Source of the DNA: Halobacillus litoralis
Lineage (GTDB): Bacteria; Bacillota; Bacilli; Bacillales; Halobacillaceae
Direction: 5' to 3'
Assembly: GCF_020524085.2 (NCBI RefSeq)
Contig: NZ_CP129016.1
Location: forward strand, 1,854,001 to 1,918,000
DNA length: 64,000 nt
The stretch's first letter is position 1. Every line of letters begins with the position of its first letter. A model generated the notes under the pieces. The model worked only from the letters and a program-made list of their open reading frames with translations, searched no databases and was not told the DNA's origin. Position numbers and translations under genes: made by a program. This document shows positions 1-64,000 of the stretch, piece after piece.

Positions 1-592
1 CATTACAGGCGGAACAACGATGGCATCCGTCGCACAAGTAATGACGCCGCTGTCCGGAGCTGATCAGTGCTTATACGTACCTGCGCGTGGAGGCTTAGGT
101 GAAAGAGTTGAAACCAGGCCAACACAATCTGTGCGGAAATGGCGAAAAAAGCACGTGGTGACTATCGTCTTTTATATGTACCCGATCCTCTCAGTGAGGA
201 ATCCTATCAGACGATAAAAGAAGAGCCTTCGATTAAAGAAGTGCTGGATATCATCCGTAACGCTGAAATCGTTATCCACGGAGTAGGCGATGCGCTTACG
301 ATGGCAGAACGGAGAAAGACTTCCCCCTGAGCAGTTGGAATTAATCAAAAAGCATAACGCAGTAGGCGAAGCTTTTGGTTACTATTTCAATGTAGAGGGT
401 GAGATCGTTCACAAAGTTCGTACGGTCGGTCTTCAATTAGAAGATCTGAAGCGTGCGAAACATGTCATTGCTGTTGCAGGTGGACGTTCGAAAGCACAAG
501 CCATCTCATCTTATTTCCAACCGGGCCAGAGTAATGTCCTGATCACTGATGAAGGGGCAGCCCAAGAGTTAATAAGGGATTTATCCCTTTAA
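1..592 (+). CDS. cggR: Central glycolytic genes regulator CggR (5' truncated by window, two frameshifts)
   Basis: C-terminal sugar-binding part of the SorC/DeoR-family repressor that controls the glycolytic operon and responds to fructose-1,6-bisphosphate (family knowledge). The window opens inside the gene, so the N-terminal helix-turn-helix is absent. The frame moves twice: near base 110 one A seems missing, and near base 316 one A seems extra. Correcting both gives one continuous protein reading ...ANTICAEMAKKARGDYRLL... through ...AVAGGRSKAQAI... to the stop. It lies 38 bp upstream of gapA in the same direction, the normal arrangement in Bacillus. The two compensating homopolymer indels look like sequencing error rather than decay. 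Confidence 0.9.
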
Positions 593-630
593 ATAAATAT
601 GATTTCAATCATCCTAAGGAGGAATTTTGC

Positions 631-1638
631 ATGACAGTAAGAATTGGTATTAACGGATTTGGACGTATTGGACGTAATGTTTTCCGTGCTGCTTTGAACA
701 ACAATGAAGTAGAGGTAGTAGCGGTTAACGACTTGACTGATGCAAACATGCTTGCACACTTGCTTCAATACGATACTGTACACGGTAAGCTTGAGCAAGA
801 AGTGACAACAAACGGTGACAACCTGATTGTCGGCGGAAAAGAAGTCAAAGTACTTTCTGAAAAAGATCCAGCTCAACTTGGTTGGGGAGATCTTGGTGTA
901 GATATCGTGATCGAATCTACAGGTCGCTTCACTCAGCGTGACGATGCGAAGAAACACTTGGATGCAGGTGCTAAGAAAGTCGTTATCTCTGCTCCAGCGA
1001 AGCAAGAAGACCTTACAGTCGTTATGGGTGTAAACGAAGATCAGTACGACAAAGATTCTCACCACGTCATCTCTAACGCATCTTGCACAACGAACTGCTT
1101 GGCTCCATACGCAAAAGTTCTTGACGAGAAGTTCGGACTTAAGCGCGGTATGATGACAACTGTTCACTCTTACACGAACGACCAACAGATCCTTGATCTT
1201 CCACACAAAGATTACCGTCGTGCTCGTGCAGCTGCTGAGAACATCATCCCAACGACAACTGGTGCTGCACAAGCCGTTGCAAAAGTTCTTCCACACCTTG
1301 ATGGCAAGCTTAGCGGTATGGCGATGCGTGTACCAACATCCAACGTTTCCATCGTAGACTTGGTTGCTGAACTTGATAAAGATGTAACAGCTGAAGAAGT
1401 GAACGAAGCTCTTCGCGCAGAAGCTGAAGGTAACCTTAAAGGAATCCTTGGCTACAGTGACGAGCCACTTGTTTCCACGGACTACAATGGCAACACTCAC
1501 TCTTCTATCATTGATGGTCTTTCTACACTAATCCTTGAAAACAACATGGTTAAAATCGTTTCTTGGTATGACAACGAAACTGGTTACTCTAACCGTTGTG
1601 TAGACTTGGCTGTATACCTTAAAAACCAAGGCTTGTAA
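631..1638 (+). CDS. gapA: Glyceraldehyde-3-phosphate dehydrogenase, glycolytic type
   Basis: Oxidises and phosphorylates glyceraldehyde-3-phosphate with NAD in cytosolic glycolysis. The 335-residue product has the N-terminal Rossmann motif INGFGRIGRNVFRA, the catalytic-cysteine segment SNASCTTNCLAP and the C-terminal WYDNETGYSNR. A strong ribosome site (aaggagg, about 616-622) precedes the ATG. It is directly downstream of cggR, which identifies it as the catabolic gapA rather than gapB. A GC-rich hairpin separates it from pgk, which could let gapA be expressed more strongly than the rest of the operon. A long antisense frame over this gene is a codon-use shadow. Confidence 0.98.
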   Translation: MTVRIGINGFGRIGRNVFRAALNNNEVEVVAVNDLTDANMLAHLLQYDTVHGKLEQEVTTNGDNLIVGGKEVKVLSEKDPAQLGWGDLGVDIVIESTGRFTQRDDAKKHLDAGAKKVVISAPAKQEDLTVVMGVNEDQYDKDSHHVISNASCTTNCLAPYAKVLDEKFGLKRGMMTTVHSYTNDQQILDLPHKDYRRARAAAENIIPTTTGAAQAVAKVLPHLDGKLSGMAMRVPTSNVSIVDLVAELDKDVTAEEVNEALRAEAEGNLKGILGYSDEPLVSTDYNGNTHSSIIDGLSTLILENNMVKIVSWYDNETGYSNRCVDLAVYLKNQGL

Positions 1639-1676
1639 TATCTGAGCCTTTTTAGAAAATACTATGAAAAAGCTGG

Positions 1677-1706
1677 AAAGGAGGAGGTCTCAGGTCCTCC
1701 TCCTTT
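1677..1706 (+). terminator. Hairpin between gapA and pgk, possible partial terminator
   Basis: A perfect 11-bp GC-rich stem (aaaggaggagg with cctcctccttt) with an 8-nt loop lies about 40 bp after the gapA stop. The T-tract is very short, so read-through into pgk is expected. In B. subtilis most gapA transcripts end before pgk, so a leaky terminator or RNA-stabilising hairpin fits. The function is inferred. Confidence 0.6.
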
Positions 1707-1817
1707 ATCCATGTTTTTTCGCATCCTGCTTATCGGCGTTTCTGCACAATGAAACTGTGGAAACGTACATAAGGGCAGGCGATGAACCTGACCACAAACC
1801 AAGGAGGTTGTCATTCT

Positions 1818-2999
1818 ATGAATAAGAAAACAATCCGCGATGTTGAAGTGCAAGGAAAAACGGTCTTTTGCCGTGTGGACTTCAACGTACCGATGAGTGA
1901 GGGAGAAGTCACAGACGACACTCGAATCAAAGCTGCCCTCCCTACAATCAAGCACCTGACTGGAAACGGTGCGAAAGTCATTCTTGCCAGTCACCTTGGA
2001 CGCCCTAAAGGGGAAGTTGTCGAAGACCTTCGTCTTGATCCTGTAGCCAATCGTCTGAGCGATGTTCTTGGACAAACCGTTACAAAAACGGATGAAGTTC
2101 ACGGGGCTGAAGTGAACAAAGCCATTTCTCAAATGGAAAACGGTGATGTTCTTCTGATTGAAAACGTTCGCTTCCATCCTGGTGAAGAGAAGAATGATGC
2201 GGAATTGGCCAAGGCTTTTGCAGACATGGCTGACCTCTATGTAAATGATGCATTCGGTGCTGCTCACCGTGCCCATGCTTCTACAGCAGGTGTTGCGGAG
2301 CATATCCCAGCCGTTGCTGGTTTCCTGATGGAGAAAGAAATCAATGTTCTAGGTAAGGCTTTGTCTAACCCTGAGCGTCCATTCACAGCCATCATTGGTG
2401 GTGCGAAAGTAAAAGATAAAATCGGTGTCATTGACAACTTAATCGATAAAGTTGATAACTTGATTATCGGTGGAGGTCTTGCTTACACATTCGTAAAAGC
2501 ACTAGGTCATGAAATCGGTAAATCACTTCTAGAAGAAGATAAAATCGATCTAGCTAAAGAATATATGAAGAAAGCAGAAGAGAAAGGCGTCAACTTCCTA
2601 ATGCCGGAAGATGTTGTTGTTGCTGATGATTTCTCTGATTCTGCGAACAAGGAAGAAGTCGGAATCGACAGCATCCCATCCGATTGGGAAGCCCTTGATA
2701 TCGGTCCGAAAACGAGAGAAAAATATGCGAAAGTTATTAAAGATTCCAAATTGGTTATCTGGAACGGACCTATGGGCGTCTTTGAAATCGAATCTTTTGC
2801 TAACGGTACAAAAGCTGTAGCGAATGCTCTTTCCGAAACAGATGGCTACACGGTCATCGGTGGAGGCGACTCTGCAGCAGCCGTTGAGAAATTCGGATAC
2901 GCAAATGACATGGACCACGTCTCCACAGGTGGCGGTGCTTCCTTGGAATTCATGGAAGGTAAAGATCTTCATGGTGTATCCTTGTTGAACGATAAATAA
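1818..2999 (+). CDS. pgk: Phosphoglycerate kinase
   Basis: Transfers phosphate from 1,3-bisphosphoglycerate to ADP in glycolysis. The 393-residue protein has the N-terminal signature [13 protein letters not shown], substrate-binding SHLGRPKGE, the hinge region with [12 protein letters not shown] and the C-terminal nucleotide loop [14 protein letters not shown] chose the ATG at 1818 because aaggagg lies 10 bp upstream and the protein then starts like other Pgk proteins; an in-frame start at 1782 would add 12 atypical residues. Second gene of the glycolytic operon proper, followed 19 bp later by tpiA. Confidence 0.97.
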
Positions 3000-3018
3000 A
3001 AAGGAGAGGTGAAACCAT

Positions 3019-3772
3019 ATGCGTAAAAAAGTAATCGCTGGTAACTGGAAAATGAATAAAAACCACCGTGAAGCGGAAGATTTTATTCAAACAGCTAAAA
3101 ACGAAGTACCTTCCTCTGAGCAGGTAGAATCGGTTGTTTGTGCTCCATTTCCTTTTCTACAAAAACTTGTAGAGGAAACAGAAGGCACAAGCCTTAAAAT
3201 CGGTGCTCAAAACATGCACTTTGAGGAAAGCGGTGCGTTCACTGGTGAAGTAAGCCCGGTCATGCTGAAAGAACTTGGAGTTTCTTACGTCGTACTTGGT
3301 CACTCCGAGCGTCGTGAAATCTTCAAGGAAACGGATGAAGAGGTAAACAAAAAAGTTCATGCTGCATTCAACCATGGCTTAACACCAATTATTTGTGTAG
3401 GGGAATCTCTAGAACAGCGTGAAGCAAATGAAACGATGGACGTTGTTGAGACACAAGTGAAAAAAGCATTGGACGGTCTTACAAATGATCAATGTGCAGA
3501 AACAATCATTGCTTATGAGCCGATCTGGGCGATTGGTACAGGGCGTACAGCTACGTCTGAACAAGCGAATGAAGTATGTACACACATCCGTAAAGTCGTC
3601 AGTGATTATGTCAGTGCAGATGCAGCGGAAGCTGTCCGCATTCAATACGGTGGCAGCGTGAAGCCTGCAAACGTTGATGAACTACTATCTCAGTCCGACA
3701 TTGATGGTGCTCTAGTAGGAGGGGCCAGCCTTGAAGCTGATTCCTTCCTAAAACTAGTGGAGGCAGGTAAGA

Positions 3773-3780
<8 letters not shown>
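3019..3780 (+). CDS. tpiA: Triosephosphate isomerase
   Basis: Interconverts dihydroxyacetone phosphate and glyceraldehyde-3-phosphate. The 253-residue TIM barrel shows N-terminal AGNWKMNKN (catalytic Asn and Lys), LGHSERR (catalytic His), the active-site Glu motif [11 protein letters not shown] with its flexible loop, and the phosphate-binding YGGSVKP and [10 protein letters not shown] good ribosome site (ggagaggtg) precedes the ATG. The 3' end overlaps the gpmI start by 8 bp, indicating translational coupling. Confidence 0.98.
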
Positions 3781-6611
<2,831 letters not shown>

Positions 6612-6623
6612 GTTTTAAAATGA

Positions 6624-6654
6624 GCCTCTCTGATGATTCAGAGAGGCTTTTTTC
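6624..6654 (+). terminator. Terminator of the glycolytic operon
   Basis: Ten-bp stem gcctctctga / tcagagaggc with a 4-nt loop followed by seven T, 12 bp after the eno stop. Confidence 0.93.
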
Positions 6655-6701
6655 TATGATATGATGGAACATATATTCAGGGAGTAGGAGAACCAAGAGA
6701 T

Positions 6702-7283
6702 ATGAAAAGATTCATTCAGATCATTTTATTCTTGATGATAGGTTATGCATTATACACCGGGTATTCCGTGTGGACCTATGGTGATGAAAAAGTATCGGAA
6801 GCCGATGCAGCCATCGTCCTCGGTGCTGCGCAATGGAATGGAAAGCCAAGCCCTGTCTTTGAGGGGCGGTTGAAGCAGGGCATTGAATTATATAAAGAAG
6901 GACATGTCGAATATTTGATTCTTACGGGTGGTAAAAGTGAGCAGGCCGCTTCCTCTGAAGCAGAAGTAGGAAAAGACTATGCGATGGAACATGGAGTAAA
7001 AGAAGAAGATATTCTGTTTGAGGATCGATCACTCATCACCGCGGATAATTTGAGTAATGCGAAAGAAGTCAGTCTTGAAAAAGGCATTCGTTCCTTTCTA
7101 ATTGTCAGTGACCAATTTCATTTAAAAAGAGCTGTGGCTATGGCCAAGCATCTGGATATGAATGTTGAAGGTGTCCCGACTCAGTATTCGGCCTATAAAA
7201 GCATGGAAACGAAAGTACCATTTTTCTTGCGTGAATGGGGCTATTGGATGGGACAGCCTGTGACAAAGTTGATCATGTTGTGA
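6702..7283 (+). CDS. YdcF/SanA-family DUF218 membrane-anchored protein
   Basis: The 193-residue protein has one N-terminal hydrophobic segment (about residues 4-20) and then a DUF218 domain: ADAAIVLGAAQWNGKPSP, VFEGRLKQGIELY, LTGGKS, the conserved acidic/Asn patch ITADNLSNAKEV, and LIVSDQFHLKRA. Family members such as SanA and ElyC are linked to envelope integrity and peptidoglycan-carrier metabolism, but the reaction is not settled. The nitroreductase gene begins 10 bp downstream, so the two are probably co-transcribed. The exact role here is unknown. Confidence 0.85.
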   Translation: MKRFIQIILFLMIGYALYTGYSVWTYGDEKVSEADAAIVLGAAQWNGKPSPVFEGRLKQGIELYKEGHVEYLILTGGKSEQAASSEAEVGKDYAMEHGVKEEDILFEDRSLITADNLSNAKEVSLEKGIRSFLIVSDQFHLKRAVAMAKHLDMNVEGVPTQYSAYKSMETKVPFFLREWGYWMGQPVTKLIML

Positions 7284-7293
7284 GGTGTACGAG

Positions 7294-7884
7294 ATGGAGT
7301 TGTTGGAAGCAATACAAAGCCGCCGCTCGATTCATGAGTATAAAGAGGAGAAAGTGGATCGTGAAGTGTTGGAACGTATCTTCGCTGAGTCTTCATGGGC
7401 GCCTAACCATCGGATGAAAGAACCGTGGCAGATCCGTCTATATCAAGATCAAGGAAAAGAAGCGTATGCTGAAGCAGTAATGGAAAGTTATCGAAGGCAA
7501 GGATTCTTTGATGGGTATGACGTAAACAAAACCTCTCGACTCGAAGAAGGAATCCGTGATTTCTTATTGAATATTCCTCACCATGCCTTGATTTACATGG
7601 AAAGAGATGAGGATGTTCGTAAATATGAAGAAGATTATGCCGCTGTTTGCGCTTATATACAAAATGTGCAGCTTCTAGCGTGGGAAGAGGGAGTTGGCGT
7701 TCTTTGGACGACGAGTCCCTATTTACATGATGACCAATTTTCTGAAGCTATAGGGCTCGATAGCCAGCGTTTCAAGTTGGTTTCTGTGTTGCAGATGGGT
7801 TACCCAAAACGGATCCCGAAGCCAAAGGTTCGTACACCTATCCAACAGAAACTTGACTTATGCGATGGAAATAAAAAAAGCTGA
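7294..7884 (+). CDS. Nitroreductase family protein (FMN-dependent)
   Basis: The 196-residue protein is a nitroreductase-fold oxidoreductase: N-terminal EAIQSRRSIHEYKEEKVD carries the FMN-phosphate-contacting Arg-Arg-Ser, followed by SWAPNHRMKEPWQI and the C-terminal VSVLQMGYPKR. Such enzymes reduce nitro compounds, quinones or flavins with NAD(P)H. The natural substrate cannot be read from sequence. I chose the ATG at 7294 because gaggtg lies 6 bp upstream; a GTG at 7285 is the alternative. The stop codon lies inside the stem of the downstream terminator. Confidence 0.87.
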   Translation: MELLEAIQSRRSIHEYKEEKVDREVLERIFAESSWAPNHRMKEPWQIRLYQDQGKEAYAEAVMESYRRQGFFDGYDVNKTSRLEEGIRDFLLNIPHHALIYMERDEDVRKYEEDYAAVCAYIQNVQLLAWEEGVGVLWTTSPYLHDDQFSEAIGLDSQRFKLVSVLQMGYPKRIPKPKVRTPIQQKLDLCDGNKKS

Positions 7885-7910
7885 CGCAATCTTTAAGCGT
7901 CAGCTTTTTT
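7880..7910. terminator. Bidirectional terminator shared by the nitroreductase gene and ytzI
   Basis: Stem gctgacgc / gcgtcagc (7880-7887 and 7897-7904) with a T-run after it and an A-run before it. It overlaps the last codons of both convergent genes. Confidence 0.85.
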
Positions 7911-8054
7911 GTGTTCATCTTTATGTCGTTTGTCGTCTGGTAATGGGTCAATGGTGTGTTTGTAATCGTAGCCTTTAGAGACAGCCATGCCAAACATGGC
8001 GGCAATCCCCAAAACAATCGCGATACATACGATCATGATCACAGTAAATGTCAT
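7893..8054 (-). CDS. ytzI: YtzI-like small membrane protein
   Basis: A 53-residue protein, MTFTVIMIVCIAIVLGIAAM..., with one transmembrane helix (about residues 3-26) followed by the conserved SKGYDYKHTIDPLPDD and a charged tail. B. subtilis YtzI has the same layout and the same SK-Y-YKHTIDPLP-type core. The ribosome site is weak (aaagagatg). It is convergent with the nitroreductase gene; the 3' ends almost meet in a shared terminator. Function unknown; probably a small single-pass membrane protein. Confidence 0.72.
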   Translation of the reverse strand: MTFTVIMIVCIAIVLGIAAMFGMAVSKGYDYKHTIDPLPDDKRHKDEHKKADA

Positions 8055-8137
8055 GGAAACACATCTCTTTCTCGTCTAGAACTTGAGCCGAAAGTAGATC
8101 GGCATACATCTATTTTCCCACACTCATCAAACAAATA

Positions 8138-9856
8138 CTACTTTGTTTGTGTTTTTTCTTTGACAAAAGCGACAACTTCTTCTGCTGTACCCATAGAAAG
8201 GATATCTTCTTTGTAAGAAGTCCATTCCTTTCTGGATAGATCTCTGATCTGCGTACGAGCAGGAAGGATGGATGTCGCACTCATGCTGAATTCATCCAAA
8301 CCAAGTCCAAGTAGAAGAGGGATGGCAATCTCATCTCCAGCCATTTCTCCACACATGCCGGCCCATTTGCCTTCCGCATGTGCTGCTTCAATCACGTTGT
8401 TAACCAGGTTAAGAATCGCCGGGTTGTACGGCTGATACAAGTAGGACACGCGCTCGTTCATGCGGTCAGCGGCCATTGTATATTGAATAAGGTCATTGGT
8501 ACCGATACTGAAGAAATCGACTTCTTTAGCGAACTGACGGGCGATTACTGCTGTTGCAGGAATTTCAACCATCATTCCGACTTCGATTTCATCTGATACA
8601 TTCTGGCCTTCTTCTTTAAGGTTCGCACGCTCTTCTTCAAGGATCGCTTTAGCTTGGCGGAATTCTTCAAGCGTAGCAATCATCGGGAACATGATTTTTA
8701 AGTTGCCGTGGACGCTGGCACGCAGCAATGCACGGAGCTGAACGCGGAAAATATCGTCGCGCTCCAGACAAAGGCGGATCGCACGGTACCCAAGGAATGG
8801 GTTCATTTCTTCAGGAAGATCCAAGTAGTCAAGCTCCTTGTCTCCACCGATATCCAGTGTACGTACAACGACTGGCTTGTCTCCCATTTGCTTCAGTACA
8901 GAAGAGTAAGCATCAAACTGTTCATCTTCTGTCGGTAGCTGGTTTTTACCCATGTAAAGGAACTCTGTTCGATAAAGACCGACACCTTCGCCACCATTGT
9001 TCAAAACGCCTTCAACGTCGTCAGGAGTTCCGATATTCGCTACAAGCTCTACGTGGTCGCCTTCAGAAGTGACAGTCGCTTCATCTTTAAGCTTCGCCCA
9101 CTCTTGTTTTTGTTTCTCGAAGTCCTCCTGCTTTTGCTTGTATTCAGCAATTTGATCTTCACTCGGATCAATGATGACGTCACCATTGATTCCATCAACG
9201 ATGATCATGGTATCCTTCCCAGCCTGGGAAGTGATATTTTTTGTTCCGACAACTGCAGGAATCTCAAGAGAACGAGCCATGATGGCAGAGTGAGACGTAC
9301 GACCGCCGATATCAGTTGTGAACCCTTTTACGTATTGTTTGTTCAATTGAGCGGTATCAGAAGGCGTCAGATCGTCAGCGACGATGACAACTTCTTCGTT
9401 GATTAGTGCAGGATCCGGGAATGTCACCCCAAGAAGGTGAGCCATTACTCGTTTTGTTACGTCCTGGATGTCTGCCGCACGCTCACGCATGTATTCATTG
9501 TCCATACCTTTGAACATGTCGATGAACATGTTTGCCGTCTCAGAAAGAGCGGCTTCTGCGTTAACGTTTTCGCTCTTGATCTTATCTTCGATCGGTTGGA
9601 TCAATTCTGGATCGCTTAAGACCAGTAGGTGAGCAGAAAAGATTTCTGCGTGTTCGTCACCTAAAGATTTTCTTGTATGTTCTTTAATTTTTTCAAGCTC
9701 TGACTTTGATGTTTCCAGAGCCTCATGTAGGCGTTTGACTTCTTGTTCCGGCTGTTCGATCTCTTTCTTATCGAAAGAAAGATCCGGAGCTTCCAAGCGG
9801 TAAACCTTTGCAATCGCAATTCCGCTGGAAGCTGCAATACCTTGAAGCTGTGTCAT
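8138..9856 (-). CDS. ptsI: Phosphoenolpyruvate-protein phosphotransferase, PTS enzyme I
   Basis: Takes phosphate from phosphoenolpyruvate and passes it to HPr, the first step of all PTS sugar uptake. The 572-residue protein has the phospho-His motif [17 protein letters not shown], the PEP-binding barrel with YRTEFLYM and GYRAIRL, the catalytic-Cys segment [10 protein letters not shown], and the C-terminal [12 protein letters not shown]. It starts 4 bp after ptsH. Here ptsHI lies downstream of fruRKA instead of next to ptsG as in B. subtilis. Confidence 0.98.
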
Positions 9857-9860
9857 GCTG

Positions 9861-10127
9861 TTATTCCCCCAAGCCTTCGTTCTTCATAGTTGTTTCCAAA
9901 TGGTCGATCGCTTCTTGTTCGTCACTGCCTTCTGCTGTGATTTTGACATCAGCGTCTGCAGGGATCCCAAGACTCATGATTCCCATGATGGATTTAAGAT
10001 TAACGGATTTTTCTTTGTAATGTAGGTTAATATCAGACTCGTACTTTCCTGCATTTTGTACAAGTACTGTTGCTGGACGCGCGTGAACACCGTCGGACGA
10101 TGTAATTTTAAAAGTTTTCTCTACCAT
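9861..10127 (-). CDS. ptsH: Phosphocarrier protein HPr
   Basis: An 88-residue PTS carrier. It has the His-15 motif [11 protein letters not shown], which receives phosphate from enzyme I, and the regulatory Ser-46 region SIMGIMSLG, phosphorylated by HPr kinase to make the CcpA corepressor in Bacillota. A strong ribosome site (aggagg) precedes the ATG. It sits 54 bp downstream of fruA and 4 bp upstream of ptsI, all on the same strand with no terminator visible in between. Confidence 0.98.
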
Positions 10128-10181
10128 TATAATTCCTCCTTAAACATGCTATTGTTTATGACTTACCCTAACTTTATTATT

Positions 10182-12077
10182 TTAAGCCTTTTGGAGGTCT
10201 TTTTTCAAGAATCCTACAACAATTGCTGCAAGAATTGTACCGGCAATGATTGCCACTAGATAAAGGAGGATTTGCATGAATCCACCTTCTACGAGCGGTG
10301 CAACGATAATACCGCCGTGCGGGGCGCGTAGACCGATTCCGAATAACATTGTCAGCATACCTGTCAATGCACTACCTGCGACCATAGAAGGTATCACACG
10401 GGCCGGGTCAGCTGCTGCGAAAGGAATGGCTCCTTCTGTGATGAAGAAAGCTCCAAGTGGATAAGCGGCTTTCCCTGTTTCGCGCTCTTGTTTCGTGAAT
10501 TTATTTTTGAAAATAGTCGTGGCTAAGCCCATTGCAAGAGGGGGAACCATGCCGCCAGCCATCGCAGCTGCTATAAATGTATAGTTCCCTGCATCAAGAG
10601 CTGCAATACCGAATGTGTAGGCCGCCTTGTTTATTGGACCTCCCATATCGACAGCCATCATGCCACCGACAATCAGGCCGAGGAGAGCAAGGTTTGATCC
10701 ACTCATGTTTTCAAGAAATCCAAATAACGCTGTATAAACGCTTGTCAGTGCTGGGTTAATCAGTAACATAATCATACCGGTGGCGAAGATTGTAATGACA
10801 GGATAGAAGAGCACGGTCTTCATACCATCTAATATAGCTGGTAAACCTTCTAGCCATTTTTTAACGAGTAACGTTAAATAACCGGCTAAGAAACCTGCAA
10901 TTAATCCACCAAGGAATCCAGAACCGTTCGATGCATTTTCATTGGCCGTTTGTGTAATAGCAATCAGTCCACCAACCATTCCCGGTGCAAAACCTGGTCT
11001 GTCTGCGATACTTGAAGCAATAAAACCTGCAAGGACTGGAACGAGTAGGTAGAAGGCATTTCCGCCACCTATGATGTTCAACATTTCTGCGAAGCGGTTG
11101 TATTCCTCGTGTGTTGGATCCGCAGAATTGATACCCCAGAAGAAGGAAATCGCAATTAAAATTCCTCCACCAACGACGAAAGGCAGCATGTTTGATACAC
11201 CATTCATCAGATGTTTGTAAAAACCTGTGCGCTGCCCTTTATCCTGAGAACCTTCCTTTTTCTCACCAGTGCCTTGATAGACAGGCGCATCCTTTTTGGT
11301 TGCTTTTTCGATCAATTCTTTTGGTTCATGAATTGCTTTAGCGACAGGTACTTCAATGACCGGCTTCCCTTGGAAAGGTTCCATTTCAACTTTTGTATCC
11401 GCGGCAACGATGATTGCATCTGCCTCGGCAATGTCTTCACTTGTCAGTCGGTTTTTGACTCCGCTTGAACCATTGGTTTGAACTTTTATGTTCACACCCA
11501 TCTCTTTCGCTGTCGCTTTTAGTTTATCTGCTGCCATATACGTATGGGCAATTCCGGTAGGACACGCAGTAACCGCAAGAATCTTACCAGTGTTTTGTTC
11601 TTCCGTTTCTTCTTCATCTTCTTCCGCTTCTTTAGCATTAATCGCTTCAATTACGTCAGCTTCTGTCTTTGCTTCTTCCAACTGCTGGCGGAATTTGTTA
11701 TCCATTAAAAAGGAAGAAAGGCGGGACAGTGTTTCTAAATGCGTGTTGTTAGCGCCTTCAGAAGCTGCGATCATGAAAAATAGGTTTGTCGGCTGTCCAT
11801 CTAGGGATTCATAATCTAATCCATCCTGCGATCTTCCGAAAGCGATGGCAGGATCCTTTACAGCAGAAGTTTTTGCGTGCGGGATGGCGATTCCTTCGCC
11901 AATCCCTGTGGTACTTTGTTGTTCACGTGCCTCAATGGCTTGCTTGAAATCATCGCGATCATTCAGCTTACCGGCACGATCCAGTTGACCGACAAGCTCA
12001 TCGATTGCCTCTGGCTTGGAAGAGGCAGACATATTCAATACGATGGTTTCTTTCGTCAGTAAATCTGTAATTTTCAT
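10182..12077 (-). CDS. fruA: PTS fructose transporter subunit IIABC
   Basis: Imports fructose and phosphorylates it at C1. The 631-residue protein has domains in the order IIA (about 1-147, phospho-His in GEGIAIPHAKTSAV), IIB (about 165-265, phospho-Cys in VTACPTGIAHTYMAADKL) and a membrane IIC domain (about 290-625, eight or more hydrophobic segments). An acidic linker (EEDEEETEEQN) joins IIA and IIB. It lies 15 bp downstream of fruK, the enzyme that uses its product. Ribosome site ggggag. Confidence 0.97.
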   Translation of the reverse strand: MKITDLLTKETIVLNMSASSKPEAIDELVGQLDRAGKLNDRDDFKQAIEAREQQSTTGIGEGIAIPHAKTSAVKDPAIAFGRSQDGLDYESLDGQPTNLFFMIAASEGANNTHLETLSRLSSFLMDNKFRQQLEEAKTEADVIEAINAKEAEEDEEETEEQNTGKILAVTACPTGIAHTYMAADKLKATAKEMGVNIKVQTNGSSGVKNRLTSEDIAEADAIIVAADTKVEMEPFQGKPVIEVPVAKAIHEPKELIEKATKKDAPVYQGTGEKKEGSQDKGQRTGFYKHLMNGVSNMLPFVVGGGILIAISFFWGINSADPTHEEYNRFAEMLNIIGGGNAFYLLVPVLAGFIASSIADRPGFAPGMVGGLIAITQTANENASNGSGFLGGLIAGFLAGYLTLLVKKWLEGLPAILDGMKTVLFYPVITIFATGMIMLLINPALTSVYTALFGFLENMSGSNLALLGLIVGGMMAVDMGGPINKAAYTFGIAALDAGNYTFIAAAMAGGMVPPLAMGLATTIFKNKFTKQERETGKAAYPLGAFFITEGAIPFAAADPARVIPSMVAGSALTGMLTMLFGIGLRAPHGGIIVAPLVEGGFMQILLYLVAIIAGTILAAIVVGFLKKDLQKA

Positions 12078-12092
12078 AGTGATTCACTCCCC

Positions 12093-13007
12093 TTAGTTTA
12101 TATTGGAAACGTGGATATCAGATAGTAATCGTTCTACATCATCTTTTTGACAAAGATCATCCTGAAAAGCAGTGGCACTTCCTGAAGCCACGCCATAACG
12201 GAAAGCTTGTTGGATTGATTCCTCTTTTTCCAGTGCGGCTAGAAAACCGGAGACAACGGAATCTCCAGCTCCAACAGAGTTTTTCACATGACCTTTAGGG
12301 ACATTAGCGAACATTTCGTGGTTTCTGCCTACATACACAGCACCTTCACCGCCCATCGATACAATCACGTGCTCAACACCTTGATCAATCAACTTCCTTC
12401 CGTATTGAGCCGCTTTTTCTTTTGTATCAATTTCTACATTGAAAAGCTCACCCAATTCATGATGGTTCGGCTTCAATAGGAAGAGTGGGTGGCCAAGGAG
12501 TTGCTCCAATGCTTCCCCTGATGTATCGGCAACGACTTTTACTCCATTTTCAGCACAGATCGAAGCCATGGTTATATAAAAATCGGAAGGCAGGGACGAA
12601 GGAAGACTTCCAGCAAGAACGAGAGTGTCTCTATTGGAAAGATCCCTCACTTGCTCTAAGAGCTTCTCCTGTAGAGGTGCTGTTATTTCCGCTCCAGGGC
12701 CGTTGATTTCTGTTTCCATGTTACTTTTCAGTTTTACGTTCACTCTTGTCGTTTGAGATGTTTGAATAAAAGCGTGATCGATGGTTTCTTCGTCGAGAAA
12801 CTGTTGAACAAAGGTGCCGGTAAAGCCGCCGATATACCCGAGCGCTTTTGTTTTGACACCAAGACGGTTCATGACACGAGAAACGTTGATGCCTTTCCCT
12901 CCAGGATAATAGAAGGTTTCTTTTGCACGGTTCAAACCCCCGGGCTCAAAATCTTCGACGTTCATAACGTAGTCAATGGAAGGGTTTAATGTACAAGTAT
13001 AAATCAT
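12093..13007 (-). CDS. fruK: 1-phosphofructokinase
   Basis: Phosphorylates fructose-1-phosphate to fructose-1,6-bisphosphate. The 304-residue PfkB-family kinase has YYPGGKGINVSRVMNRLG near the N-terminus and the C-terminal anion-hole and catalytic-Asp motif NSVGAGDSVVSGFLAAL. The start ATG overlaps the fruR stop by 4 bp (ATGA), so translation is coupled. Its product is also the effector recognised by CggR, which connects this operon with the glycolytic operon at the other end of the window. Confidence 0.97.
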   Translation of the reverse strand: MIYTCTLNPSIDYVMNVEDFEPGGLNRAKETFYYPGGKGINVSRVMNRLGVKTKALGYIGGFTGTFVQQFLDEETIDHAFIQTSQTTRVNVKLKSNMETEINGPGAEITAPLQEKLLEQVRDLSNRDTLVLAGSLPSSLPSDFYITMASICAENGVKVVADTSGEALEQLLGHPLFLLKPNHHELGELFNVEIDTKEKAAQYGRKLIDQGVEHVIVSMGGEGAVYVGRNHEMFANVPKGHVKNSVGAGDSVVSGFLAALEKEESIQQAFRYGVASGSATAFQDDLCQKDDVERLLSDIHVSNIN

Positions 13008-13753
13008 GTTGTCACAACCTTTATATTCGTTTTCTTACGATAGTCATCAATAGCTGTTCCGTTGTAGTTTGTAATGATTTCTGCTTCCGATAGATCAGAA
13101 AATTTCATGAAAGAAACATTTTCAAATTTGGAATGATCGACAAGTACGTAACGATTCTTCGATAAATTCAATGTCATTTGTTTGATTGCAGCTTCTTCGG
13201 GATCCGGTGTTGTGTATCCATCATCTATTGTGACTCCGTTTGCACCCATAAAGCATTGATCAAAGCGGTATTGTTGTAAGTTTTGAATCGCACCGGCACC
13301 GACGACTGCTCCTGTCTGGTGTTTGACCAGTCCACCTAGGATGTAGGTTTTGATATGGTGAGTGTTTAAGGCATCCAGATGACTTAATCCATTCGTTACA
13401 ACGATGATATTTTTCTCTTTAAGGAGTGGAATCATCTCATAAGTCGTTGATCCAGCATCGATGAAAATACAATCCCCATCTTGGACGAGAGAGGCTGCGA
13501 ATTGAGCGATTGCCTGCTTTTCACTGTGGAACTTCGTGATTTTTTCACCCATGGTTGGTTCTTCACTTGCTGAGCTTGGTAGCGATGCACCCCCATGGAC
13601 GCGTCTTAAAAGACCTTGTTCCTCCAGCTGGTCCAGATCACGGCGGATTGTTGATTCTGAGGCCCCTGTCACTTCGACTAAACGTTTAATTTTTGCTGTA
13701 TGATTGTTTTTGACAGTTTTTAGTATGAGTTGTTGGCGTTCTGGTGTAAGCAT
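13004..13753 (-). CDS. fruR: Fructose operon repressor FruR, DeoR family
   Basis: A 249-residue DeoR-family regulator. It has an N-terminal helix-turn-helix (VTGASESTIRRDLDQLEEQG, then LLRRVHGGA) and a C-terminal sugar-phosphate sensor domain (DAGSTTYEM, VTNGL, GAN). FruR proteins repress fru operons and are released by fructose-1-phosphate (family knowledge). It is the first gene of fruR-fruK-fruA(-ptsH-ptsI) and has a good ribosome site (aaggagtg). Repeated atca boxes upstream are plausible autoregulatory operators. Confidence 0.93.
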   Translation of the reverse strand: MLTPERQQLILKTVKNNHTAKIKRLVEVTGASESTIRRDLDQLEEQGLLRRVHGGASLPSSASEEPTMGEKITKFHSEKQAIAQFAASLVQDGDCIFIDAGSTTYEMIPLLKEKNIIVVTNGLSHLDALNTHHIKTYILGGLVKHQTGAVVGAGAIQNLQQYRFDQCFMGANGVTIDDGYTTPDPEEAAIKQMTLNLSKNRYVLVDHSKFENVSFMKFSDLSEAEIITNYNGTAIDDYRKKTNIKVVTT

Positions 13754-13785
13754 GTTCCTACACTCCTTGCTTGTTGTCTATATCC

Positions 13786-13850
13786 ATAATAAAAGAAAAC
13801 CCTTACAAAAATCAACCATAAACTATCAAAAACAATCAAATTCAATCATT
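13786..13850 (-). promoter_or_regulatory. fru operon promoter with phased repeat boxes (putative FruR operator)
   Basis: On the minus strand TTGATT (13815-13810), an 18-bp gap and TATTAT (13791-13786) form a plausible sigma-A promoter 33 bp before fruR. On the plus strand 'atca' boxes occur at 13811, 13825, 13835 and 13845. The last three are exactly 10 bp apart, one helical turn, as expected for a DeoR-type repressor binding as a multimer. The first box overlaps the -35. Binding is inferred. Confidence 0.5.
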
Positions 13851-14044
13851 AGTATTCATTAAGGCTGAGAATAAATAGGGAGAGTTTGTTTTGTGGGGTC
13901 TTGCAGACGTGCATGTCCCGCGCATTCAATGACATAAGGACTTACGAATTCTCTCATTTAATATGTTCAAAACAACCAATGAATAATTCCTTCTTTAAAT
14001 TATTCCATCACTTGAGTCATACCCTATTGGGATAAAGAATTAGC
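13851..14044. other. Non-coding stretch between fruR and secG
   Basis: Together with the fru and secG promoters this makes a gap of about 360 bp between divergent genes. I find no credible reading frame; ccctattggg (about 14022-14031) is the only small palindrome I notice. Confidence 0.5.
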
Positions 14045-14073
14045 TTGCTGAGGAAAGGCTTTTATGCTACATT
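14045..14073 (+). promoter_or_regulatory. Putative secG promoter
   Basis: TTGCTG, 17-bp spacer, TACATT, located 43 bp before the secG ATG; sigma-A-like. Confidence 0.45.
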
Positions 14074-14115
14074 TAAACTAGTTATCTGTACGTTTTTAGG
14101 AGGTGTGGGCACATC

Positions 14116-14349
14116 ATGGAAACACTTGCGATTACTTTATTAACCATCAATACGATTGCAATGATCGTCCTTGTACTATTGCAATCTGGAAAAAGTGCCG
14201 GTCTTTCAGGAGCGATTTCTGGCGGAGCGGAACAACTATTTGGGAAGCAGAAAGCGCGGGGAATTGACGCAGTGTTGCACAAAGCAACGGTAGTAACAGG
14301 CGTTCTTTTCTTTGTATTAGCTTTCTTAACTGCATATGTCCTCGGTTAA
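14116..14349 (+). CDS. secG: Preprotein translocase subunit SecG
   Basis: A 77-residue membrane protein of the SecYEG channel. Two hydrophobic helices (about residues 2-20 and 54-75) flank the conserved cytoplasmic loop [20 protein letters not shown] followed by [10 protein letters not shown] ribosome site (aggaggtg) precedes the ATG. It heads the secG-est-rnr-smpB-ssrA gene order typical of Bacillaceae, although here a strong terminator and a 0.5-kb repeat separate it from the esterase. Confidence 0.95.
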
Positions 14350-14352
14350 TCC

Positions 14353-14389
14353 AAAAACTGCGCTTCATAAAATGAAGCGCAGTTTTTTT
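14353..14389 (+). terminator. Terminator after secG
   Basis: Sixteen-bp stem aaaaactgcgcttcat / atgaagcgcagttttt with a 3-nt loop and a T-run, directly after the secG stop. Confidence 0.93.
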
Positions 14390-14421
14390 ATGCTCACTTA
14401 CTCGAACCTATCCTGCTCAAT

Positions 14422-14965
14422 AGCTCCCGATTGTGGAAGACTCAGTTTCGAGACTTTTGATGAGTGGATGGGGCTGCGGGGAATAACTCGCTTTCCGCGG
14501 GAGCGCGGTGAGCCTCCTCGGACTGCGTCCTGTGGGGTCTCACCCTGCACTTTTTTCCCGCAGGAGTCTCGCCATTCCCCTCCGCCATATAAGTATATTG
14601 AAACCACTTACGGGAAAAGGAGCTTTTTTCTACAAGGAAAGTAAAGCAACATCCATATTTTAACCGCTATTATGAATGAAAAAGCTTGTTATAGAGTCTT
14701 TAGCTTTTATGACTATAAAATTAGAATTCATCAAAGATACTTTTAATCAGCAAGGGGTTCGTTTCTCTCCTACGTCGAAAGGGGTGGCTGGGAAGCTGCG
14801 AGACTCCCGTGGGGAGAAAGGAGATAGACGAGATCCCGCAGGGCGGTAGCCCGAGGAAGCTCGGCGCTCCCCCACAGGAAAGCGAGTTGCTTCCCGACCA
14901 CCCCTGACGCTCAACGCAGTGAACGAACCACGGAACATCTCCAAATCGAGTCTTACACAATCCTG
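14422..14965 (+). repeat. Composite inverted repeat element, copy 1
   Basis: Two GC-rich structured halves in opposite orientation. The left half (about 14422-14612) starts AGCTCCCGATTGTGGAAGAC and contains ctcgctttccgcggg, gagcctcctcgg and ggtctcacc. The right half (about 14745-14965) ends GAGTCTTACACAATCCTG and, read on the minus strand, has the same landmarks (ctcgctttcc, gcttcctcgg, gcgggatctcg, gggagtctcgc). Each half folds on itself, for example ggggtggctgggaagc with gcttcccgaccacccc. The AT-rich middle (about 14613-14744) has no gene. Element 2 matches both halves closely. Short frames inside it are not genes. Confidence 0.85.
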
Positions 14966-15106
14966 CTATTCAGCTGAAAAACAGGGGGAGACGCTTGTTC
15001 AGGTTCAAAATGTGCCAGGGGAACTTAATTTTGGTAAAATAGAATACATTGCACTTTAGAATGAAATCTTAAAAACAGGACATAGATGAAGTAAGGAGAG
15101 AATGAC

Positions 15107-15851
15107 ATGAAAATTAAACAACCTCAGCCATTTACGTTTGAGGAAGGAGAACGTGCGGTATTATTACTACATGGATTTACTGGCCATTCTGCCGATGTGC
15201 GGATGCTTGGCCGTTTTTTACAAAAGCACGGCTATACATCTCACGCTCCGATTTATGCTGGGCATGGAAAAGAGCTTGAAGCATTGATCGAAGCAAGGCC
15301 CGAGGACTGGTGGGCGGATGTTCAGAATGCCTTGAATCATTTGCGTGAACTCGGCTATCAGAAAATTGCCGTCGCAGGCTTGTCCCTTGGAGGTGTCCTT
15401 GGCTTAAAGCTTGCTTATTCGGAGCCTATTAAAGGAATCATTACCATGTGTTCGCCGATGTTTTTTGATAATGAGAAACAATTGACCCAAGGGTTTGAAT
15501 TTAAAGCGAGACAGTACAAACAATTAGAAGGAAAAGATAAAGAAACCATTGATCGCGAAGTACAGGAACTTCTCAGTGAATCAGAAGAGATGTTTAAGCA
15601 GTTGGGCGGGTTCATTACGGAAGTCCATGATGAAGTCGATCAAATTTACACGCCCACTTTTGTTGTACAAGCAGAAAATGATGAAATGATTAACACAGAA
15701 AGTGCAAACTATATTTATGAACAAGTAGAAGCCGATAAAAAAAGATATTAAATGGTACAAAAACTCTGGCCATGTAATCACGATGGATAAGGAAAAAGAG
15801 CAGTTGCACGAAGACGTCCTCGCTTTCCTTGAGTCTCTGGACTGGTCATGA
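15107..15851 (+). CDS. est: Carboxylesterase, Est30/YvaK type (frameshift near the 3' end)
   Basis: An alpha/beta-hydrolase of about 247 residues when repaired. It has the oxyanion region [16 protein letters not shown], the nucleophile elbow [15 protein letters not shown], catalytic Asp in [15 protein letters not shown] and catalytic His in NSGHVITMD. The frame is broken at an A7 run (15737-15743): as given it stops after EADKKRY, before the catalytic His. Removing one A continues as [17 protein letters not shown] to the stop at 15851. Family members hydrolyse short- to medium-chain esters. It sits between secG and rnr as in B. subtilis. Probably an intact gene with a sequencing indel. Confidence 0.88.
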
Positions 15852-15891
15852 CCATAGAGTGTTGTCCTTCATTTAAGAGGAGGTATGTCAA

Positions 15892-18180
15892 TTGAGTATA
15901 GAATTGAAACAGCAAATTTTAGACTTTTTCAAAGAAACAGCATCAAAACCACTATCTGTACAAGAGCTTGAAGATACGTTGGAACTTGGGAGTTCTGATG
16001 AATTCAAGGACCTCATGAAGGCATTGAATGAGCTTGAGGAAGAGGGAGAGCTTGTCCGGACGCGTAAAAACCGCTTTGGTCTTCCGGAAAAAATGAACCT
16101 GATTCGTGGGCGTATTCAAATGCATGCGAAAGGGTTCGCTTTTCTGATTCCTGATGAGGAGGATAAGGATGATGTGTATATTCATCATTCCGATCTTCAT
16201 TCAGCCATGAACAATGATAAAGTCCTCGTTCGTATTGAGAAACGGAAAGAGGATGGGACGCGGCCGGAAGGTACAGTTATCCGTATTTTGGAAAGAGCTA
16301 CGACGCGTGTCGTTGGAACATACGAATCCAGCCGCAATTTCGGTTTTGTTATTGCCGATGATAAGCGGATTCCAAATGATATCTTTATTCCGAAGAGCCA
16401 GAATAACGGGGCGATTGATGGACATAAAGTCATTGTTAATATTACGAAGTTCCCTGAAGATAGAATGAGTGCTGAAGGGGAAATCGTAGAAATCCTTGGT
16501 CATAAAAATGATCCGGGCATTGATATCATCTCCATCATTTATAAACATGGCATTAAAGTGGACTTTCCTGAGGAAGTATTGCAGCAAGCGGCAGACACGC
16601 CGGATGAAATTCACCCAGACGAAATCAAGAACCGCCGCGATCTGCGTGATGAAATGATCGTGACAATCGATGGAGCAGACGCTAAGGACCTTGATGATGC
16701 CGTCATGGTCAAAAAGCTTGATAATGGAAACTATAAGCTCGGCGTTTCCATTGCCGACGTCACCTATTATGTGAAAGAAGGCTCTCCTATTGATCAGGAA
16801 GCGAGAGAACGTGCAACGAGTGTGTATTTAGTGGATCGTGTGATTCCGATGATTCCGCACCGTTTATCCAATGGGATCTGTTCCTTGAATCCTCAAGTGG
16901 ATCGACTGACATTGACCTGTGAAATGGAAATCAACAGCCATGGAGAAGTCGTGAACCACGAAATATTCCAAAGTGTCATTAAGACTAATGAACGAATGAC
17001 CTATAAAGATGTGAACAGCATTCTACAGGACGAAGATCCTGAATTGATTAAAAGATATGAAGAACTTGTGCCGATGTTCAGAGATATGGAGAAGCTTGCA
17101 AGTATCTTAAGAGGAAAAAGAATGGGGCGCGGCGCCATTGATTTTGACTTTAAAGAAGCTGGCGTTGTCGTTGATGAAGAAGGTAAAGCAGTCGACGTCC
17201 GCTTGCGTGAGCGTTCTGTCGCCGAACGTTTAATTGAAGAATTTATGTTGGCTGCGAACGAAACCGTAGCGGAGCATTTCCACTGGATGGATGTTCCGTT
17301 CATTCACCGTATCCACCAGGACCCGGATGAAGATAAGCTTCAGAACTTTTTCGAATTTGTTGCCAATATGGGGTATTCAGTTAAAGGAACGGCGGACAAT
17401 GTTCATCCGCAGGCTTTGCAGAAGGTGTTAGAAGAAGTGAAGGGTACACAGGAAGATATGATTATTTCGAAGTTGATGCTGCGTTCCATGCAGCAGGCGA
17501 AGTATGACCCTCAAGGTCTCGGTCACTTCGGACTGGCAACAGATTTCTACACACATTTCACGTCTCCAATCAGACGATATCCCGACTTGATCGTCCACCG
17601 TCTGATCCGTACTTATTTGGTTGAAGAAAAGTTGGATTATAAGACGCGGAAACACTGGAAAGATCAAATGCCTGAAATCGCCCGCCATTCTTCCGAAATG
17701 GAGCGAGCTGCAGTTGATGCCGAACGGGAAACGGATGACCTGAAGAAGGCTGAATTCATGCAGGATAAAATCGGTGAAGAATATGAAGGGGTCATCAGCT
17801 CAGTGACCAGTTTCGGAATGTTTGTTGAACTTCCGAATACGGTTGAAGGACTGGTTCACGTGAGTACATTGACTGACGATTATTATCACTATCATGAAAA
17901 ACAGTATGCCATGATTGGTGAACGTACCGGCAATGTTTACCGTATCGGTGATGAAGTAACCATCAAGGTGACGAACGTCAATATTGAAGAGCGGGTCGTG
18001 GATTTCGAAATTGATGGGATGAAACCGAGAAAAGAGCGGAAACGCCCAGAGCGTCCGAAACAGATCAAGTCCAAAGGTCCGGATCGGAAAAAAGATAAAA
18101 AGAAAAACAAACAAAAAGGAAACAAACCTTTTTACAGAAACAAAGGCGTCCCTAAAAAAGGAAGCAAAAAGAAAAAATAA
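15892..18180 (+). CDS. rnr: Ribonuclease R
   Basis: A 3'-to-5' exoribonuclease that degrades structured RNA and works with SmpB-tmRNA in clearing faulty mRNAs. The 762-residue protein has an N-terminal winged helix (about 1-65), cold-shock domains (about 70-220), the RNB catalytic domain with its Asp cluster in [15 protein letters not shown] (about 262-276), an S1 domain (about 625-710; [19 protein letters not shown]) and a Lys-rich tail. The start is TTG at 15892, 8 bp after aagaggaggt. rnr lies upstream of smpB and ssrA, with two minus-strand genes intervening here. Confidence 0.97.
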
Positions 18181-18213
18181 AAAAAACGCGCGAATGATTT
18201 CGCGCGTTTTTTT
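18181..18213. terminator. Bidirectional terminator after rnr
   Basis: Stem aaaaaacgcgcgaa / ttcgcgcgtttttt with a 4-nt loop, flanked by A- and T-runs; serves rnr and the convergent gene at 18223. Confidence 0.92.
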
Positions 18214-18222
18214 AGTGATGTT

Positions 18223-18642
18223 TTATGCACTAATTGTATTTTGAACAGTGGCTACATCCTGCTCATTCAAGTACCGTGCGGAATTAGCAAGGTCCAGATT
18301 TACGAAACGGGCCCATTGAGATAATTCATCTTCTTCCACCAGGTGATTGTTCATGATGCTGCCTTTGTTTTCAGAGCAAATGTGATAAGAAACAAAAAGT
18401 TTCCCCTGCATCAATTCGCGATCATGAGAGACAGAAACAATCGTCCATTGATCTTTATTTGTTTGTTCCCAATCAGAAGCGAGAGCATCCTCTGTGGTTA
18501 AAGAGTAAAAAGTTGGTTCATTATGATCAAAGAAAACAATCTTACCTTTTTCATCTTTTACAATATATCCGGAATTCTTCCATGTATGACGTTCCAAAGC
18601 ATGACCTTCATCTAGTAGCTGTACGGCTTGCATAAAGTTCAT
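18223..18642 (-). CDS. DUF2829 (Tad2/MW1434-like) domain protein
   Basis: A 139-residue soluble protein. Residues 1-70 resemble the DUF2829 fold: MNFMQAVQLLDEGHALERHTW, then YIVKDEKGKIVF and the typical ending YSLTTEDALASDWEQT. Phage members of this family include the Thoeris inhibitor Tad2, which sequesters signalling nucleotides. The C-terminal half (about 75-139; SQWARFVNLDLANSARYL) is not part of the usual short phage protein, and I do not recognise it. It stands alone between rnr and an acetyltransferase gene, with no phage genes nearby. The domain call is from pattern memory and is moderately secure; the function is unknown. Confidence 0.55.
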   Translation of the reverse strand: MNFMQAVQLLDEGHALERHTWKNSGYIVKDEKGKIVFFDHNEPTFYSLTTEDALASDWEQTNKDQWTIVSVSHDRELMQGKLFVSYHICSENKGSIMNNHLVEEDELSQWARFVNLDLANSARYLNEQDVATVQNTISA

Positions 18643-18736
18643 AGTCTTTAATCCTTTCTTGCGTTAAAATTTTTCCTTTAGAGGATTCTAAATACTATGA
18701 AGGAGCTTGTCAATATATGCTGGAGATTTCTTATAA

Positions 18737-19604
18737 TTATGCCTTTTTCCAAGTGCCGTAAAGGATCCATGGTTCCTGGACATCATAGGGGGAGAGTTCA
18801 GGTATGTTCTTGAAGCCCTGGTCCGAAAAGTCAATCCAGCAACCGACATTATCCGGGTTGTTGTTCCAATGGTGGAGGACAGTTTCAAAAAAGCCCGGTT
18901 GATCATAATGATCGTCCCAGAAGTATTTGACATGAGAGTAATCGTATTTTTTTGTATCATTTTTTATAATGACGAACCGACTTTGATCAGGATTCTCAAA
19001 AAAAGGAACATGCCTGCAAATAATCATCGGTGAAAAGCGCCTCATCAAAAGGGAAGGGGTAGTAGCATTCGTATGGAAATGTATCCAAGGCGTTTTCTTT
19101 TAAACCTGTCAGCAGGTCCCGCTTCCTTTTCAAACCATCGACTGGCTTCCATACAGGACCTGGCGTATGTCCTGCCAATAAATCAGGGTGTTTTAAAGTC
19201 AGGTAGTGAATAATTGGTCCTTGATCGATCCCGAGTTTTTCAAGGACACGTCGTGCAGATAGATTTCCAAGGTGTGTGTTCGCGCCGATCCAGCTAACTC
19301 TAGGGTCTTTTTTTAATTGATCAACCACAGGTTTGAGCAGTTCCGTGGCATTTCCTTTCAATTGAAAACGTCGATCACTTCTCAGACGGCCGAGCATAGC
19401 GAATTTATCCTTACCGAATAAGCTGTAGCCGCCAACCGCAAGCATTTGTCCATTTTGAAAAAGACCGAAGAGTTCATGACTGTCAGAAGTGACGAGTCGG
19501 TCAAAAATCCGAACCACATAGTCGTCTTCAATCCCTGTATCCATTTCTTTGAGGGTCGGATAATCTTCAATCGTTAAGGGTTTTACATTCATGACTTGTT
19601 CCAT
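18737..19604 (-). CDS. GNAT-family acetyltransferase-like protein (frameshifted)
   Basis: When repaired, a protein of about 288 residues. The N-terminal half looks like a GNAT N-acetyltransferase (LFGLFQNGQMLAVGGYSLFG, GRLRSDRRFQLKGNATELL, NLSARRVLEKLG). The C-terminal part (FWDDHYDQPGFFETVLHHW...YDVQEPWILYGTW) continues the same domain family. The frame breaks at an A7 run (18998-19004, T7 in coding sense): one base fewer joins QACSFF to ENPDQSRFVIIKND. The start ATG at 19604 has aaaggag upstream; a hairpin (agcgtgtg / cacacgct, about 19624-19651) lies in the leader. Substrate unknown. Confidence 0.72.
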
Positions 19605-19705
19605 GGGGTGTATCTCCTTTATCAAGCGTGTGCAACTTAATATTCTCACACGCTGACAGAAAAAGTCTATTCAGAAAGATTAGACTTCATCACGCTTGAT
19701 ATCAA

Positions 19706-19734
19706 TTGGAAATGCTTATGAGTTTTGGTACAAT
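19706..19734 (+). promoter_or_regulatory. smpB promoter
   Basis: TTGGAA, exact 17-bp spacer, TACAAT; 29 bp before the smpB start codon. Confidence 0.6.
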
Positions 19735-19762
19735 GAAGGGACGCAACAGAGGAGGAAAAGGT

Positions 19763-20227
19763 ATGCCAAGAGGACATGGAAAAACATTAGCTCAAAATAA
19801 AAAAGCCCGTCACGATTTCGCCATAGAAGAAACGTTTGAAGCAGGAATCGTCTTACAGGGGACAGAAATCAAATCGATCCGTAATGGACGTTTGAACTTG
19901 AAAGACAGCTTTGCCCGTATCCATAAAGGGGAAGTGTATTTGCACAACATGCACATTTCTCCATATGAGCAGGGGAATATCTACAACCATGAACCGACAC
20001 GGGCCCGTAAGCTGTTGCTGCACCGAAAAGAAATCAATCAGCTGATCGGTCAAACCCAGCAAAAAGGTTATTCTTTAGTACCATTGAAAGTGTATATTAA
20101 AAATGGTGTGGCTAAAGTGCTTGTTGGAGTTGGTCGAGGCAAGAAGAAATATGATAAACGAGAAGACTTGAAGCGTAAACAGCAGAAGCGTGAGATCGAC
20201 CGAGCAATCAAGGACAGCCTTCGCTAA
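19763..20227 (+). CDS. smpB: SsrA-binding protein SmpB
   Basis: A 154-residue protein that binds tmRNA and brings it to stalled ribosomes. It has [22 protein letters not shown], the RNA-binding core [21 protein letters not shown], the HISPYEQGN and [12 protein letters not shown] motifs, and the basic C-terminal tail [18 protein letters not shown] that enters the decoding centre. I chose the ATG at 19763 with aggagg just upstream; an in-frame upstream ATG would add 19 atypical residues. It lies 97 bp before its partner RNA gene ssrA. Confidence 0.97.
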
Positions 20228-20237
20228 CAGCTGCCTC

Positions 20238-20265
20238 TTGAAAAATATTATATTTCTGCTATAAT
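20238..20265 (+). promoter_or_regulatory. ssrA promoter
   Basis: TTGAAA, 16-bp spacer, TATAAT, directly after smpB. Transcription would start about 50 bp before the mature tmRNA 5' end, leaving a short leader to be trimmed. Confidence 0.7.
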
Positions 20266-20324
20266 AATATTTGTCGTCAACACGACATGGATCAACAGCT
20301 TGACTGTTATCCCTTAATCCTAAC

Positions 20325-20687
20325 GGGGACGTTACGGATTCGACGGGGATAGGTCGAGCTCGGGTTGCGAGTCGAGCGACGCCTCGTAAAACCGTCATTT
20401 GCCTAAATATAACTGGCGAATCTAACGAAAACCTAGCTGTAGCTGCGTAAGTAGTCTATAGCTGATCCTTCCTGGCATCGCCCATGTGCTAGATGAAGGG
20501 TCTCAAACTAAAGTGGGCTACGCGTTTTTCCACCGCCTGAGGAAAAACGAAGAGAACAATCAGGCTAGCTCCTCGGAAGCCTGTTGGTAGGCTGAAGAGG
20601 CAGTGAATGATAATATATCAACTACGCTCGTAGAAGCCCGAGTGCCGATATCTCCGGACGTGGGTTCGACTCCCACCGTCTCCACCA
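20325..20687 (+). ncRNA. ssrA: Transfer-messenger RNA (tmRNA)
   Basis: The RNA rescues ribosomes stalled on broken mRNAs and tags the nascent protein. The 5' end ggggacgttacggattcgac and the 3' end ggttcgactcccaccgtctc plus cacca form the tRNA-Ala-like part; the 3' CCA is encoded. After the resume point, codons at 20415-20450 read G-E-S-N-E-N-L-A-V-A-A then TAA, giving the tag (A)GESNENLAVAA, which ends in the usual AA degradation signal. Pseudoknot segments follow. Length 363 nt is normal for Bacillaceae. Confidence 0.98.
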
Positions 20688-20710
20688 ATACATACATTGG
20701 TGGTTTTTTT
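20682..20710 (+). terminator. Terminator of ssrA
   Basis: Stem ccaccaat / attggtgg followed by seven T. The left arm includes the tmRNA 3' CCACCA. Confidence 0.85.
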
Positions 20711-20737
20711 ATGCTCAAAATAAAATAACCATAATAT

Positions 20738-20778
20738 GTAAGACCTGGTCACCCATTTTTTGGGTGACCAGGTCTTAC
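20738..20778. terminator. Long hairpin terminator after the deiminase-like gene
   Basis: A perfect 18-bp stem (gtaagacctggtcaccca with its complement) and a T5 loop. It lies just after the minus-strand gene at 20792. A hairpin with the same ACCAGGTCA-type core occurs at 49700-49738. Confidence 0.85.
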
Positions 20779-20791
20779 TTTATTTTCCATA

Positions 20792-21733
20792 TTACCTTCT
20801 TTCAATGGGTAAAGTCATACATCGGATTCCCCCGCCCCCTGCTTCCAATTCGTCCACATTCACTTCGATCAGCCGTTTCTTTTTCAGGCGTTCGTGATGG
20901 AAGATTTTTTTGTGGGCTTTTGAGCTAATCAACAATGTTTCAGGGTCTAGGTTTAAAAAGTTGATATCCGCTACCGTATGCTTTACTTCCTCTGTCCAAA
21001 TGATTTCATAACCGTGTCGCTTAAGAAATTCGTGCATCATGACATAGGACGATCCTGTGCAGGTTAAGACTTCAACAGGGAAATAGCGCATATAACTTTT
21101 GGCTAAGGCTATTCCTGCTCCTGCAATATTGAAATTCATGTCTAAGTGCATCGTGTCTCCGCGCCGAGGCAGGTCGATGATACCAACCTCAGAAAAACCG
21201 AGAGGAATAATCTTCTCTTTTAATGCTTTTGCGCTCTCGTAACTTGACCGCATTCCTACATTAATGAAGGCTGCATCCTTGTTTAAAACAAATACATCGC
21301 CATTCTCAAGCGCATTAGCTTTGTCATTTTCATGGATGGAATATTGTTCCTCGTCAAACCACTGTTCGAAAATTTTGTGGGCATGAAAATACTCTGGTCT
21401 TCTCATCGTGGTCCCCGCTTCACCCGGGATTACTTTATTACCGAAGACACAGGCTAGGTCTCTTACAAAAACGCGATTGATCAACTGTTCATGGAAGGCT
21501 TTCTCTTCTTCCTTGAGGTAAGTGGAATAGTCGACAACTTGGACTCCCTCTTTACTCATAGCCTCGACCATATGATCAAAACAGTGCTTCATTTTATTGC
21601 TATCCGCTGTTTTTTCCCAACGGATATCTGTTGCGGTTTGTTGATCAGGGACATGGAGAACGGAAGGTGTGCATACAACCACATTTTTAAGTTCATCGTA
21701 TTCATTCCAGCAATTAGGGTTCCAATTCATCAT
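20792..21733 (-). CDS. Arginine deiminase/amidinotransferase-fold guanidine-modifying enzyme
   Basis: A 313-residue protein of the guanidine-modifying superfamily (arginine deiminase, dimethylarginine hydrolase, amidinotransferase). It has FVRDLACVFG, the acidic motif ALENGDVF, the His-x-Asp motif DTMHLDMNFNIAG and the C-terminal nucleophile Cys in GGGGIRCMTLPIERR. The residues needed for attack on a guanidino group are therefore present; the substrate is unclear. The ATG at 21733 is 10 bp after aaggag; a GTG at 21742 is too close to the ribosome site. It is divergent from an amino-acid permease, which could supply its substrate. Confidence 0.82.
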   Translation of the reverse strand: MMNWNPNCWNEYDELKNVVVCTPSVLHVPDQQTATDIRWEKTADSNKMKHCFDHMVEAMSKEGVQVVDYSTYLKEEEKAFHEQLINRVFVRDLACVFGNKVIPGEAGTTMRRPEYFHAHKIFEQWFDEEQYSIHENDKANALENGDVFVLNKDAAFINVGMRSSYESAKALKEKIIPLGFSEVGIIDLPRRGDTMHLDMNFNIAGAGIALAKSYMRYFPVEVLTCTGSSYVMMHEFLKRHGYEIIWTEEVKHTVADINFLNLDPETLLISSKAHKKIFHHERLKKKRLIEVNVDELEAGGGGIRCMTLPIERR

Positions 21734-21851
21734 GAATGCCACGCTCCTTCTATATCTCTTGATACTTTCTCCTCAACTACATAAAACATTCTTCGTTTCA
21801 CACATAATCCTGGCAAATCCTTTCAAACTAAACGCAGAAGGAGGGGTGATC

Positions 21852-23175
21852 ATGGCCGAAGTACATAAAAAAGGAAAACTATCATGGTGGCAGCTGTCGT
21901 TCATCGGGGTTGGGTGTATTATTGGAACAGGTTTTTTTTCTGGGGTCCAGTATCGCCATTGAAAAAGCCGGGCCAGCGGTATTGCTAGCCTATTTCACCG
22001 CAGGGATTGGGACGTATATTGTCTTCCGTTCCTTAGCCGCCATGACAGCGAATCATCCGGAAAAAGGATCGTTTCGCACTTATGCCAAACAAGCTTTTGG
22101 TCCATGGGCTGGGTTCAGTAATGGCTGGGTTTACTGGTCTTCAGAAATGTTGATTATGGGGAGTCAATTAACGGCCCTCGCCATTTTTGCGCAGTTCTGG
22201 TTTGAAAAAATTCCTCTATGGGTGTTGGCTTGTGTCTTTGCCGTCCTTGGTCTCTTGGTGATATGGCTTGGGGTCAAACAAGTAGAGCGAATGGAGAATG
22301 TTTGCGGGCTAATAAAAATATCTGCGATCATCATGTTCATTCTTATAGCGATCCTTGCTGTGACTGGAAACATTGGGGGAGGAGAACCGAAGGCTATGAC
22401 AAGCCCGCTTTCTTCCATTTTTGATGGGAAGTGGTCCGGGCTGTGGATCGCCCTGCTCTACGCGTTTTATGCGTTTGGAGGGATCGAAGTCATGGGGTTG
22501 ATGGCCAATGAATTGAAAGACCCTAAGGATGCACCAAAGTCCGGGACAATGATGCTCTTCGTGCTCACTAGTGTCTACGTGGTCGGCTTTTATTTTGTTC
22601 TTAAACTTACCTCATGGAAGAACATTTCCACTGAGGAAAGTCCTTTTCTGACAGCCTTGACGGAATATTCCCTTCCTTGGGTGCCACATGTATTCAACGG
22701 TGTCTTAATCATCGCTGGATTTTCAACCATGGTAGCATCTCTATATGCTGTCACAACCATGCTGATGGCCTTGAGTGAAGAAGGGGATGCACCTGGCATA
22801 TTCGCTGAGAAGGAGGAAGGGAAAGTATCAAAGCCTGCCTTTCTTCTAACCATTTTCGTTGTCATTCTCTCCATTATTCTTGCTGTGCTGCTGCCTGATC
22901 GGATTTTTGAATATGTAACGACGGCAGCAGGTTTGATGCTCTTATATAACTGGGCTTTCATCCTCCTGTCTTATAAAAAGTTGATGGTGAAAGGGAAAAA
23001 GGGAACCCTGCTCGTGCTCATTGGGATCAGTCTAATTATTGTAGCTGTAACAGGCACGTGGATTGATTCCATGACTCGGATCGGTTTTTTTGTAAGCTTA
23101 GCGTTCCTGGTCCTGATCGGCTTTGCAACATGGGTGAAGCAAAAGAAAACACCCCATCCAGGCTCAGGGGCGTAA
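21852..23175 (+). CDS. APC-family amino acid permease (frameshift near the N-terminus)
   Basis: When repaired, a protein of about 440 residues with roughly 12 membrane helices. The first helix carries the APC substrate-binding motif IGVGCIIGTGFFLGSS; later come SEMLIMGSQLTALAIF, GLWIALLYAFYAFGGIEV and ANELKDPKDAPKSG. The frame breaks at a T8 run (21932-21939); seven T give the normal motif. A slippery T8 inside an early codon could be phase-variable, but the same indel type recurs across the window, so an artefact is likelier. The 3' end overlaps the convergent ycgG-like gene by 12 bp. B. subtilis has ycgF-ycgG-ycgH with a permease third; this locus matches that grouping. Confidence 0.85.
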
Positions 23176-23919
23176 AGTTTTCCATTTGTTTTTCAATGCC
23201 GTAAAGGGACATTTGGATAGGGATGATTCGTCGTCTTTCAAGAAGTATTGTTTCCACTCATGGTTATCTTTTTGTCCATACCATTTTAAGGCAGGGTGGG
23301 TAGGGATACCATCGTAATCCTCTAACCGCTTGCGAATCACCTTTTTGATTCTTCTTCCAAAAGGAGTCGAATCGTTGATTTCATCAAAAACCCAGCGTGG
23401 CTGGAAAGCGAGCAACATACAAGGGAAGCTTCGACTGTTCCTGACTTCATGGGCAGGGGTCGCACAAAATGCGAAGTAAGGTTCACCATTGAAACAAAAC
23501 TCCCATGCAGGGTCCTCAGGGTTCTTTGGTATGTCTTCCGGCCAAGGGGATGGATCTTTCGTGTGTGTGACGTTCAGTAAAGTCCAAAAAACCTCTTCAT
23601 ATTCGTCCATCGTCGTTTGTTCATCCAGAAGTTTTCGGGTATCGCAAAAGATTACGAGGGATGCGTAGTTCCCTGTGGATCTGGATATCTCACCATATTC
23701 CGTTAATAATTCAGCTAAATGATCTGTACTTTCATCTGAACGTGGATCTCCGACAAACCCGAATCGCAACATGTTCTTCATAAAACCTTGTATTCCAGGT
23801 ACACAAGGATAAGGGTTCTCTCGCTGAGTCATCATGTTCGAGAATTGATGATAAGCCTTAAGTTGCCAAAGGTCGAGGTCATTTGCGTGGTTCTCTATTT
23901 CTTCTTTGGTGTACAACAT
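23164..23919 (-). CDS. ycgG: YqcI/YcgG family protein
   Basis: A 251-residue protein of the YqcI/YcgG family. Features: YPCVPGIQGFMKNMLRFGFVG, YASLVIFCDTRKLLDE, PEDPAWEFCFNGEPYF, and the Cys/His-bearing ATPAHEVRNSRSFPCMLLAFQPRW. Biochemical function is not established, though the conserved Cys and His residues look like a redox or metal site. The ATG at 23919 has aggaggg upstream; longer in-frame starts give a non-conserved extension. Downstream of, and co-directional with, the LysE-type exporter ycgF, as in B. subtilis. Confidence 0.85.
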   Translation of the reverse strand: MLYTKEEIENHANDLDLWQLKAYHQFSNMMTQRENPYPCVPGIQGFMKNMLRFGFVGDPRSDESTDHLAELLTEYGEISRSTGNYASLVIFCDTRKLLDEQTTMDEYEEVFWTLLNVTHTKDPSPWPEDIPKNPEDPAWEFCFNGEPYFAFCATPAHEVRNSRSFPCMLLAFQPRWVFDEINDSTPFGRRIKKVIRKRLEDYDGIPTHPALKWYGQKDNHEWKQYFLKDDESSLSKCPFTALKNKWKTLRP

Positions 23920-23981
23920 AAAAAATTTCCCTCCTAGGATACATCCATATCCTATTGGAGAGAGCGGGTATAGGTGACTGT

Positions 23982-24600
23982 CTACCCAACAAACATCTTG
24001 ACTGCTTGAAACGCAAAATAAACACCGAAACCAATCAGCAATACTCCTGAAAGTACGGAAACCCCTCTTAACAACTTTGCTGTCATCCACCTTCTAGCTC
24101 CTGATGCTGCTCCAGCCATCGTAAAATCCCACAACATGATCCCTATAAAGATGCCTCCACTGTATATAAGGAGTTGAGTGTGTTCATATTGAGAAGAAAT
24201 CTGGGCGAGGATGGAACCGTAAATGCCAATCCAGAAAAGAATGTTCAATGGGTTTGATAACGCCATCAAAAATCCTGTGCGGAAGGATTTCATTTTTGTC
24301 GATGAATAGGACCGATTTGTTTCTTCCGTGTGGGATGCCGTCATACTTTCAATTCCTGTATAAATCAATACAAAAGCGCCAAAAGACCAAAGGAATGTTT
24401 TCACAAGAGGAAGCTCTACATATTGAGCCAGTCCAAAGTAGATCATCAGCATGAACAAGGCATCCGCGCACATCGCTCCCACACCGACAAGTCCAGGCAT
24501 GCCAAAAGCCATATCGAATCCCCTTGTCCAACTGGGCGGCGTTGATGGGACCGATCGGAGCGGATAATGATAAGCCGAGCAGAATATAACTGAATAGCAA
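23982..24600 (-). CDS. ycgF: LysE/RhtB-family amino acid exporter (frameshifted)
   Basis: When repaired, about 205 residues with six membrane helices: N-terminal GLSLSAPIGPINAAQLDKGI (the LysE signature), WLVGVGAMCADALFMLMIYF, and MALSNPLNILFWIGIYG. The frame breaks near 24492: an extra base in the TGG-A-CTT region separates HAW from LVGVGAM. The start is TTG at 24600 with aaaggagg nine bases upstream. Exporters of this family expel amino acids. The neighbouring YcgG and APC permease suggest an amino-acid-related locus, but no substrate can be read. Confidence 0.83.
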
Positions 24601-24611
24601 GGTGAAGGACC

Positions 24612-24775
24612 TCCTTTATAGGTGCTTGTCCCTATACTATATTAAAACGATGCTTTTGGTATTAATAAAATCACAAATCAACAGTATTCCTAAAATCCAT
24701 TTACGTAGGATTCTCCTTCAGGGTGCGTGAAACAGTCATGGAGACAAATGTAGGTTTGACGTAAAAGCATCTAAT
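24612..24775. other. Non-coding stretch upstream of ycgF
   Basis: AT-rich; I see no gene and no recognisable riboswitch. The minus strand has a TATAGT-like -10 (about 24636-24641) without a clear -35. Confidence 0.4.
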
Positions 24776-24811
24776 AAAAAGGACGCCCGCGGAAAAACAG
24801 GCGTCCTTTTT
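24776..24811 (-). terminator. Terminator of the CotF-like gene
   Basis: Stem aaaaaggacgcc / ggcgtccttttt with a 12-nt loop, immediately after the minus-strand stop. Confidence 0.9.
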
Positions 24812-24813
24812 AT

Positions 24814-25440
24814 TTAGTGTGGCATGTTACCTTGTGACGCGGTTGTATAGCTCTGTAACATCTGGTTCATGTCTTGTTGCTGCAACTGTGGAACCTGGTA
24901 GTACCCGTGTTTGTTCTGATAAAGAAAAACCTCATAACTCATCTCGATGAAGTTCGGGACACTATCTGCAATCACACGGCGCAGGACAGGGTTCGTCATT
25001 TCAAGCGCTGTCATAGACAATAAAGTTGCAAGCGTCTTTGTTTGTCCCAGCATATAGGCAGAGAGCCCATTATCTGCGAGTTCATTGACCGATTGGTTCG
25101 GTTTCTTTGGCTGGCCTGGTTTGATTCCGTAAACGACTTCGTTGCTTTGCTGCATTTTATATTGTTGTGTATCTTGAGCTGGATCTTGACCAGTGCTGAA
25201 ACTCTGGACAATCGTATTGTACATTTGGGTCACAAACGCATGTTGACGCTGCTGAATGCTTTGAAGCTCTGGGTCCTGGATATGCTGTGCATACATTTGG
25301 TATTGATCCAGCATATTGATTAAACTTGCGATGACTTCATGAGCATCAAATAACTCATGACCACCGTGGTTTGGATTCATCATGTTTTGTGGCATTTGTT
25401 GTCCCTGCGGTTTTTGGTTTTGACCTTGATTTGGATTCAT
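24814..25440 (-). CDS. CotF-like spore coat protein
   Basis: A 208-residue protein with a Gln/Pro/Asn-rich N-terminus (residues 1-27, MNPNQGQNQKPQGQQMPQ) followed by a helical, ferritin-like CotF region: HELFDAHEVIASLINMLDQY, then LGQTKTLATLLSMTALEM and ISYEV-type helices (FIEMSYEVFLYQNKHGYY). The C-terminus YYQVPQLQQQDMNQM is typical of coat proteins of this type. The start at 25440 follows aaaggaggaggaaa. Probably a spore coat component made in the mother cell. Confidence 0.8.
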   Translation of the reverse strand: MNPNQGQNQKPQGQQMPQNMMNPNHGGHELFDAHEVIASLINMLDQYQMYAQHIQDPELQSIQQRQHAFVTQMYNTIVQSFSTGQDPAQDTQQYKMQQSNEVVYGIKPGQPKKPNQSVNELADNGLSAYMLGQTKTLATLLSMTALEMTNPVLRRVIADSVPNFIEMSYEVFLYQNKHGYYQVPQLQQQDMNQMLQSYTTASQGNMPH

Positions 25441-25543
25441 ATCTTTTCCTCCTCCTTTTTCATCTTTTAAGTTTTCCTTATTTTCTTGTTTCATGTACAG
25501 GGAAAGAAACCCACAAGATACTCAAGGAAAAGGAGGCAGGTTG

Positions 25544-25621
25544 ATGAATGTAATAGGATATCGCTACATGAATTTGGAACAGTATGGAGAATTGATGTAC
25601 TCCTTCAAAGTCCCAAGTTAG
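25544..25621 (+). CDS. Possible 25-residue peptide gene
   Basis: MNVIGYRYMNLEQYGELMYS plus five residues, preceded by a full ribosome site (aaggaggcaggttg). It is tyrosine-rich and has no hydrophobic segment. It is divergent from the coat gene. I do not recognise it; the strong ribosome site is the only real support. Confidence 0.35.
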   Translation: MNVIGYRYMNLEQYGELMYSFKVPS

Positions 25622-25745
25622 GACGATGACCATTCAAAAAAAGGTATAACAATGATGAACTGGAAACGGTTTCTTTTTACTTATGGACAACTTCGGAGAA
25701 AATGGTAAAATGAAGTCATCCTTAAGTAGAGGGAGACTTTCTGAA

Positions 25746-26351
25746 ATGAAGCCGCTAATGAGAAAAGTATTTGTTGTACTTATATCTGTCATGACTCTAG
25801 GCCTTTACGTACCACCAATGCAGATCGATACCGATGCAGCTGATAAAAAAGAGCTGTCGGCCGATCGCCATGTTCAAGAATCACCTCATGATACAAAGAC
25901 TGAAGAATTTGAAATCACGCCTCCATCATCTGTAGAGCCTTTGACCACGGATGATTGGATTGAAACCATAACAGAGCAAGCCAAAACACAGACCCTTACA
26001 AAGCTAGGGCCACGAATTATTGAAAAAGTAGATGAAGACATGACGACAACGATTCTACCGAAGATTGAAGAGGTTATGGGAGAGATTCTTACATCTGCTG
26101 ATGAAAACGAAGTCCCTTATTATGAAATTTCTGAAGATCCGTCTCCTGGATACGGAGAAAGAATTTTTAATATCCATAACAAACATACAGATGAAGAAGT
26201 CGCTCGTTTTCATGTCCGCAGGGATAAGCGGCCTGGTGAAGGGTACTGGTTTAACTTCCATTACCATTTGCAAGAGGACAACTTCATGAAACACCATGAA
26301 CTTGGCGAGATTTACTGGGAAAAAAACACGCCCCCGAAATGGATGTCTTAA
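25746..26351 (+). CDS. ypjP: YpjP family protein
   Basis: A 201-residue protein. The N-terminus MKPLMRKVFVVLISVMTLGLYVPP is a signal peptide or membrane anchor; the rest is acidic and predicted outside the membrane, with HNKHTDEEVARFHVRRDKRP and GYWFNFHYHLQEDNF. These match the YpjP family as I know it. Function unknown. I chose the ATG at 25746, after gagggag. B. subtilis ypjP lies near thyA; no such neighbour is present here. Confidence 0.72.
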   Translation: MKPLMRKVFVVLISVMTLGLYVPPMQIDTDAADKKELSADRHVQESPHDTKTEEFEITPPSSVEPLTTDDWIETITEQAKTQTLTKLGPRIIEKVDEDMTTTILPKIEEVMGEILTSADENEVPYYEISEDPSPGYGERIFNIHNKHTDEEVARFHVRRDKRPGEGYWFNFHYHLQEDNFMKHHELGEIYWEKNTPPKWMS

Positions 26352-26381
26352 AAAAAGCGACCTCAACAGGTCGCTTTTTAT
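26352..26381. terminator. Bidirectional terminator between ypjP and the HxlR gene
   Basis: Stem aaaaagcgacct / aggtcgcttttt with a caac loop and flanking A/T-runs. Confidence 0.92.
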
Positions 26382-26749
26382 TTTTGCATAAAATCCCGGC
26401 CTGTCCAACAGCTGTTCATCTGAATCCCTTCTTGTTCCGCATAATCATCCCCCCATTGACACATTCCATAAAGAACCGGTTGCAGCTTGCGGCCAAATTC
26501 AGTCGTAGAATACACAACCCTGGGAGGAACATCTTCAAAAACTGCCCGTTTTACAAGTCCATGTTCCTCAAGCTCTCTCAATTGTTGTGTTAACATTTTT
26601 TTGGTGATCTCAGGAATGGTTCTCCTCAATTCATTGAACCTCTTATCCCCTTCATTCAAATGCCAGAGTAATAAAACTTTCCACTTTCCTCCAATTAAAT
26701 CGATGACTAAATTAATCGCGCACTGGTATTCTGATTGCAGTTCTTTCAT
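26378..26749 (-). CDS. HxlR-family winged-helix regulator
   Basis: A 123-residue regulator: CAINLVIDLIGGKWKVLLLWHL, RFNELRRTIPEITKKMLTQQ, LRELEEHGLVKRAVFEDVPP and RVVYSTTEFGRKLQPVL are the diagnostic HxlR blocks. The family senses redox or electrophile stress in several cases (HypR, YodB), often through an N-terminal Cys; a Cys at residue 9 (EYQCAINL) is present. It is divergent from a zinc-type oxidoreductase gene, its likely target, with palindromic operator candidates between them. The start is set at 26749; an ATG eight codons upstream is possible. Confidence 0.88.
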   Translation of the reverse strand: MKELQSEYQCAINLVIDLIGGKWKVLLLWHLNEGDKRFNELRRTIPEITKKMLTQQLRELEEHGLVKRAVFEDVPPRVVYSTTEFGRKLQPVLYGMCQWGDDYAEQEGIQMNSCWTGRDFMQK

Positions 26750-26779
26750 CGTGTTTCCCTCATTTCTAACCATTGTTAG

Positions 26780-26804
26780 GTTACCCTTTAGTAACTCAGT
26801 TACT
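26780..26804. promoter_or_regulatory. Overlapping palindromes, putative HxlR operator
   Basis: GTTAC-N6-GTAAC (26780-26795) overlaps AGTAACT-C-AGTTACT (26790-26804) in the divergent region between the HxlR gene and the oxidoreductase gene. The arms suit a dimeric winged-helix regulator. Binding is inferred. Confidence 0.55.
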
Positions 26805-26900
26805 GAAAAGTGCCTTCTTGTTTCTTCTTGAACCTCTCGTTAGTATATAATATATCGTTTCAATTGTTGATGGAAACTGTTTATAGAGGAGTTGAAAACG

Positions 26901-27881
26901 GTGAAAGCACTTCTTTTACAAGATAAGAATCAATGGAAAGAGATGAAGGTGGAGGAAGTAGAAAAGCCTCACCCTCGAAAAGGGGAAGTTCTTATTGAGG
27001 TTCAAGCGGCTGGATTGAACCCTGTCGATTATAAAACCGCAACGAATGGGAACCCCAATTGGACGTATCCTCATATCCTCGGTCTGGATGCTGCGGGTAC
27101 AATTGCCGAGATTGGAGAAGGTGTGACTGATTGGAAGAAGGGTGATCGAGTGGTCTACCATGGTGATTTGCTCAGTAAAGGGGCTTATGCGGAATATGCT
27201 GTAACAACAGCTCATACGATTTCGCGAATTCCAGATGAAATCAGTTTTGAAGAGGCGGCTGCATTACCGACAGCTGGTTACACGGCTTACCAGGCGATCC
27301 ACCGTAAGCTTCCGTTGGATCAAGTGGAAACCATTTTGATTCACGCAGGAGCAGGAGGTGTCGGAGGTTTCGGTATACAACTTGCAAAAGCAGCAGGAAA
27401 GACGGTCATTACCACAGCTTCTGCCCATAATCGCGATCACGTCCGCCAGTTAGGCGCAGACTTCGTTATTGATTATCGTAATGAAGATGTTCACCAAAGA
27501 GTTAAAGAAATCACCAAAGGTAAAGGTGTCGATGCAGTCGTTGACGCAGTAAGTCGTGACAATGCTACCGCATCACTGGATTACCTTGCCTTTATGGGCC
27601 ATTTGGTATACATCGCTGGTGCGCCTGATTTCACTAAAGTAAAACCCTTTACTACTGTTGTATCGTACCATGAAATTGCTCTTGCAGCGGCACATAGAGC
27701 GGATGTAGAGTCCCAAAAGGATCTTTCTGTCATTGGGGATGAGATGCTTGAGATGATGGTTGATGGTAAACTTTCTTCTCTACTGGAAGAGACCATCTCA
27801 TTGAAAGAGGTCCCTCGGGCTCTTGAGCGTCTGTCCGAACGCCATGTGAAAGGTAAAATCGTAGCGAAAATAAAATCATAA
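26901..27881 (+). CDS. Zinc-type alcohol dehydrogenase/quinone oxidoreductase family protein
   Basis: A 326-residue medium-chain dehydrogenase/reductase: GroES-like part with AAGLNPVDYKTATNG and LGLDAAGTIAEIGEGV, then the Rossmann motif HAGAGGVGGFGIQLAKAAG and FVIDYRNEDV. It lacks the structural-zinc Cys cluster, so it is closer to quinone oxidoreductases, which reduce reactive enones or quinones with NADPH. The start is GTG at 26901, nine bases after gaggag. Divergent from the HxlR regulator; the VOC gene begins 16 bp downstream in the same operon. Confidence 0.88.
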   Translation: MKALLLQDKNQWKEMKVEEVEKPHPRKGEVLIEVQAAGLNPVDYKTATNGNPNWTYPHILGLDAAGTIAEIGEGVTDWKKGDRVVYHGDLLSKGAYAEYAVTTAHTISRIPDEISFEEAAALPTAGYTAYQAIHRKLPLDQVETILIHAGAGGVGGFGIQLAKAAGKTVITTASAHNRDHVRQLGADFVIDYRNEDVHQRVKEITKGKGVDAVVDAVSRDNATASLDYLAFMGHLVYIAGAPDFTKVKPFTTVVSYHEIALAAAHRADVESQKDLSVIGDEMLEMMVDGKLSSLLEETISLKEVPRALERLSERHVKGKIVAKIKS

Positions 27882-27896
27882 CAAGAAGGAGTTTTA

Positions 27897-28394
27897 ATGA
27901 TGTACCCATATCCAAGAAGTTTTTCACATATCGGTTTGTCTGTACCAAATTTAGAAAAAGCGATTGAGTTTTATACCGAGTTATTCGGGTGGTATGTCAT
28001 TATGGAACCATCAGACGTCCATAACGATGATACACCAGTCGGTCAGATGTGCCGAGACGTTTTCGGCAACGACTGGGAGACATTTAGAATTGCTCACCTA
28101 TCGACTGGAGATAAGATAGGCATTGAGCTTTTTGAGTTCCCACATCAGGAAGATCCGGAAAATAACTTCGAATATTGGAAAACAGGCATTTTCCATTTCT
28201 GTATCCAAGACCCGAATATTGAAGACGTTGTAGAGAAAGTGAAGGCCAAAGGCGGGAAACAGCGCATGCCTATTCGTGAATATTACCCCGGAGAAAAACC
28301 GTACAAGATGGTTTATGTTGAAGATCCTTTTGGTAATGTTTTCGAAATTTACACCCACAGTTATGAATTGACCTATTCCAAAGGGGCTTACTAA
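27897..28394 (+). CDS. VOC family protein (glyoxalase/dioxygenase fold)
   Basis: A 165-residue protein: FSHIGLSVPNLEKAIEFYTELFGW at the N-terminus and MVYVEDPFGNVFEIYTHSYE at the C-terminus supply His and Glu metal ligands of the vicinal-oxygen-chelate fold, with HFCIQDPNIEDVVEKVKAKGG between. Substrate unknown. It follows the oxidoreductase gene closely with a good ribosome site (aaggag), so the pair may serve one detoxification route under HxlR control. Confidence 0.85.
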   Translation: MMYPYPRSFSHIGLSVPNLEKAIEFYTELFGWYVIMEPSDVHNDDTPVGQMCRDVFGNDWETFRIAHLSTGDKIGIELFEFPHQEDPENNFEYWKTGIFHFCIQDPNIEDVVEKVKAKGGKQRMPIREYYPGEKPYKMVYVEDPFGNVFEIYTHSYELTYSKGAY

Positions 28395-28429
28395 GGAACG
28401 ATTTTTAGAACAAGAAGCTTAGGTGAAGA

Positions 28430-28463
28430 AAAAAAGCCTGCGCGCTGCGCAGGCTCTTTTTTT
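28430..28463. terminator. Bidirectional terminator between the VOC gene and murB
   Basis: Stem agcctgcgc / gcgcaggct with a gct loop, preceded by A9 and followed by a T-run. Confidence 0.92.
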
Positions 28464-29382
28464 AGTCTTTATCGTCACCGATAATCCGAACTTCTCTTTC
28501 CAAATCGACGCCGAATTTTTCTTTCACCGTTTTTTGAACGTGCTCAATCAGAGAGATGTAATCAGAGGTCGTTGCATTATCTTTGTTAATGATAAACCCA
28601 GCATGCTTTTTAGAAACTTCGGCACCACCAATGTTGGTCCCTTGAAGGTCGCTGTCTTGAATAAGCTTCCCAGCGAAATATCCTGGAGGTCGTTTGAAGA
28701 CACTTCCGCATGACGGATATTCAAGTGGTTGTTTAGATTCACGCTTATAGGTTAAGTCGTCCATCACTTCTTTAATTTCATCATATTTCGCAGGTTTCAG
28801 ATGGAAGGTGGCCTCTACTACGATATCTCCATTAGCAGAAATATTACTTGTTCGATAATCAAGATCCAGTTCAGCGGCGAGACGTTTCACGAGATTTCCA
28901 TGTTTATCTACCACATACGCGTAATCAAGTACATCTTTGATTTCTCCACCATATGCACCTGCATTCATGTACAAAGCCCCTCCGACAGTTCCAGGGATTC
29001 CGCAGGCAAACTCTAATCCGGATAAATTCTTATCAAGAGCGTAACGAGAGGCATCAATGATACGGGCACCGCTTTGGGCGACCACTGTGTTGCCTTCAGA
29101 ATAAATGGTATCCAGATGTTTTAAATTGATGACGATTCCGCGGATGCCGCCATCTTTGATGATTAAGTTGGATCCATTTCCAAGCAAAGTGAAAGGAATG
29201 TTGTCTTCATTCGAAAGTTTAACGACATTTTGAACTTCTTCGTAGGATGTTGGAGTAATGAAAAAGTCGGCTTTTCCGCCAAGCTTTGTGTACAAGTGGT
29301 CTCTCAACATTTCATCCACTTTCACATTTTCTTCTTTTACGAGTTCCAACAATTTATTATAGATCTTTTGCTTCTTATTCAT
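28462..29382 (-). CDS. murB: UDP-N-acetylenolpyruvoylglucosamine reductase
   Basis: The flavoenzyme reduces UDP-GlcNAc-enolpyruvate to UDP-MurNAc in peptidoglycan synthesis. The 306-residue protein has [23 protein letters not shown]-binding [13 protein letters not shown], the core [20 protein letters not shown] and [20 protein letters not shown], the substrate/proton-donor segment [12 protein letters not shown], and the C-terminal [14 protein letters not shown] set the start at 29382, where homologues start; the upstream in-frame extension is not conserved and the ribosome site is weak. It stands alone, away from the main division/cell-wall cluster. Confidence 0.95.
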
Positions 29383-29637
29383 AAACACCAGTCCTATTAT
29401 AAGTTGATTATGTTCTGATTGGACCTCAATCAGTCTTTCCAGCGATCTCATTTAATACAATTTATGAAAAAACGTGGGAAAAGTTCATTTTGACCTTTTA
29501 CAATCACGCTTCCTATTCTATCACAAAACGGAGTGGTCATTGTGTAGGATTTTGCTTCATGCTTTTGTGCACAGCCCTGACACGAATATTCAAAGTCTTA
29601 TTAGCAGAAAATAACGGTTATAGGGAGGTGTTAGAGG
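29383..29637. other. Non-coding stretch upstream of murB and the DUF1540 gene
   Basis: Divergent region with no credible frame; no promoter is clear enough to call. Confidence 0.4.
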
Positions 29638-29796
29638 ATGGCGCTGGATGTAAAATGTGAAGTTCGAAACTGTGTGCATAACAATGACGGAATTTCCTGC
29701 GGAGCGGAGGAGATTTACGTTGTCAGTCATAAAGGTAAAAAAGCGAACCACAGTGAAGAAACGGATTGTAAAACATTTGAACCTGCAAATGTGTAA
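29638..29796 (+). CDS. DUF1540 domain small cysteine-rich protein
   Basis: A 52-residue protein: MALDVKCEVRNCVHNNDGIS, then CGAEEIYVVSHKGKKAN and TDCKTFEPANV. Cysteines at residues 7, 12, 21 and 44 match the DUF1540 spacing, which suggests a small zinc or disulfide-stabilised module. Ribosome site gggaggtg. DUF1540 genes are common in endospore formers; function unknown. Confidence 0.85.
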   Translation: MALDVKCEVRNCVHNNDGISCGAEEIYVVSHKGKKANHSEETDCKTFEPANV

Positions 29797-29816
29797 GATT
29801 CCCCCCTATGAATCAA

Positions 29817-29844
29817 GGTCTGCTATATCAGCAGGCCTTTTTTT
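29817..29844 (+). terminator. Terminator after the DUF1540 gene
   Basis: Stem ggtctgct / agcaggcc with a short loop and seven T. Confidence 0.85.
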
Positions 29845-29860
29845 CATTTTTTTCTCTTAA

Positions 29861-29874
29861 TGAAAGCGTTTTAA
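29861..29874. promoter_or_regulatory. Candidate CcpA (cre) site upstream of ilvD
   Basis: TGAAAGCGTTTTAA fits the cre consensus except one position (A for C near the 3' end). It lies about 35 bp upstream of the ilvD -35. CcpA links carbon status to branched-chain amino acid synthesis in B. subtilis, so the placement is plausible. Confidence 0.4.
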
Positions 29875-29908
29875 TTATGGGGAATGTTTATTATATTCAG
29901 AAAAATCA

Positions 29909-29937
29909 TTGCTATGCACCTTACTTGTTAGTATTAT
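29909..29937 (+). promoter_or_regulatory. ilvD promoter
   Basis: TTGCTA, exact 17-bp spacer, TATTAT; sigma-A type, 60 bp before the ilvD start. Confidence 0.65.
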
Positions 29938-29996
29938 CATGGTAAGTTCATTCATTTACGAATTGATTCGACCATTTTATATAAGGAGTGTTAGGG

Positions 29997-31697
29997 ATGG
30001 AGAAAACAAAAAAAGATCTAAGAATAAGAAGTAAAGACATCAGTGAAGGCGTCAATCGAGTCCCGAACCGCTCGATGTTAAGAGCTGTTGGATTTACAGA
30101 CGAAGATTTCAAAAAACCGATGATTGGAATTGCGAGTACGTGGAGTGAGGTTACTCCTTGCAATGTACATATCGATAAACTTGCGCAAGAAGCGAAAAGT
30201 GGAGCCGGTGAAAATGGTGGAGCACCGATGATTTTCAATACGATCACAGTAGCTGACGGTATCGCGATGGGACACGAGGGCATGTTTTATTCTCTGCCAA
30301 GCCGTGAAGTAATTGCGGATTCCATCGAAACTGTGACCAATGCTGAAAGATTGGATGGTCTGGTTGCCATTGGCGGCTGCGACAAAACAACACCAGGCTG
30401 TTTGATTTCCATTGGCCGTCTGAACATTCCTTCGGTGTATGTATATGGAGGAACCATTCAACCAGTAAAGCTTGATGGAGAGGATATTGACATTGTATCG
30501 TCGTTTGAAGCCGTAGGGAAGTACCATGAAGGACAAATTGACGATGAACAACTGCACAGAGTTGAATGTCATGCCTGTCCTGGAGCAGGTGCTTGTGGTG
30601 GAATGTACACAGCAAACACAATGGCTTCTGCAGTAGAAGCTTTAGGAATGAGCATTCCTGGATCTTCCTCTACACCAGCGGTTCACGATTATAAAGAAAC
30701 GGAATGTAAGCAAGCGGGCGAGCTTGTCATTGAGCTGCTCGAAAAAGAGATTTATCCTCGTGACATCATGACCAAAGAAGCATTTGAAAATGCGATCACC
30801 GTCGTTATGGCCCTAGGGGGATCGACAAATGCATTCCTTCACCTCCTTGCTATGGCCCATTCTGCAGGAGTGGATTTGACACTAGATGACTTTGAGCGCA
30901 TCAGACAGGAAGTCCCTCATATTGCAGATATGAAGCCAAGTGGAAAATATGTAATGCAGGATTTGTATGAAAGTGGCGGCGTTCCGGCTGTTATGAAATT
31001 GCTCCTTGAGGAAGGTTTATTGCACGGGGAATGCCTTACAGTCACCGGGAAAACGGTCGCTGAAAACTTGGCAGAAGTTCCTTCACTCAAAGAAGGCCAA
31101 AAGGTCATTGTTCCTTTTGACCAGCCGATTAAAGAAAAAGGACCACTCGTCGTCTTGAAAGGCAATCTGGCTCCAGAAGGGGCTGTAGCTAAAATGTCCG
31201 GCCAGAAAATCAGCCGTTTCGAAGGACCAGCGCGGGTGTACAACAGTGAAGATGAAGCGACGGAAGCAATCGTTAACGATGAAATCAAAGAAGGAGATGT
31301 TCTCGTCGTGCGAAACGTAGGTCCAAAAGGAGGACCCGGCATGCCTGAGATGCTTTCTATTACAGCCATGATCGTTGGGAAAGGGCTCGGTGGAAAGGTT
31401 GCGCTGCTTACGGATGGTCGTTTCTCAGGTGGATCACATGGTTTCGTAATCGGTCACGTGGCTCCTGAAGCAGTAGTGGGCGGTCCTATCGGGCTGCTTC
31501 AAGAAGGGGATACCATCACGATCGATAGTGATACGCAGCAAATTAACTTTGAAGTTAATGATGAAGAATATGAGCGCAGGAAGCGGGAGTGGAAACGTCC
31601 AGAACCTAAGCATAAAAGGGGCGTGCTGGCGAAGTATGCCAGACTCGTATCTTCTTCTTCCAAAGGTGCCGTTACAGACTTGGACCTTGATGAATAA
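29997..31697 (+). CDS. ilvD: Dihydroxy-acid dehydratase
   Basis: An iron-sulfur enzyme that makes the 2-oxo acid precursors of valine, leucine and isoleucine. The 566-residue protein carries the cluster cysteines in [12 protein letters not shown] and [20 protein letters not shown], and the C-terminal [20 protein letters not shown]. The ATG at 29997 has aaggag eight bases upstream; a GTG three codons earlier overlaps that site. It is a single-gene unit, apart from any ilvBHC cluster, with its own promoter, terminator and possible cre site. Confidence 0.97.
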
Positions 31698-31708
31698 TAT
31701 GCCTCATG

Positions 31709-31740
31709 AAAAGCCCGGATTCCACTCCGGGCTTTTCTAT
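31709..31740 (+). terminator. Terminator of ilvD
   Basis: Stem aaaagcccgga / tccgggctttt with a 6-nt loop. Confidence 0.9.
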
Positions 31741-31762
31741 TTATCCCATAACAATCTTCCCC

Positions 31763-32454
31763 TAAAGCTCCCTTTCTTGAAGACTCAGTTTCGAGACTTT
31801 TGTTGAGTGGAAGGGGGCTGCGGGGAATAACTCGCTTTCCGCGGGAGCGCGGTGAGCCTCCTCGGACTGCGTCCTGTGGGGTCTCACCATGCACTTTTTC
31901 CTCTTCGATATCCGGTTCCGGCGCCTAGCGGCTAGTGAGACTTCCCTCGCTTCTGTACGATAAGTCAACATCGAATCACTCCGTTCTTCGTGTTTCCTTT
32001 ATCTCCGCCAGCTCAGTCCAGTCCATACGCCGCTGATCAAGGCGCCTGCACACTTAAGTTAGGAGTCTCGCCATTCCCCTTCGCCCCTTTGCTATAGGAG
32101 ATTCTCGAAACCACTACTAAAAGGTCAGCTCGTATGATTATGGGAAGTGGGTTATAGATCACCTCCATAGCACTTAAAAGTTTGATGCAGAGCGTTTTAC
32201 ACCTCTAACAGTTGGATAGTAGAAGACCACCCAACTTGGTAAAGGGGTTCGTTATCTCTTTCATCGAAAGGGGTGGTTGGGAAGCTGCGAGACTCCCGTG
32301 GGAGAAAGGAGATAGGCGAGATCCCGCAGGGCTTTAGCCCGAGGAAGCTTGCCACTCCCCCCACAGGAAAGCGAGTAGCTTCCCAACCACCCCAGACGCT
32401 CCACAAGGCAACGAACCCCGGAAACATCTCGAAACTGAGTCTTACACAATCCTG
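31763..32454 (+). repeat. Composite inverted repeat element, copy 2
   Basis: Same architecture as the element at 14422-14965. The left half (about 31763-32116) begins AAAGCTCCCTTTCTTGAAGA and repeats ctcgctttccgcgggagcgc and gagcctcctcggactgcgtc almost base for base. The right half (about 32245-32454) is in inverted orientation and ends GAGTCTTACACAATCCTGCC. The left half is split by about 160 bp of a different repeat. The arms ggggtggttgggaagc and gcttcccaaccacccc form a hairpin. No gene is credible inside. Confidence 0.87.
31900..32060. repeat. Second repeat family nested inside the composite element
   Basis: About 160 bp present in this copy but absent at the same position in copy 1 (left-half sequence resumes with aggagtctcgccattcccc). 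Its ends pair: ggcgcctagcggc (31920-31932) with gccgct...ggcgcc (32029-32046). The middle includes gtacgataagtcaacatcga and tctccgccagctcagtccag. Similar 'GGCGCCTAGC...GGCGCCTGC' elements are scattered through Bacillaceae genomes from memory. No coding potential. Confidence 0.7.
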
Positions 32455-32545
32455 CCATGATGCTTAATAAGGATTTATGAAGGAGTTAGGTTTAAAGGAT
32501 ATGATCATCTTGTTGTAGAAAAAGAAGGAGGGAGGTGGAGTAATA

Positions 32546-33119
32546 ATGACGAAGGTTGCATTGATTAGACATGGCAGTACACCATGGAATAAAGAAAAAA
32601 AGAGCTCAGGGAAGCTCTGATATTCCTTTAGATGAAGAAGGAAAGGCAGACGCTCGTAAATTAGCTGAGCGCTTACATAAGGAAACTTGGGATGTGCTTT
32701 ATTCAAGCCCTTTGAAGAGAGCGAAGCAGACAGCGGAATTCATCAGTGGAAAAGTAGGATTGACCATCCAATTTGACTCTCGAATAGAAGAAGCCAGTGG
32801 TGGTCAGATAGAAGGAACTACAGAACCTGAAAGAATCGAAAGATGGGGAGAGGACTGGCGTTCTAAGGAATTGGGCATTGAAACCCCTGAGAGTGTTGTT
32901 TCGAGGGGAATGTCGTTTGTGGATGATGTTTTGAAAAAGCATAAAGGGAAGAAAGTTATTGTTGTTAGTCATGGTGCTTTAATCAGCCATTTATTGAGGG
33001 AACTGGACAGTGAAAATGTTGGTGATGAACATATGAAAAACACTTCTTTATCAGAAGTTCATTTTAGAGAGGGACAATGGGTTTGTGATCGTTTTAATTG
33101 TACGATCCATTTGGATTGA
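32546..33119 (+). CDS. Histidine phosphatase (phosphoglycerate mutase-like) family protein (frameshifted)
   Basis: When repaired, about 190 residues: N-terminal ALIRHGSTPWNKEK with the phospho-His RHG motif, YSSPLKRAKQTAEFI, ETPESVVSRGM and the second catalytic His in VIVVSHGALISHLLREL. Such enzymes remove phosphate from small molecules or sugars (PhoE/CobC-like); the substrate here is unknown. The frame breaks at an A7 run (32595-32601) after 18 residues; one A fewer gives KEKRAQGSSDIPLDEEG. A strong ribosome site (ggaggtgg) precedes the ATG. Confidence 0.85.
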
Positions 33120-33122
33120 GAG

Positions 33123-33150
33123 AAGCGGCTCAGAGGTGAGCCGCTTTATT
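33123..33150. terminator. Bidirectional terminator between the phosphatase and PhnB-like genes
   Basis: Stem aagcggctca / tgagccgctt with a gagg loop, followed by tatttatt. Confidence 0.82.
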
Positions 33151-33152
33151 TA

Positions 33153-33563
33153 TTATTCTTTTGTATAGTTCAAATCCCAAGTTATTCCGTAAGGGTCTTT
33201 CACTTTCGCGTAGATCGCACCCCAAAAGGTATCCTGAAGTTCCATCAATACGTTTCCGTCCTCTTTTAATCGGTCGTAATAGGTTTGAATTTCATCGGCA
33301 CTGTCACATTCTATGACGAGGGCTATATGGCTCCCGGTCTTAACACTTTGATCTGTAATCGAATCAGAAACCATAAAGAACAAGGCATCTTTTTTGAACT
33401 GAGCATGCATGACTCGCTCGTCCATTTCCTTCGGTGTTTCAAATTCTGCCTCTCCGAAGGTTTGGAGATTGATAACGTCACCATGGAAAATTTGTTTGTA
33501 ATAATCCAGCGCCTCTTTTGCGTTACCGTTAAAAGTTAAATAAGGGGTAGCTTGATGCTTCAT
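33153..33563 (-). CDS. PhnB-like VOC family protein
   Basis: A 136-residue protein: TPYLTFNGNAKEALDYYKQI, FGEAEFETPKEMDERVMHAQ, DALFFMVSDS, and the C-terminal DTFWGAIYAKVKDPYGITWD with the WDLN ending typical of PhnB/DUF1338-like VOC proteins. No reaction is assigned to this subgroup. The ATG at 33563 lies 13 bases from aaaggag, slightly far, but no better start exists. The divergent spacing to the next gene (85 bp) leaves room for its promoter. Confidence 0.85.
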   Translation of the reverse strand: MKHQATPYLTFNGNAKEALDYYKQIFHGDVINLQTFGEAEFETPKEMDERVMHAQFKKDALFFMVSDSITDQSVKTGSHIALVIECDSADEIQTYYDRLKEDGNVLMELQDTFWGAIYAKVKDPYGITWDLNYTKE

Positions 33564-33648
33564 AGCCGCGAAACACTCCTTTTGGAATTTTTTTGATTCA
33601 CAATCATTATAAGGTGTTGAGAGGAATAAAACAAGAACATTTGTTCGT

Positions 33649-34188
33649 TTATTTTTTGAAGGCGTTGTTCCATGCCTTCGTCTTATCCAAAGCAAGTAAA
33701 TCTTCTTTGATTTCTCCAGGTTTGACGGCATTCCCTATCACATAATCTTCGAATGACATTCCTACAAAATCGAAAATATGGCCGAACTGTTGAATTAAAG
33801 GAAGCCCTGTGACATATGGATTGCTTCCGCCTGTTGTAATCACATAGGCCTTCTTACTGCGCACCTGTTTTTTGAAGTCAAATCGATCATCACGCATATA
33901 TTGGGACCAGCGGTCGAAGAACAACTTCATGTGAGAAGTCATTCCAAACCAGTAAATTGGAGTGACAAAAATGATAAGATCATGAGCTAAAAAGGCCGAC
34001 AGTACGGATTCATAATCGTCATCTACAGGTGAAAAACCTTCATCCGTATGCCTCATATCAATGATAGGGTTAATCTTATAATCACTCAGACGTAACTGTG
34101 TATGCTCAAGGCCTTCAAGTGCTTGTTTGACAAGGTATTCAGAATTACCGTTCTCTCTTGAACTTCCTAATATAGTCAATATTTTCAT
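33649..34188 (-). CDS. Flavodoxin-fold NAD(P)H-dependent FMN reductase/quinone reductase
   Basis: A 179-residue protein with the FMN phosphate loop ILGSSRENGNSEYL at the N-terminus, TPIYWFGMTSHMKLFFDRW (isoalloxazine-contacting region) and TTGGSNPYVTGLPL. It belongs to the NADPH-dependent FMN/azo/quinone reductase group. It is divergent from a LysR-type regulator gene with a palindrome between them, the usual arrangement for a regulator and its target. Confidence 0.85.
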   Translation of the reverse strand: MKILTILGSSRENGNSEYLVKQALEGLEHTQLRLSDYKINPIIDMRHTDEGFSPVDDDYESVLSAFLAHDLIIFVTPIYWFGMTSHMKLFFDRWSQYMRDDRFDFKKQVRSKKAYVITTGGSNPYVTGLPLIQQFGHIFDFVGMSFEDYVIGNAVKPGEIKEDLLALDKTKAWNNAFKK

Positions 34189-34238
34189 TAAATACTGCCT
34201 CCTTTGCTTCTAAAAAGTATATCATTGAACAAATCATC

Positions 34239-34269
34239 ATAGTTATCTATACTTATCGATAATAACTAT
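34239..34269. promoter_or_regulatory. Inverted repeat in the LysR/flavodoxin-reductase intergenic region
   Basis: ATAGTTAT (34239-34246) and ATAACTAT (34262-34269) are perfect inverted arms, with the smaller palindrome TTATCGATAA (34253-34262) between. AT-rich dyads of this size are typical LysR operators. Assignment by position. Confidence 0.6.
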
Positions 34270-34294
34270 TGTAAAAAATGATAGAGGTGTATGT

Positions 34295-35180
34295 ATGGAT
34301 GTTTCTTATCTTTATACATTTAAAGAAGTAGCCAAATGGGGGAGCTATACCCGTACGGGGGAAGAACTCGGTTATGCTCAGTCTAGTGTGACGACACAAG
34401 TGAAAAAGCTTGAAGATTACTATGGGGTGAGACTTTTTGAGCGCGCTGGACAAACGATGCGTTTAACCCAGTCTGGTGAACAACTCTTATATTATGTCGA
34501 CCTACCAGGTCGTCGACTTAATGGAAGAAGCGGAAAGCAAGCTTTCGGATCGTGTTCAAATGCGAGGGACGGTGAGGATTGGAGCTGTTGAATCGTTGGC
34601 AGCTTATTTTATATCCAAGTCTTTGAAAGCTTTTAAAGAGCAAAACCCCGACTTGCGAATTCAGTTAGAATCAGGACTCTGTCCAAATCTAAAAGATGGT
34701 GTGTTAGAAAGTCATTATGATCTCGCTGTGGTACTTGATGAAGAAGTGAAACATCCTCATTTGAAAGCTTTACTTCTTCGAAAGGAAAGAATGGTGATGG
34801 TTGCTGCTAAGGAGCACCCGCTTGTTGGTGAGAAGGGAATAGACTTGCGGTGTATAGAGGACGAGACACTCATTCTGACAGAAAAAGATTGCTCCTATAG
34901 AAATATGCTGGAGCGGCTTTTAAAGAAACGTGCCGTAGAACCCCGCTCTGTGATTTCCTTTACAAGTCTTGAAGCAATCAAACAATGTGTGATTGACGAA
35001 CTGGGGATCGCAATGCTCCCGGAAATGACAGTCGCCAGGGAACTTGAGAATGGAAGTCTTTGTGCTTTGGATTTTGACCATGGAGAATTGGCTTTATACA
35101 TTCAAATCATTCATCATCATAAGAAATGGTTATCTCCTTCGTTGGAGAAGTTCATCGAATTGCTTTATGAGAAAAAATGA
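34295..35180 (+). CDS. LysR-family transcriptional regulator (frameshifted)
   Basis: When repaired, about 294 residues. N-terminal helix-turn-helix: YLYTFKEVAKWGSYTRTGEE, LGYAQSSVTTQVKKLEDYYG, VRLFERAGQTMRLTQSGEQL. The substrate-binding domain follows (VRIGAVESLAAYFISKSLKA, AIKQCVIDELGIAMLPEM). The frame breaks near 34501: an extra C in GAC-CTAC shifts it; without it the linker reads YYVDYQVVDLMEEAESK. It is divergent from the flavodoxin-fold reductase, its likely target. The inducer is unknown. Confidence 0.87.
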
Positions 35181-35271
35181 AGATGATGATCTGTATTAAA
35201 ACAGTAATTTTGGTCAAATGAAGCGTTATATTCATTTTTTAGTAAGGAACCAAAAGAAATTAAGATACAAA

Positions 35272-35307
35272 AAAAAAGGCGCTGAACCCTTTCACAGCGC
35301 CTTTTTT
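35272..35307 (+). terminator. Terminator after the LysR gene
   Basis: Stem aaaaaaggcgctg / cagcgcctttttt with a 10-nt loop, about 90 bp after the stop. Confidence 0.88.
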
Positions 35308-35432
35308 GTATCTGGCAAATGCCTAAATTAAAAAAACTTTCAGAAAACGGTTGCAATTTTACCTCCCTCACAGTAAACTGTACCATAACAGATAAACAAA
35401 ATAACTTCTGTTATAACAAAGGAGGAGCTAAA

Positions 35433-35543
35433 ATGAAAAAACAACAGAATGTCCCTTGTCCGCAGTGTGGTTCTAAAATTGAAGGTCATACTTACAATTA
35501 CATGATGGAATGTGATCGTTGCCTTTCCAAAAAAGATGAATAA
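35433..35543 (+). CDS. yhfH: YhfH-family small zinc-ribbon protein
   Basis: A 36-residue protein with two Cys pairs, PCPQCGSKIEGH and MECDRCLSKKDE, forming a zinc ribbon as in Bacillus YhfH. A strong ribosome site (aaaggagg) precedes the ATG. Function unknown. Upstream in-frame codons are not conserved-looking. Confidence 0.75.
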   Translation: MKKQQNVPCPQCGSKIEGHTYNYMMECDRCLSKKDE

Positions 35544-35613
35544 TTTTTTGGAATACCTGTTATATATCAGTGTTGTTTAGTGGTTATTAGTATACAACAG
35601 AGGTGGCGATTCA

Positions 35614-37210
35614 ATGGAAACCAAATTGTCTGGAATACAAATTCATGGAACGATGCACGACGGGTTTGCAGAGATTTTAACAGACGAGGCATTATCCTTT
35701 ATCATTCAATTGCATGAAAATTTTAATGACAAAAGAAAACAGTTACTTGCAGACCGGGTCGAGACCCAAAAGAAAATTGATCAAGGAGAACGGCCTGATT
35801 TCCTGAAAGAAACAGAACATATCAGAAAAGCTGACTGGACGATATCCCCCCATACCTGACGATCTTAAAGATCGTCGGGTAGAAATTACAGGGCCTGTGG
35901 ATCGGAAAATGGTAATCAACGGCCTGAATTCCGGAGCGAAGGTGTTCATGGCTGACTTTGAGGATGCGAATTCTCCGACCTGGCTGAATACGATTCAAGG
36001 CCAAATTAACTTGAGAGATGCCGTTAGAAAAAACATTCGTTTTGAAAATCCAAACGGGAAAGTATATGAGTTAAACGAAAAAACCGCTGTACTCAAAGTA
36101 CGCCCGCGTGGGTGGCATTTAGAAGAGAAGCATCTGACATACAATCAGGAACGGCTCTCAGGTAGTCTCGTGGACTTTGGCCTCTATTTTTTCCATAATG
36201 CAAAAAAAACTCATAGAAAATGGTTCGGGACCGTATTTTTACTTACCGAAGCTTGAAAACCATCGAGAGGCGAAGTTGTGGAACGATGTGTTTGTCTTTG
36301 CTCAAGACTATCTGAACATCCCACAAGGTACAGTGAAAGCGACTGTCTTGATTGAAACGATTTTAGCTGCATTTGAGATGGATGAAATCCTTTATGAATT
36401 AAGGAATCATTCCGCTGGATTGAACTGTGGCCGTTGGGATTATATTTTCAGCTACTTGAAAAAGTTCCGTCATGATGAAAATTTTTTGCTGCCTGACCGT
36501 GCAGATGTGACGATGACTGTTCCATTTATGAGGGCCTACTCGCAATTAACCATTCAAACCTGTCACAAGCGAAAGGCTCATGCCATGGGGGGGAATGGCG
36601 GCTCAAATACCAGTGAAAAATGATAAAGAGAAAAACGACGCTGCTTTTGAAAAGGTACGTGCAGATAAGGAGCGGGAAGTGAAAGATGGCCACGATGGGA
36701 CGTGGGTCGCCCACCCGGCCATGGTAGAGACAGCGGTGGATATTTTTAACAAATATATGCCTGGTGAAAATCAGATTCAAAAAGATCAAGCGACCGTCTC
36801 TTACCGTGCAGAGCAATTGCTGGAAGTACCTGAAGGGTCTATTACAGAGCAGGGGTTAAGAACAAATATTAATGTTGGTATCCAATATATGGCGTCATGG
36901 CTGGATGGCAGAGGGGGCAGCACCGATCCATCATTTGATGGAGGATGCGGCAACTGCTGAAATATCGAGATCCCAAGTATGGCAGTGGATCAGACATCCG
37001 AAAGGCATTTTGAAAGATGGCCGGGAGATCACGATGGAGCTTTACGCATCGTTGAAAGAAGAAGAGATGGAAGCGATACGTTGGGAAGTTGGAGAGAGTG
37101 TTTTTGAAAAAGGTTCCTATACAGAAGCCGCTCAGTTGTTTGACCAACTGATTCGAAACGATGAGTTTGCTGAGTTTTTAACTTTAGAAGCTTATAACCA
37201 TTTATCTTAA
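35614..37210 (+). CDS. aceB: Malate synthase A (four frameshifts as sequenced)
   Basis: Condenses glyoxylate and acetyl-CoA to malate in the glyoxylate shunt. The frame slips at four homopolymers, each +1: C6 at 35846-35851, A8 at 36202-36209, G7 at 36587-36593 and G5 at 36913-36917. Removing one base at each gives a continuous 530-residue protein, the normal size: [96 protein letters not shown] and [16 protein letters not shown] are all recovered. It is followed 13 bp later by aceA. Confidence 0.93.
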
Positions 37211-37223
37211 GGGGGATTTCATA

Positions 37224-38519
37224 ATGAATGAGCGTATAGAAAAGTTGCGTCACCAGTGGCAGGATGAGAGTCGATGGAGCGGGGTGCAAAGACCATATGA
37301 AGCCGAAGAGGTCATTCGGTTAAGAGGGTCCATGGATATTCAACATACCTTAGCGGAAAAAGGTGCCGAAAAGCTCTGGAAGTTAATGAACGAGGAAGAT
37401 TATGTCCACGCTTTGGGTGCTTTGACAGGAAACCAAGCGATGCAGCAGGTGAAAGCAGGGCTTAAGGCCATTTATTTGAGTGGGTGGCAAGTGGCAGCTG
37501 ATGCCAACCTTTCAGGGCACATGTATCCTGATCAAAGCTTGTACCCGGCTAATAGTGTACCGCAAGTGGTGAAAAGGATAAATCAAGCTTTGCAAAGAGC
37601 GGACCAAATTCACCACATGGAAGGCAAAGACGATATAGATTGGTTTGCACCTATTGTCGCAGACGCCGAAGCTGGTTTTGGTGGGCAGTTGAATGTGTTT
37701 GAGTTAATGAAAGGAATGGTTGAAGCGGGGGCGGCAGCCGTTCACTTTGAAGATCAGCTTTCTTCGGAGAAAAAATGTGGTCACCTCGGAGGAAAAGTCC
37801 TTTTGCCGACACAAACGGCGGTTCGAAATTTGATTTCCGCAAGGTTTGCTGCGGATGTTATGGGAACACCGACGATCATCATTGCAAGAACCGATGCGAA
37901 TGCAGCGGATCTGATTACGAGCGACGTGGATCCATATGATGCGCCATTCATTACTGGTGAGAGAACGGCTGAAGGTTTCTTTAAAACTAGGTCTGGGTTG
38001 GATCAGGCTATTGCACGTGGTTTGGCTTATGCGCCATATGCTGATCTTGTTTGGTGTGAAACGTCGGAGCCTAACCTGGATGAGGCCCGTCGTTTTGCTG
38101 AAGCCATTCACGAACAATACCCCGGAAAGCTATTGGCTTATAACTGCTCTCCATCTTTCAACTGGAAGAAGAAACTGGATGATGAAACGATTGCAAACTT
38201 CCAGCGGGAGTTAGGGAAAATGGGATACAAGTTCCAATTTGTCACATTGGCAGGATTCCATGCCTTGAATCACGGCATGTTCGAACTTGCTCGTCAATAT
38301 AAAGATCGTGGTATGGAAGCCTATTCAGAACTTCAGCAAGCAGAGTTTGCGAGCGAAATTCACGGATACTCAGCGACACGACATCAGCGTGAAGTTGGAA
38401 CAGGATATTTTGATGAAGTCGCTCAAGTGATCTCAGGTGGAACCTCTTCTACAACAGCATTGAAAGGGTCAACAGAAACGGAACAATTCAACACTGAAAC
38501 CGTTAGCCCTTCTTCCTAA
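37224..38519 (+). CDS. aceA: Isocitrate lyase
   Basis: Splits isocitrate into succinate and glyoxylate, the entry to the glyoxylate shunt. The 431-residue protein has the catalytic-Cys signature [12 protein letters not shown], metal and substrate contacts [37 protein letters not shown] and the C-terminal helix region. Together with aceB it allows growth on acetate or on fatty acids broken down by the fad genes at the end of the window. Confidence 0.97.
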
Positions 38520-38539
38520 TCGGAGCAAATGAATGAGTG

Positions 38540-38579
38540 AGAAACGTCGGGAGAGTTGAGCCTCCAGGCGTTTCTTTTT
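38540..38579 (+). terminator. Terminator of aceBA
   Basis: Imperfect stem agaaacg...ggag / cctcc...cgtttct followed by five T and C. Confidence 0.7.
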
Positions 38580-38665
38580 CTTGTCCATAAAGCACAATTC
38601 CTCGCCAAATTAATATGGTATGATATCAGTTATTTTCAGTGATTGCGAAAATCAGGAGTGATATC

Positions 38666-40105
38666 ATGCCGGTGATTTCAGGAAAAGAATATATTAAACG
38701 GATCGATGCGATGCATGCGGAAGTGTGGGTGGCCGGTGACAAAGTAACAGGTAATATCTCTGAACATCCTGCTTTCAACGGGATTGTCCACAGCCAGGCG
38801 GAACTCTACGATCTTCAATGTGATCATAAGCACGACATGACTTTTTCCTCGGAAACGACAGGGAATCAATTAGGGCTGTCTTACTTAATTCCAAGAACGA
38901 AAGGGGACTTGGAAAGAAGGAGAAAAATGATTCAACGGTGGGCCCTTCATTCCGGAGGAGTGATGGGGAGAAGCCCGGATTACATGAACACCGTGCTCGC
39001 TTCCTTTGCGGCATCAATTGATGTATTGGACGGCGAAGAGAACTGTCATCCGGAACGGCTTCTGCAATTTTATGAATATGCTCGCGAGAATGATTTGTCG
39101 TTTACTCATACGTTCGTTAACCCTCAAAGCAACCGCTCCAAGTTAGCTTTTCTAGAAGAGGATGTCACCAATGCTCGAATCATGGACCGGACCGACCAAG
39201 GTTTGATCATTAAAGGAGCTAAACTTCTGGCCACTCAAGGAGGCATAACGGATGAGATCATTGTCTTTTCCGCTCCTGGTGCACAGGAAAATGCTCATGC
39301 CTACTGCTTTTCAATACCGAGCAACACAAAAGGATTAAAGTTTATATGCAGGGAATCGTTCGCGAATCAAGGACCAACTTACGATTATCCTTTATCCTCA
39401 CGTTTTGAAGAGATGGACACAATCGTCATTTTTGATGATGTTCTCGTTCCGTGGGAGCGCGTCTTCATCCACGATAATATCCGAGCAGCGACCCGTTTGT
39501 ATGTCCAGGGGAAATTTGTTCCTTTTACGTTACACCAAATTGTTTCACGGCAAATCATAAAAACCGAATTTCTATTAGGAATCGCTCAGGGAATCGTGGA
39601 TACCATTCAGATCGGTGAATATCAACATGTTCAAAGTAAAGTTGTGGAAATAGTCAAAGGGTTGGAAGTTATGAAGGCCCTTGCCATCAAGTCCGAGCAG
39701 GAAGCGTCCGTGGATGCTTCAGGGATTATGGTTCCTGCAAAACAACCGCTATATGTGGCGGTTAATCAATTTCAAGAATCCTATCCGAGATTTGCTGAGA
39801 TTCTTCAGATTCTTGGTGCCAGCGGGATGATGTCCATTCCGCAAAAGGCAGATTTTGAAGGGGAAGTCGGAGAGAAACTAGACCATTTTTTGCAAGGGGT
39901 CGAAGTGAGTGGGAAAGATCGAGTCTCCCTTTTTCGGTTAGCCTGGGATTTGACGATGAGCAGTTTTGGTTCCAGACAAACGCTTTATGAACGCTTTTTC
40001 TTCGGGGATCCTGTACGGCTCTCGCAAACCATTTATCAACTTTATGATGAAAATCATGCGCTGGAAAGCATTCAACCGTTCTTATCAAAAAAAGCTGACA
40101 AGTAA
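38666..40105 (+). CDS. hpaB: 4-hydroxyphenylacetate 3-monooxygenase-type flavin-dependent oxygenase (HpaB family)
   Basis: A 479-residue oxygenase component of a two-component FADH2-dependent monooxygenase (HpaB; B. subtilis YoaI is similar). It has GKEYIKRIDAMHAEVWVAGD, TFVNPQSNRSK, ATQGGITDEIIVF, YDYPLSSRFEEMDTIVIFDD and VLVPWERVFIHDN; the last block is typical of the family. It hydroxylates phenolic acids using reduced flavin from a separate reductase, which is not encoded next to it. I chose the ATG at 38666, seven bases after aggag. Confidence 0.92.
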   Translation: MPVISGKEYIKRIDAMHAEVWVAGDKVTGNISEHPAFNGIVHSQAELYDLQCDHKHDMTFSSETTGNQLGLSYLIPRTKGDLERRRKMIQRWALHSGGVMGRSPDYMNTVLASFAASIDVLDGEENCHPERLLQFYEYARENDLSFTHTFVNPQSNRSKLAFLEEDVTNARIMDRTDQGLIIKGAKLLATQGGITDEIIVFSAPGAQENAHAYCFSIPSNTKGLKFICRESFANQGPTYDYPLSSRFEEMDTIVIFDDVLVPWERVFIHDNIRAATRLYVQGKFVPFTLHQIVSRQIIKTEFLLGIAQGIVDTIQIGEYQHVQSKVVEIVKGLEVMKALAIKSEQEASVDASGIMVPAKQPLYVAVNQFQESYPRFAEILQILGASGMMSIPQKADFEGEVGEKLDHFLQGVEVSGKDRVSLFRLAWDLTMSSFGSRQTLYERFFFGDPVRLSQTIYQLYDENHALESIQPFLSKKADK

Positions 40106-40118
40106 ATGTCAGCTTTTT
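40088..40118. terminator. Bidirectional terminator between hpaB and sspL
   Basis: Stem aaaagctgaca / tgtcagctttt overlapping the 3' ends of both convergent genes. Confidence 0.85.
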
Positions 40119-40254
40119 AACGTTTAGCGTTCGCTTTTTTTGCTTTTTGTTCTAACTGAGAGCGAGGTTGCTGATCGGCGACATCTTCAGAAAGTCCCTG
40201 CGGGTTTACCGTATTGCCGGCATTTCTTTTAAATGCGTTGCTTTTCTTACTCAT
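40117..40254 (-). CDS. sspL: Small acid-soluble spore protein L
   Basis: A 45-residue protein: MSKKSNAFKRNAGNTVNPQG, then LSEDVADQQPRSQLEQKAKKANAKR. The NPQG...D...SQLEQKAKK-N-KR pattern is that of SspL, a minor small acid-soluble protein made in the forespore. A full ribosome site (aggaggtg) precedes the ATG. Convergent with hpaB. Confidence 0.82.
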   Translation of the reverse strand: MSKKSNAFKRNAGNTVNPQGLSEDVADQQPRSQLEQKAKKANAKR

Positions 40255-40380
40255 ATGCACACCTCCTATCGCTTATTTTGGAATATTGATCGGTTTTTAT
40301 CCATGTTTTTAATAGGCAAAAGCTTACAACGAATGGGTTGTTCAAACATGCAAAGGCTAAGCTTAAAGGAGGAATGAGGT

Positions 40381-40572
40381 ATGAAACAAAAGCAAAATAA
40401 ACGTAATCAAAATCAGGAATCCGGTTCTCAGGGCTTAGCCATTACACAGGAGCAGGTATCCGACACGCTCACGGAAGGTACGTACGATGCCAAGATTGAT
40501 GAAGTAGATGAAAATGGTCAGTTGATCAGCCATAAAGGTGAGGATATCAAAAAAGGAAAGAAGCGTGACTGA
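40381..40572 (+). CDS. yozQ: YozQ family (DUF4025) protein
   Basis: A 63-residue, highly charged protein. The core GLAITQEQVSDTLTEGTYDA matches the YozQ/DUF4025 pattern of Bacillus (GLA-THEQVSD...EGT-D). The N-terminus is Gln/Asn-rich. Ribosome site aaaggagg. Probably expressed in sporulation and co-transcribed with the SASP gene 2 bp downstream. Function unknown. Confidence 0.75.
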   Translation: MKQKQNKRNQNQESGSQGLAITQEQVSDTLTEGTYDAKIDEVDENGQLISHKGEDIKKGKKRD

Positions 40573-40574
40573 TC

Positions 40575-40832
40575 ATGGCTCGAAGAAATAAACTGCTTGT
40601 TCCAGAAGCAAGGGCAGGGCTAGATCAAATGAAAGCTGAACTCCTCCAGTCATCCTCTCCTGATCAGACGAAATATGAAGTAGCGGAAGAACAAGGAATA
40701 CCTTTAACAAAGGGTGACAATGGTAACCTGTCTACCCGGGATGCAGGTAAAATCGGAGGGCAGATTGGCGGACGGATGGTAAAAGAATTGATTCGAAGAG
40801 CTCAACAACAAATGGAACAAGATCAAAGGTAA
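40575..40832 (+). CDS. Alpha/beta-type small acid-soluble spore protein
   Basis: An 85-residue DNA-binding spore protein. It has the two family signatures in slightly variant form: KYEVAEEQGI (containing the GPR protease cleavage region E-VAEE-GI) and the C-terminal STRDAGKIGGQIGGRMVKEL. These proteins coat and protect spore DNA. The start at 40575 overlaps the ribosome region of the preceding gene's end, indicating a two-gene operon with yozQ. Confidence 0.9.
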   Translation: MARRNKLLVPEARAGLDQMKAELLQSSSPDQTKYEVAEEQGIPLTKGDNGNLSTRDAGKIGGQIGGRMVKELIRRAQQQMEQDQR

Positions 40833-40858
40833 GAGGCGCGGTTGCAGCGCCTCTTTTT
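40831..40858 (+). terminator. Terminator of the SASP gene
   Basis: Stem agaggcgc / gcgcctct followed by T4-T5, right after the stop. Confidence 0.9.
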
Positions 40859-40885
40859 ATGACACTGTAAGCTATTCGGAAAAGC

Positions 40886-41272
40886 TTATTGCTTATTAGC
40901 TAACATGTCTTTTGGATGCATCATCCTTAACTGATCAAGTTCTTTTTTATGGTAAAGGAATTCGGATTTATTTTTACATACAAGGGCCTGATCAATCTGG
41001 TGTTGATGCACAAGTATGGCTAATTCAAGATCCATTTCTGTATAAAGTGAACGGTCTTCATATTTTTCATCAATAAAAGGGATCGACATATAAAAAGGGT
41101 CAGTATCATTTCTTCTAACAGCGATATACCAGCCTGCATTGTCTACATAAATGGGATCTTCCAGGATGTGGAGGTGATCGCCTTGGTTGAATTCGATGAT
41201 TTCATGGCACGTGCATTCTTGGTTGCCTTTTTCGTATGTGAATGTTTGTAGAACGGTTAAGGTATTCTCCAT
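40886..41272 (-). CDS. IDEAL domain protein
   Basis: A 128-residue protein. The C-terminal part MDLELAILVHQHQIDQALVC plus KNKSEFLYHKKELDQL fits the short IDEAL domain seen in YpiB and ComK-related Bacillus proteins. The N-terminal part (FNQGDHLHILEDPIYVDNAG, WYIAVRRNDTDPFYMSIPFI) looks like a small beta domain I cannot name. The ATG at 41272 follows aaaggag. A perfect Fur box lies 38 bp upstream, so it is probably induced by iron limitation. Function unknown. Confidence 0.68.
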   Translation of the reverse strand: MENTLTVLQTFTYEKGNQECTCHEIIEFNQGDHLHILEDPIYVDNAGWYIAVRRNDTDPFYMSIPFIDEKYEDRSLYTEMDLELAILVHQHQIDQALVCKNKSEFLYHKKELDQLRMMHPKDMLANKQ

Positions 41273-41307
41273 AGCCATTCTCCTTTCAAGGTGGTAAAAC
41301 AATAATA

Positions 41308-41326
41308 ATTGATAATGATTATCAAT
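41308..41326. promoter_or_regulatory. Fur box
   Basis: ATTGATAATGATTATCAAT contains the perfect 7-1-7 dyad TGATAAT-G-ATTATCA (41310-41324), the consensus Fur site of Bacillus. It lies between the divergent IDEAL-domain and kinase-like genes, closer to the former. The kinase-like gene has its own extended -10 TGGTATAAT (41362-41370) 40 bp further on. Confidence 0.85.
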
Positions 41327-41409
41327 GTCAAACGAAAATCCACTTCTTTTTCTGATAATTTTGGTATAATGATATAAATAAAATGGCTTTTTCATAGAGG
41401 AGAATCTTT

Positions 41410-42006
41410 ATGGGGAATATCAAAGATTTGGTTGAAAAAGTACAGTTTGATGGGGATTGTGCCATCGTTGTACCACAGGAATTCCAATGGATCGGCCAAG
41501 GAAGAAGTGCCGTGGTGTACCGGTTGAAGGGGACAGATATAGCAGTAAAGGTTTTTTATCCAGGTTACGAGGATCTGGCCCATATTGAAGGGGAAGTTTA
41601 TGAGAAGCTTAATAATCATGAGTTTTTTCCAGCTTTTTATGAAAAAGGAGAAGGTTACTTGACGATGCAGTACGTGGAAGGGATCACTTTTTATGACTGT
41701 CTCGTCAATGGGGTGGCTATTACAGAAGAGATGGTCCAACGTGTAGATGAGGCGCTTGAATTTGCCTGTCGATTAGGCTTCAACCCTTCTGACACTCATT
41801 TGAAAAACATCCTGCTTACTACTGATGGTGAAGTGAAAGTGATTGATGTCGTTCGTTTCACTCAGGAGTTTGATTGTCCGCATTGGCGTGATTTGAAAAA
41901 AGCCTATGAAACCTTTTACCAACGCCGCTATGTCCCGAAAAGATTCCCAAGATTTTTTATAGAGTTTATCATACGCTTGTATCGTAAAAGGTTGCTGCCG
42001 ATTTAA
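41410..42006 (+). CDS. YrzF-like small protein kinase homologue
   Basis: A 198-residue protein with a minimal kinase fold: glycine loop GQGRSAVVYRL, Lys in IAVKVFYPGYEDL, hinge YLTMQYVEG, catalytic-loop variant NPSDTHLKNILL (Asp and Asn in the right places) and VIDVVRF in place of DFG. It resembles B. subtilis YrzF and the RIO/Bud32-type small kinases. Substrate unknown. Divergent from the IDEAL gene with a Fur box between them. Confidence 0.75.
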   Translation: MGNIKDLVEKVQFDGDCAIVVPQEFQWIGQGRSAVVYRLKGTDIAVKVFYPGYEDLAHIEGEVYEKLNNHEFFPAFYEKGEGYLTMQYVEGITFYDCLVNGVAITEEMVQRVDEALEFACRLGFNPSDTHLKNILLTTDGEVKVIDVVRFTQEFDCPHWRDLKKAYETFYQRRYVPKRFPRFFIEFIIRLYRKRLLPI

Positions 42007-42071
42007 ACATTTCCGTTGTTTGATCATCCAAATTTCTGGGAAATCATGAACTAGAAAGGTGGAATGTGATC

Positions 42072-42311
42072 ATGACACAGCATCGTTTAAGTGATGTAGA
42101 AGTCGGTAAAAACTACAAGGCCAAAGAGTTAGACAGTTTTGTATCCACAACTGATGTTCTTGTTCTTTCCAACAATGATTCACAACTTTTCACAGAACCT
42201 GAAAGGGAGTATAAAGTTATCGATGCATTTGGAGGTTTTTTTGAACATTCCTCTGAAGACGGAGAGAAATATTTTCGTGAAAAGAAAGCCTATGTCGTTG
42301 AAAAGGTATAG
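42072..42311 (+). CDS. Conserved-looking hypothetical protein
   Basis: A 79-residue acidic protein (HRLSDVEVGKNYKAKELDSF...GGFFEHSSEDGEKYFREKKA) with no membrane segment or Cys. I do not recognise it. A ribosome site (aaaggtgg) and a terminator directly after the stop support it as a real gene. It may be read with the kinase-like gene 65 bp upstream. Confidence 0.6.
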   Translation: MTQHRLSDVEVGKNYKAKELDSFVSTTDVLVLSNNDSQLFTEPEREYKVIDAFGGFFEHSSEDGEKYFREKKAYVVEKV

Positions 42312-42312
42312 T

Positions 42313-42342
42313 AAAAAAGGCGTCCAGGAAGGGCGCCTTTTT
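42313..42342. terminator. Bidirectional terminator
   Basis: Stem ggcgtcc / gggcgcc with flanking A6 and T5, between the hypothetical gene and the TrmB-type gene. Confidence 0.88.
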
Positions 42343-42350
42343 ATGTTGGA

Positions 42351-43112
42351 TCAGTATCTTAGTTTCATGAGAATTCCCCTGATTTCCTCATCGGCGATGA
42401 GAATTTCCTCGTATTTCTTCGTGATTTCAGTCAATGCCACATCATGATAGAAGAATTCAGTAAAGAATTTCACTAATGGTTTGGATAAGGTATGTATCCC
42501 CTGAAATGCATCCCCCTCCACACCTGCAAATAAAATTTCCTCATGATCAATAATCATAAGCTTGTGCCTTTCGAGGGCTTCGTGCTTTTCGTCAGGAAGG
42601 AGGACATGGGTATGCAGTTTTTCTGAATCCAGCTCACCGACAGAAAGAAGCTCTACTCTTATACCTTCTTTCTTTTTTTCTTCCAAAAGGGGAAGTAGGG
42701 GAGCCAATTCATCACTCCATCCAGTAACGAGTATTTCCTCCGTTGCGGTCTGAATCCGCTCTTTTAATAAAGCGTTGATGGAAGCATCATTTTGGATCGT
42801 CCACACACGTTCATCAGAATCATGAAGCTTAAAAGTCGAATTTCGTATTTCGTCTATGTTGGATTGAAATTCAGTCGTCAGCTTCTCAATCGTCGTCTCC
42901 AGTGAAAGGGCGGTGTAAAGTTTTTTTCTTTCTTGAAAAGAAGTGAGAATCAACCCTTTTTCTACAAGACGCTGAAGGACTTCATAGATCTTCGATTTCG
43001 GGACTTGTGAATATTTGACGATGGATGTGGCATCCATCGGCTCTTCACTTGCTGTAAGGACTTCGAAAACTTGACTTTCATACTGAGTGAATCCGAATTT
43101 CTGTAACATCAT
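42351..43112 (-). CDS. TrmB-family transcriptional regulator
   Basis: A 253-residue regulator. The N-terminal winged helix (FGFTQYESQVFEVLTASEEP, ATSIVKYSQVPKSKIYEVLQ, RLVEKGLIL) is of TrmB type, followed by a helix (ETTIEKLTTEFQSNIDEI) and a C-terminal sensor domain with PLD-like character (EEILVTGWSDELAPLLPLLE, RHKLMIIDHEEILFAGVEG). TrmB proteins usually sense sugars; the glycosidase and exporter genes nearby are possible targets. Ribosome site gaggta; ATG at 43112. Confidence 0.85.
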   Translation of the reverse strand: MMLQKFGFTQYESQVFEVLTASEEPMDATSIVKYSQVPKSKIYEVLQRLVEKGLILTSFQERKKLYTALSLETTIEKLTTEFQSNIDEIRNSTFKLHDSDERVWTIQNDASINALLKERIQTATEEILVTGWSDELAPLLPLLEEKKKEGIRVELLSVGELDSEKLHTHVLLPDEKHEALERHKLMIIDHEEILFAGVEGDAFQGIHTLSKPLVKFFTEFFYHDVALTEITKKYEEILIADEEIRGILMKLRY

Positions 43113-43176
43113 GTACCTCGCTTTTTGTGAACAGATTTTAGATTAGATGTAGAATAACCTTATTCAATATAATGAA

Positions 43177-43341
43177 AGGATTGTGTAAGACTCGGTTTCG
43201 AGACTCTGTTGAGTGGTTTGTGCTGCAGGGAATGACTCTCCCGCAGGAAAGCGAGTAGCTTCCCAACGACCCTCACTCCCATTATGGGAAACGAAACCCG
43301 AAACACCTCGAAACAGAGACTTCCACAATCGGGAGCTTTAG
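43177..43341 (-). repeat. Composite inverted repeat element, copy 3 (short, internally deleted)
   Basis: The two ends match the other copies in reverse: it starts GGATTGTGTAAGACTCGG (complement of their right end) and ends CTTCCACAATCGGGAGCTTT (complement of their left end). The interior keeps only gaatgactctcccgcaggaa and agcgagtagcttcccaac, so most of both halves is missing. Size about 165 bp against 544 and 692 bp. It lies between the TrmB and MFS genes. Confidence 0.82.
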
Positions 43342-43432
43342 TGGAATAGAAGTTTTTATCAATGCTGTAGATTTAGAATACATGGAGGAATGAAAAACGT
43401 AAACATTTCCTCTTGTTTTATCCTTCCCTAAT

Positions 43433-43454
43433 GGTTACCATTGTAGTGGTAACC
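43433..43454. promoter_or_regulatory. Operator-like palindrome upstream of the MFS gene
   Basis: GGTTACCA-N6-TGGTAACC, perfect 8-bp arms, 23 bp before the MFS start codon, so probably overlapping the promoter or leader. The GTTAC/GTAAC arms resemble those near the HxlR gene (26780-26804). Confidence 0.65.
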
Positions 43455-43476
43455 TAATAGAAAGGGTCATGCAATC

Positions 43477-44646
43477 ATGAATAAAAAAGTTTATTTGTTA
43501 GCACTTGTTGCGTTTGTTGTCGGAACCGTTGAATTGATTATCGGTGGTATTTTAGACCTTGTTGCTGATGATCTAGGTATTACTCTTGGTCAAGCGGGTC
43601 TATTGATCACTATTTTTTCCTTAGTATTTGCGGTGGCATCACCGATATTACTAACGGCAACCGCTCGATTCGACCGAAAAAAATTGATGCTTGTCACGTT
43701 GGTTATTTTCTTTCTTGGAAACATGCTCGCCTATTTGAGTCCGAATTATTCTACAATCATGCTGGCGAGGGTATTAACAGCAGCGAGTGGATCATTGCTT
43801 GTGGTGCTGGCTGTGACGATTGCCTCTGCAATTGTTACTAAAGAGTACAGAGGTAGAGCGATTGGTACCATTTTTATGGGCATCAGTGGTTCTCTTGTTC
43901 TTGGAGTTCCTATCGGATTGACTATTGGGAACAGCTTTGGATGGAGAGCACCTTTTTTACTGATTAGTGTACTGACTCTGCTCTCTTTTGTGGCCGTTTG
44001 GATTTCGTTAGGGAAAATTGCTCCGAAACCCGTCATTTCTATTAAAGAGCAAATGAGAACGTTGAAAGATAAAAAGATTTTCTCTGCACAGCTGACCTCA
44101 TTTTTGTTTTTAACAGGTCACCTTGCTCTATATGCTTATCTAACTCCATTTCTTAAGTCGGAAATGGGGATGAATGGGACTTGGGTGAGCATTGTTTACT
44201 TCATCTTCGGTGTCGCTGCCGTTATGGGTGGAGGAGTCGGAGGTTTCTTATCAGACAAATTTGGATCAGAGAGAAGCATTCTTGGTATTATCCTAGTCTT
44301 TGCGGTCGCTATTTTCACCATTCCACATGTCACGTTCTCTCTACCATTATTTTTAATGGTGATGGTGATTTGGAGTGCTTTAAGTTGGGCCGTAACACCT
44401 GCACAGCAAAATTATCTGATTTCCTCCGCACCTGAAACTTCAGATATTCAGCAAAGCCTGAACAACTCTGCGTTACATTTCGGCATTGCTTTTGGTTCTT
44501 CTATCGGTGGTATAGTCATCGAGCAGACTTCGGTTATTCATAATGCAACCGTTGGAGGATTTTTTGTGCTTATCGCACTGGCTACCGCCTATTTTTCCAT
44601 TACTCGCGGAAGAGAAATGTATGAAAAAGAAGCTTTGCAGCAATAG
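43477..44646 (+). CDS. MFS transporter, DHA1 family (PbuE-like efflux)
   Basis: A 389-residue protein with 12 predicted membrane helices. The N-terminus VYLLALVAFVVGTVELIIGG is very like PbuE-type efflux permeases; the family loop-2/3 motif appears as ATARFDRKKLMLVTL and a second-half counterpart as GGFLSDKFGSERSILG. The family exports drugs, purine analogues or sugars; the substrate cannot be read. A strong palindrome just upstream indicates tight regulation by a dimeric repressor. Confidence 0.85.
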   Translation: MNKKVYLLALVAFVVGTVELIIGGILDLVADDLGITLGQAGLLITIFSLVFAVASPILLTATARFDRKKLMLVTLVIFFLGNMLAYLSPNYSTIMLARVLTAASGSLLVVLAVTIASAIVTKEYRGRAIGTIFMGISGSLVLGVPIGLTIGNSFGWRAPFLLISVLTLLSFVAVWISLGKIAPKPVISIKEQMRTLKDKKIFSAQLTSFLFLTGHLALYAYLTPFLKSEMGMNGTWVSIVYFIFGVAAVMGGGVGGFLSDKFGSERSILGIILVFAVAIFTIPHVTFSLPLFLMVMVIWSALSWAVTPAQQNYLISSAPETSDIQQSLNNSALHFGIAFGSSIGGIVIEQTSVIHNATVGGFFVLIALATAYFSITRGREMYEKEALQQ

Positions 44647-44650
44647 CAGT

Positions 44651-44679
44651 AAAACCCACCGTACTCGGTGGGTTTTTTT
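44651..44679. terminator. Bidirectional terminator between the MFS and GH66 genes
   Basis: Stem aaaacccaccg / cggtgggtttt with a tact loop and T-run. Confidence 0.92.
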
Positions 44680-46423
44680 ATTCTCCTTTATATTCAATGG
44701 TAATCATGTCCCAGTATTCCAAGCGAGGGAGGGTGAAGGAGAGACGGCCGAGGTTTTTTTCAAATTCAACAGGAACCGGGATCCCTTTCTTCCAATCAGG
44801 GGAGGCCACCCAAACTTTCTCTACTTGTCGTGTTTCATCTATTTGAATAGAGAGATCATTTTTTACCTCTGGTTTCTTTTGTGTACCATTCGGGTCACGC
44901 CAGTTCATATGTTCAGCATCTGTAAAGTTAAGAAGGTGAACAACCTTTTTGTCCTTGGTCTTTTTGCTGAATGCATAAACCGATCCCTTTTTTGGTTGAG
45001 GAGAGATGTTTGTTGTATTTGAAACTATAACTAACTCATCGGGAGAAAGCTCATCTCCTCGTAAAAGGTTTTGATAGCCGACCATAAAATCATAGTAATG
45101 GACGAGACGTTCTTTCAAGTTCTTTGTCATCGTCAAGTGATCGTTTGGAAAGTACTCTTTGGACAGCATATGTTCTCCGAGTTCTATATGGGCGCCACCA
45201 TGAGCAAAAATCAATGCGTCTGTAAGCAAAATGCCTGGAAGGTTAAACACGCCTTCTTGATCTGCAAGGTCATAGTTCATGTATGCAGCCAAGACGGTAT
45301 TTTTATTCCAGTTTTGTTCGTTTTCAATCAAAATGTTCTTTAGTTGCTCGTAGGTAGTGATTGGATCCCATACTTCCGTGTACAGAAATGGAGCACCAGC
45401 ATTGGAAATTTCCTCTTGGCCATATTGATTGACCGCATTCATAATGAAAGAATAATCGGGAAACCTTGACCTTACAGCCTCGAGAAAATGTTTGTAGCTT
45501 TGCTTCATGAATAAGGGGTCACCAGAATTCTTGTAAACATCTCCACGCTCTCCTAATTGATCGATATGCCAACCATCAAAGGAAAGAGCATCATACACGT
45601 TCTTTTGATTTGCAAAAATGTAGTTCTGCCAATCAGGGTTTCATGGGTCGGTTAAGAAGATATCGCTCTTCCAATGGTCAGGAAGGGCGTGGCGGTCTAC
45701 TTCAGTCGTGCCCTTGTCTTTATAAACAAACCACTCCGGACGAACACCATCTTGCTCCGCTCCTGATAGAGTCCCGTATAAAAGATTGTAAGCCATCGCC
45801 TGCATGTTATATTGATGAGCTAAATCAATATACTGCTCGACTGTTTTAAATTCAACGGGCTCGTTGGCTATGTTAGCCCACCTTCCCAAAGGCTCGTCAT
45901 TCTTGTAATGCAATGGCTGGTGATGCTCATCGTGCCAATCGTAAAATTGGAGAGCATTGATGTGAAAACGAGCTAAGGTATCAACAATTTCTCGTTGTTG
46001 TTCATATGCGGGATCGGAAAAGTTAGATAGAAACCCATATCTGGGAAAAGCCGTCCAAGAAGAAGAGACGTCGACTGCTATCGTTTTTCTCTCCATTTCT
46101 TTAGAATGTGAAAGGACTTCTACTAAATAGCCTTGATGATCGGTTTCGGGAGGTTTCCATTTCCACTCTAGGAGCGATTCTTCCGGTACGACTTTCATTT
46201 GATCGATCTTTTTTCCTTTGTAGTAATAGTTCACAAGGAAAGCAGTGGAAGAGTCATGGTTTAATTGAGCTTTGAAATGTACTTCGTCACCTGGTTGATA
46301 CTTCGCTTGGTCTTTTGAAAGGTGTTCGATTTCCGCGCTTTTATCTCCAAGATCAAACGATAGAATGACGAAGAGTAGAACGTTCATTAGAAGTAATAAT
46401 GTCATCAGTGTTTTAGTTTTCAT
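44678..46423 (-). pseudogene. Glycoside hydrolase family 66 protein (dextranase/cycloisomaltooligosaccharide transferase-like) with an in-frame stop
   Basis: A 581-codon frame interrupted by one TGA at codon 261 (45641-45643); reading continues in the same frame on both sides. N-terminal membrane anchor or signal (residues 5-23), a beta-sandwich region (about 30-110), then the GH66 barrel: HINALQFYDWHDEHHQPL, NPDWQNYIFANQKNV, FDGWHIDQLGERGD (Asp near 288) and APFLYTEVWDPI (Glu near 350), corresponding to the acidic catalytic pair. GH66 enzymes cut alpha-1,6-glucan. CGA-to-TGA or TCA-to-TGA would explain the stop; an error is possible. Downstream of the GH31 gene. Confidence 0.8.
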
Positions 46424-46445
46424 TCATAGATCAACCTTATAACAA

Positions 46446-46472
46446 ATGGCTAGCAGAACATCTGCTAGCCAT
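46446..46472. other. Hairpin between the GH31 and GH66 genes
   Basis: A 12-bp perfect stem atggctagcaga / tctgctagccat with a 3-nt loop, 23 bp upstream of the GH66 start. No T-run follows on the minus strand, so an RNA-stability or processing element is as likely as a terminator. Confidence 0.6.
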
Positions 46473-46572
46473 GTTGATTTATTGTAGATTTGATGAAAAT
46501 TTCTTCAGGATTTGTAATCATCTCATCATTAGGATAGGCTTGGATGCCTATCATTTTTTCATCCTTGCCTGC

Positions 46573-49120
46573 TTAATCTTTTTTACCATTGAAGAAAATC
46601 TTCACTTTATGCTTCTCATCTGCTGGAACATTCACATAAAGAGCTTCTTCTTCATTGTCATAGAAGAAGGACTCCTGAGTCGATTTTACTTCCTCTACAG
46701 AGCTGACTTCCTTGTACTTCGCTTTTGCAGCACGTACACGTGTAGGTGCTTCTTCTCCATTAAGCTTCAGTGTATAAGATTCTAAGTCAGTATCGTAGCC
46801 TGTAGCTTTTTCTTTTTTCTTGAATTCAATGTGTTTCCCTTTACGTTTCACTTTCAGGTCTGTCACATTGTACTCGCCATCCTTGTAATCTAATGTTGCC
46901 CCATCATCTTCATAGAAAGAGTAGGTTGCTTTCTCATCCAAGTAGGTGTCTAGAACAAGGTTTTTAAGTGGCTTTTCACCGGTATATTGCTGAACTTCAC
47001 GTGTAGGGATCATGGAATCCTTTTTGACGTAAATGGGAAGGTGGTCCAGTTGTGCTTCTGTGGTGATGGTTTGACCTCCGTCAAATTCTTCACCCGTCCA
47101 ATAGTCCATCCATGTTTCTCCTTCAGGCAAGTATACGTCACGTTCCGTTTGCCCCTGCTTAACGACAGGTGCAAGCATCATCTCTTTACCAAACATGAAT
47201 TGATCACTTACGTCATAGGTGTTCTCGTCTTCTTGGAATTGGTAGACAAGCGGTTGCTGGACAGGTGTTCCATTTTCTGCCGCGTCGATGAATGCGTTGT
47301 ATAAGTAAGGCATGAGTTGATAGCGCATTTCGATGTATTTTCTGCTGATGTCTTCCACTTCTTGACCGAAAGCCCAAGGTTCTTGAGCTTGTTTCTTTCC
47401 TTCTGCTTTCTTATCACTATCATAGTGTACACGAGAGAATGGCAGGAATGCCCCTACTTCCATCCAGCGTGCAAACATTTCGGCATCTGGTCGACCTGCG
47501 AACCCGCCGATGTCGTTTCCTACGAATGGAACACCAGAAAGTCCAACGTTCATGTTCATAGGTAGAGACATGGCTAAGTGATCCCATTCACTTACATTAT
47601 CGCCTGTCCAAAGAGCGGCATAACGTTGAGAACCTGCGTACATATCACGTGTCAATACGAATGGACGCTCGTTCGGCTTGTACATTTCGAATGCATTGTA
47701 TGTAGCTTCTGCTTCGTCATGTCCATAAAGGTTATGATATTCTTCGTGCGTTCTTTGGTTTTCGCCTTCGCCAAATGTTACATCCAACGGCATTGTGTGG
47801 TAAGGGCCATCGAAGACAGCTGGTTCGTTCATATCATTCCAAACCCCATCAATTCCTTTATCAAAGAGGTCATGCTTGCTTGCCCACCAGTCACGCACTT
47901 CTTCTTTAGAGAAGTCAGGGAACATAGAGTCCCCAGGCCAAACTTCTCCTACAAAGTTTGTTCCATCAGAATTTTTTGCCCAGTAGTCGTTGGCTGTACC
48001 TTCGTCGTACATGAAGTAACCAGGATCTTTTTTTAACGGCAGGATCGTTAATTGTGATTTTTTTGAAGTTCATGTCATCTAGTTTTTGGTGTAGAGCTTC
48101 GTCACCAAATTTATCGGACCATGTAAAGACACGGTATTCATCCATATAGTCAATATCGAAGTGCATCGTATCTACAGGGATCTCTTTTTCACGATATGTT
48201 TCAGCTACACGTTCGATATCTTCTGCTGAATATTCCCATTTGGATTGGTGCAAACCAAGTGTCCACTTGGCAGGCTTGTCCATTTTACCCGTCAATTCTG
48301 TGTAACGATCAAGAACATCTTCAATTTCAGGACCATACATGAAGTAGTAGTTTAATGTGCCGTCATCGGCGTAGAAGTAATAATAATCGTCGCTTTCACT
48401 CGCCATTTCGAAATAAGAACGGTTCGTGTTATCGAAGAACATTCCGTATGCTTTTTCATTTTTCAAACCGATGAAGAAAGGAATGGATGTGTATAAGTAT
48501 TTCGTGTCTGTTTCATATGCATAGGCGTCCGTATTAAACATTCCAATGCTTTCACCACGCTGGTTCACTTCAAGTCCGGATTGTTCGCCAAATCCGTAAA
48601 ACGCTTCATCTTCGGTCGTTTTCTTATATACGTATGGCTTTTCACCATCATACCCAGAACCGTTTTGCATGTAGTCTTCGTTGATTACATTCCCTTCCTT
48701 ATCAAGGAATTTAACGCCAAAAGGTTCTTTCTTAATTTTGATGGTGATCTCATTAGTGGTGAGAGTAATATCGCCTTCTTCCTCAGAAATATCAAAAGAA
48801 GGGGTATCCCATTCTTTTTTGCTGATGGCTTCTGAGAAATACTCTTCTTCTCCCTCTTTTAAAATCGAAACTTTTGCCATGTCTTCAGAAAAAAGACGGA
48901 TAAAAGCGGATTGATTAGAGGATAAATCGAGCTTCACTCCATTTTCAAGCTGTTCCACACCTTCGACTTGAAGTTGTTTTTTTACAGCTTCATGGTTCAG
49001 CTCTTGATCAGGATGGGGTTGTGTTACCGCTAGTACGTTCGGTGCTTGTGCTGCGAATACCGTAGCGGCAATAGCTGTTGTAGCAACTAAGCGGGAAATT
49101 TTTTTGGATGGTTTGTTCAT
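46573..49120 (-). CDS. Secreted glycoside hydrolase family 31 alpha-glucosidase (frameshifted)
   Basis: When repaired, 848 residues. A Sec signal peptide (about residues 1-31; ATTAIAATVFAAQAPNVLA) marks it as exported. The GH31 N-domain (DEAFYGFGEQSGLEVNQRGE) and barrel follow, with IPVDTMHFDIDYMDEYRVFT, the catalytic nucleophile in DGVWNDMNEPAVF and the acid/base region LWTGDNVSEWDHL. The frame breaks at a T7 run (48028-48034); one base fewer joins NDPAVKK to DPGYFMYDEG. Likely hydrolyses isomalto-oligosaccharides released by the GH66 enzyme encoded next. Confidence 0.9.
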
Positions 49121-49150
49121 CTTCGTTATTCACCTCGAATGGAAATATTC

Positions 49151-49167
49151 GCGTCAACCGGTTGCGC
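49151..49167. promoter_or_regulatory. LacI-type operator upstream of the GH31-GH66 genes
   Basis: GCGTCAACCGGTTGCGC, centred on the palindrome CAACCGGTTG, 31 bp before the GH31 start. The CpG-centred dyad is typical of LacI/GalR regulators of sugar operons. The regulator gene is not in the window. Confidence 0.65.
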
Positions 49168-49500
49168 AAATCAACTGTATACCGAGAGTGAAAAACTGAC
49201 AATAAAGGAAATGTGGAATCGTTACCATAAGCCATAAGGACCATTAGCCTTATGATTAAAGCAATGGAAGCGGTTGAAAAAGATTTTGTAAGAGTTTCCA
49301 AAAAAAGTGAGATTCCAACCAATGGTTCATGATTTACGATTCCTTAACAAATGTGGGGACTTTGGGTTCTTTTTATGTAAAAAGTGTGTGAACCCCCATA
49401 AATATAATTAATGAACCGAAATATCGGCCCCTGAGATTTTAACTTAAGAATATTTTTGGCGATTCGAAAAATACTATCCTTGTTCCAATTAAAAAGGAGG
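49168..49500. other. Non-coding stretch between the GH31 and yfhD genes
   Basis: No credible frame. tggaagcggttgaa (49265-49278) is a poor CcpA-site match (two mismatches) on the upstream side of the glycosidase genes. The rest is AT-rich and should hold the two divergent promoters. Confidence 0.4.
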
Positions 49501-49508
49501 GGAAGAAC

Positions 49509-49685
49509 ATGGGTAGAGACGAACACCGTAAGAACAAAGGGAAACAAAAACGTAAATTACCTCAAACTCCTAAAAATCAGAAGAACATTGACGTAGAGTT
49601 CTCTGAAGAATTAGCGGATCGCGAAGATAAAATCGCTCAACAAAGAGCGGAAGCTGCAGACCGCCGCGCTCACAAAAAACAGTAA
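49509..49685 (+). CDS. yfhD: YfhD family protein
   Basis: A 58-residue, highly charged protein: MGRDEHRKNKGKQKRKLPQT, PKNQKNIDVEFSEELADRED, KIAQQRAEAADRRAHKKQ. The KLPQTPK and VEFSEELAD blocks with the AEAA-RR tail match Bacillus YfhD. A ribosome site aaaaaggagggg precedes the ATG. Probably sporulation-associated; function unknown. Confidence 0.82.
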   Translation: MGRDEHRKNKGKQKRKLPQTPKNQKNIDVEFSEELADREDKIAQQRAEAADRRAHKKQ

Positions 49686-49699
49686 TTGGTAAATATAGC

Positions 49700-49738
49700 C
49701 CACACCAGGTCATCCAAAATATGGATGACCTGGTGTGG
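49700..49738. terminator. Terminator-like hairpin after yfhD
   Basis: A perfect 17-bp stem ccacaccaggtcatcca / tggatgacctggtgtgg with an aaata loop. The core ACCAGGTCA also occurs in the hairpin at 20738-20778. No long T-run. Confidence 0.75.
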
Positions 49739-49778
49739 AATATTCATACAGGAAAACATTTTGTACAGTTTAAATTGT

Positions 49779-49806
49779 TTGAACTTAAATTACTTTATGC
49801 TATAAT
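49779..49806 (+). promoter_or_regulatory. Promoter of the betaine-binding lipoprotein gene
   Basis: TTGAAC, 16-bp spacer, TATAAT; sigma-A type, about 68 bp before the start codon. Confidence 0.7.
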
Positions 49807-49873
49807 TTTAAATTGTGTTTAAAAAGATCAATCACATAGTGAATGAATGAATACTTAGAGGAGGTCATTTGTT

Positions 49874-50785
49874 ATGAAACAATGGCGTAAATGGTTACCG
49901 GCTGTATTGCTTGGTATTCTCTTAACTTTAGCTGCATGTGGCGGCGAGTCAGGAGAAGATACATCAAATGGTAACGAGAATGAAGGTGAAAATGCCGAAA
50001 CTTCTGAAGAAAAAGGAACCGTCAGAATTGGAATGAACAATTGGGCGGAAAACGTTGCCGTATCGAATATGTGGAAACTTGTTCTTGAAGAGAAGGGCTA
50101 TACTGTAGAGCTCGAGCAAGTAGAGAAAGGTTTCTTGTATGAAGCTTTATCCAGTGGTGATTTAGATATTGGTATGGAGATCTGGCTTCCGAACACGGAC
50201 AAAGCGTTCTATGAGAAATATAAAGAAGATATCGACTGGCGTGAAACTTGGTATGAAGGAACAAAACTAGGTCTGGCTGTGCCAAGTTATATGGAAGATA
50301 TCAATTCTATTGAAGATTTGAAAGGCTCCGATGCATTTTCTGACAAGCAGATTGTAGGGATTGATGCAGGTGCAAGTATTATGTCCCTGACAGAAGAAGT
50401 CATCAATGAATATGAGTTGGATTATACTCTTGCCGCTTCTTCTGAGCCAACAATGATCACAGAGTTGAAAAGTTCCATGGAAAGTGAAGAACCTATCGTT
50501 GCGACCCTATGGAAGCCACACTGGGTATTCTCTGAAATGGACCTGAAGTTCTTGGAAGATCCTAAAAACGTTTATGGGGACTCTGAGAATATCTCTTATG
50601 CTGCGCGAAAAGGATTAGAAGAGGACCAGCCTCAAGTGGTCAAGTGGTTTGACAACTTTATGTTGAACGATGATGAGCTTGGCAGCTTGATGGCCAGCAT
50701 CAATGAAGCTGGCGACGCACAAGAAGGTGCACAGAAGTGGATTGATGAACACCAAGATGTAATTGATAAATGGACAAAAGAATAA
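49874..50785 (+). CDS. Glycine betaine/choline-type ABC transporter substrate-binding lipoprotein (OpuAC family)
   Basis: A 303-residue lipoprotein. The signal ends in the lipobox LTLAACGG (Cys at about 23), then an acidic Ser/Asn/Glu-rich linker (residues 24-47) and a type-II binding domain: VRIGMNNWAENVAVSNMWKL, EMEIWLPNTDKAFYEK-type region (IGMEIWLPNTDKAFY), VGIDAGASIMSLTEEV and ATLWKPHWVFSEMDLKF, with the Trp residues that form the aromatic cage for trimethylammonium ligands. No ATPase or permease gene is adjacent, so it must work with components encoded elsewhere. Compatible-solute uptake suits a salt-tolerant host. Confidence 0.9.
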   Translation: MKQWRKWLPAVLLGILLTLAACGGESGEDTSNGNENEGENAETSEEKGTVRIGMNNWAENVAVSNMWKLVLEEKGYTVELEQVEKGFLYEALSSGDLDIGMEIWLPNTDKAFYEKYKEDIDWRETWYEGTKLGLAVPSYMEDINSIEDLKGSDAFSDKQIVGIDAGASIMSLTEEVINEYELDYTLAASSEPTMITELKSSMESEEPIVATLWKPHWVFSEMDLKFLEDPKNVYGDSENISYAARKGLEEDQPQVVKWFDNFMLNDDELGSLMASINEAGDAQEGAQKWIDEHQDVIDKWTKE

Positions 50786-50793
50786 TACACCTA

Positions 50794-50826
50794 AGACCCG
50801 CTTTTCCCTAAGCGGGTCTATTTTTT
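50794..50826 (+). terminator. Terminator after the betaine-binding lipoprotein gene
   Basis: Stem agacccgctt / aagcgggtct with a 6-nt loop followed by T6. Confidence 0.92.
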
Positions 50827-50914
50827 ATGTTCTTAATATTGGTGTACATCCAAATATAGTCCTTGTGTACGAGATCGGCAACTTTCTATCTGAATACATG
50901 ACTTAGTTTAAAAA

Positions 50915-51045
50915 GTGCCCCTTATGCAAGGGGCTTGATCATCGAGAAAACTCAAGTGCGCGGGACGATTAGCAGAGCCCCCGGAACTTAAGGATGAAGA
51001 GGTGTAATCCTCGCCCGCGGAAATCGAGCCGCTTTTCAGACCCTC
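50915..51045 (-). repeat. Divergent half-copy of the GC-rich repeat family, with a small hairpin
   Basis: Read on the minus strand, gcggctcgatttccgcggg, cacctcttcatcc, ccgggggctctg and cgtcccgcgcacttgag line up in order with the landmarks of the left halves of the composite repeats. Similarity is much lower than between the other copies, and the shared ends are missing. A hairpin gccccttatgcaaggggc (about 50917-50934) flanks it. No gene seen in 50827-51185. Confidence 0.5.
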
Positions 51046-51185
51046 TTTTTATCCATCGGTCTCCATGCATATGATTTAGGTTTGAATTTCATAGGAAATA
51101 AGAATTATCTGATTTGAGAGAATTATCTAACATAATTTGGTATAATGGGTAACTGAAGTTTTAGTACAAAGGAGCCCTTTACATA

Positions 51186-51470
51186 ATGAGTATAGAGAAA
51201 ATAAGAAAAGCGAAAGAAGCGATTGGCCGGGTAATCCTCGGTAAAGATGAAGTTGTAGAACTGCTGTTTGTCTCAATCATTGCAGATGGACACGCACTTC
51301 TAGAAAGTGTGCCTGGATCTGGGAAGACGAAACTTGCTAAAAGTTTTGCTAAAGTGATGGATGGAAAATTCTCACGGATTCAATTCACCCCAGATGTCCT
51401 TCCGAGTGCCCCCACAATGAGAACAACTTTACTGCTTAAGCCGTGGGAACCGAACCAGTGGAACAATTGA
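51186..51470 (+). pseudogene. MoxR-family AAA ATPase, truncated remnant
   Basis: The first ~75 residues are a normal MoxR start: AKEAIGRVILGKDEVVELLF, SIIADGHALLESVPGSGKTK (Walker A) and RIQFTPDVLPS. In intact MoxR proteins DVTG follows; here the sequence turns into unrelated APTMRTTLLLKPWEPNQWNN and stops. Walker B, sensor and C-terminal parts (about 240 residues) are missing. MoxR normally heads an operon with a DUF58 protein and membrane proteins such as the DUF4129 gene found just downstream. This is not a simple frameshift: sequence is lost. Confidence 0.8.
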
Positions 51471-51717
51471 TCCATGGGCAGGAGCCTTTGTTCTTTATCT
51501 ATTCGGGTCAACATTTCCAGGGATTGACGTAAATGAACGTTTCCTTCCCCTTTTTCTTGATAAAAATAAGGATTTCTTTGAGGTCTGCGCATATCCCTGA
51601 TGGAACCATAGATCAGTTAAAAGATTGGGAATCTAAAGGTATCGTTGTCGTTCAGGTGCAGACGAATGGTTCATCTGCCTATTTACGGCCCGTCTTACAA
51701 AGGGGGAGGGCTTGAAT
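51471..51717 (+). pseudogene. Remnant region between MoxR and the DUF4129 gene (possibly the end of a DUF58 protein)
   Basis: No single frame runs through. The last piece reads AHIPDGTIDQLKDWESKGIV, VVQVQTNGSSAYLRPVL to a TGA at 51714-51716 that abuts the next gene, and looks like the last strand-helix-strand of a von Willebrand A-like DUF58 protein, the expected neighbour. Another frame shows a plausible but unanchored stretch (GAFVLYLFGSTFPGID). I cannot reconstruct the parent gene. Interpretation depends on context. Confidence 0.45.
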
Positions 51718-52938
51718 ATGGTAGAAGGAAAAAGGAATATCATTTTTGTATATCAGACCTTAGGGGAAGCCATGCTTTTCTTTGTTCTTTGTTTTCCTTT
51801 GATTCAGTTGGTATCTCTATCCCTTCCCTATATTCTTTTTAGCACATACGTGATGGTTAGTATTGTTTTATTTTTCCTTATGAGAAGGTGGTTGACAAAC
51901 TTTACTCCCTATTTAGTTAGTTTAGTGGCATTAATAGCGGCTGCCTATATTATGGGAGCTAGTTTATTAGTAGCACTCGTGGTCGGATCCTTTCTAGTAT
52001 GGAGATATTACCGGCACGAAACGGATCCTGATTTGAATAATGAAATTTCATTGATTTTATACACAACGGTTTTCACTTTTATCATGATATTCTTCTTCCA
52101 GTCCTGGGATCTTGTCTACGCATTGATTTCCCTATATGTGGTCACGTGGGGAGGACATGCTTTTTCACATTATTACAATGTAGATAAAAGGGAGAGAAAA
52201 GGAGGGTGGAAAGGTCTCTTCGTCATCTTTCTGTCTTTAATCACAGGCACTTCTCTTATGCTGCTTCTTTTTCCATATCTTCGTTTATTAATTGGAACAC
52301 TCTGGAGCGGGATTACGTACGCCTTTCTTGTAGGAGTGAACGGAATTTTGACGCTGCTTGCCAAAATCGGTCTGGATGTTTCTAAAATCGAGCCTGTGGA
52401 AGAAGGTTCTTTGCCGGAATTGCAGGTTTCATCTCCAGAAAGGCAGGAAGAACTCCAACGAATGAATGAAAGCAATCAAGAAACCACTCAAAAAGTAGCG
52501 GAGGCGATTGAGACAGGAACACTGGTTTTGATTGTCGTTGCCATCCTTTTGGCTTTGGTCATCTTTTTCTTTTTGAGAAAAAGAGCGACCATGGATATGA
52601 ACCCCGCCCCTGATGCTCTCAACTATCAGTATTATGCGTATGATAAAGGAGAGAAAAAAAGAGCCTCTTCTTCCATTCCTTTTCGAAGGTCACTTACAGA
52701 AGGGTGGGAGAGAAAGCAGTTTCGAACATTTGAACATTTTGCAAGGCGGCATGGGTATGGCAGATATCCCAATGAATCACTGGAAGACTGGTTTGATAGA
52801 ATCGGGCTTGGTATTGAATCGACGGTCCTTTATCAAAAAGTGCGGTATGGAAGTCAGAAATTAACCACCGACGAAAAGGATCAATTTGAGCTTGAATTGA
52901 AAGAACTGAAACAAAAAATCATTGAGAAAGAGCAATGA
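51718..52938 (+). CDS. DUF4129 domain membrane protein
   Basis: A 406-residue protein with about five N-terminal membrane helices (within residues 15-185), an extracytoplasmic loop (about 200-255), another helix (about 260-285; LVLIVVAILLALVIFFFL) and a cytoplasmic C-terminal DUF4129 domain: FRTFEHFARRHGYGRYPNES, LEDWFDRIG, KVRYGSQKLTTDEKDQF. Such proteins accompany MoxR and DUF58 proteins, sometimes with transglutaminase domains. The ATG at 51718 follows gggaggg and overlaps the end of the upstream remnant, indicating an original operon. Function unknown. Confidence 0.78.
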   Translation: MVEGKRNIIFVYQTLGEAMLFFVLCFPLIQLVSLSLPYILFSTYVMVSIVLFFLMRRWLTNFTPYLVSLVALIAAAYIMGASLLVALVVGSFLVWRYYRHETDPDLNNEISLILYTTVFTFIMIFFFQSWDLVYALISLYVVTWGGHAFSHYYNVDKRERKGGWKGLFVIFLSLITGTSLMLLLFPYLRLLIGTLWSGITYAFLVGVNGILTLLAKIGLDVSKIEPVEEGSLPELQVSSPERQEELQRMNESNQETTQKVAEAIETGTLVLIVVAILLALVIFFFLRKRATMDMNPAPDALNYQYYAYDKGEKKRASSSIPFRRSLTEGWERKQFRTFEHFARRHGYGRYPNESLEDWFDRIGLGIESTVLYQKVRYGSQKLTTDEKDQFELELKELKQKIIEKEQ

Positions 52939-52952
52939 CCTCTAGGAAATGA

Positions 52953-52978
52953 GTTTAAGCACTTCTTTTTCAGGAAAC
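52953..52978 (+). promoter_or_regulatory. Candidate sigma-B promoter of the VLRF1 gene
   Basis: GTTTAA, 14-bp spacer, GGAAAC. The -35 and spacing fit the general-stress sigma factor; the -10 deviates from GGGWAW at two positions. It lies about 50 bp before the start codon. Confidence 0.4.
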
Positions 52979-53025
52979 ATACAGAATAGATTCAATTTAC
53001 AATTCTTGAAAGGAGTCGCTGTTTT

Positions 53026-53832
53026 ATGGACTTAAATAAAGAAATAAAGAAACTAGAGGCAGTACATTTAGAAAAACCACAAAAAGTATTTACGATGTAT
53101 TTAAACACCGACCCTTCCGACCCTGATCAACAAGGGGGAGAATGGAAGATCCATTTGAAGAACGGATTGAATAATTTCGAATCCTATCTTCAAGAAGATG
53201 GCGATTCGGACGAAAAGAGAAACTATTGGGCAGTAAAAGAAAAAGTGGAGCAATTCATAGAAGAAAATGAACAACACTTTGCTAAAAGTGTTGTCCTATT
53301 CGCCACTGGCGATGAAACGGTATGGTTTGCGGAGCGTTTCCAAATGCCTGTGAAAACAGAATTCTACTGGGAAGAAACTCCTGTCCTGGACCAATTGAAA
53401 GAAATGCAGAATAAGTTCCCTAAGACAGGAGTCATCTTAACTCAGAAAAATCAAATTAAATTGATTGATGCAGAACTTGGAACGTTGAATGATACTCAGT
53501 TGTTTGAACTTGATCTGGATACGGAAGATTGGAGACAGCATCAAGGGCCGCACCGTGCTCAGCCTTCTATGGGGTCTGGTGGTGCCAAAACTTCTAAGAG
53601 GGATCAATTTCAAGAGCGCTTTGAGGCCAATCGTTATCGTTGGTACAAGAGTGTAGCTCCTAAGATTGATAAACTAGCTAAAGAATATGGCTGGGAGCGC
53701 TTCTATCTTGTCGGTGATAAAGAAGAGTTAAAAGACTTGCAGGATAACATGAATAAAGAAGCGGATGATATGATCAACAAAAATCTTCTGGATCATGAAG
53801 AGATGCATGTACTTGAGGAAGTTGTACAATAG
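53026..53832 (+). CDS. VLRF1 family aeRF1-type release factor
   Basis: A 268-residue soluble protein. It shows the N-terminal domain KVFTMYLNTDPSDPDQQGGE, SVVLFATGDETVWFAERFQM, and the C-terminal FEANRYRWYKSVAPKIDKLA, YGWERFYLVGDKEELKDLQ. This is the bacterial VLRF1-type relative of archaeal/eukaryotic release factor 1, proposed to act on the ribosome in stalled-chain release or stress. Ribosome site aaaggag. Own terminator downstream and possible stress promoter upstream. Confidence 0.78.
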   Translation: MDLNKEIKKLEAVHLEKPQKVFTMYLNTDPSDPDQQGGEWKIHLKNGLNNFESYLQEDGDSDEKRNYWAVKEKVEQFIEENEQHFAKSVVLFATGDETVWFAERFQMPVKTEFYWEETPVLDQLKEMQNKFPKTGVILTQKNQIKLIDAELGTLNDTQLFELDLDTEDWRQHQGPHRAQPSMGSGGAKTSKRDQFQERFEANRYRWYKSVAPKIDKLAKEYGWERFYLVGDKEELKDLQDNMNKEADDMINKNLLDHEEMHVLEEVVQ

Positions 53833-53846
53833 TAGGAGAAAGTGAG

Positions 53847-53879
53847 AAGGTGCTGGTGTGTTAGCCGGCACCTTTTTTC
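53847..53879 (+). terminator. Terminator after the VLRF1 gene
   Basis: Stem aaggtgctgg / (g)ccggcacctt followed by T6. Confidence 0.85.
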
Positions 53880-54095
53880 ATGTATGGAGCGTTCTGGACT
53901 AAGAAGAGGCGTTCCCTCGTTTGGAATAGGAACAACCTGCGGCTCTACAGCCTAGGTCTTTTTTATAGGCGTGGTTTATCCCCGGGAGGTTTTTGTGCAT
54001 TTATTGGATAGCATTAAGGAGAATCTTAACATTATACATAGAAGAAATAGGTATGATAAAATATTATTTAATGAAAATAATTAGATTGGGGAATG
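53880..54095. other. Non-coding stretch upstream of the B12/STAS module
   Basis: No gene seen. AT-rich near the 3' end (taggtatgataaaatatt, about 54048-54065) with a TATGAT or TAAAAT -10 candidate but no matching -35. Confidence 0.4.
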
Positions 54096-54099
54096 ACAC

Positions 54100-54405
54100 A
54101 TGTTCGTCGTAGATTCTATGGTGCAGGTACCAGAGCATAAAGCGGATGATTTAATTGATATATATAGAAAACGATCCCGTCTTGTAGACCAGGCGGATGG
54201 TTTTATTTCCTTTCAACTGCTGCAGAACGACAGGAAACCTGGGGAACTAACGGTACACTTGGAATGGGAATCTAAAGAGGCCTACCTCAATTGGGCCCGT
54301 AGTGAGCAATTCAAGAAAATCCATGAATTAGAAAAGCAATATCCCGACCAGGAACTTCAGGGGATCGTGCCAAAGGTATCTAAATACGAGGTGGTCGCAA
54401 AGTGA
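54100..54405 (+). CDS. Antibiotic biosynthesis monooxygenase (ABM) domain protein
   Basis: A 101-residue ferredoxin-like-fold protein: MFVVDSMVQVPEHKADDLID, FISFQLLQNDRKPGELTVHL, EWESKEAYLNWARSEQFKKI. It is an ABM-domain protein, a group that includes heme-degrading IsdG/HmoB enzymes as well as small oxygenases. The pattern 'W-S-E-AY--W--SEQF' is common to all of them, so heme use cannot be claimed. The stop overlaps the next start (GTGA), making it the first gene of a tightly packed operon. Confidence 0.78.
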   Translation: MFVVDSMVQVPEHKADDLIDIYRKRSRLVDQADGFISFQLLQNDRKPGELTVHLEWESKEAYLNWARSEQFKKIHELEKQYPDQELQGIVPKVSKYEVVAK

Positions 54406-54770
54406 ATAAGTCGGAACAGAGCCGCTTAGTTCAATTAGTAGCAGATGAAATTTATGAGGCTTATCCATACCTTTGGGGAAAATTCGGTCAGAACGGAAGA
54501 GATCGGACCGAAGAAGATAACTTCCATCATTTAGATCATTTGCAGGCGGCTTATGAGATGGATAGTGTCGATTTTTTTATTGATTATACGAAGTGGCTGA
54601 ATACAGTTCTTACCTCTAGGGAAGTTCCTACTTCATTGATCATTGATAATTATGAACGCCTGGTACGCCTTCTTAAAGACATGGAGGTTGTGGACGAGGC
54701 CGAAAAACAGTGTTATATCAAATATTTGGACGAGGCCTTACAACATTTGCATACACTTTCAAAGAGGTGA
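54402..54770 (+). CDS. Helical protein resembling the N-terminal region of B12-binding sensor proteins
   Basis: A 122-residue all-helical protein: NFHHLDHLQAAYEMDSVDFF, IDYTKWLNTVLTSREVPTSL, IIDNYERLVRLLKDMEV. This pattern (H--YL--A, F--Y--W----L--R--P) is what I recall before the B12 domain in single-chain cobalamin-binding proteins. Start GTG overlaps the previous stop. One missing A near 54760 would fuse it to the next gene into a protein of about 343 residues; the existing ribosome site (aaagaggtg) argues for two genes. Either way the two parts probably act together. Confidence 0.6.
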   Translation: MNKSEQSRLVQLVADEIYEAYPYLWGKFGQNGRDRTEEDNFHHLDHLQAAYEMDSVDFFIDYTKWLNTVLTSREVPTSLIIDNYERLVRLLKDMEVVDEAEKQCYIKYLDEALQHLHTLSKR

Positions 54771-54775
54771 ATACT

Positions 54776-55435
54776 TTGGACGTGCAACACGAAATTTTAG
54801 CCCATTATTTCCTTCAAGGAGATGAACAAGGGGCAGAAGAATATATTAAAACTTTATTAGAAAAACATCCGAGAGCATATTTGTATGAAGATATCATTAC
54901 TCCCGCCATGTATTATATTGGAGAACTTTGGGAGAGAAATGAAATATCCGTTGCAGACGAACACTTGGCTACAGCCATCTGCGACTTCGTGCTTTCAAAA
55001 CTTCACTCAGAAAGCGGTCTTGTAAGTAGAAGACACCAAAAAAACTTCAAAGCTATGTTATTCGGTGTAGAAGAAGAACAGCATTACATAGGTTTGAAAA
55101 TGGTGGCGGATACGTTTAAAGACCATGGGTGGAGAGTACGTTATTTGGGACCGGACCTTCCTTTGGAACACTCCTTCACCCAAATTGAAAAATACAGACC
55201 TGATGTCATTGGAATATCAGCGGCCTTGCCTTATCGTCTAAAAACAATTAAGAGGTTGTTGGAGCGGTTTTCTCAATTAGAATGGAATCCGCTGATAATG
55301 ATTGGCGGAAGAATAGTGAAGAAGTACGACTTGAAAGAATTTGAATCTGAACAAGTGATGGTTGTCAAGGATCTGGATCATCTTAAACGTTGGTTCAATG
55401 AAGGAAGGGAAGAAACAATCAATGAAACGAGTTGA
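54776..55435 (+). CDS. Cobalamin (B12)-binding protein with CarH-type photosensory motif
   Basis: A 219-residue protein. A four-helix region (residues 1-80) carries W52-x9-E62-H63 (LWERNEISVADEHL), the signature that in CarH/LitR photoreceptors packs on the upper face of adenosylcobalamin. A Rossmann-type B12 domain follows, with E100-x2-H103-x2-G106 (GVEEEQHYIGLKM), where His would be the lower cobalt ligand, then DVIGISAALPYRLKTI and PLIMIGGRIV. No DNA-binding domain is present. Start TTG at 54776, after aaagaggtg. The 3' end overlaps the STAS gene by 14 bp. Confidence 0.82.
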   Translation: MDVQHEILAHYFLQGDEQGAEEYIKTLLEKHPRAYLYEDIITPAMYYIGELWERNEISVADEHLATAICDFVLSKLHSESGLVSRRHQKNFKAMLFGVEEEQHYIGLKMVADTFKDHGWRVRYLGPDLPLEHSFTQIEKYRPDVIGISAALPYRLKTIKRLLERFSQLEWNPLIMIGGRIVKKYDLKEFESEQVMVVKDLDHLKRWFNEGREETINETS

Positions 55436-56186
55436 ACGCAGCTTTCCCTTGCCGCACTTTATCATCAATAAAAACTTTAAGATTGAATCCTTATCGGATG
55501 AGGCTGTTGAGATGTTCGGCGAAATAAACAATCTTCTAAATGTTATGGATGAAGGAAGCCTCACCAAGATTGAAAAATGGGTTACCCCGGATGTTCATAA
55601 ACTTTCTGTAGAAGTTGCAATTAAGCCTTCTGATGAAGCGCAGAACCCTATCACATGCGATATGCATGTGAAGTGGAAAAATGATTTGTATGCAGAAGTG
55701 TTGATCATACCAAAAGATGAACAGTTATCGAAAGTTACCACAACCATGGATCAATTGCGGTCCCGTTTGAATGATACAAACTTTCAACTGCTTGAAGAAA
55801 AAGAGAAATTGGAAGACGCAATCCTACATGGGAATCGACTCTCGGCTCCGTTTATACGCTTAACGGAAGAAACCGCCTTAATTCCGCTCTTTGGTCATAT
55901 TACGGCTGATAAAATGTACACAGTGGAAGAGCCATTGCTGCAAGCCACACAGAACGGGGATACAGAGAGGGTTCTTTTTGATTTTACGGCAGTAGGACAA
56001 ATCGACGAGGATGGAGCTCAACTATTGAAAAATTTAATGACTTCCTTATGTTACATGGGCTCACAAGTCATCATCACCGGGGTTCGTCCAGAGCAGGTGA
56101 AACGGATCCAAAGGATTCATTTTTCTTCAGAAATTACTTTTATCAATTCTCTGCATCAAGCTTTAAAAAAATACTGCAATGATTAA
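55422..56186 (+). CDS. PAS-like plus STAS domain protein (RsbR-like)
   Basis: A 254-residue soluble protein. Residues 1-45 resemble a PAS core (LPHFIINKNFKIESLSDEAV, EMFG); a helical coiled-coil-like linker follows (about 118-148; LNDTNFQLLEEKEKLEDAIL); residues 150-250 form a STAS domain of the RsbR type (SAPFIRLTEETALIPLFGHI, VLFDFTAVGQIDEDGAQLL, SQVIITGVRPEQVKRI). RsbR-type proteins are stressosome subunits controlling anti-sigma or phosphatase switches. The ATG lies inside the end of the B12 gene, so both are translationally coupled and are likely partners. Confidence 0.82.
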   Translation: MKRVERSFPLPHFIINKNFKIESLSDEAVEMFGEINNLLNVMDEGSLTKIEKWVTPDVHKLSVEVAIKPSDEAQNPITCDMHVKWKNDLYAEVLIIPKDEQLSKVTTTMDQLRSRLNDTNFQLLEEKEKLEDAILHGNRLSAPFIRLTEETALIPLFGHITADKMYTVEEPLLQATQNGDTERVLFDFTAVGQIDEDGAQLLKNLMTSLCYMGSQVIITGVRPEQVKRIQRIHFSSEITFINSLHQALKKYCND

Positions 56187-56190
56187 AACT

Positions 56191-56221
56191 ACCCGCTCCT
56201 TAAATTAGGAAGCGGGTTTTT
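56191..56221 (+). terminator. Terminator of the B12/STAS operon
   Basis: Stem acccgct(cct) / (agg)agcgggt with one bulge, then T5. Confidence 0.88.
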
Positions 56222-56315
56222 AAATATTCAAAGGTCATGATTAAAAATATGTTAAGAAATCATTCTTTTGTGGAATAGTTCAATAAGAGCTTAGATTCAG
56301 AAAGGGTGTAAGATT

Positions 56316-56522
56316 ATGGAGATGACTTTAGAAGTAAATGGTATGACTTGTAATCACTGCGAGCAGTCCGTGAAGGGTGGCCTTCAAGAATTGGAAGGGG
56401 TACATGGTGTTGAAGTTGATCTAGACAGTGGGAAAGTAAATATCACATATGATGAAGCTTATGTAAGCAAAAAGATGATGAAGGAAGCCGTTGAAGCTCA
56501 AGGATATGAGCCAGTAGGGTAA
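56316..56522 (+). CDS. copZ: Copper chaperone CopZ
   Basis: A 68-residue heavy-metal-associated domain: LEVNGMTCNHCEQSVKGGLQ carries the CxxC copper site, followed by VEVDLDSGKVNITYDE and AVEAQGYEPVG. It hands Cu(I) to a P-type ATPase, which is not adjacent here; usually copA follows or precedes it. Good ribosome site (aaaggg). Own terminator. Confidence 0.92.
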   Translation: MEMTLEVNGMTCNHCEQSVKGGLQELEGVHGVEVDLDSGKVNITYDEAYVSKKMMKEAVEAQGYEPVG

Positions 56523-56525
56523 ACA

Positions 56526-56557
56526 AAAAGAAGCCCGGAGTACCCGGGCTTCTTTTT
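56526..56557. terminator. Terminator after copZ (bidirectional)
   Basis: Stem agaagcccgg / ccgggcttct flanked by A5 and T6. Confidence 0.92.
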
Positions 56558-56577
56558 TAGCTCTAAATCGATATCAA

Positions 56578-56907
56578 TTACTGGACGTTGTATGGCAATT
56601 GGGTCTTGTACCCTGTGAATTGTTGATACGTCTGATCGATTTTTTGTTTTTCCGCCTGCTCAAGTGCATACCATCCATTTTTAAACATGAGGTTGTATAA
56701 GTTGCGTTGGCAGTCCTAGGTTTCTTTGAAGATTGTAGCAAGATCCTGATAAAGGTTTTGGTTGCTAGCTTCGTTTAATGCGATGTTATAAGAGGCTGTC
56801 ATGTATTTTTCAGTGGTCAGCTGATCATTAACAAAGTCTCTCTCATTCATTTGTGGAGTTTTCGGTACGTTCGTTTCAGGATTCTGTATCTTTTGAGTCT
56901 GATTCAT
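56578..56907 (-). pseudogene. CotF-like spore coat protein with an in-frame amber stop
   Basis: Codons 1-63 (NPETNVPKTPQMNERDFVND, QLTTEKYMTASYNIALNEAS, LYQDLATIFKET) are followed by TAG at 56716-56718; the same frame then continues DCQRNLYNLMFKNGWYALEQ to a TAA at 56578-56580, for 109 residues in all. The two halves form the usual ferritin-like CotF/YraF coat domain, whose second helix bears the NLY-LMFKNGWY motif. A CAG-to-TAG change explains the break; sequencing error is possible. Ribosome site aggagg. Second gene of a pair with the coat gene upstream. Confidence 0.8.
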
Positions 56908-56918
56908 GCTGTTCCTCC

Positions 56919-57176
56919 TCAGTTGGTTGTTTGGGATTGGGAATTCAAATGATTCAGGAGCTTATCATAGTGCCGCTGGTGCATTTGCCCAGCTTCTTCT
57001 AAAGCCGCCTGAATTTCCGGTGTTTGGCAGTTTTGTGCAAAGAAATGAGCTTTTTTACAAGCATTCAAATTCCATGACAACATATCAGCAAGATAAAGCT
57101 GATCTTTTGTGCTCACGATGTTGGGGACTTGAGACATAGGCTGGGATTGCTGCATCGATTGGTTTTGTTGTTGCAT
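56919..57176 (-). CDS. CotF/YraG-like spore coat protein
   Basis: An 85-residue protein with a Gln/Met-rich head (MQQQNQSMQQSQPMSQVPNI) and a helical ferritin-like segment: STKDQLYLADMLSWNLNACK, KAHFFAQNCQTPEIQAALEE, AGQMHQRHYDKLLNHL. The pattern is that of the short YraG/YraD coat proteins that pair with a YraF-like partner, here the next gene 11 bp downstream. The ATG at 57176 follows aaggagg. Confidence 0.85.
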   Translation of the reverse strand: MQQQNQSMQQSQPMSQVPNIVSTKDQLYLADMLSWNLNACKKAHFFAQNCQTPEIQAALEEAGQMHQRHYDKLLNHLNSQSQTTN

Positions 57177-57419
57177 CAAGTTTCCTCCTTCTTTTTTCAT
57201 TTTTTATTATGACCTTCATCTTCATTTCTATAAGAAAAAATCACTTCGTTCATCCTAGGTAGTAAATCCCTTCGTGAAAGAGAGGAGGGTTTGTCGAAGA
57301 AAACATTATTTTTACCCATTTCATCTAATAAATGATAAAATAGTAGTATGTTAACGATTACATGACAGAAAAATCAGAACCGATTTTGTGAACGGGAACA
57401 AGGTTTAGGGGGTTGGAGA

Positions 57420-58337
57420 ATGGAACAGATACTCAGAAACTTTTTTCTTTTTTTATCAAAGAATCGCTTTTTTACAAAGTTAGCAAAAAAATATGGTCTT
57501 CGCTTTGGTGCAGGGAAGTTCGTAGCAGGGGAAACTGTTCCTGATGCCGTTGAAACAATTAAAGAATTAAATAAGAAAGGGATGGCTGTGACCATCGACC
57601 ATCTAGGGGAATTTATTGATAGTGAAGCAGAAGCAAGGGAAGCAGCGGAAGGCTGCATAAAAGCAATCGAGGCGATTGCAGAACATCAGTTGGACTCTCA
57701 GCTTTCTTTGAAGTTAACGTCTATGGGGCTTGATATATCGGAAGAGCTTGTCATGGAGAATATGCGCAGGATCCTCGATGTAGCTGAAGAAAAAGATGTG
57801 TTTGTCACCATTGACATGGAGGATTACGAAAGATGTGAAAAGACGCTTGAAATATTTAAGAAGCTGCGTGAGGATTACGAACATATTGGAACCGTATTAC
57901 AGTCCTACTTATACCGCACCGTAAAGGATATTAAAGAACTCGACAAGTATAATCCCAATTTAAGACTTGTGAAAGGCGCCTACAAAGAGTCGCCGAAGGT
58001 CGCTTTCCCTGATAAGAAAGATGTAGATGAAAATTTGAAAAAAATCATCCGTATCCATTTGCTAAATGGAAATTATACAGCTGTAGCCAGTCACGATGAT
58101 CGAATGATTGAATATACGAAATCTCTAGTTGAAGAAAAGGAGATTTCAAAGGAACAATTCGAATTCCAAATGCTCTATGGAATCAGAGTGGAAAGACAGG
58201 AAGAGCTAGTAAAAGAAGGGTACAAGATGCGGGTCTATGTCCCTTATGGCAATGACTGGTATGGATATTTCATGAGAAGGCTGGCTGAGAGACCGGCAAA
58301 CGTTGCCTTCGTGTTAAAAGGTGTGTTCGGAAAATAA
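57420..58337 (+). CDS. fadM: Proline dehydrogenase
   Basis: FAD enzyme oxidising proline to pyrroline-5-carboxylate. The 305-residue TIM barrel has NKKGMAVTIDHLGEFIDSEA, LSLKLTSMGLDIS, FVTIDMEDYERC, VLQSYLYRTVKDI, LRLVKGAYKESP and the C-terminal YVPYGNDWYGYFMRRLAERP, the substrate- and flavin-binding end. In B. subtilis the homologue YusM (FadM) sits beside fadN-fadA-fadE, and the order is the same here. No pyrroline-carboxylate dehydrogenase gene adjoins it. Confidence 0.93.
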   Translation: MEQILRNFFLFLSKNRFFTKLAKKYGLRFGAGKFVAGETVPDAVETIKELNKKGMAVTIDHLGEFIDSEAEAREAAEGCIKAIEAIAEHQLDSQLSLKLTSMGLDISEELVMENMRRILDVAEEKDVFVTIDMEDYERCEKTLEIFKKLREDYEHIGTVLQSYLYRTVKDIKELDKYNPNLRLVKGAYKESPKVAFPDKKDVDENLKKIIRIHLLNGNYTAVASHDDRMIEYTKSLVEEKEISKEQFEFQMLYGIRVERQEELVKEGYKMRVYVPYGNDWYGYFMRRLAERPANVAFVLKGVFGK

Positions 58338-58342
58338 CCAAC

Positions 58343-58362
58343 TGCCCGCAGATCTGCGGGCA
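58343..58362. terminator. Palindrome after fadM
   Basis: TGCCCGCAGATCTGCGGGCA, a perfect 20-bp palindrome 6 bp after the stop. There is no T-run, so termination would be weak. Confidence 0.5.
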
Positions 58363-58516
58363 ACCTATGGGATGATCGTGCATAAAATATATGAACGATA
58401 AAAAATTCCAAGGAAGATTTTACAGAATTATAGGGAAAAGGATTGCGAAATGTCTGAAAATATTTTATATTATACATAGATACGAATTAGCCGTACTTAT
58501 TTTTTTGGCTGTAAAA

Positions 58517-58534
58517 TGAATGAATATTCATTCA
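58517..58534. promoter_or_regulatory. FadR operator upstream of fadN
   Basis: TGAATGAATATTCATTCA, a perfect 18-bp palindrome that fits the B. subtilis FadR box (tgaatga-ta-tcattca). It lies 22 bp before the fadN start and should block transcription until long-chain acyl-CoA releases FadR. Confidence 0.9.
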
Positions 58535-58555
58535 AATGAGATAGGGGGAAATGTA

Positions 58556-60956
58556 ATGAATCACAAAATCAAGCGGGCAGCCGTCCTTGGATCAGGAGTA
58601 ATGGGCGCAGGGATCGCCGCACACTTAGCCAATGTAGGAATTCCTACATTAATGATGGATATCGTCCCTCGTGAATTGACGGATGCAGAAGCAAAAAAGG
58701 GTCTCACGCTAGAAGATAAAGCTGTGAGGAACCGGATCGCTGCTGAAAATAAAAAAGCACTTCTTAAACAAAAACCTTCACCACTGACAAGTAAACAAAA
58801 TCTAAATCTAATTGAAGTTGGAAACTTCACAGACGATATGGAACGTCTAGCCGAAGTCGATTGGGTCATTGAAGTAGTCGTTGAGAACCTTGATATCAAG
58901 AAAAAGGTTTTAGCAAATGTGGATCGTCATCGTAAGAAAGGCTCATTTGTTAGTTCCAATACATCTGGTATATCTATTGAAGCCATGTCTGAAGACTGCA
59001 GCGAGGATTTCAAAGCTCATTTCCTTGGCACACACTTCTTCAACCCGCCACGTTATTTGAAGTTATTAGAAGTGATTCCTACGAAGCATACCAGTCCAGA
59101 CGTTCTCCAATTCATGAAAGAATTCGGAGAAGATGTTCTTGGCAAGGGTGTCGTCGAAGCGAAAGACACGCCGAACTTCATTGCCAACCGAATTGGAACA
59201 TACGGTCTTTTAGTTACTGTCCAACAGATGCTTGAAAAAGGATACTCAGTCGGTGAAGTGGATTCTGTCACCGGACCTATGATAGGTCGTCCAAAAAGTG
59301 CTACCTTCCGTACGCTTGATGTTGTTGGCTTAGATACTTTTGTTCATGTAGCGAACAACGTGTACGACCAGGTGGAAGGAGAAAGAGAAAAAAGCGTTCG
59401 AAATTCCTTCCTTCATGAAAAACATGCTTGAAAAAGGATGGTTGGGATCAAAGAGCGGGCAAGGATTCTTCCTTAAACAGAAAGGTGATAAGGGAAGTGA
59501 AATCTTGCAGCTTAACCCTGAAACCCTTGAGTATGAAAAACGAGGCCGGCTGAAAACCAAGGCCACTGAGATGGCGAAACAGGAAAAAGGGCCACAGCGG
59601 AAATTGAAAACCCTCGTAAACGCTGAAGGAGACCGTGCTGGAGACTTGGTCTGGTCTGTTGTAAAACCTGTCCTCCTCTACTCAGCAGAATTGTATGGTG
59701 AAATTGCTGATGATGTACCATCTATTGATGAGGCCATGCGATGGGGATTCGGATGGGAGCTAGGTCCATTTGAGATGTGGGACAGCATCGGAGTGAAATC
59801 TTCTGTTGAGCGTATGAAGAAAGAGGGGGAGACGATTCCGGCATGGGTAGAGAAGATGCTGGACGAAGAATTTGCTACATTTTATAAAAAAGAAAATGGA
59901 AACGTTTACTTCTATCATGAAGGAGAATACAAGCAGCAGTCCTTTAATGAAAAGGTTATTAATCTTAAACGCTTGAAAGAAGAGCGGGAGGTTATAAAGA
60001 AAAATGCCGGTGCGAGCTTAATTGATCTTGGCGACGGGGTTGCAGGATTAGAGTTTCATTCCAGAAGCAACGCCATTGGGCTTGATATCATTCAGATGAT
60101 CAATTTTGCCATTGATCATGTAGATGAAAATTTTGAAGGTCTCGTCATTGGAAACCAGGCGAAGAATTTCTGTGTGGGTGCAAACCTTGGAATGATTCTT
60201 ATGGAAGCTCAAGACTTCAACTTTTTTGAAATCGAGATGGTCGTTAAAAGTTTCCAGGATAGCATGATGAAAATGAAATATTCGGATAAGCCGGTCGTTG
60301 CCGCACCTTTCGGAATGACCCTTGGTGGTGGGGCAGAAGTTTGTCTGCCTGCTGATGCCATCCAGGCTTCACAGGAAACCTATATGGGGCTGGTAGAAGC
60401 GGGTGTCGGTCTCATCCCAGGTGGCGGTGGAAACAAAGAACTTTATATCAAGCACTTGAGAAACATACCTGAGGGCATAGATTTTGACCTTCAAAAGGTT
60501 GCAAACAGTGTGTTTGAGAAAATCGCTATGGCGAAAGTTTCTACTTCAGGGGAGGAAGCGAAGGAAAATGGCTTCTTAGATTCACGAGATGCGATTAGTG
60601 TCAATGGAGATCACCTCCTTCATGATGCGAAACAAAAAGTGCTCGGGTTAGCGAGGTCAGGCTACCAGGCGCCTAAACGGACAAAAATACCGGTAGTTGG
60701 CGAGCAGGGCTATGCAACGATGGTTCTAGGAGCTAAATCACTTGCTCTAAGTGGATATGCAAGTGAACACGATCTTAAAATCGCTGAAAAACTAGCTTTT
60801 GTCCTATCTGGAGGAAAGTTGAAAGAAGGAACGCTCGTGGATGAGCAGTATTTATTAGATCTTGAACGTGAAGCCTTTTTAAGTCTTGTAGGTGAGGCGA
60901 AGTCTCAAGCACGTATGCAGCATATGCTCATGAAAGGCAAGCCGCTACGTAATTAA
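58556..60956 (+). CDS. fadN: 3-hydroxyacyl-CoA dehydrogenase/enoyl-CoA hydratase FadN (frameshifted)
   Basis: Bifunctional beta-oxidation protein of 799 residues when repaired. Dehydrogenase part: AAVLGSGVMGAGIAAHLANV, DWVIEVVVENLDIKKKVLAN, SSNTSGISIEAMSE, GTHFFNPPRYLKLLEVIPT. C-terminal hydratase/crotonase part: FAIDHVDENFEGLVIGNQAK, NFCVGANLGMILME, APFGMTLGGGAEVCLPADAI, GLVEAGVGLIPGGGG. The frame breaks at an A6 run (59388-59393); five A give EREKAFEIPSFMKNMLEKGW. ATG at 58556 after aggggga. It forms a complex with FadA. Confidence 0.95.
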
Positions 60957-60979
60957 TTAAAAAAAGAGGGGGAAGAGCC

Positions 60980-62155
60980 GTGAAAGAAGCAGTTATCGTA
61001 TCAGGAGCTCGTACACCAGTCGGTCGGGCGAAGAAAGGGTCACTTGCACATACGCGTCCCGATGATCTGGCCGCTTTGACAATAAAAGAAACTTTGAAAA
61101 GAGCCAACAATTATGAGGGCAACATTGATGATGTCATTATCGGATGTGCGATGCCTGAAGCAGAACAAGGAATGAACATGGCAAGGAACATAGCAGGCCT
61201 TGCTGGACTTCATCATAAAGTACCAGCGATAACAGTTAACCGTTATTGTTCCTCTGGTTTGCAAAGTATCGCTTATGCTGCAGAAAAAATTATGCTTGGT
61301 CACAGTGACACAGCCATCGCAGGTGGAGCAGAGTCCATGAGCCTCATCCCTATGGGAGGTCATGTGATTAAGCCGAACATCCAGTTGGTCGAAAATGCTC
61401 CAGAGTATTATATGTCCATGGGTCATACCGCTGAAGAAGTAGCGAATCGTTTTGAAATCTCAAGAGCTGATCAGGATGCATTTGCGGTTCGGAGTCACGA
61501 ACGTGCAGCTAGAGCGATTCAGGAAGGAAAATTTGAAGATGAGATCGTTCCAGTTGAAGTGACAAACCGAGAGCTTGGGAAAGACAACAAAGTAAAAGAA
61601 ACGAAAACCCTATTCTCAATGGATGAAGGAGTTCGAGCAGGTACTACACCTGATGTCCTTAATAAGCTGAAGCCTGCCTTTTCAACAAAAGGTTCTGTAA
61701 CAGCCGGGAACTCTTCGCAAATGAGTGATGGAGCAGCAGCTGTTATGGTGATGGACCGGGAAAAAGCAGAAGCTGAGGGCCTTACACCTTTAGTTAAATT
61801 CCGCTCTTTTGCAGTGGCTGGAGTGGAGCCTGAGATCATGGGAGTTGGACCGATTGAAGCGGTACCGAAAGCTTTGAGGATGGCTGGTCTTTCTTTATCC
61901 GACATTGGACTTTTCGAGTTGAACGAAGCGTTTGCTTCTCAATCTCTTCGAGTCATACGTGAACTTGGATTAGATGAAGATAAAGTAAATGTGAACGGTG
62001 GAGCCATTGCTCTAGGTCATCCACTAGGATGTACAGGAACAAAGCTTACCTTAAGCTTAATCCATGAAATGAAACGCAGAAATGAACAATTCGGTGTTGT
62101 GACTATGTGTATTGGTGGCGGTATGGGAGCCGCAGGAGTATTTGAATTAATTTAA
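60980..62155 (+). CDS. fadA: Acetyl-CoA C-acyltransferase (3-ketoacyl-CoA thiolase)
   Basis: Thiolase of beta-oxidation, 391 residues: VSGARTPVGRAKKGSLAHTR, the acyl-enzyme Cys region TVNRYCSSGLQSIAYAAEKI, AGGAESMSLIPMGGH, and the C-terminal NEAFASQSLRVIRELG, VNVNGGAIALGHPLGCTGTK and MCIGGGMGAAGVFEL with the second catalytic Cys. Start GTG after gggggaa. It follows fadN by 23 bp and precedes fadE by 19 bp. Confidence 0.97.
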   Translation: MKEAVIVSGARTPVGRAKKGSLAHTRPDDLAALTIKETLKRANNYEGNIDDVIIGCAMPEAEQGMNMARNIAGLAGLHHKVPAITVNRYCSSGLQSIAYAAEKIMLGHSDTAIAGGAESMSLIPMGGHVIKPNIQLVENAPEYYMSMGHTAEEVANRFEISRADQDAFAVRSHERAARAIQEGKFEDEIVPVEVTNRELGKDNKVKETKTLFSMDEGVRAGTTPDVLNKLKPAFSTKGSVTAGNSSQMSDGAAAVMVMDREKAEAEGLTPLVKFRSFAVAGVEPEIMGVGPIEAVPKALRMAGLSLSDIGLFELNEAFASQSLRVIRELGLDEDKVNVNGGAIALGHPLGCTGTKLTLSLIHEMKRRNEQFGVVTMCIGGGMGAAGVFELI

Positions 62156-62174
62156 CTTGGGGAGGAACAGAAAG

Positions 62175-63956
62175 ATGAGCGATTTAAAAGAGATGATTAA
62201 AGGCGGAGGATTTATTGTTGAAGATTTGGCTGCAGAGGATGTTATTACTCCGGAAGACTTCACTGATGAACATTTAATGATTGCGAAAACGGCGGAGGAT
62301 TTTGTCCTTGGTGAGGTTGTTCCAAAGATCGAAAATCTCGAAAACCATGAGTTCGAGCATTCCGTTGCCTTACTTAAACAAGCAGGTGAGTTGGGATTGT
62401 TGGGTGCCGATGTACCAGAAGAGTACGGTGGATTGCAGTTAGATAAAATCAGCTCTTCACTAATCACTGAAAAGTTTTCTCGTGCGGGAGGCTTTTCCGT
62501 TACTCATGGTGCTCACGTAGGAATCGGATCGCTGCCGATTGTTTTCTTTGGTAATGAAGACCAGAAACAAAAGTATCTTCCCCTCCTTGCGACAGGGGAG
62601 AAGATTGCAGCTTATGCTCTGACAGAGCCTGGTTCAGGTTCTGACGCGCTTGGAGCGAAAACGACAGCCAAGTTAAATGATGCAGGTACTCATTATGTTT
62701 TAAACGGTGAGAAACAGTGGATTACCAACTCTGCTTTCGCTGACGTCTTTGTTGTATATGCAAAAATCGACGGCGATAAGTTTACTGCTTTTATCGTGGA
62801 GCGTGATTACCCAGGAGTATCTACAGGACCTGAAGAGAAGAAGATGGGGATCAAGAGTTCTTCCACTCGTACATTGATTCTAGAAGATGCTGAAGTCCCT
62901 GTTGAAAATGTTCTTGGGGAAGTTGGCCGCGGGCATGTCATCGCATTCAACATTTTAAACGTTGGTCGTTATAAGCTCGCTATTGGTGGAGTAGGGGGAT
63001 CTAAGCGAGCAATTGAACTTTCTGTCAAGTATGCAAAGGACCGTAAACAGTTCAAGACTCCAATTGCAAGCTTTCCATTGATTCAGGAAAAGATTGGTTC
63101 CGTAGCAGCCAACACCTATGCGAATGAAAGCTCCGTATATCGTACGGTAGGGTTATTCGAACAAAGCATGGGTAAATTGTCTGACGAAGAGCTGAAAGAT
63201 GGCGCTGCCGTTGCTAAAGTAATTGCAGAATATGCAATCGAATGTTCACTGAACAAAGTGTTCGGTACAGAACTCCTTGACTTTGCCGTTGACGAAGCGG
63301 TACAAATCCATGGTGGATACGGGTTCATGGCTGAATATGAAGTGGAAAGAATGTATCGTGATTCCCGAATTAACAGAATTTTTGAAGGGACGAACGAAAT
63401 CAACCGCATGATCGTCCCGGGTACATTGTTGAAGAAAGCGATGAAAGGCGAGTTGCCTCTCCTTCAGCAAGCGCAAGCCCTTCAAGAAGAAATCATGATG
63501 ATGATGCCGGAAGAACCAGGTGTAGAAGTACTGGAACAAGAGAAATATTTGCTGAAAAATGCGAAGAAGATTGGCCTCCTTTCCGCAGGTCTTGCCGCAC
63601 AGAAATACGGAGAAAAACTGGAAAATGAACAAGAACTCCTTGTAAATATCGCTGATATGGTAGGCGAGATTTATAACATGGAATCTGCCGTTCTTCGTAC
63701 TGAAAAAGCGATCAACAAATCAGGAGAAGAGAAGAACAAACAAAAACTTCTTTATACGCAAGTGTATGTGCAGGAAGCCTTTAACCGTATTGAAGGACAT
63801 GCGAAAGAAACATTAATTGCAGCGGAGTCCGGGGATTCCTTAAGAATGATGCTCGGTGCCCTGCGTAAACTGACACGCCATACACCGACGAATGTTATTC
63901 CTAAGAAGCGTGAAATCGCCAAAACATTGATCGAAGCCGAAAAATACACGGTCTAA
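62175..63956 (+). CDS. fadE: Acyl-CoA dehydrogenase FadE
   Basis: First enzyme of each beta-oxidation cycle, 593 residues. It has the N-terminal helical domain, the flavin signature AYALTEPGSGSDALGAKTTA, GEKQWITNSAFADVFVVYAK, the middle beta domain, and the C-terminal helix bundle with QIHGGYGFMAEYEVERMYRD and INRIFEGTNEINRMIVPG, where the catalytic Glu lies. A ~170-residue C-terminal extension is normal for this B. subtilis-type FadE (594 residues). I chose the ATG at 62175 after gggagg. Last gene of fadN-fadA-fadE in the window; a terminator is not reached. Confidence 0.97.
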   Translation: MSDLKEMIKGGGFIVEDLAAEDVITPEDFTDEHLMIAKTAEDFVLGEVVPKIENLENHEFEHSVALLKQAGELGLLGADVPEEYGGLQLDKISSSLITEKFSRAGGFSVTHGAHVGIGSLPIVFFGNEDQKQKYLPLLATGEKIAAYALTEPGSGSDALGAKTTAKLNDAGTHYVLNGEKQWITNSAFADVFVVYAKIDGDKFTAFIVERDYPGVSTGPEEKKMGIKSSSTRTLILEDAEVPVENVLGEVGRGHVIAFNILNVGRYKLAIGGVGGSKRAIELSVKYAKDRKQFKTPIASFPLIQEKIGSVAANTYANESSVYRTVGLFEQSMGKLSDEELKDGAAVAKVIAEYAIECSLNKVFGTELLDFAVDEAVQIHGGYGFMAEYEVERMYRDSRINRIFEGTNEINRMIVPGTLLKKAMKGELPLLQQAQALQEEIMMMMPEEPGVEVLEQEKYLLKNAKKIGLLSAGLAAQKYGEKLENEQELLVNIADMVGEIYNMESAVLRTEKAINKSGEEKNKQKLLYTQVYVQEAFNRIEGHAKETLIAAESGDSLRMMLGALRKLTRHTPTNVIPKKREIAKTLIEAEKYTV

Positions 63957-64000
63957 ACTTTTTGATTGAATGTGATACAGGGCCTGCACTTTCGAAAACG

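What the first reader, a model, noticed from the sequence alone, without database searches (positions are those of the whole stretch)
54100..56186. Four-gene module coupling a B12 photoreceptor-like protein to an RsbR-like STAS protein
Seen: four overlapping or abutting genes encode an ABM-domain protein, a helical protein, a cobalamin-binding protein with W52-x9-E62-H63 and E-x2-H103-x2-G, and a PAS-like plus STAS protein. Known: W-x9-EH marks the light-sensing adenosylcobalamin domain of CarH/LitR, which normally carries its own DNA-binding domain; RsbR-type STAS proteins are stressosome parts that integrate signals, including light in YtvA. Inference: here the B12 sensor lacks a DNA-binding domain and may pass a light or redox signal by protein contact to a STAS switch, a cobalamin analogue of the LOV-STAS system. 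I do not know of a described example with this exact gene set.
Basis: partly seen in the sequence, partly recalled or inferred. Interest (0 to 1): 0.88.

Follow-up and report, generated by a model that had tools for sequence, protein, structure and literature searches.

The report
Predicted split B12-plus-bilin light-sensing operon
Four neighbouring genes look like a light sensor built from separate vitamin-B12 and bile-pigment-binding proteins, which appears to pass its signal through a dedicated PAS-domain partner to the cell's stress-response machinery.

The parts
54032..54063 (+). Promoter-like box TTATACA-N13-TATGATAAAATA
   Evidence: TTATACA-N12..14-TATGATA with at most 3 of 14 mismatches stands upstream of ABM in 21 of 24 Halobacillus regions, against 10% of shuffled ones. 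The sigma-70-type scan lists TATACA-18-TAAAAT with TG here, but the number of sites in the region is near the shuffled mean. No sigma-B-like site in 77 upstream regions, shuffles give 2.1.
54100..54405 (+). ABM-fold protein, 101 aa, IsdG/HmuQ-like (possible heme-degrading, bilin-making enzyme)
   Evidence: Pfam ABM 9.4e-18; NCBIfam HmuQ, heme oxygenase and IsdG models match, all below cut-off. Its profile hits a PDB protein of unknown function (TT1380) 4.6e-9, a heme-degrading monooxygenase 8.8e-9 and IsdI 2.2e-7. W65 and H75 invariant in 22 rows; the place of the catalytic Asn (recalled) is Ser6, also invariant.
54402..54770 (+).
54776..55435 (+). B12-binding sensor without DNA-binding domain, 219 aa; W52, E62, H63, H103
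   Evidence: Nearest PDB sequences: photocobilin SasPcob 8j2w 8e-17, CtMerR 8jbs 4e-16, CarH 5c8a 8e-10.
55422..56186 (+). PAS-helix-STAS protein, 254 aa
55422..55721 (+). PAS domain (residues 1-100), the part found with the B12 gene in nearly every genome that has either
   Evidence: Model topology; 91 of 98 copies of this PAS family lie within 1.5 kb of a B12 gene.
55719..55841 (+). Long linker helix (residues 100-140), possible docking site
   Evidence: Helix 100-140 in the model. An R-x2-L-x2-T-N-type motif is in 53 of 59 PAS-STAS partners but only 5 of 22 PAS-unassigned, 0 of 8 kinase and 0 of 1 GGDEF partners; 2.4% in shuffled segments.
55842..56177 (+). STAS domain (residues 141-252); the positions of RsbR Thr171 and Thr205 are His and Glu
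56192..56221 (+). Terminator-like inverted repeat CCCGCT/AGCGGG followed by T run
   Evidence: Seen directly in the sequence; not listed by the scan, whose loop limit is 8.

Best explanation
The operon encodes a split, two-chromophore B12 photoreceptor of the photocobilin type plus its dedicated transducer. The B12 protein binds adenosylcobalamin through H103, with W52 and E62-H63 around the adenosyl group. The photoglobin holds a heme-derived bilin beside it, and the ABM protein helps to make or deliver that bilin. Light breaks the cobalt-carbon bond and changes the assembly of the B12 protein. This is passed by direct contact to the PAS domain or linker helix of the fourth protein, whose STAS domain sits in the stressosome like YtvA and shifts RsbT and so sigma-B. 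Shown here: gene order and conservation, domain identities, conserved ligand residues, the near-obligate B12-PAS pairing, exchangeable outputs, a strong rsbT match in every sampled genome with the STAS form. Inferred: cofactor binding, light response, bilin identity, physical contact, sigma-B output.
For: B12 signature: W52 92 of 92, E62 92 of 92, H63 91 of 92, H103 92 of 92 orthologues; closest solved relatives are light-responsive B12 proteins (papers). Photoglobin. SasPcob Trp61, Glu71-His72, His108, Asp270 and Trp296 align with W52, E62-H63, H103 and photoglobin D39, W65 at one constant numbering offset (my count on the alignments). B12 and photoglobin genes co-occur: 72 genomes both, 12 B12 only, 6 photoglobin only, 109 neither, although 34 of 82 photoglobin places lie away from a B12 gene; ABM is beside the photoglobin in 14 of 20 hand-picked such or unusual loci. 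B12-PAS pairing: 81 both, 3 and 3 alone, 112 neither; 91 of 98 copies adjacent. Outputs in 95 loci: PAS-STAS 59, PAS-kinase 8, PAS-GGDEF 1 (weak PAS hit, 1e-3), PAS with unassigned C-terminus 22, STAS without PAS 1, none 4; HATPase domain in 8 of 8 kinase partners by Pfam. Strong rsbT match in 58 of 58 PAS-STAS genomes; the 3 B12 genomes without one carry only the kinase form. Operon 4.7-6.4 kb from rsbR in the four such loci inspected, two families. No HO-1-type heme oxygenase (PF01126) in 199 genomes, which leaves the ABM protein as a natural bilin source. A B12 adenosyltransferase gene is in the window's genome.
Against: The catalytic Asn of IsdG enzymes (recalled) is Ser6 in all 22 ABM rows, so heme cleavage is doubtful. 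SasPcob His137, which contacts the bilin, aligns with H132, but that position does not follow photoglobin in the operon (Y 20, H 17 of 43 with; Y 19, H 9 of 49 without). 12 genomes have the B12 gene without a detected photoglobin. A strong rsbT match is also in 22 of 22 genomes with the PAS-unassigned form and in 69 of 115 genomes without the B12 gene, so its link to STAS may partly reflect kinship; two of the three 'rsbT-less' genomes have a weaker match (1e-20, 3e-21). All co-occurrence tests ignore phylogeny. The linker motif is not shared by the other output types. No sigma-B promoter was seen. No complex could be modelled. The CarH bis-His residue is Glu53 here.
Confidence: 0.5

Rival explanations
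1. Same proteins and same relay, but the signal is not light: the B12 protein reports B12 form, oxygen or redox state, and the ABM-photoglobin pair reports heme or bilin level, feeding the stress response.
For: Nothing computed here distinguishes light from chemical cleavage or replacement of the upper ligand; the ABM protein is similar to heme-turnover enzymes.
Against: The conserved residues are those of proteins shown to respond to light, and the partner globin resembles bilin-binding globins most.
Confidence: 0.25
2. The PAS-STAS protein works outside the stressosome, for example by acting on another STAS partner kinase or phosphatase.
For: Both RsbT-phosphorylated positions of RsbR (recalled) are His and Glu here; Ser or Thr stands there in only 6 and 4 of 58. 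Outputs are exchangeable, so the pathway need not be sigma-B.
Against: YtvA, a stressosome member (recalled), has Asn and Glu at the aligned positions (alignment); best structural matches are YtvA and stressosome RsbR; 58 of 58 genomes have a strong rsbT match.
Confidence: 0.25
3. ABM-photoglobin and B12-PAS are two independent units that are merely co-transcribed in some genomes.
For: The B12 gene has no photoglobin in its locus in 51 of 95 loci, and 34 of 82 photoglobin places are away from a B12 gene; H132 does not track the photoglobin.
Against: 72 genomes have both against 12 and 6 with one; fused B12-globin photocobilins are solved structures; a broken gene with photoglobin-like and B12-like parts is seen in L212; photoglobin W65, whose SasPcob counterpart touches the corrin, is invariant.
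Confidence: 0.15
4. The B12 protein is a corrinoid carrier for a methyl transfer enzyme rather than a sensor.
For: Database names such as 'methanogenic corrinoid protein MtbC1' and NCBIfam hits below cut-off.
Against: None of the operon genes is a methyltransferase; W-x9-EH is conserved; the adjacent partners are signalling proteins (STAS, kinase, GGDEF).
Confidence: 0.03

Closest known systems
Photocobilins SasPcob and AbDPcob (PMC10979010; section 9 and passages read)
   Same: B12 domain with W-x9-EH and lower His, plus a bilin-binding globin with the Asp/Trp pair (SasPcob); the paper suggests that stand-alone forms act by protein contact and predicts STAS, SpoIIE and PP2C partners for Saccharothrix.
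   Different: There both domains are one chain; here two genes, with an ABM gene and a dedicated PAS transducer, in Bacillales.
BBAG-2 globin plus B12-binding protein clusters (PMC10151467; passages read)
   Same: Separate globin and B12-binding genes side by side, tied to heme oxygenase; the two BBAG-2 globins tested there carried biliverdin.
   Different: Clusters with HO and bilin reductase, related Myxococcales globins; the words IsdG and STAS do not occur in the main text.
AerR-CrtJ and AppA SCHIC-PpsR (PMC9144470; passages read)
   Same: B12 co-regulator acting on a PAS protein; SCHIC docks on the helix after a PAS domain in a crystal structure, and AerR is modelled likewise.
   Different: The target is a DNA-binding regulator of photosynthesis genes; here the target carries STAS, kinase or GGDEF.
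YtvA (LOV-STAS)
   Same: PAS-fold sensor, linker helix, STAS; Asn and Glu at the RsbR Thr positions.
   Different: The PAS here lacks the LOV cysteine motif (recalled motif, seen to be absent in the sequence), so light input would come in trans from the B12 protein.
CarH/LitR
   Same: B12-binding light-sensor core.
   Different: No MerR domain; Glu instead of the bis-His histidine. A CarH-like MerR-B12 protein is present elsewhere in the same genome.
Photoglobins of Schneider et al. 2022 (not held; recalled, and cited in papers read)
   Same: Names the globin family and its association with B12-binding domains.
   Different: Could not be read, so it may already list Bacillales operons of this kind.

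Membership tests
Photocobilin | B12 domain with the light signature GxxW, EH, GxxH, GxxxP (PMC11796333) | tested here: met
   G49-x2-W52, E62-H63, H103, G125-x3-P129. Exception: the glycine of GxxH is Glu100 here; it is Gly in 39 of 92 orthologues.
Photocobilin | Globin domain with bilin-contacting Asp and Trp | tested here: met
   In the neighbouring gene: D39, W65 in 43 of 43; fold.
Photocobilin | B12 and globin domains in one polypeptide | tested here: not met
   Two genes, 54402-54770 and 54776-55435. It may work like a photocobilin but is not one by this definition.
Photocobilin | Binds adenosylcobalamin and biliverdin and responds to light | not testable with these tools
   Needs purified protein.
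CarH/LitR | N-terminal MerR DNA-binding domain | tested here: not met
   Only the two B12 Pfam domains over cut-off; CarH model 60.9 bits against cut-off 400.
CarH/LitR | Second His for the bis-His light state | tested here: not met
   Position after Trp is E53; Glu in 41 of 43 and 39 of 49.
RsbR/YtvA stressosome proteins | Sensor domain, helix, STAS domain | tested here: met
RsbR/YtvA stressosome proteins | RsbT-phosphorylated Thr171 and Thr205 (RsbR; recalled) | tested here: not met
   His and Glu; Ser/Thr in 6 and 4 of 58. YtvA lacks them too.
RsbR/YtvA stressosome proteins | NCBIfam YtvA family cut-off | tested here: not met
   55.7 bits against 250; the genome's own RsbR also falls below it, 78.3.
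RsbR/YtvA stressosome proteins | Assembly into the stressosome | not testable with these tools
   Only rsbT co-occurrence, 58 of 58.
IsdG/HmuQ heme-degrading monooxygenases | ABM fold and sequence similarity | tested here: met
   the NCBIfam hits of the window's protein are below cut-off.
IsdG/HmuQ heme-degrading monooxygenases | Asn-Trp-His triad (recalled) | tested here: not met
   Ser6, W65, H75: two of three.
AerR-type co-regulator | Stand-alone B12 protein acting on a PAS protein | tested here: inconclusive
   Pairing shown genetically; binding untested.

The most novel reading that the evidence does not exclude
Bacillales use a general, previously unnamed two-protein signalling unit: a stand-alone B12 photoreceptor with a near-obligate PAS receiver whose output domain is exchanged between STAS, histidine kinase, GGDEF and an unassigned helical part, often joined by a photoglobin and its own IsdG-like bilin-making enzyme. 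In its STAS form it is a cobalamin-plus-bilin light input to the stressosome.
Probability: 0.45. Interest if true: 0.85.

Novelty: new variant of a known kind. Interest (0 to 1): 0.74.

Why it matters
It would add green/red light sensing by B12 and bilin to the stressosome, whose well-known light input is blue light through YtvA (recalled), in ordinary Bacillales: 84 of the 199 genomes sampled carry the B12 gene. It offers a natural split photocobilin for optogenetics and a PAS receiver whose output evolution has already exchanged. It also makes testable how a stand-alone B12 photoreceptor passes its signal by protein contact, which the photocobilin paper calls less clear for stand-alone forms (passage).

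Tried and rejected
First count corrected: a profile of the whole fourth protein made the partner look like STAS in 90 of 95 loci. That profile had matched the shared PAS domain. Pfam showed one 368 aa partner to be a histidine kinase, three 298-347 aa neighbours to be GGDEF proteins and three short ones to have no STAS; separate PAS and STAS profiles gave the true counts, and Pfam confirmed HATPase in the other seven kinases and no STAS in ten more short partners. The statement in my note that 90 of 95 have STAS next door is wrong.

A corrinoid carrier role was judged unlikely (see rivals). Nearness of the operon to rsbRST in some genomes may be old shared gene order, not selection; the genes between look unrelated (recalled from their sequences).

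Literature: searches pairing B12 or cobalamin words with STAS, stressosome or PAS words found no fitting paper (for 77 only the listing was seen). The most relevant paper, Schneider et al. 2022 on photoglobin, is not held, so earlier description of this operon type cannot be excluded. Supplements were not read. For PMC11796333 I read sections 9, 11 and 12 and passages; for PMC10979010 section 9 and passages; for PMC10151467 and PMC9144470 passages only.

Full report
What is there. Four genes lie head to tail at 54100-56186 with overlaps of 4 and 14 bases and one 5-base gap. Pfam finds ABM, two B12-binding domains and STAS, and nothing over cut-off for the second protein. A baeRF-type gene stands upstream and a short metal-chaperone-like gene downstream; I did not count them in the unit and did not test their conservation beyond seeing similar neighbours in L107. 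The window lies in a 3.95 Mb genome whose nearest named relatives are Halobacillus (99% identity in the B12 protein).

Conservation. A scan of named genomes gave 79 loci, from the best 80 of 300 hits. ABM was found in 76, the second gene in 78, the B12 gene in 79 and a PAS-STAS gene directly downstream in 78; 75 of 79 have all four in this order. L087 lacks a detected ABM and second gene; L056 and L093 lack a detected ABM. A wider sample, 199 genomes of the order, gave 95 loci besides the window; some of these genomes are the same as in the first set, so the two sets overlap.

The B12 protein. Nearest solved sequences are the photocobilin SasPcob (8e-17) and the light-responsive CtMerR (4e-16), then CarH (8e-10). 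SasPcob Trp61, Glu71-His72 and His108 align with W52, E62-H63 and H103. Over 92 orthologues W52 is kept in 92, E62 in 92, H63 in 91, H103 in 92 (these are the window and 91 of the 95 loci, four with a B12 frame under 200 aa being dropped). The CarH bis-His residue is Glu here, so the light state might resemble CtMerR or SasPcob, which lack that His.

The ABM protein. It groups with IsdG/HmuQ-type proteins and keeps W65 and H75, but the Asn of the triad (recalled) is an invariant Ser6 in 22 rows. It is tied to the photoglobin: in 20 hand-picked loci, most with the photoglobin away from a B12 gene, ABM is beside it in 14. Of 82 photoglobin places in the sample, 34 lie away from a B12 gene. No HO-1-type heme oxygenase (PF01126) was found in any of the 199 genomes, so a bilin would need another source, for which this protein is the natural candidate. 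Whether it cuts heme is open.

The fourth protein and the real partner. The model has a PAS fold (1-100), a long helix (100-140) and STAS, with moderate confidence (pLDDT 81.5, pTM 0.48). Foldseek's best hit is full-length YtvA, though the two domains do not superpose as one body (rmsd 15.8); VIA-align's best is Listeria RsbR of the stressosome, on the STAS half. The positions of the RsbR phospho-threonines are His and Glu; YtvA has Asn and Glu there. Across 95 B12 loci the neighbour is PAS-STAS in 59, PAS-histidine kinase in 8, PAS-GGDEF in 1 (weak PAS hit), PAS with an unassigned C-terminal part (proteins of 165-220 aa) in 22, STAS without this PAS in 1, none in 4. Pfam confirms HATPase in 8 of 8 kinases and shows no STAS in the 13 of 22 short partners scanned. 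So the PAS is the constant part. A profile of the PAS alone (built from 19 adjacent partners) was searched in the 199 genomes: 98 places at E up to 1e-8, of which 91 lie within 1.5 kb of a B12 gene; genomes with both 81, PAS only 3, B12 only 3, neither 112. Two of the three 'B12 only' genomes, G018 and G168, have a PAS-like neighbour too weak for that threshold. Kinship is not corrected for.

Link to the stress response. The window's genome has rsbR and rsbS by clear match to solved RsbR (8e-81) and RsbS (4e-51); the next gene is taken as rsbT from its place in the operon (recalled) and its weak likeness to anti-sigma factor SpoIIAB; it matched no solved structure. Of 84 genomes with the B12 gene, 81 have a strong rsbT match, against 69 of 115 without it. 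All 58 genomes with PAS-STAS have one, and the three B12 genomes without (G063, G152, G177) carry only the kinase form; G152 and G177 do have weaker matches near 1e-20. Against a STAS-specific link, all 22 genomes with the PAS-unassigned form also have a strong rsbT match. In the four loci inspected for this, from two families, the operon stands 4.7-6.4 kb from rsbR.

Modularity. In 51 of 95 loci no photoglobin was detected next to the B12 gene, yet photoglobin and B12 are both present in 72 genomes, B12 only in 12, photoglobin only in 6 (one of these, G170, has a divergent B12 gene beside it), neither in 109. On a tree of 92 B12 proteins the photoglobin-in-operon state needs 10 changes, at least 7 by well-supported branches.

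How it most likely works. A bilin-loaded photoglobin and an adenosylcobalamin-loaded B12 dimer would form the photocobilin arrangement across separate chains; light breaks the cobalt-carbon bond, the helix with E62-H63 moves, and the assembly changes, as described for SasPcob (passages). For transfer, AerR and SCHIC are the guide: SCHIC binds the helix after a PAS domain in PpsR, and AerR is modelled likewise on CrtJ (passages). A linker motif is kept in 53 of 59 PAS-STAS partners but not in the kinase, GGDEF and most unassigned partners, so the docking site may differ or lie on the PAS itself. The STAS end would then act as YtvA does. Each of these steps beyond sequence and fold is inference.

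Known or new. Photocobilins, separate globin and B12 genes clustered with heme oxygenase (PMC10151467, passages), predicted STAS partners of a stand-alone photocobilin (PMC10979010, section 9) and AerR-CrtJ are all in print. My searches found no paper on the B12-PAS pair with exchangeable outputs or on a B12 input to the stressosome, but the photoglobin paper could not be read. Hence: new variant of a known kind.

Noticed in passing
window 53026-53832: Upstream gene is a baeRF family 5 protein (Pfam 1.1e-51), with similarity to MSMEG_1130-type ribosome hibernation factors, 74 bits against cut-off 480.
   Followed up: no
window 56316-56522: Short ORF with GMTCNHC, like copper-chaperone HMA proteins (motif recalled); a similar ORF stands downstream in L107.
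   Followed up: no
window 51186-51720: A MoxR-like ATPase start (recalled likeness) of 94 aa appears cut off, with other frames open behind it; possibly a broken gene.
   Followed up: no
L192 1210-2109: Second B12 protein of the same genome: MerR plus B12 domains with W-x9-EH, CarH-like.
   Followed up: partly
L103, L104, L111, L146, L161 and others (22 of 95 loci): PAS partners with a helical-looking C-terminal part; 13 of the 22 scanned against Pfam gave nothing over cut-off.
   Followed up: partly
L212 4812-5972: A broken gene that joins photoglobin-like (8e-6) and B12-like parts, next to a GGDEF gene.
   Followed up: no
L107, L113: B12 gene interrupted while neighbouring genes of the operon stay open.
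   Followed up: no
L053 4179-4988 and L213 2693-3442: Genome where an RsbR-like STAS gene stands upstream of ABM-photoglobin-B12 and a PAS-STAS gene lies elsewhere (L053 named record, L213 from unnamed G002).
   Followed up: partly
window 54032-54063: Box TTATACA-N13-TATGATA upstream of the operon, at most 3 of 14 mismatches in 21 of 24 Halobacillus regions; regulator unknown.
   Followed up: partly
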